Below, piece by piece: positions 1 through 9,293 of a DNA stretch of 9,293 nucleotides (position 1 is its first letter; each line of letters opens with the position of its first letter). Below the pieces are notes generated by a model. The model was not told where the DNA came from. It was given only the letters and a program-made list of their open reading frames with translations, and made no database searches. Origin of the DNA: an uncultured Bacteroidota bacterium (GTDB lineage Bacteria > Bacteroidota > Bacteroidia > Chitinophagales > Chitinophagaceae); NCBI GenBank assembly GCA_946479055.1, contig CAMLEX010000149.1:1-9293 (forward strand), written 5' to 3'. Both the position numbers and the translations under genes were made by a program.

Positions 1-1
1 C

Positions 2-1192
2 GGTAGCGCTGTACTCGATAAAAATAACTCAGCTGGTTTTGGCGCTAATGCCCTGGTTGCTTTTTATACCAGCACAAACCCTCAGCAGCAACAAAGCATG
101 GCCTACAGTACCGATAAAGGCAGAACCTGGACTAAGTACAAAGGGAATCCGGTAATTAAAAATGAAAAAGATGATGTGGTGCCCGATGATTTCCGGGACC
201 CTAAAGTAATGTGGCATAAGGATACCAAAAAATGGATCATGTCATTGGCTGTAAAAGACCATATCGAGTTTTGGTCATCAGCCAATTTGAAAAACTGGTC
301 TAAAGAAAGTGAGTTTGGACAAAGCCTCGGTGCTCACGGTGGCGTTTGGGAATGCCCCGATCTTTTTAAGTTGAAAGTAGATGGCAGCAGTGATGAAAAA
401 TGGGTTCTGCTGGTGAGTATGAATCCCGGTGGACCTAACGGCGGTTCGGCAACGCAATATTTTGTCGGCCATTTTGATGGCAAAGAATTTAAACCAGAAA
501 GCACAGATACCCGCTGGATAGATTACGGAACGGACAATTATGCCGGTGTTACTTATTCTAATACTGGTGACCGCAAAATAGTCATTGGCTGGATGAATAA
601 TTGGCAATATGCCCAAATGGTACCAACGCAAGGCTGGCGGGGTGCAATGACTTTGCCCCGTGAACTGACCTTTAAGCAGATAAATGGAAAATTGTTTTTA
701 AGTTCCCTTCCGGTGAAGGAGTTGAAAAAGCTAATAACCCCTATATTCAGCAAAGAAAATTTATCAATTGATAAAGAGCTGAATTTATCTTCAAAATTGA
801 AAGATACCGAAGGAAGGTTTAAGCTGGACATCACTTTTGCTTCCGTAAGTAATTTTTCGATTAACCTTTCTAATGATAAAGGAGAAGAGTTGATAATTGG
901 TTATGAAAAGGCTTCCAACCAGTATTTCATCGACAGGACAAACGCCGGCAAATCTGCTTTTGAAAAAGGTTTCGCCAAACGACATACAGCACCTCGTATT
1001 TCAACCTCAGATACCATCGATTTAAGTGTATACATCGATGCCGCATCGGCTGAAGTTTTTGCTGATAATGGCCTGAATGTTTTTACGGATATATTTTTCC
1101 TAAACAGCCTGGGATCTAGTTTAAAAATTAAATCAACCCATAATATTGAGGTAAGCAAATTGCAGCTTTCTGAAATAAAATCGATTTGGTAA
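2..1192 (+). CDS. Glycoside hydrolase family 32 (levanase/fructan beta-fructosidase type), 5'-truncated
   Basis: This gene enters from the left edge and its frame is open from base 2, so the first ATG at 98 is internal. GH32 enzymes hydrolyse beta-fructosides (levan, inulin, sucrose) in the periplasm or outside the cell. Visible hallmarks are FRDPKV at 191-208, whose Asp is the transition-state stabiliser, WECPDLF at 347-367, whose Glu (350-352) is the acid/base, the segment DNYAGVTYS, and GWRGAMTLPREL near 631-666. The C-terminal part fits the GH32 beta-sandwich, ending in an SAEVFADNG-type segment. The N-terminal region with the nucleophile motif (WMNDPNG type) lies outside the window, probably about 100 residues. 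About 396 residues are visible. Substrate cannot be decided from this part. The family call is firm; levanase is more likely than cytoplasmic sucrose-6-phosphate hydrolase, but that is inference. Confidence 0.93.
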   Translation, partial: GSAVLDKNNSAGFGANALVAFYTSTNPQQQQSMAYSTDKGRTWTKYKGNPVIKNEKDDVVPDDFRDPKVMWHKDTKKWIMSLAVKDHIEFWSSANLKNWSKESEFGQSLGAHGGVWECPDLFKLKVDGSSDEKWVLLVSMNPGGPNGGSATQYFVGHFDGKEFKPESTDTRWIDYGTDNYAGVTYSNTGDRKIVIGWMNNWQYAQMVPTQGWRGAMTLPRELTFKQINGKLFLSSLPVKELKKLITPIFSKENLSIDKELNLSSKLKDTEGRFKLDITFASVSNFSINLSNDKGEELIIGYEKASNQYFIDRTNAGKSAFEKGFAKRHTAPRISTSDTIDLSVYIDAASAEVFADNGLNVFTDIFFLNSLGSSLKIKSTHNIEVSKLQLSEIKSIW

Positions 1193-1351
1193 GGGATCTT
1201 AAAACAATAAATAACACAAAGCTTAAGTATAGTCTTAAAGTTGTTCTGTGAAGAGTAGAGATGAAATCCCCTTTACCGGCACTTTCATTGTCCAGCCCTG
1301 TATTTTGCAAAAGCGATGTTGTGCGATCGTCCTAAAGGTAAAATTAATCCG
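1193..1351. other. Intergenic stretch between convergent GH32 and ABM-like genes
   Basis: I see no convincing gene here. There is no clear GC-rich hairpin with a T-run directly after the GH32 stop. A short stretch at 1231-1250 (AGTCTTAAAGTTGTTCTGTG) resembles 3474-3491 in another spacer, which may mark a dispersed repeat. Confidence 0.4.
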
Positions 1352-1390
1352 ATAGAAAACCCCTAATGAGTTCCATACTCTTTAGGGGTT
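1352..1390 (-). terminator. Intrinsic terminator of the ABM-like gene
   Basis: AACCCCTAA (1358-1366) pairs with TTAGGGGTT (1382-1390), continued inward by GAGT/ACTC after one mismatch, with a 5-nt loop. Read on the - strand the stem is followed by TTTTCT, so it fits a rho-independent terminator about 40 nt after the stop at 1433. On the + strand there is no T-run, so it is probably not symmetrical. Confidence 0.72.
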
Positions 1391-1432
1391 GACATTTAAT
1401 GGTAAAATTTAATCGTGTTACGATTCAATGTA

Positions 1433-1726
1433 TTATGCATGCACTTCACCTGACAGTTCATAATGGACAGGTGTAATCACTGGCGGCGGAACTTGTGTAA
1501 CACCAACCTTTTTCAAAATAGGTGCTAAGGTTTCACCAAATTTGTTGAAATGCTCTTCTGATTCCCAAACATCAACTACAACCCAATTATTGCCTTGTTG
1601 CCCAGCTACATGGTGAATCAGCCCCAATGGATGTTCCTGTCCCGCTTTGCGCAGTTCGTCCCAAGCCTGATCAAACTGTTTTGCAGTCATTCCGGGAGTG
1701 TTGAATTGAACCAATACTTTTTTCAT
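1433..1726 (-). CDS. Small ABM-type dimeric alpha-beta barrel protein (putative antibiotic biosynthesis monooxygenase family)
   Basis: The product is 97 aa, the usual size of a single ferredoxin-like ABM domain. It opens with the beta strand MKKVLVQFNTPGMTAKQFDQ, has a helix with the WDELRKAG segment, then WVVVDVWESEEHFNKFGE, the typical central strand plus helix, and ends in a proline-rich tail (VPPPVITP). Family members are homodimers; some are quinol monooxygenases, but many have no known substrate, and this one has no diagnostic catalytic residue that I can point to. It stands alone between a candidate promoter (1762-1769) and a terminator (1352-1390), convergent with GH32. The ATG at 1726 gives a natural N-terminus; no Shine-Dalgarno is seen, which is normal for Bacteroidota. 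Confidence 0.8.
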   Translation of the reverse strand: MKKVLVQFNTPGMTAKQFDQAWDELRKAGQEHPLGLIHHVAGQQGNNWVVVDVWESEEHFNKFGETLAPILKKVGVTQVPPPVITPVHYELSGEVHA

Positions 1727-1761
1727 AATTAGTTCGATTTAGATTTGTTAGAAATTTGTTG

Positions 1762-1769
1762 CAAAAATA
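1762..1769 (-). promoter_or_regulatory. Candidate -7 box (TATTTTTG) of the ABM-like gene
   Basis: On the - strand the octamer TATTTTTG matches the Bacteroidota -7 consensus TAnnTTTG and lies about 36 nt upstream of the ATG at 1726. A TTG-type -33 element at the usual spacing is not clear. Confidence 0.4.
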
Positions 1770-1799
1770 AATTTAATCATTTTGTAAAAATTTTCCAAG

Positions 1800-1830
1800 T
1801 GCTTTTTAGTGAGACCAATCTCAAAAAGCA
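1800..1830. repeat. Imperfect hairpin at the left end of the cassette-like array
   Basis: TGCTTTTT (1800-1807) and AAAAAGCA (1823-1830) are perfect complements, continued by GAGA/TCTC around a CCAA loop with three unpaired bases on the left arm. It sits downstream of the YcxB-like gene on the - strand, so it could act as a transcription stop or be the remaining half of a degraded cassette recombination site. There is no immediate T-run, so neither reading is secure. Confidence 0.45.
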
Positions 1831-1854
1831 TGTCACACAACGTCAGGACCGTTT

Positions 1855-1864
1855 GTTAGGCGAC
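1855..1864. repeat. Cassette boundary inverted repeat, left copy (GTTAGGCGAC)
   Basis: This decamer is the exact reverse complement of 2361-2370. GTTAGGC fits the integron core GTTRRRY. The stop codon of the YcxB-like gene (1856-1858) lies inside it, as often seen at the 3' end of integron cassettes. Confidence 0.7.
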
Positions 1865-2347
1865 GTTTAGTTTGCTTTGAACATAGCTGCGAAAGGTCTG
1901 TTCCTCTGTTTTGTCAATAAAATACCTTTTGGGGATCACTATCGCCATGATAGTATCAAGATATAGGTAAAATGCCTTGTTACTTTCTTCCAAGGATTTA
2001 ATTGCATGCCATTGAAACAGGCCTTCTGAATCCTTGTCCTTAAAGGAGAGATGGTCATCCAAAAATTCATAGACCTTCTTTCCGAGGAATGAACCATCGT
2101 CTTTAGGGATTGATTTAGATTTAGCAAGGCTGTAATACATAATAATAGAAAAGATAGCAATGTAGAGAAGTGACGAAATTATTAATGTGCCTAGATTCAA
2201 GGATGATTTTTCCTTGTTTAGTGAATACTGAAGAATCAAAAGACCCGCCAAACCGATTAGTAGCGTTCTAACAAGGTTTTTCTTCTTGAAATGATAGAGA
2301 TTAAAGTTCAAATAATCCTGTCGTGTGATCTCAATTTCTAGCTTCAT
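1856..2347 (-). CDS. YcxB-like membrane protein
   Basis: The 163-aa product has a short polar N-terminus (MKLEIEITRQDYLNFNLYHF), two hydrophobic segments at about residues 27-45 and 54-73 that should span the membrane, and a soluble C-terminal domain with FQWHAIKSLEESNKAFYLYL and IPKRYF. This order is that of the YcxB-like family (two TM helices, then a C-terminal domain with W..I.....E and IPkr.F). The biochemical function of the family is not known. The gene fills a 516-bp unit bounded by inverted 10-mers and its stop codon lies within the left core sequence. A promoter-like element (2384-2413) lies about 37 nt upstream in the adjoining repeat. Start at 2347 is the first ATG after the boundary. 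Confidence 0.78.
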   Translation of the reverse strand: MKLEIEITRQDYLNFNLYHFKKKNLVRTLLIGLAGLLILQYSLNKEKSSLNLGTLIISSLLYIAIFSIIMYYSLAKSKSIPKDDGSFLGKKVYEFLDDHLSFKDKDSEGLFQWHAIKSLEESNKAFYLYLDTIMAIVIPKRYFIDKTEEQTFRSYVQSKLNVA

Positions 2348-2360
2348 AATGTTTTTTAAT

Positions 2361-2370
2361 GTCGCCTAAC
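2361..2370. repeat. Cassette boundary inverted repeat, right copy (GTCGCCTAAC)
   Basis: Exact reverse complement of 1855-1864; GCCTAAC fits the integron core RYYYAAC. The dispersed repeat copy 1 begins at its last three bases. Confidence 0.7.
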
Positions 2371-2589
2371 GATTGTATTTCTGCTAAAATACACCGCTTA
2401 CAATAGGAAACAATTTTTTCAACTTCCTCATTTTACGCTACGAAGAAATAAGCAATAATTCAGATTGACGCCGGATCCACGCCACACACAAGCCAACGCT
2501 GTGAGACATCGGCTTAGGAAATCTTCGTAGCGGGCACCCGGGAGTTAAGCAGTTTGCCCTGCCAAGTTGCATAAAGCATGTTATACGCC
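2364..2589. repeat. Structured intercassette spacer (attC-like site, long) with repeat copy 1
   Basis: The spacer runs from GCCTAAC (2364-2370) to GTTATACGCC (2580-2589). Its left part (2368-2441) is copy 1 of the dispersed repeat. CGCTACGAAGA (2436-2446) and TCTTCGTAGCG (2522-2532) form an 11-bp perfect inverted repeat around a 75-nt loop, and GGGCA/TGCCC (2532-2536, 2555-2559) forms a smaller hairpin. At over 220 bp it is long for an integron attC (commonly about 60-150 bp), so it may be composite. Unlike copies 2 and 3 the right part of the repeat is replaced by unrelated sequence. Confidence 0.5.
2384..2413 (-). promoter_or_regulatory. Promoter-like element in repeat copy 1
   Basis: On the - strand, TTG then 19 nt then TATTTTAG, close to the Bacteroidota TTG-N19-TAnnTTTG pattern, about 37 nt upstream of the YcxB-like ATG. 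Sequence and spacing are kept in repeat copies 2 and 3. Confidence 0.35.
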
Positions 2590-2595
2590 GTGCGG

Positions 2596-3340
2596 TTATG
2601 AATTGTATACGTCTTTAAACTTTAGTATATCCCATACTTTCGACTCATTGTCATTGGGGAAACCGCATTCAGGTACAAAATCATCAGCTTCTTTAAATGT
2701 TCCAAAAATTCTGTCCCACCAGGTAATGTCGCCAAAATTATATTTATGAACATCTAATTGATGATGTATCGAATGATGTTCAGGTCTTTGAAGAAAGTAT
2801 CCCAACCACTTAGGAGTAGAAATATTGGAATGGTAGAAGTATTCGCCAGTTGCTCCAAATAATGATGTCCAGGCACCCGCCAGCGCTGTGCCGCCTAAAA
2901 CATAATAAATTAAAAAGCCCGTTATGATTGAATCCGCAATAATTTCAATTGGGTGTTTATAAAACGAAGTTAAAAGCTCAATCCTTTTGGGGCTATGATG
3001 CATTTGATGGAATATTAGCCAGAAACCATTGGCATGCCTTAGCCTATGCCACCAATAAAAAACGAAGGTACCTATGACCCAGTAAACTAAGCCTTCTACA
3101 ATAGGATTACTCCAACTGCCAACATGAAATAATGATTGATCTCTGAAGTATTTATTCCAGGTGATTCCACTTAAGCCTATTAAAAGAAACTGTACAAGAT
3201 TAATCGCAATTGGAAGCCGGCAATTCCCTGCCCGGGAATTTTCTTTCTAAAACAAGGAAAAGTAAAGTGCTAATGCAGATTAGTGAGCCAGGTAACAATT
3301 GTTCAAAGTAAGGTCTGAAGTATTCTATTATTAGATTCAT
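2596..3340 (-). pseudogene. Sterol desaturase / fatty acid hydroxylase family protein, frameshifted
   Basis: The reading begins at ATG 3338-3340 (MNLIIEYFRPYFEQL) and runs in one frame through a LERKFPGRELP segment to a stop at 3200-3202. From about 3246 to 2596 the neighbouring frame continues the family (AINLVQFLLIGLSGITW, then HRLRHANGFW, HQMHHSPKR, HHSIHHQLD), so a +1 shift or small deletion lies between about 3200 and 3249. The three histidine clusters (HRLRH, HQMHH, HSIHH) are the di-iron ligands of this membrane hydroxylase superfamily and are intact, as is the tail with WWDRIFGTF. Family members oxidise lipid or sterol C-H bonds in the membrane; the substrate is unknown. The stretch expected after RELP (in relatives, something like NSKGWY) is missing, which argues for a real deletion rather than a single base-call error. 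The gene lies in its own spacer-bounded unit. Confidence 0.82.
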
Positions 3341-3559
3341 AGATTATAATGCTTTTTCAAAGGCGGTATATAGCACAATATACTCCACGCCTGGTACATT
3401 TTAAACTTGACTGACAGTGGTCATTTGTGCCTGAATACAAATAATAAATAAAATACCAGTAGCTGTATGAGGTAGTCTAAAGTTGTTCGGTCGGTGAAAA
3501 AACACCAATCTCGGCGTTCGGCGTGTTATTTTTTGGGGAAAACAACGAGGGCAAAAAAA
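3341..3559. other. Intercassette spacer with hairpin at 3362-3391
   Basis: No gene is seen. GGCG-GTATAT (3362-3371) pairs with ATATAC...CGCC (3378-3383, 3388-3391), giving a hairpin with a 6-nt loop and a 4-nt bulge. The outer GGCGGTATATAG resembles the reverse complement of GTTATACGCC at 2580-2589, so it may be the right boundary of the desaturase cassette. Near the other end GGTG/CACC (around 3490-3502) forms a small hairpin and GTGTTA (3523-3528) matches TAACAC at the far side of the next gene. Confidence 0.4.
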
Positions 3560-3994
3560 TTATTTTAAGCCTTTAATTCTTATTTGTCTTACCACCCAAA
3601 GCCAGATAATTGCCATAAGGATGAGTATTATTAATGACGGTTTCAATAATGAAAATATATTTTCATTATTAAAAAAAGTAATTATTAGCATATAAACGCT
3701 AATTATAGCAGTAGTTATTAGTGAATATTTTAGGCCTACTTTTATATTGTTTTTATTGAATACAAGGATTTCTTTCCCAGCTTTTCTTCCCAGAAGATAT
3801 GCTGAAATAAAAAGAATAAAGTAAGATAGAAGTACCTCTAATCGTAAGTGATCGCTAATGTAAAATAAAATTCCATTGGCAAAATCACCTTTTGTTTCCT
3901 GCATCATCGAATATAATTCTGTAATACATGTAACAACTAGCATTGCCTTAATTGTCTGTCTGCTGCCTATTTTCTCTGAAATTTGAGTATTCAT
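3560..3994 (-). CDS. Small integral membrane protein, unrecognised
   Basis: I do not recognise the family. The 144-aa product has a polar N-terminus (MNTQISEKIGSRQTIKAM), a weak hydrophobic segment near residues 15-30, and clear membrane segments near residues 52-68, 90-107 and 115-135, ending in a positively charged tail (RQIRIKGLK). This gives three or four predicted spans with a basic inside end. No catalytic motif is visible. It is very AT-rich. It lies between GTGTTA (left) and TAACAC (right) and is separated from the SMI1/KNR4 gene by only 49 nt. Start at 3994 is the first ATG after the boundary. Confidence 0.65.
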   Translation of the reverse strand: MNTQISEKIGSRQTIKAMLVVTCITELYSMMQETKGDFANGILFYISDHLRLEVLLSYFILFISAYLLGRKAGKEILVFNKNNIKVGLKYSLITTAIISVYMLIITFFNNENIFSLLKPSLIILILMAIIWLWVVRQIRIKGLK

Positions 3995-4003
3995 ATAATT
4001 ACC

Positions 4004-4049
4004 GCTAACACATGGGTATTTATGCCAAAGCAGAAGTCAATAGTTAACC
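4004..4049. repeat. Short cassette junction (GCTAAC ... GTTAACC)
   Basis: The 49-nt gap between two cassette genes starts with GCTAAC (4004-4009) and ends with GTTAACC (4043-4049), the latter containing the stop codon of the SMI1/KNR4 gene. No long stem is visible inside, so if it is a recombination site it is minimal or degraded. Confidence 0.3.
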
Positions 4050-4772
4050 AAATAGTTTTGAGAAGAAACCTTTCTTCTCTGTCTTTTCAATACCCCAAAT
4101 TAACTCGTCATTACATTTTATTGCTTTCTCTAAGTTAGGGCCAAACTTGCCCCAGGCAAAACCTGATTTATTTGGTTTGTCTCTCAAGTCTGCAACGACA
4201 AAATTGTCTCTAAGTGTCAAAGCAAAATTTTTAAGTACAGGGTCCTTGGAATTTCTTGCTTCAGTGATTTCGATAAATCCATTGTTGATTTTCCAAATGT
4301 CAAAGACTGTCTTTTCGTGAATGATATTGAGATTTGAGTTTTCCATGTTCTTACCGTACTCATCAATATGTTGTATGAACTGTGAAAGATTGTCTGAATG
4401 TTTTACAATAACTGCCGGATCGTGGCAAACATAAAATACATTTCCCCAACTACCTTTTGTGTCAACATCTAAAATCCAAAAATTACCAAAGCCATCATGT
4501 CCAAGTTGAACAGAGTAGGGGAAGATATTGTCAAAGCCAAATTGTCCAACACCATCAAATGTTATTTCGTCAATGCCGTAAAATTCAAAGCCTTTTGTAA
4601 ACTTTAAAAGTTCTCGTACATCATTTGGAATTTCTCCTGTTGGAAGCCCTTTTGCAAGATTGTCAATTTCATTATCTGTCAAACCTGGCAGCAATTCAAT
4701 TTTATATTCGTCTCCGTCTTCGGAAACATAAACCTCATTTAAGAGTGACTTTAATTGTTCAGTGATTGTCAT
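4044..4772 (-). CDS. SMI1/KNR4 family (SUKH superfamily) protein
   Basis: The 242-aa product carries a SUKH-type domain over about residues 20-130: LPGLTDNEIDNLAKGLPTGEIPNDVRELLKFTKGFEF is the typical helix with the LL-F--G-E pattern, followed by IFPYSVQLGHDGFGNFWILDV, GSWGNVFYVCHDPAVI and LSQFIQHID. SUKH proteins are often immunity proteins that neutralise polymorphic toxins, and bacterial members also occur alone. The C-terminal 100 residues (EKTVFDIWKINNGFIEITEARNS to KKGFFSKLFG) look like a second domain that I do not recognise. No toxin gene lies next to it; the neighbours are unrelated cassettes, so it would be an orphan immunity protein or have another role. Its TAA lies within GTTAACC. 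The ATG at 4772 sits shortly after the boundary GTTGTAGGC (4795-4803, - strand). Confidence 0.82.
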   Translation of the reverse strand: MTITEQLKSLLNEVYVSEDGDEYKIELLPGLTDNEIDNLAKGLPTGEIPNDVRELLKFTKGFEFYGIDEITFDGVGQFGFDNIFPYSVQLGHDGFGNFWILDVDTKGSWGNVFYVCHDPAVIVKHSDNLSQFIQHIDEYGKNMENSNLNIIHEKTVFDIWKINNGFIEITEARNSKDPVLKNFALTLRDNFVVADLRDKPNKSGFAWGKFGPNLEKAIKCNDELIWGIEKTEKKGFFSKLFG

Positions 4773-4794
4773 ATAGTGGGATGTCGGTATGCTT

Positions 4795-4933
4795 GCCTAC
4801 AACGGTTCACAGCTTGCTGTCAGTAGCGGCATTCTGTGTTCCGTCAGCTTAAATTTAGTATTAAAGATGAATTGTGTTCTATTGTTTAGCATTTATTCTT
4901 CAGCCGCTATTGCAGCAAGCTGATGTTAGCCGC
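4795..4933. repeat. attC-like hairpin site with one extrahelical base
   Basis: CAGCTTGCTG (4810-4819) pairs with CAGCAAGCTG (4913-4922). After one unpaired base (T4820) the stem goes on with CAG/TTG (4821-4823, 4910-4912; one G-T) and TAGCGGC/GCCGCTA (4824-4830, 4903-4909), so 20 pairs in all. The outer ends are GCCTACAAC (4795-4803) and GTTAGCCGC (4925-4933). Size (139 bp), stem layout and AAC...GTT ends are those of integron attC sites, although the cores are not exact matches to RYYYAAC/GTTRRRY. The central 72 nt are AT-rich. Confidence 0.6.
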
Positions 4934-5560
4934 TTTCACTGTTTCGGTAAACTTTTCTGCAACGATGTAAGGTTGCCCAAAGTTGTAGTTGTCTGGGCTA
5001 ATGTCAGGATTTCCAAATAACAAAACGGAATGTTCATTCGTTACGTCAGTAGTCTCGACAATTGCGAAAGTCAACTTGTGTTTGTCGAAAACTGGCTTGT
5101 AGCTTTCCAATAGCCTTGCTGGTATTTCAATAGTTGCACCTTCTGTCGTTGAAAGTCGGTCTGGAACGCTATTAAACAACCAATGAAAGTCAACCCAGTT
5201 ACCGCAAGCCTTATCATGCACAATGAACAAGTCACCCAAGAGTTCTGCAACGTTCACATCAGAACCTTTTAATGTCAAGAAATGAGAACTCTCGTAATTC
5301 CAAAGTACTGGATGGTCACTATATAGATTGATGCGATTATAAGGTCGCTTAAATTCGTGTAGTCTATTCGAGGTTGTATAAGCAATCCCTTCGCAATAAA
5401 TTTCACAATGAAACTTCGTAGTTTCTTCCACGGAATACTGTATGTCGAAAATGAGCCTTAAGTCGAACTCCCGTTGTCTTGCAACGACTTCTTTGACAGC
5501 AATGTGTCCGTCTTGAAGGAACTCTTCGGAATTGGTAATCTCAATTAGTCTCTCTAACAT
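4907..5560 (-). CDS. Hypothetical 217-aa soluble protein, unrecognised
   Basis: I do not recognise a family. The product is soluble and acidic, with no signal peptide or membrane span. An N-terminal helix (MLERLIEITNSEEFLQDG) is followed by a beta-rich region (KEVVARQREFDLRLIFDIQY, FHCEIYCEGIAYTT), then HPVLWNYES, GNWVDFHWLFNSVPDRL, a strand segment with LTFAIVETTD, and SVLLFGNPDISPDNYNFGQPYI. The last eight residues (AANISLLQ) and the TAG are encoded by the right arm of the attC-like hairpin 4795-4933, so the coding region runs into the recombination-like site. Start at 5560 is an ATG shortly after the boundary GTTCGGCCGC (5581-5590, - strand). A promoter-like element lies about 44 nt upstream in repeat copy 2. 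Confidence 0.68.
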   Translation of the reverse strand: MLERLIEITNSEEFLQDGHIAVKEVVARQREFDLRLIFDIQYSVEETTKFHCEIYCEGIAYTTSNRLHEFKRPYNRINLYSDHPVLWNYESSHFLTLKGSDVNVAELLGDLFIVHDKACGNWVDFHWLFNSVPDRLSTTEGATIEIPARLLESYKPVFDKHKLTFAIVETTDVTNEHSVLLFGNPDISPDNYNFGQPYIVAEKFTETVKAANISLLQ

Positions 5561-5603
5561 TTAGGAGGTTTGTTTTGATTGCGGCCGAACGATTGTATTT
5601 CCG

Positions 5604-5633
5604 CTAAAATACGCTACTTCCAATAGCAAACAA
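5604..5633 (-). promoter_or_regulatory. Promoter-like element in repeat copy 2
   Basis: TTG-N19-TATTTTAG on the - strand, about 44 nt upstream of the ATG at 5560. It has the same layout as in copies 1 and 3. Confidence 0.35.
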
Positions 5634-5673
5634 TTTTTCCAACTTCCTCTTTTTATACAACTTAACAAAAAAA

Positions 5674-5696
5674 GCGCTACTGTGAGTGAGTAGCGC
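5674..5696 (-). terminator. Intrinsic terminator-like hairpin inside repeat copy 2
   Basis: GCGCTACT/AGTAGCGC with a 7-nt loop; read on the - strand the stem is followed directly by seven T (5667-5673). It would stop transcription coming from the DUF4238 gene before the next cassette gene. Confidence 0.6.
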
Positions 5697-5728
5697 AAAT
5701 ACAAATAAGCTTAATGTTAAACTCCGTA

Positions 5729-5777
5729 CAACTAAGAGTTCATCGTTGGCCCTTCGGGCCCGACGAGCTCTTAGTTG
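5729..5777. repeat. Strong 49-nt hairpin next to the DUF4238 cassette boundary
   Basis: CAACTAAGAG (5729-5738) pairs with CTCTTAGTTG (5768-5777). The stem goes on with TTC/GAG (one G-T), a mismatch, TCG/CGA, a two-base bulge (5746-5747) and GGCCC/GGGCC closed by a TTC loop, about 21 pairs in all. The right end merges with the cassette boundary GTTGTGTGCC (5777-5786). No T-run follows on the - strand, so a site for a recombinase or protein is at least as likely as a terminator. Confidence 0.7.
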
Positions 5778-5791
5778 TTGTGTGCCATTTT
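5777..5791. repeat. 15-bp inverted repeat bounding the DUF4238 unit, left copy
   Basis: GTTGTGTGCCATTTT is the exact reverse complement of 6667-6681. The stop codon (5790-5792) overlaps its right end. Confidence 0.75.
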
Positions 5792-6665
5792 ACTCCTCAA
5801 AGGAAAAGGGTTCCATTTCTTGATTAAAAATAAAATAGTCAGACAAATGCGAACCAATCATGTGGCAAATTTTCTCGTGGGTAAGTTCATCAATGTCGTT
5901 AACCTTGTTTATTTTGAGATTTCTCAGTGGGTTGGAATTTTTTACAGATTTTGGATGATAAATGTATGCACAATAATCAGGAGAAAGAGGGAAATAGATT
6001 TCGCTTTCAACTGGGATTGTCCACTGGTAATCATCATTAAGCTCGTTTGGATCCTCTTGGGGATCAATAATAGCTGGGTTGTCGCTAGTGAACCATCCTC
6101 TATTCCCATAATCTTTCAGAATTACAAAATTGAAATTCCTAAAAACGCTTACGAAAAAATTCATGATGTGGCCTGTGACATAATTTAAATGGGTTTCTTC
6201 AGGTATGTTGCTAAGAGAGATATTTATAATTGGCAACTCTTCGGGTTTGTACATTGTAATTTCTCTCAAAAAGGCGTCCCTTAATATTGGTGTGTCTAAG
6301 TAACGCTGAAACAACTCACGATAGGGTTTGGCTCTACACATGAGATTCGGAATATAGTGGCATAAAATATCCCTGTGTCGTGGTGTAAGTTGCTTTTGCC
6401 GATTAATTGTATTTAAAACCTTTTGATATTCATTTTCAATTATAACACTTTTATGTTCAAAGTGCCGTCTTTCTTCAATTGACTCAAAAAATGGTAAGTC
6501 AAAAACATTTGTCTCCTTTGTGAAGTTTTCAATTAATACATAGTCCGTGAATTTTTTTGATTTGTCCCACACTGATATATACCACTTCTCATCTTTAAAA
6601 TAGCCGAACTGCCGTAGGTAAACTTGAGAAACTCTATGTTGTCCTTGATATTTCGGATGCTTCAT
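5790..6665 (-). CDS. DUF4238 family protein
   Basis: The 291-aa product begins MKHPKYQGQHRVSQVYLRQF, the N-terminal signature of DUF4238 (K-QHxVxxxYLRxF), and has GWFTSDNPAII at residues 190-200, the conserved central motif FxTSDNPV. Between them lies a long helical region (residues 60-135) with a short HRDILCHYIPNLMCR segment. The biochemical function of the family is not known. A longer reading from a TTG at 6681-6683 is possible but would begin inside the boundary repeat; the ATG at 6663-6665 starts directly with the family motif, so I use it. The gene fills its unit between the 15-bp inverted repeats. A promoter-like element lies about 30 nt upstream (6695-6724), and a terminator-like hairpin lies downstream (5674-5696). 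Confidence 0.85.
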   Translation of the reverse strand: MKHPKYQGQHRVSQVYLRQFGYFKDEKWYISVWDKSKKFTDYVLIENFTKETNVFDLPFFESIEERRHFEHKSVIIENEYQKVLNTINRQKQLTPRHRDILCHYIPNLMCRAKPYRELFQRYLDTPILRDAFLREITMYKPEELPIINISLSNIPEETHLNYVTGHIMNFFVSVFRNFNFVILKDYGNRGWFTSDNPAIIDPQEDPNELNDDYQWTIPVESEIYFPLSPDYCAYIYHPKSVKNSNPLRNLKINKVNDIDELTHEKICHMIGSHLSDYFIFNQEMEPFSFEE

Positions 6666-6666
6666 A

Positions 6667-6681
6667 AAAATGGCACACAAC
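6667..6681. repeat. 15-bp inverted repeat bounding the DUF4238 unit, right copy
   Basis: AAAATGGCACACAAC is the exact reverse complement of 5777-5791. It ends in AAC, where repeat copy 3 begins. Confidence 0.75.
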
Positions 6682-6842
6682 AATTGTATTACCGCTAAAA
6701 TACGCTACTTCCTATACCAAACAATTTTTTAACTTCCTCTTTTTATGCTACTTAACAAATAAAACGCTACTGTAGCAGAGAAGCATAAATACAATTCAGG
6801 ACAAATAATTTTCAGTAAGGTCTTTATTGCTGTGTTATGTCC
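6679..6842. repeat. Dispersed repeat copy 3, possible attC-like site
   Basis: Starts at AAC 6679-6681 and aligns with copy 2 through AAATACAA (6787-6794); the ends TTGTATT...AAATACAA are again inverted. It continues with GGACAAATAATTTT, which recurs in copy 4, and GGACA (6799-6803) is complementary to TGTCC (6838-6842). It ends at GTTATGT (6834-6840), just before the GH3 remnant. Confidence 0.62.
6695..6724 (-). promoter_or_regulatory. Promoter-like element in repeat copy 3
   Basis: TTG-N19-TATTTTAG on the - strand, about 30 nt upstream of the DUF4238 ATG. Confidence 0.35.
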
Positions 6843-6848
6843 CGTTTA

Positions 6849-7076
6849 TTATTTTACCTCAAACACTTCCCTCAATCTTATATCCATACTGGAACTCCCG
6901 ATCATAACCCGGAATTTACCGGGTTCAATCACTTCTTTCATATTCACATCCAGCATCGTCAGCATTTCCGGAGTAATAATAATTGTATATCTTTTTCTTC
7001 ACGTGGCTCAAGGCTTATTCTTTGAAAACCTTTTTAATTCTTTGACAGGTCTTGCTACAGAAGCCAGTTCACGTAC
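6849..7076 (-). pseudogene. GH3 beta-glucosidase C-terminal remnant (fibronectin III-like domain), frameshifted
   Basis: Read on the - strand in three pieces, the region gives LASVARPVKELK, then GFQRISLEPREEKDI, then ITPEMLTMLDVNMKEVIEPG, KFRVMIGSSSMDIRLREVFE and the stop at 6849-6851. This is the order of the Fn3-like C-terminal domain of family 3 glycoside hydrolases (ASVxRPVKELKGF, LxPGE, TPEMLxxxD, VEPGxFxVMIGxSSxDI). There are two shifts: one in an A-run near 7030-7036 and one near 6974-6985. All catalytic parts are missing. It is therefore a dead 3' fragment of a gene that in Bacteroidota often sits in polysaccharide loci. The upstream end is cut at a junction with the group II intron-like sequence. 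Confidence 0.78.
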
Positions 7077-7125
7077 GGTTCTGTGAGGAGTATGGGATTA
7101 CTCTCCCCTTGCTTACTCGCCTTTC
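7066..7125 (+). mobile_element. Probable 3' end of a group II intron (partial domain V plus domain VI)
   Basis: TTCACGTACGGTTCTGTGAGGAG followed by a GGAGT...ACTCTCC hairpin and CTTGCTTACTCG is the usual look of the last bases of bacterial group II introns: the 3' strand of domain V (CGTACGGTTC), then domain VI ending in a C-T-ACTCG stretch with the branch-point A. The 5' strand of domain V and everything upstream (ribozyme, reverse transcriptase) are replaced by the GH3 remnant. The 3' terminal bases are not the usual ACTCGAC, so the exact end is uncertain. Recognised from memory of intron ends; no alignment was possible. Confidence 0.5.
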
Positions 7126-7183
7126 TGCTGCCCTTCTTTCTTTTTATTTGTCAGTCCAGGTCCGGAATATTCAAATCTATATG

Positions 7184-7558
7184 TTATCCATTCGCCAGGT
7201 TTAATTTTTTGTGATATAGAAAATAGGAGCAACTCAGGAAAAATAGTGCCTGAAATGGAAACAACAAACTAGTAAAAGACTGACCCGTGGTTATTTGAGA
7301 ATAAATAGCTCCTATAATATCATATGTAAGTCCTGCATAAGCCCACTCTTTGATGCGTGGATATCCGGGACTAGCAATTGCAATAAGCCCAAGAATCCGG
7401 GCAACACCAAAGAAGGGAGCCAGATAGGCAGGATATCCGAGATGCGTAAATGGTTCCACTGAGGCAGGATGTGATATAATCCCCAGGATTGAGCCAATGC
7501 CCAGGGCCGGAATTAAAATGCCAGTGCAAATCCAATAATATATATTTACTTTTTTCAT
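7184..7558 (-). CDS. DoxX-like small membrane protein
   Basis: The 124-aa product has four predicted membrane helices (about residues 8-27, 43-63, 72-90 and 95-115) and the DoxX-like layout: YYWICTGILIPALG, HLGYPAYLAPFFGVARILG, IASPGYPRIKEWAYAGLTYDI and the end YHKKLNLA. Members are inner-membrane proteins; some DoxX proteins belong to redox or electron transport complexes, but the role of this subgroup is not known. It is the second gene of an operon: its ATG lies 5 nt after the stop of the VOC gene. Likely co-regulated with it through the dyad at 8008-8033. The stop is followed by about 60 nt without recognisable structure up to the intron-like remnant. Confidence 0.85.
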   Translation of the reverse strand: MKKVNIYYWICTGILIPALGIGSILGIISHPASVEPFTHLGYPAYLAPFFGVARILGLIAIASPGYPRIKEWAYAGLTYDIIGAIYSQITTGQSFTSLLFPFQALFFLSCSYFLYHKKLNLANG

Positions 7559-7563
7559 TGCCG

Positions 7564-7989
7564 TTATTTATTAGGGTCATAACTAATCATCCATTGTATG
7601 GCAAACTTGTCCGTAAGCATACCAACATAAGCACCCCAAAAAGCCTTGTTCATTGCCATTGTGATTTGCCCGCCTTGAGAAAGTGCGTTGAAAATTTTGT
7701 CTGCTTCTTTTTCAGAGTCAGTGCTTACTGTGAGAGTAAAATTAGTACCAACGTTCAATGTTTGACCCATGGATTCTAATGCGTCTGATGCCAATAAATG
7801 ATTGTTGTTGCCGATTGGAAGTGATAGGTGCATTATTTTTTGCTGGTCAACTTCTGCAATTTTGTCTCCACCAGGCATGTCTTTAAATCTTTGGATAATG
7901 TTGAATTCACCTCCGAAAACTGATTTATAAAAAATCATTGCCTTTTCAGTGTCGCCGGTAAAGTTTAAATAAGGATTAATTGTTATCAT
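7564..7989 (-). CDS. VOC superfamily protein, PhnB/glyoxalase-like
   Basis: The 141-aa product opens with MITINPYLNFTGDTEKAMIF, YKSVFGGEF, the standard start of PhnB-type VOC proteins, and has HLSLPIGNNNHLLASDA, the FTLTVSTDSEKEADKIFNAL beta-alpha unit and AFWGAYVGMLTDKFAIQWMI at the end. The VOC fold includes glyoxalase I, dioxygenases and resistance proteins; this subgroup is cytoplasmic, dimeric in known structures, and its substrate is usually unknown. It is the first gene of the operon with DoxX-like (5-nt gap) and is divergent from the GlxA-type regulator. Candidate -7 box TATTTTTG at 8016-8023 lies about 27 nt upstream of the ATG, inside a dyad. Confidence 0.88.
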   Translation of the reverse strand: MITINPYLNFTGDTEKAMIFYKSVFGGEFNIIQRFKDMPGGDKIAEVDQQKIMHLSLPIGNNNHLLASDALESMGQTLNVGTNFTLTVSTDSEKEADKIFNALSQGGQITMAMNKAFWGAYVGMLTDKFAIQWMISYDPNK

Positions 7990-8007
7990 TTTTATTAGTT
8001 TTTATTG

Positions 8008-8033
8008 TTACAGTACAAAAATATGTACGGTAA
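8008..8033. promoter_or_regulatory. Operator candidate: 26-bp dyad between the VOC operon and the AraC-family gene
   Basis: TTACAGTACA (8008-8017) and TGTACGGTAA (8024-8033) are complementary at nine of ten positions around a 6-nt AT spacer. The dyad lies about 19 nt upstream of the VOC ATG and 73 nt upstream of the regulator ATG. A bound protein would cover the candidate -7 box of the VOC operon. A symmetric dyad is somewhat unusual for AraC-type regulators, which often bind direct repeats, so another regulator is possible. Confidence 0.55.
8016..8023 (-). promoter_or_regulatory. Candidate -7 box of the VOC-DoxX operon
   Basis: TATTTTTG on the - strand fits TAnnTTTG and is the same octamer as upstream of the ABM-like gene. 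It sits in the centre of the dyad. No clear -33 element is seen. Confidence 0.45.
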
Positions 8034-8106
8034 TGGAGTTTTATATTATGTAAATGCGACAAAGCAACATGGTGATCGCGACAACCAACTTTCATAAATT
8101 TACCCT

Positions 8107-9087
8107 ATGAAAGAAATCTCCATTATTATCCCTCATAAAGCCCTTATATCCTCTGTTGAAGATGCCAGGTATATGTTTTCAAAAGTAAACGAGTATCTCA
8201 GTCAGCAAGGCAGGGAAACTATGTTCAATATTAAATTAGTTGGGCTGACCAGGGAAGTTAGCTTGGGCAATGGGCAATATGTGATAAAAACAGATGCCGT
8301 AATACAAGATGTCCTAAAACCTGATTTGATAATAATTCCATCAATAAATGAAGAAATTATCCCTCTTCTGATTTTTAATTTAAGATTCAATCCCTGGATT
8401 ATTCAAAATTATCTTCAGGGTTCAGAAATTGCGAGCCTTTGTACCGGATCTTTTCTATTGGCTTCAACAGGATTATTAAAGGAAAATTACTGTGCAACGC
8501 ATTGGCAATATGCCAATGAATTCAGAGCCACTTTTCCCGGTCTTAAACTGGTGGACGATAAGGTAATCACAGAAAAGAATGGGATTTATACCAGCGGTGG
8601 ATCTACCTCATACTGGAATTTGCTTTTACATCTTGTTGAAAAATATACAGACAAAGCAACCGCTGTATGGGCATCAAAATATTTTGCCTTAGATATAAGT
8701 AGAAACAGTCAATCGCAATTTGCCATTTTTAACGGACAAAAAGAGCATAACGATAAGGAAGTTCTGATGATCCAGGAATTTGTAGAATTGAATTATGCAG
8801 AAAAACTGATTGTTGAAACTTTAGCAAATCGGGTAAACATAGGCAGAAGAACTTTTGAAAGAAGATTCAGAAAGGCAACCAACAATTCCATTGTTGAATA
8901 TATTCAAAGGGTGAAAATAGAAGTCGCAAAGAAGCAACTGGAAGCTGGTCGAAAAACCGTAAACGAAGTAATGTTTGATGTGGGATATACAGATATAAAT
9001 GCTTTCCGGGAAGTATTTTATAAAATCACAGGATTGACACCTATTGAGTATAGAAATAAGTATAATAATAAGTCAATGAAAAATTGA
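8107..9087 (+). CDS. GlxA-type transcriptional regulator (DJ-1/PfpI-like domain plus AraC HTH)
   Basis: The 326-aa product has the standard two-domain layout. Residues 1-190 form a DJ-1/PfpI (class I glutamine amidotransferase-like) domain with PDLIIIPSI, the nucleophile-elbow segment IASLCTGSFLLASTGLL (Cys112), ATHW (His132) and YTSGGSTSYWNLLLHLVE. Residues 215-317 form the AraC DNA-binding domain with two helix-turn-helix units (VETLANRVNIGRRTFERRFR and VNEVMFDVGYTDINAFREVF) and the end GLTPIEYRNKY. The N-terminal domain is thought to sense a small molecule; in GlxA-type regulators it is not normally an enzyme. Divergent from the VOC-DoxX operon across 117 nt, so it most likely controls that operon and possibly itself. 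Start at 8107 gives a normal N-terminus (MKEISIIIPHKA). Length is typical. Confidence 0.93.
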   Translation: MKEISIIIPHKALISSVEDARYMFSKVNEYLSQQGRETMFNIKLVGLTREVSLGNGQYVIKTDAVIQDVLKPDLIIIPSINEEIIPLLIFNLRFNPWIIQNYLQGSEIASLCTGSFLLASTGLLKENYCATHWQYANEFRATFPGLKLVDDKVITEKNGIYTSGGSTSYWNLLLHLVEKYTDKATAVWASKYFALDISRNSQSQFAIFNGQKEHNDKEVLMIQEFVELNYAEKLIVETLANRVNIGRRTFERRFRKATNNSIVEYIQRVKIEVAKKQLEAGRKTVNEVMFDVGYTDINAFREVFYKITGLTPIEYRNKYNNKSMKN

Positions 9088-9091
9088 AAGT

Positions 9092-9133
9092 CTGTGAGTG
9101 GAGCGCTGTGATTTCGCAGAATGTAGCTCACAG
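9092..9133 (+). terminator. Two-part hairpin after the regulator gene
   Basis: CTGTGAG (9092-9098) pairs with CTCACAG (9127-9133), with an inner hairpin CTGTG/CGCAG (9106-9110, 9115-9119; ATTT loop). It begins 4 nt after the stop codon, which suggests a terminator, but no T-run follows. It may instead belong to the recombination-like structure that includes the next repeat. Confidence 0.45.
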
Positions 9134-9143
9134 GGTTGCAGGT

Positions 9144-9293
9144 AACGATTGTATTTGTACTAAAATACGCCACTTCCAATACCAACGCAATTTTTCCAAC
9201 TTATTCTTTTGAGGCTACTTAGCTAAAAACTCGCCATTATCCCTGAGTAGCAAACTACAACACAGTGGACAGATAATTTAAGCGGGTCTTGAT
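9144..9293. repeat. Dispersed repeat copy 4, cut by the window edge
   Basis: AAC at 9144-9146 is followed by GATTGTATTT and CTAAAATACGCCACTTCCAA, the same order as copies 1-3, and by GGACAGATAATTT and GGTCTT, shared with copy 3. The TATTTTAG element is kept, with 20 instead of 19 nt to TTG. The gene to its left is on the opposite strand, so here it does not serve a cassette gene. Confidence 0.65.

Follow-up and report, generated by a model that had tools for sequence, protein, structure and literature searches.

Probable remains of a sedentary chromosomal integron in a Chitinophagaceae-like bacterium, and a recombinase without the I2 segment beside related arrays

The 9,293-nucleotide stretch of DNA analysed here (the window) very probably carries what is left of a sedentary chromosomal integron belonging to a Chitinophagaceae-like bacterium; of the integron's own recombinase, only scraps of the 3' end would survive at this locus. 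An integrase-less Bacteroidota cassette array had been predicted originally, and this reading is now supported by one attC site scoring 89.5 bits, by four attI copies and by relatives in which this architecture recurs together with a complete recombinase. The architecture, the site families, the covariation of the attC stem, the co-occurrence with the recombinase, a triplicated cassette with GTT edges and the absence of I2 are all directly supported. Judged from its sequence, the array in the window is probably a relic, and its cassettes have probably lost their mobility, barring trans action by a related recombinase encoded elsewhere in the cell.

attI copies and cassette units of the window

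The window contains a repeat of about 118 nt, absent from the original prediction, which is present in four copies ending near positions 2368, 5588, 6680 and 9144. An nhmmer profile identified it as the attI site that belongs to a family of recombinases in relatives, where attI lies between a tyrosine recombinase and arrays of same-strand single-gene units. This profile, built from six recombinase-adjacent sites with the window left out, gave four matches in the window (E 5e-22 to 3e-10), all on the minus strand, and a single control match at E 2.7. The best preserved is copy C (5588-5721, minus strand; E 5.1e-22, or 2.7e-22 with an extended profile that adds 75 nt of the recombinase 3' end). 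Next to two of the four copies a remnant of the recombinase's 3' end survives: at about 9253-9290 in copy A (9144-9290, minus; E 4.6e-11, extended 4e-12) and at about 6795-6832 in copy B (6680-6832, minus; E 1.7e-13, extended 6.7e-17). Copy D (2368-2447, minus; E 2.6e-10) comprises only the 3' two thirds of the site (model positions 38-118), with its G/TT end before the YcxB gene. Copy A terminates at G/TT, followed by GTTACCTGCA; as a copy is present at 9144-9290, the right boundary first placed at 6840 falls short. We propose that the G/TT junction closing each attI copy is, or once was, the starting point of a cassette with a single gene (R'-gene-R''-attC arm), and that the cassettes further downstream would have been joined by attC sites, one of them whole and the others truncated or replaced by attI.

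All six of the predicted minus-strand open reading frames were found in place. These are the cassette genes for a YcxB protein (1856-2347; PF14317, E 3e-11), an FA_hydroxylase (2596-3341; PF04116, E 6e-19 for its 3' portion), a 144-aa protein of no assigned family (3560-3994; nothing above the Pfam cut-off), an SMI1/KNR4 (SUKH-1) protein (4044-4772; PF09346, E 3.1e-9), a 217-aa protein with no Pfam match and no family (4907-5560) and a DUF4238 protein (5790-6665; PF14022, E 3e-20 on the frame 5790-6683). In the FA_hydroxylase unit the reading frame is interrupted near 3220, and this unit therefore contains no intact gene. For DUF4238 we judged the ATG at 6665 to be the start; the list of open reading frames has a TTG at 6683, which lies inside R'.

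The inverted repeats claimed for three units were also confirmed. They are exact over 10 bp for YcxB (R' 2361-2370, R'' 1855-1864) and over 15 bp for DUF4238 (R' GTTGTGTGCCATTTT at 6667-6681, minus, which begins at the G/TT junction of attI copy B; R'' at 5777-5791, minus), and a near match, GTTCGGCCGC / GCGGCTAAC, for the 217-aa unit (R' 5581-5590, R'' 4925-4933). The other three units (FA_hydroxylase, 144 aa, SMI1_KNR4) have no clean pair. Measured against 1000 Markov-1 resamples of positions 1800-6850, GTT-anchored repeats are weak at 9 bp (3 observed, resample mean 1.3, P 0.14) and at 10 bp (2 observed, mean 0.39, P 0.057), and better supported at 12 bp (P 0.028). At 15 bp the support is strong, the DUF4238 repeat having been equalled in none of the 1000. 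The 10-bp repeat of YcxB can nonetheless be regarded as solid, because both exact repeats start at the G/TT end of the four-copy attI repeat.

attC sites and their folding

To search for attC sites, we used a covariance model (R1) of 18 sites from relatives, with the window left out. In these relatives R'' (..AAC) and R' (GTT..) flank a covarying imperfect palindrome with an unpaired central spacer, and the distance between the boxes falls into classes near 118 and 183 nt. Across the 18 sites 92.9% of the stem cells are paired and the covariation score is 0.607, compared with a shuffle mean of 0.182 (none of 500 shuffles reached 0.607) and at most 0.144 in slid controls. A further covariation measure, the number of pairs in which both partners change (14), was reached by 100 of the 500 shuffles. 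As to the single extrahelical bases expected on one arm of the L stem of an attC site, the RNAalifold consensus of the 18 sites places none there as a conserved bulge; duplex folds of 61 sites contained 52 1x1 loops but also 49 one-base bulges.

In the window, R1 recognised one complete attC, between the 217-aa and SMI1 cassettes (4795-4933, minus strand; 89.5 bits, E 9.1e-22; G/TT junction at 4803), which scored 32.2 bits on the opposite strand; the best score in 238,549 bases of control loci was 21.7 bits. The refuting outcome named with the original prediction, rejection of every spacer by covariance models, is contradicted by this one spacer. All remaining window spacers scored below 11 bits with R1, so that they must be cut short, have attI in their place or represent a different type of site. 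A hairpin following DUF4238 (5723-5776, minus) is tentatively attC-like in position and contains an 18-nt, 89% inverted repeat (5728-5745/5761-5778), but was unrecognised by R1 (7.2 and 5.0 bits on its two strands). By eye, we also recognised two candidate half sites. A putative truncated 3' arm with the R' box GTTAGCGGT of the 144-aa cassette (4001-4033, minus), missed by R1, reads ..GGCATAAATACCCATGT-GTTAGCGGT, where an intact site at locus L113 reads GCATAAATACCCATTCC-GTTAGCGGC. The R'' and 5' arm of a presumed FA_hydroxylase attC (2556-2589, minus), for which no matching 3' arm was seen, read GGCGTATAAC-ATGCTTTATGCAACTTGGCAGGGC and were compared with the ATGCAAGTTGGGC arms of L117 and L096. 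The expectation that the spacers fold into long stems is therefore borne out for one spacer by R1 and for the hairpin at 5728-5778 by its inverted repeat, but not for the two attI copies that were folded, which had no excess folding.

If the recombinase acted in the manner of Xer on double-stranded palindromic sites, attC hairpins would be mere by-products of symmetry and not folded substrates. We consider this unlikely: the long palindromes with covarying stems and variable loops, and the strand asymmetry of the window attC (89.5 against 32.2 bits), fit folded-strand substrates better, although they do not amount to proof.

Recombinase and arrays in relatives

The recombinases of the relatives were compared in 20 aligned rows, 10 from array loci and 10 from database relatives known without their gene neighbours. 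Their 345-407 residues are divided among an N-terminal domain (about 88 residues), a core-binding domain of the SAM-like type and a catalytic domain; PF00589 (tyrosine recombinase catalytic) and PF13495 (SAM_4) were both found in 35/35 members of recombinase set A2. The IntI-specific segment of about 40 residues (the I2 region) is missing in all 20 rows and present in 15/15 IntI proteins, the region holding 21-24 residues in every family row, 63 in every IntI and 23-27 in 4/4 Xer proteins. An hhalign alignment with IntI1 likewise shows a gap at the I2 segment. The C-terminus is an IntI-like SP[LFI]D in 17 of the 20 rows, the best PDB sequence matches are archaeal XerA (4a8e, 5hxy), and the N-terminal domain is weakly like the fork-reading folds of HARP/XPB. 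Seven family proteins scored 156.6-189.1 bits against TIGR02249, below its curated cut-off of 265 bits. The possibility of a different recombination system, raised in the original prediction, is borne out in part, in that the recombinase beside intact arrays is not a canonical IntI (I2 absent, TIGR02249 below cut-off).

These results also bear on whether the window is an ordinary CALIN, with canonical-IntI cassettes deposited or moved in trans by a standard IntI. CALINs are common and Bacteroidota are listed among integron-bearing phyla in portions of two sources (PMC8618304; PMC9668308), and the R'/R'' and G/TT layout matches that of canonical integrons. However, none of 15 genomes searched contained a TIGR02249 match above the cut-off, the array recombinases match this model in two pieces around positions 180-240, and the window attI copies belong to a non-IntI recombinase family. 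An ordinary CALIN is thus quite improbable, and we retain the decayed integron as our reading of the window.

Site and recombinase occur together. In one family, the R1 attC type was found in 125 of 195 genomes (E<=1e-3) and the recombinase in 70 (E<=1e-40), with attC in 67 of these 70 as against 58 of the 125 others (Fisher P 1e-13); in G265, G333 and G379 the recombinase is present and no R1 attC was found. Across the phylum 133 of 296 genomes contain this attC type, compared with 3 of 149 in another phylum (both E<=1e-6), and only 49 contain the recombinase (E<=1e-60). The 58 family genomes and the phylum surplus, with attC but no recombinase at these thresholds, imply either further recombinases or a large number of relics.

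Both elements were present in 23 of the 31 loci examined, with the nearest attC at most 2.1 kb from the recombinase in 22 (6.3 kb in L175) and the recombinase pointing toward the array in 21 (away in L170 and L171). At L103, 20 same-strand attC matches lie behind the recombinase, and one 475-bp unit is present in three copies (100% and about 95%) whose shared sequence stops at GTT or no more than a few bases from it, a footprint that may reflect recombination of individual cassettes at G/TT. Window-like loci also exist: among 17 R1-searched loci with an attI-like end and without a full recombinase, seven (L043, L044, L047, L049, L052, L053 and L057) have attC downstream on the same strand. When nine window proteins (six from the cassette units, three from backbone genes) were compared with the relatives' loci by tblastn, no cassette relative was found in an intact array, with the one exception of FA_hydroxylase against L093 (E 2.3e-5).

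Two Y1-transposase-like (RAYT-like) ORFs, named by eye, lie near attI copies in L047, as might be expected if there were no cassettes, and the sites were hairpin repeats (terminators, or of REP/RAYT type) dispersed among accessory genes that have nothing to do with one another. Yet the repeats lie directly beside recombinase genes, the inverted repeats specific to each unit start at their G/TT end, and arrays such as that of L103 exist; this explanation appears already contradicted by the array data and is highly improbable.

We infer that the recombinase next to attI in the intact relatives is the cassette recombinase. Like IntI, but lacking I2, it would insert and excise cassettes by a cut at G/TT in which the folded strand of attC is the partner, and its N-terminal domain may help to read the fold. 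More broadly, it is possible, rather than probable, that a second kind of integron is widespread in Bacteroidota, one with an integrase able to work on folded attC without the I2 helix through a HARP/XPB-like N-terminal domain reading branched or folded DNA, as either a pre-I2 state or an independent invention. In the sections of PMC7790495 concerned, I2 is described as occurring in no other protein, its deletion as abolishing IntI1 function, and intermediates as lacking; a part of PMC9024848 describes earlier finds in Bacteroidetes as cassette-less integrases only, and now one complete integron (Salinibacter). Arrays of attC in 133 of 296 genomes of the phylum, some with an I2-less integrase, would alter these statements. 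They would also point to a large unmined reservoir of cassettes and provide a natural system for directly testing the origin of single-strand recombination. The recombinase paired with the intact arrays of relatives lacks a part regarded as necessary for working on folded DNA.

Comparison with known systems

Sedentary chromosomal integrons are known from Vibrio, Xanthomonas and Treponema. The arrays described here share with them a recombinase gene next to attI, single-gene cassettes that follow one another on the same strand in long series, GTT/AAC in the R'/R'' boxes and palindromic attC sites of variable length. They differ in having Bacteroidota hosts, a recombinase that lacks the IntI-specific segment and faces the array in all of the 23 loci but L170 and L171, an attI of about 118 nt and attC classes near 118 and 183 nt. 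The recombinase shares its catalytic fold, and the lack of an I2-like insertion in the alignment, with archaeal XerA (4a8e, 5hxy), but has in addition an N-terminal domain of about 88 aa, mostly an SP[LFI]D C-terminus, and cassette arrays as neighbours. Class 1 and class 2 integrons include unusual cassettes of the delta-attI and truncated-attC types, as portrayed in part of PMC12901181, in which a fragment of attI similarly stands in for attC or only R'' of attC is left; the attI pieces of the window are much longer and unrelated in sequence, and no drug-resistance cassettes are present in it. Finally, CALIN elements, which are defined in a passage of PMC9024848 by at least two attC sites and no integrase, likewise contain cassettes and attC sites without a complete integrase gene. 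Against the two-site rule, the window has one full attC by R1, the only certain one, together with the candidate hairpin and the two half sites noted by eye. As it also keeps attI, in four copies, and scraps of the integrase 3' end, the window reads as several decayed integron starts rather than as a bare cluster of attC sites.

A repeat read as the integron start

A long minus-strand repeat, absent from the original prediction, stood out in a repeat listing of the window as four copies. Every copy terminates in ..AATACAAYYG/TT, and the bases 3' of GTT vary between copies. A loose pattern for this end turned up in 36 of the 394 genomes in the family of G001, a Flavihumibacter (Chitinophagaceae). 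As the pattern matched 51 places versus 27 for a reversed control, only recurring contexts were trusted, and 20 places were chosen and their surrounding regions, up to 20 kb, examined. In six loci (L061, L113, L114, L047, L049 and L043) a tyrosine recombinase gene, complete or remnant, has its stop codon within a few bases of the repeat's start. It is from this position that the repeat is best read as attI. A profile built from these six sites, with the window left out, matched the window four times, always on the minus strand (ends at 5588, 6680, 9144 and 2368; E from 5e-22 to 3e-10), and its sole match on 12 control loci had an E of 2.7. When 75 nt of the recombinase end were added to the profile, the score rose from 36.4 to 38.9 bits for attI-A and from 44.2 to 54.5 bits for attI-B, held steady at about 72 bits for attI-C and dropped for attI-D; the two rises show that attI-A and attI-B retain a scrap of recombinase gene.

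Elsewhere, with one mismatch allowed, attI-like ends occur several to a genome (seven in G302, six in G343), with at least one in 11 of 12 genomes, and integron starts of this type seem to be dispersed and decaying. In L047 (17838-19183 region), where little of the array's recombinase is left, two Y1-transposase-like genes, RAYT-like by eye, lie near attI copies.

Intact arrays and attC sites in relatives

With the L061 recombinase as query, matches were obtained in 70 of 195 genomes (E<=1e-40), frequently at contig ends, and arrays of single-gene units on the same strand were found downstream of such genes. In L103, L102, L129, L117 and others, many units carry GTT-anchored boxes, often GTTRGCNGCA, that recur as ..AAC with exact matches of 9-10 bp; the boxes were paired by simple chaining, which includes chance pairs, as control anchors show. 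The distance from R'' to the next R' is mostly about 115-125 or 180-190 nt. One 475-bp unit occurs three times in L103 (9604-10078; 11915-12389, 100%; 18565-19042, about 95%), with different neighbours and with homology ending at or next to GTT, and this may be the footprint of single-cassette movement. An N-terminal domain of the recombinase, present in 26 loci (25 in alignment A3), matches DUF5710 weakly and carries a W-S-x-T-H-K-C-W-like motif, in which one W is invariant in A3 and the other W and the S exceed 90%.

From 73 candidate attC sites, 66 fell into two length classes and 62 (19 short, 43 long) remained without near-duplicates; alignment A1 comprises 18 of the 19 short sites, one having been dropped because it is an attI. 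RNAalifold paired the AAC box with the GTT box and placed a 17-bp stem beyond a spacer. In A1, 92.9% of cells were paired. The covariation score was 0.607 versus 0.182 in shuffles, none of 500 reaching 0.607, and slid structures gave at most 0.144; 14 pairs changed on both sides, a number also reached by 100 of 500 shuffles.

The covariance model R1, built from the 18 sites with the window left out, scored at best 21.7 bits in 238,549 control bases and 35.3 in a single complete genome from a different phylum. It found attC in 125 of 195 family genomes (E<=1e-3) and, at E<=1e-6, in 133 of 296 phylum genomes and in 3 of 149 from the phylum to which the Clostridiales MAG G927 belongs. The large genome searches were strictly filtered, with no more than 11 to 22 candidates scored in any genome, so attC counts per genome are floors. 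Sites occurred in 67 of the 70 family genomes with the recombinase (E<=1e-40) and in 58 of the 125 where it does not reach this threshold. Across the phylum, the recombinase was found in 49 of 296 genomes (E<=1e-60), far below the attC count, so the attC-positive genomes without a matching recombinase have to be put down to more distant recombinases or to a large number of relics.

Two further runs of sites were also seen. On G436:C8 (positions 1-40000 of which were read as L179 and L180), at least 12 same-strand matches span 85 kb (9573-95153; 16 candidates scored in the genome), a candidate superintegron. On G1051:C1 (411576-439608; L187, L190 and L191), in one of the three matching genomes of G927's phylum, four same-strand attC-like matches score 51-57 bits and may be a real integron.

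The window as a probable decayed array

Six small genes facing one way had been described, and six accessory genes do lie on the minus strand at 1856-6683. To their left are a GH32 gene at the window's end, named from the Pfam of its relatives (closest organism-named relative of its protein: a Chitinophagaceae bacterium, 62%), and then a weakly matched monooxygenase; on their right are DoxX, glyoxalase and an AraC-type regulator. The AraC/glyoxalase pair is also seen in L001 (Flavihumibacter petaseus), L003 (Solitalea longa), L004, L006, L008 (where DoxX adjoins it) and L009, and with somewhat wider spacing in L005 and L011; we take it to be backbone.

R1 found a single site in the window, at 4795-4933 on the minus strand (89.5 bits; 32.2 on the opposite strand). 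One part of the refuting condition first set, that covariance models reject every spacer, thus fails for one spacer; all remaining window matches fell below 11 bits. Read from the right, attI-A is followed by an R' box and the backbone, and then by attI-B with the DUF4238 cassette, bounded by an exact 15-bp R'/R'' pair. After the R'' box, a strong hairpin with a GGGCCCGAAGGGCC centre (5723-5776, by eye) occupies the attC position; R1 does not recognise it, and it is perhaps a second attC class. Further left come attI-C with the 217-aa cassette, the full attC at 4795-4933, the SMI1 cassette, a truncated attC reduced to its 3' arm (by eye), the 144-aa unit, and the FA_hydroxylase unit, whose frame is broken and which carries an attC 5' arm, a half-site by eye. 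A shortened copy, attI-D, and the YcxB cassette, the leftmost unit, complete the series. The exact inverted repeats originally noted around YcxB (10 bp) and DUF4238 (15 bp) are both read here as R'/R'' pairs. The several attI copies are most simply either decayed starts of several integrons or recombination products at sites near attI. Among the oddities known from mobile integrons are attC replaced by attI and attC reduced to R'' (PMC12901181).

Comparison with known integrons

A canonical intI gene diverges from its array, as do the recombinase genes of L170 (region 4637-5866) and L171 (region 10247-12429), which are directed away from it; unlike these, the recombinase is directed toward the array in 21 of the 23 loci that hold both recombinase and attC. 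Two array layouts therefore occur inside one recombinase family. In passages of earlier work, Bacteroidota are on lists of integron-bearing phyla (PMC8618304, PMC9668308), one complete integron is reported in Bacteroidetes proper (PMC9024848), an extra domain distinguishes IntI (PMC9024848), single-strand recombination is linked to I2, the IntI-specific segment (PMC7790495), and intI genes are selected by the extra domain or patch (PMC2426708). We infer that a search requiring the extra domain would miss these arrays as complete integrons. The original proposal of an integron-type cassette array holds up, and its suggestion of a different recombination system does so in part, as the recombinase beside the intact arrays of relatives is not a canonical IntI; judged on sequence, layout and sites would make the system an integron, and its recombinase would set it apart from the IntI integrons.
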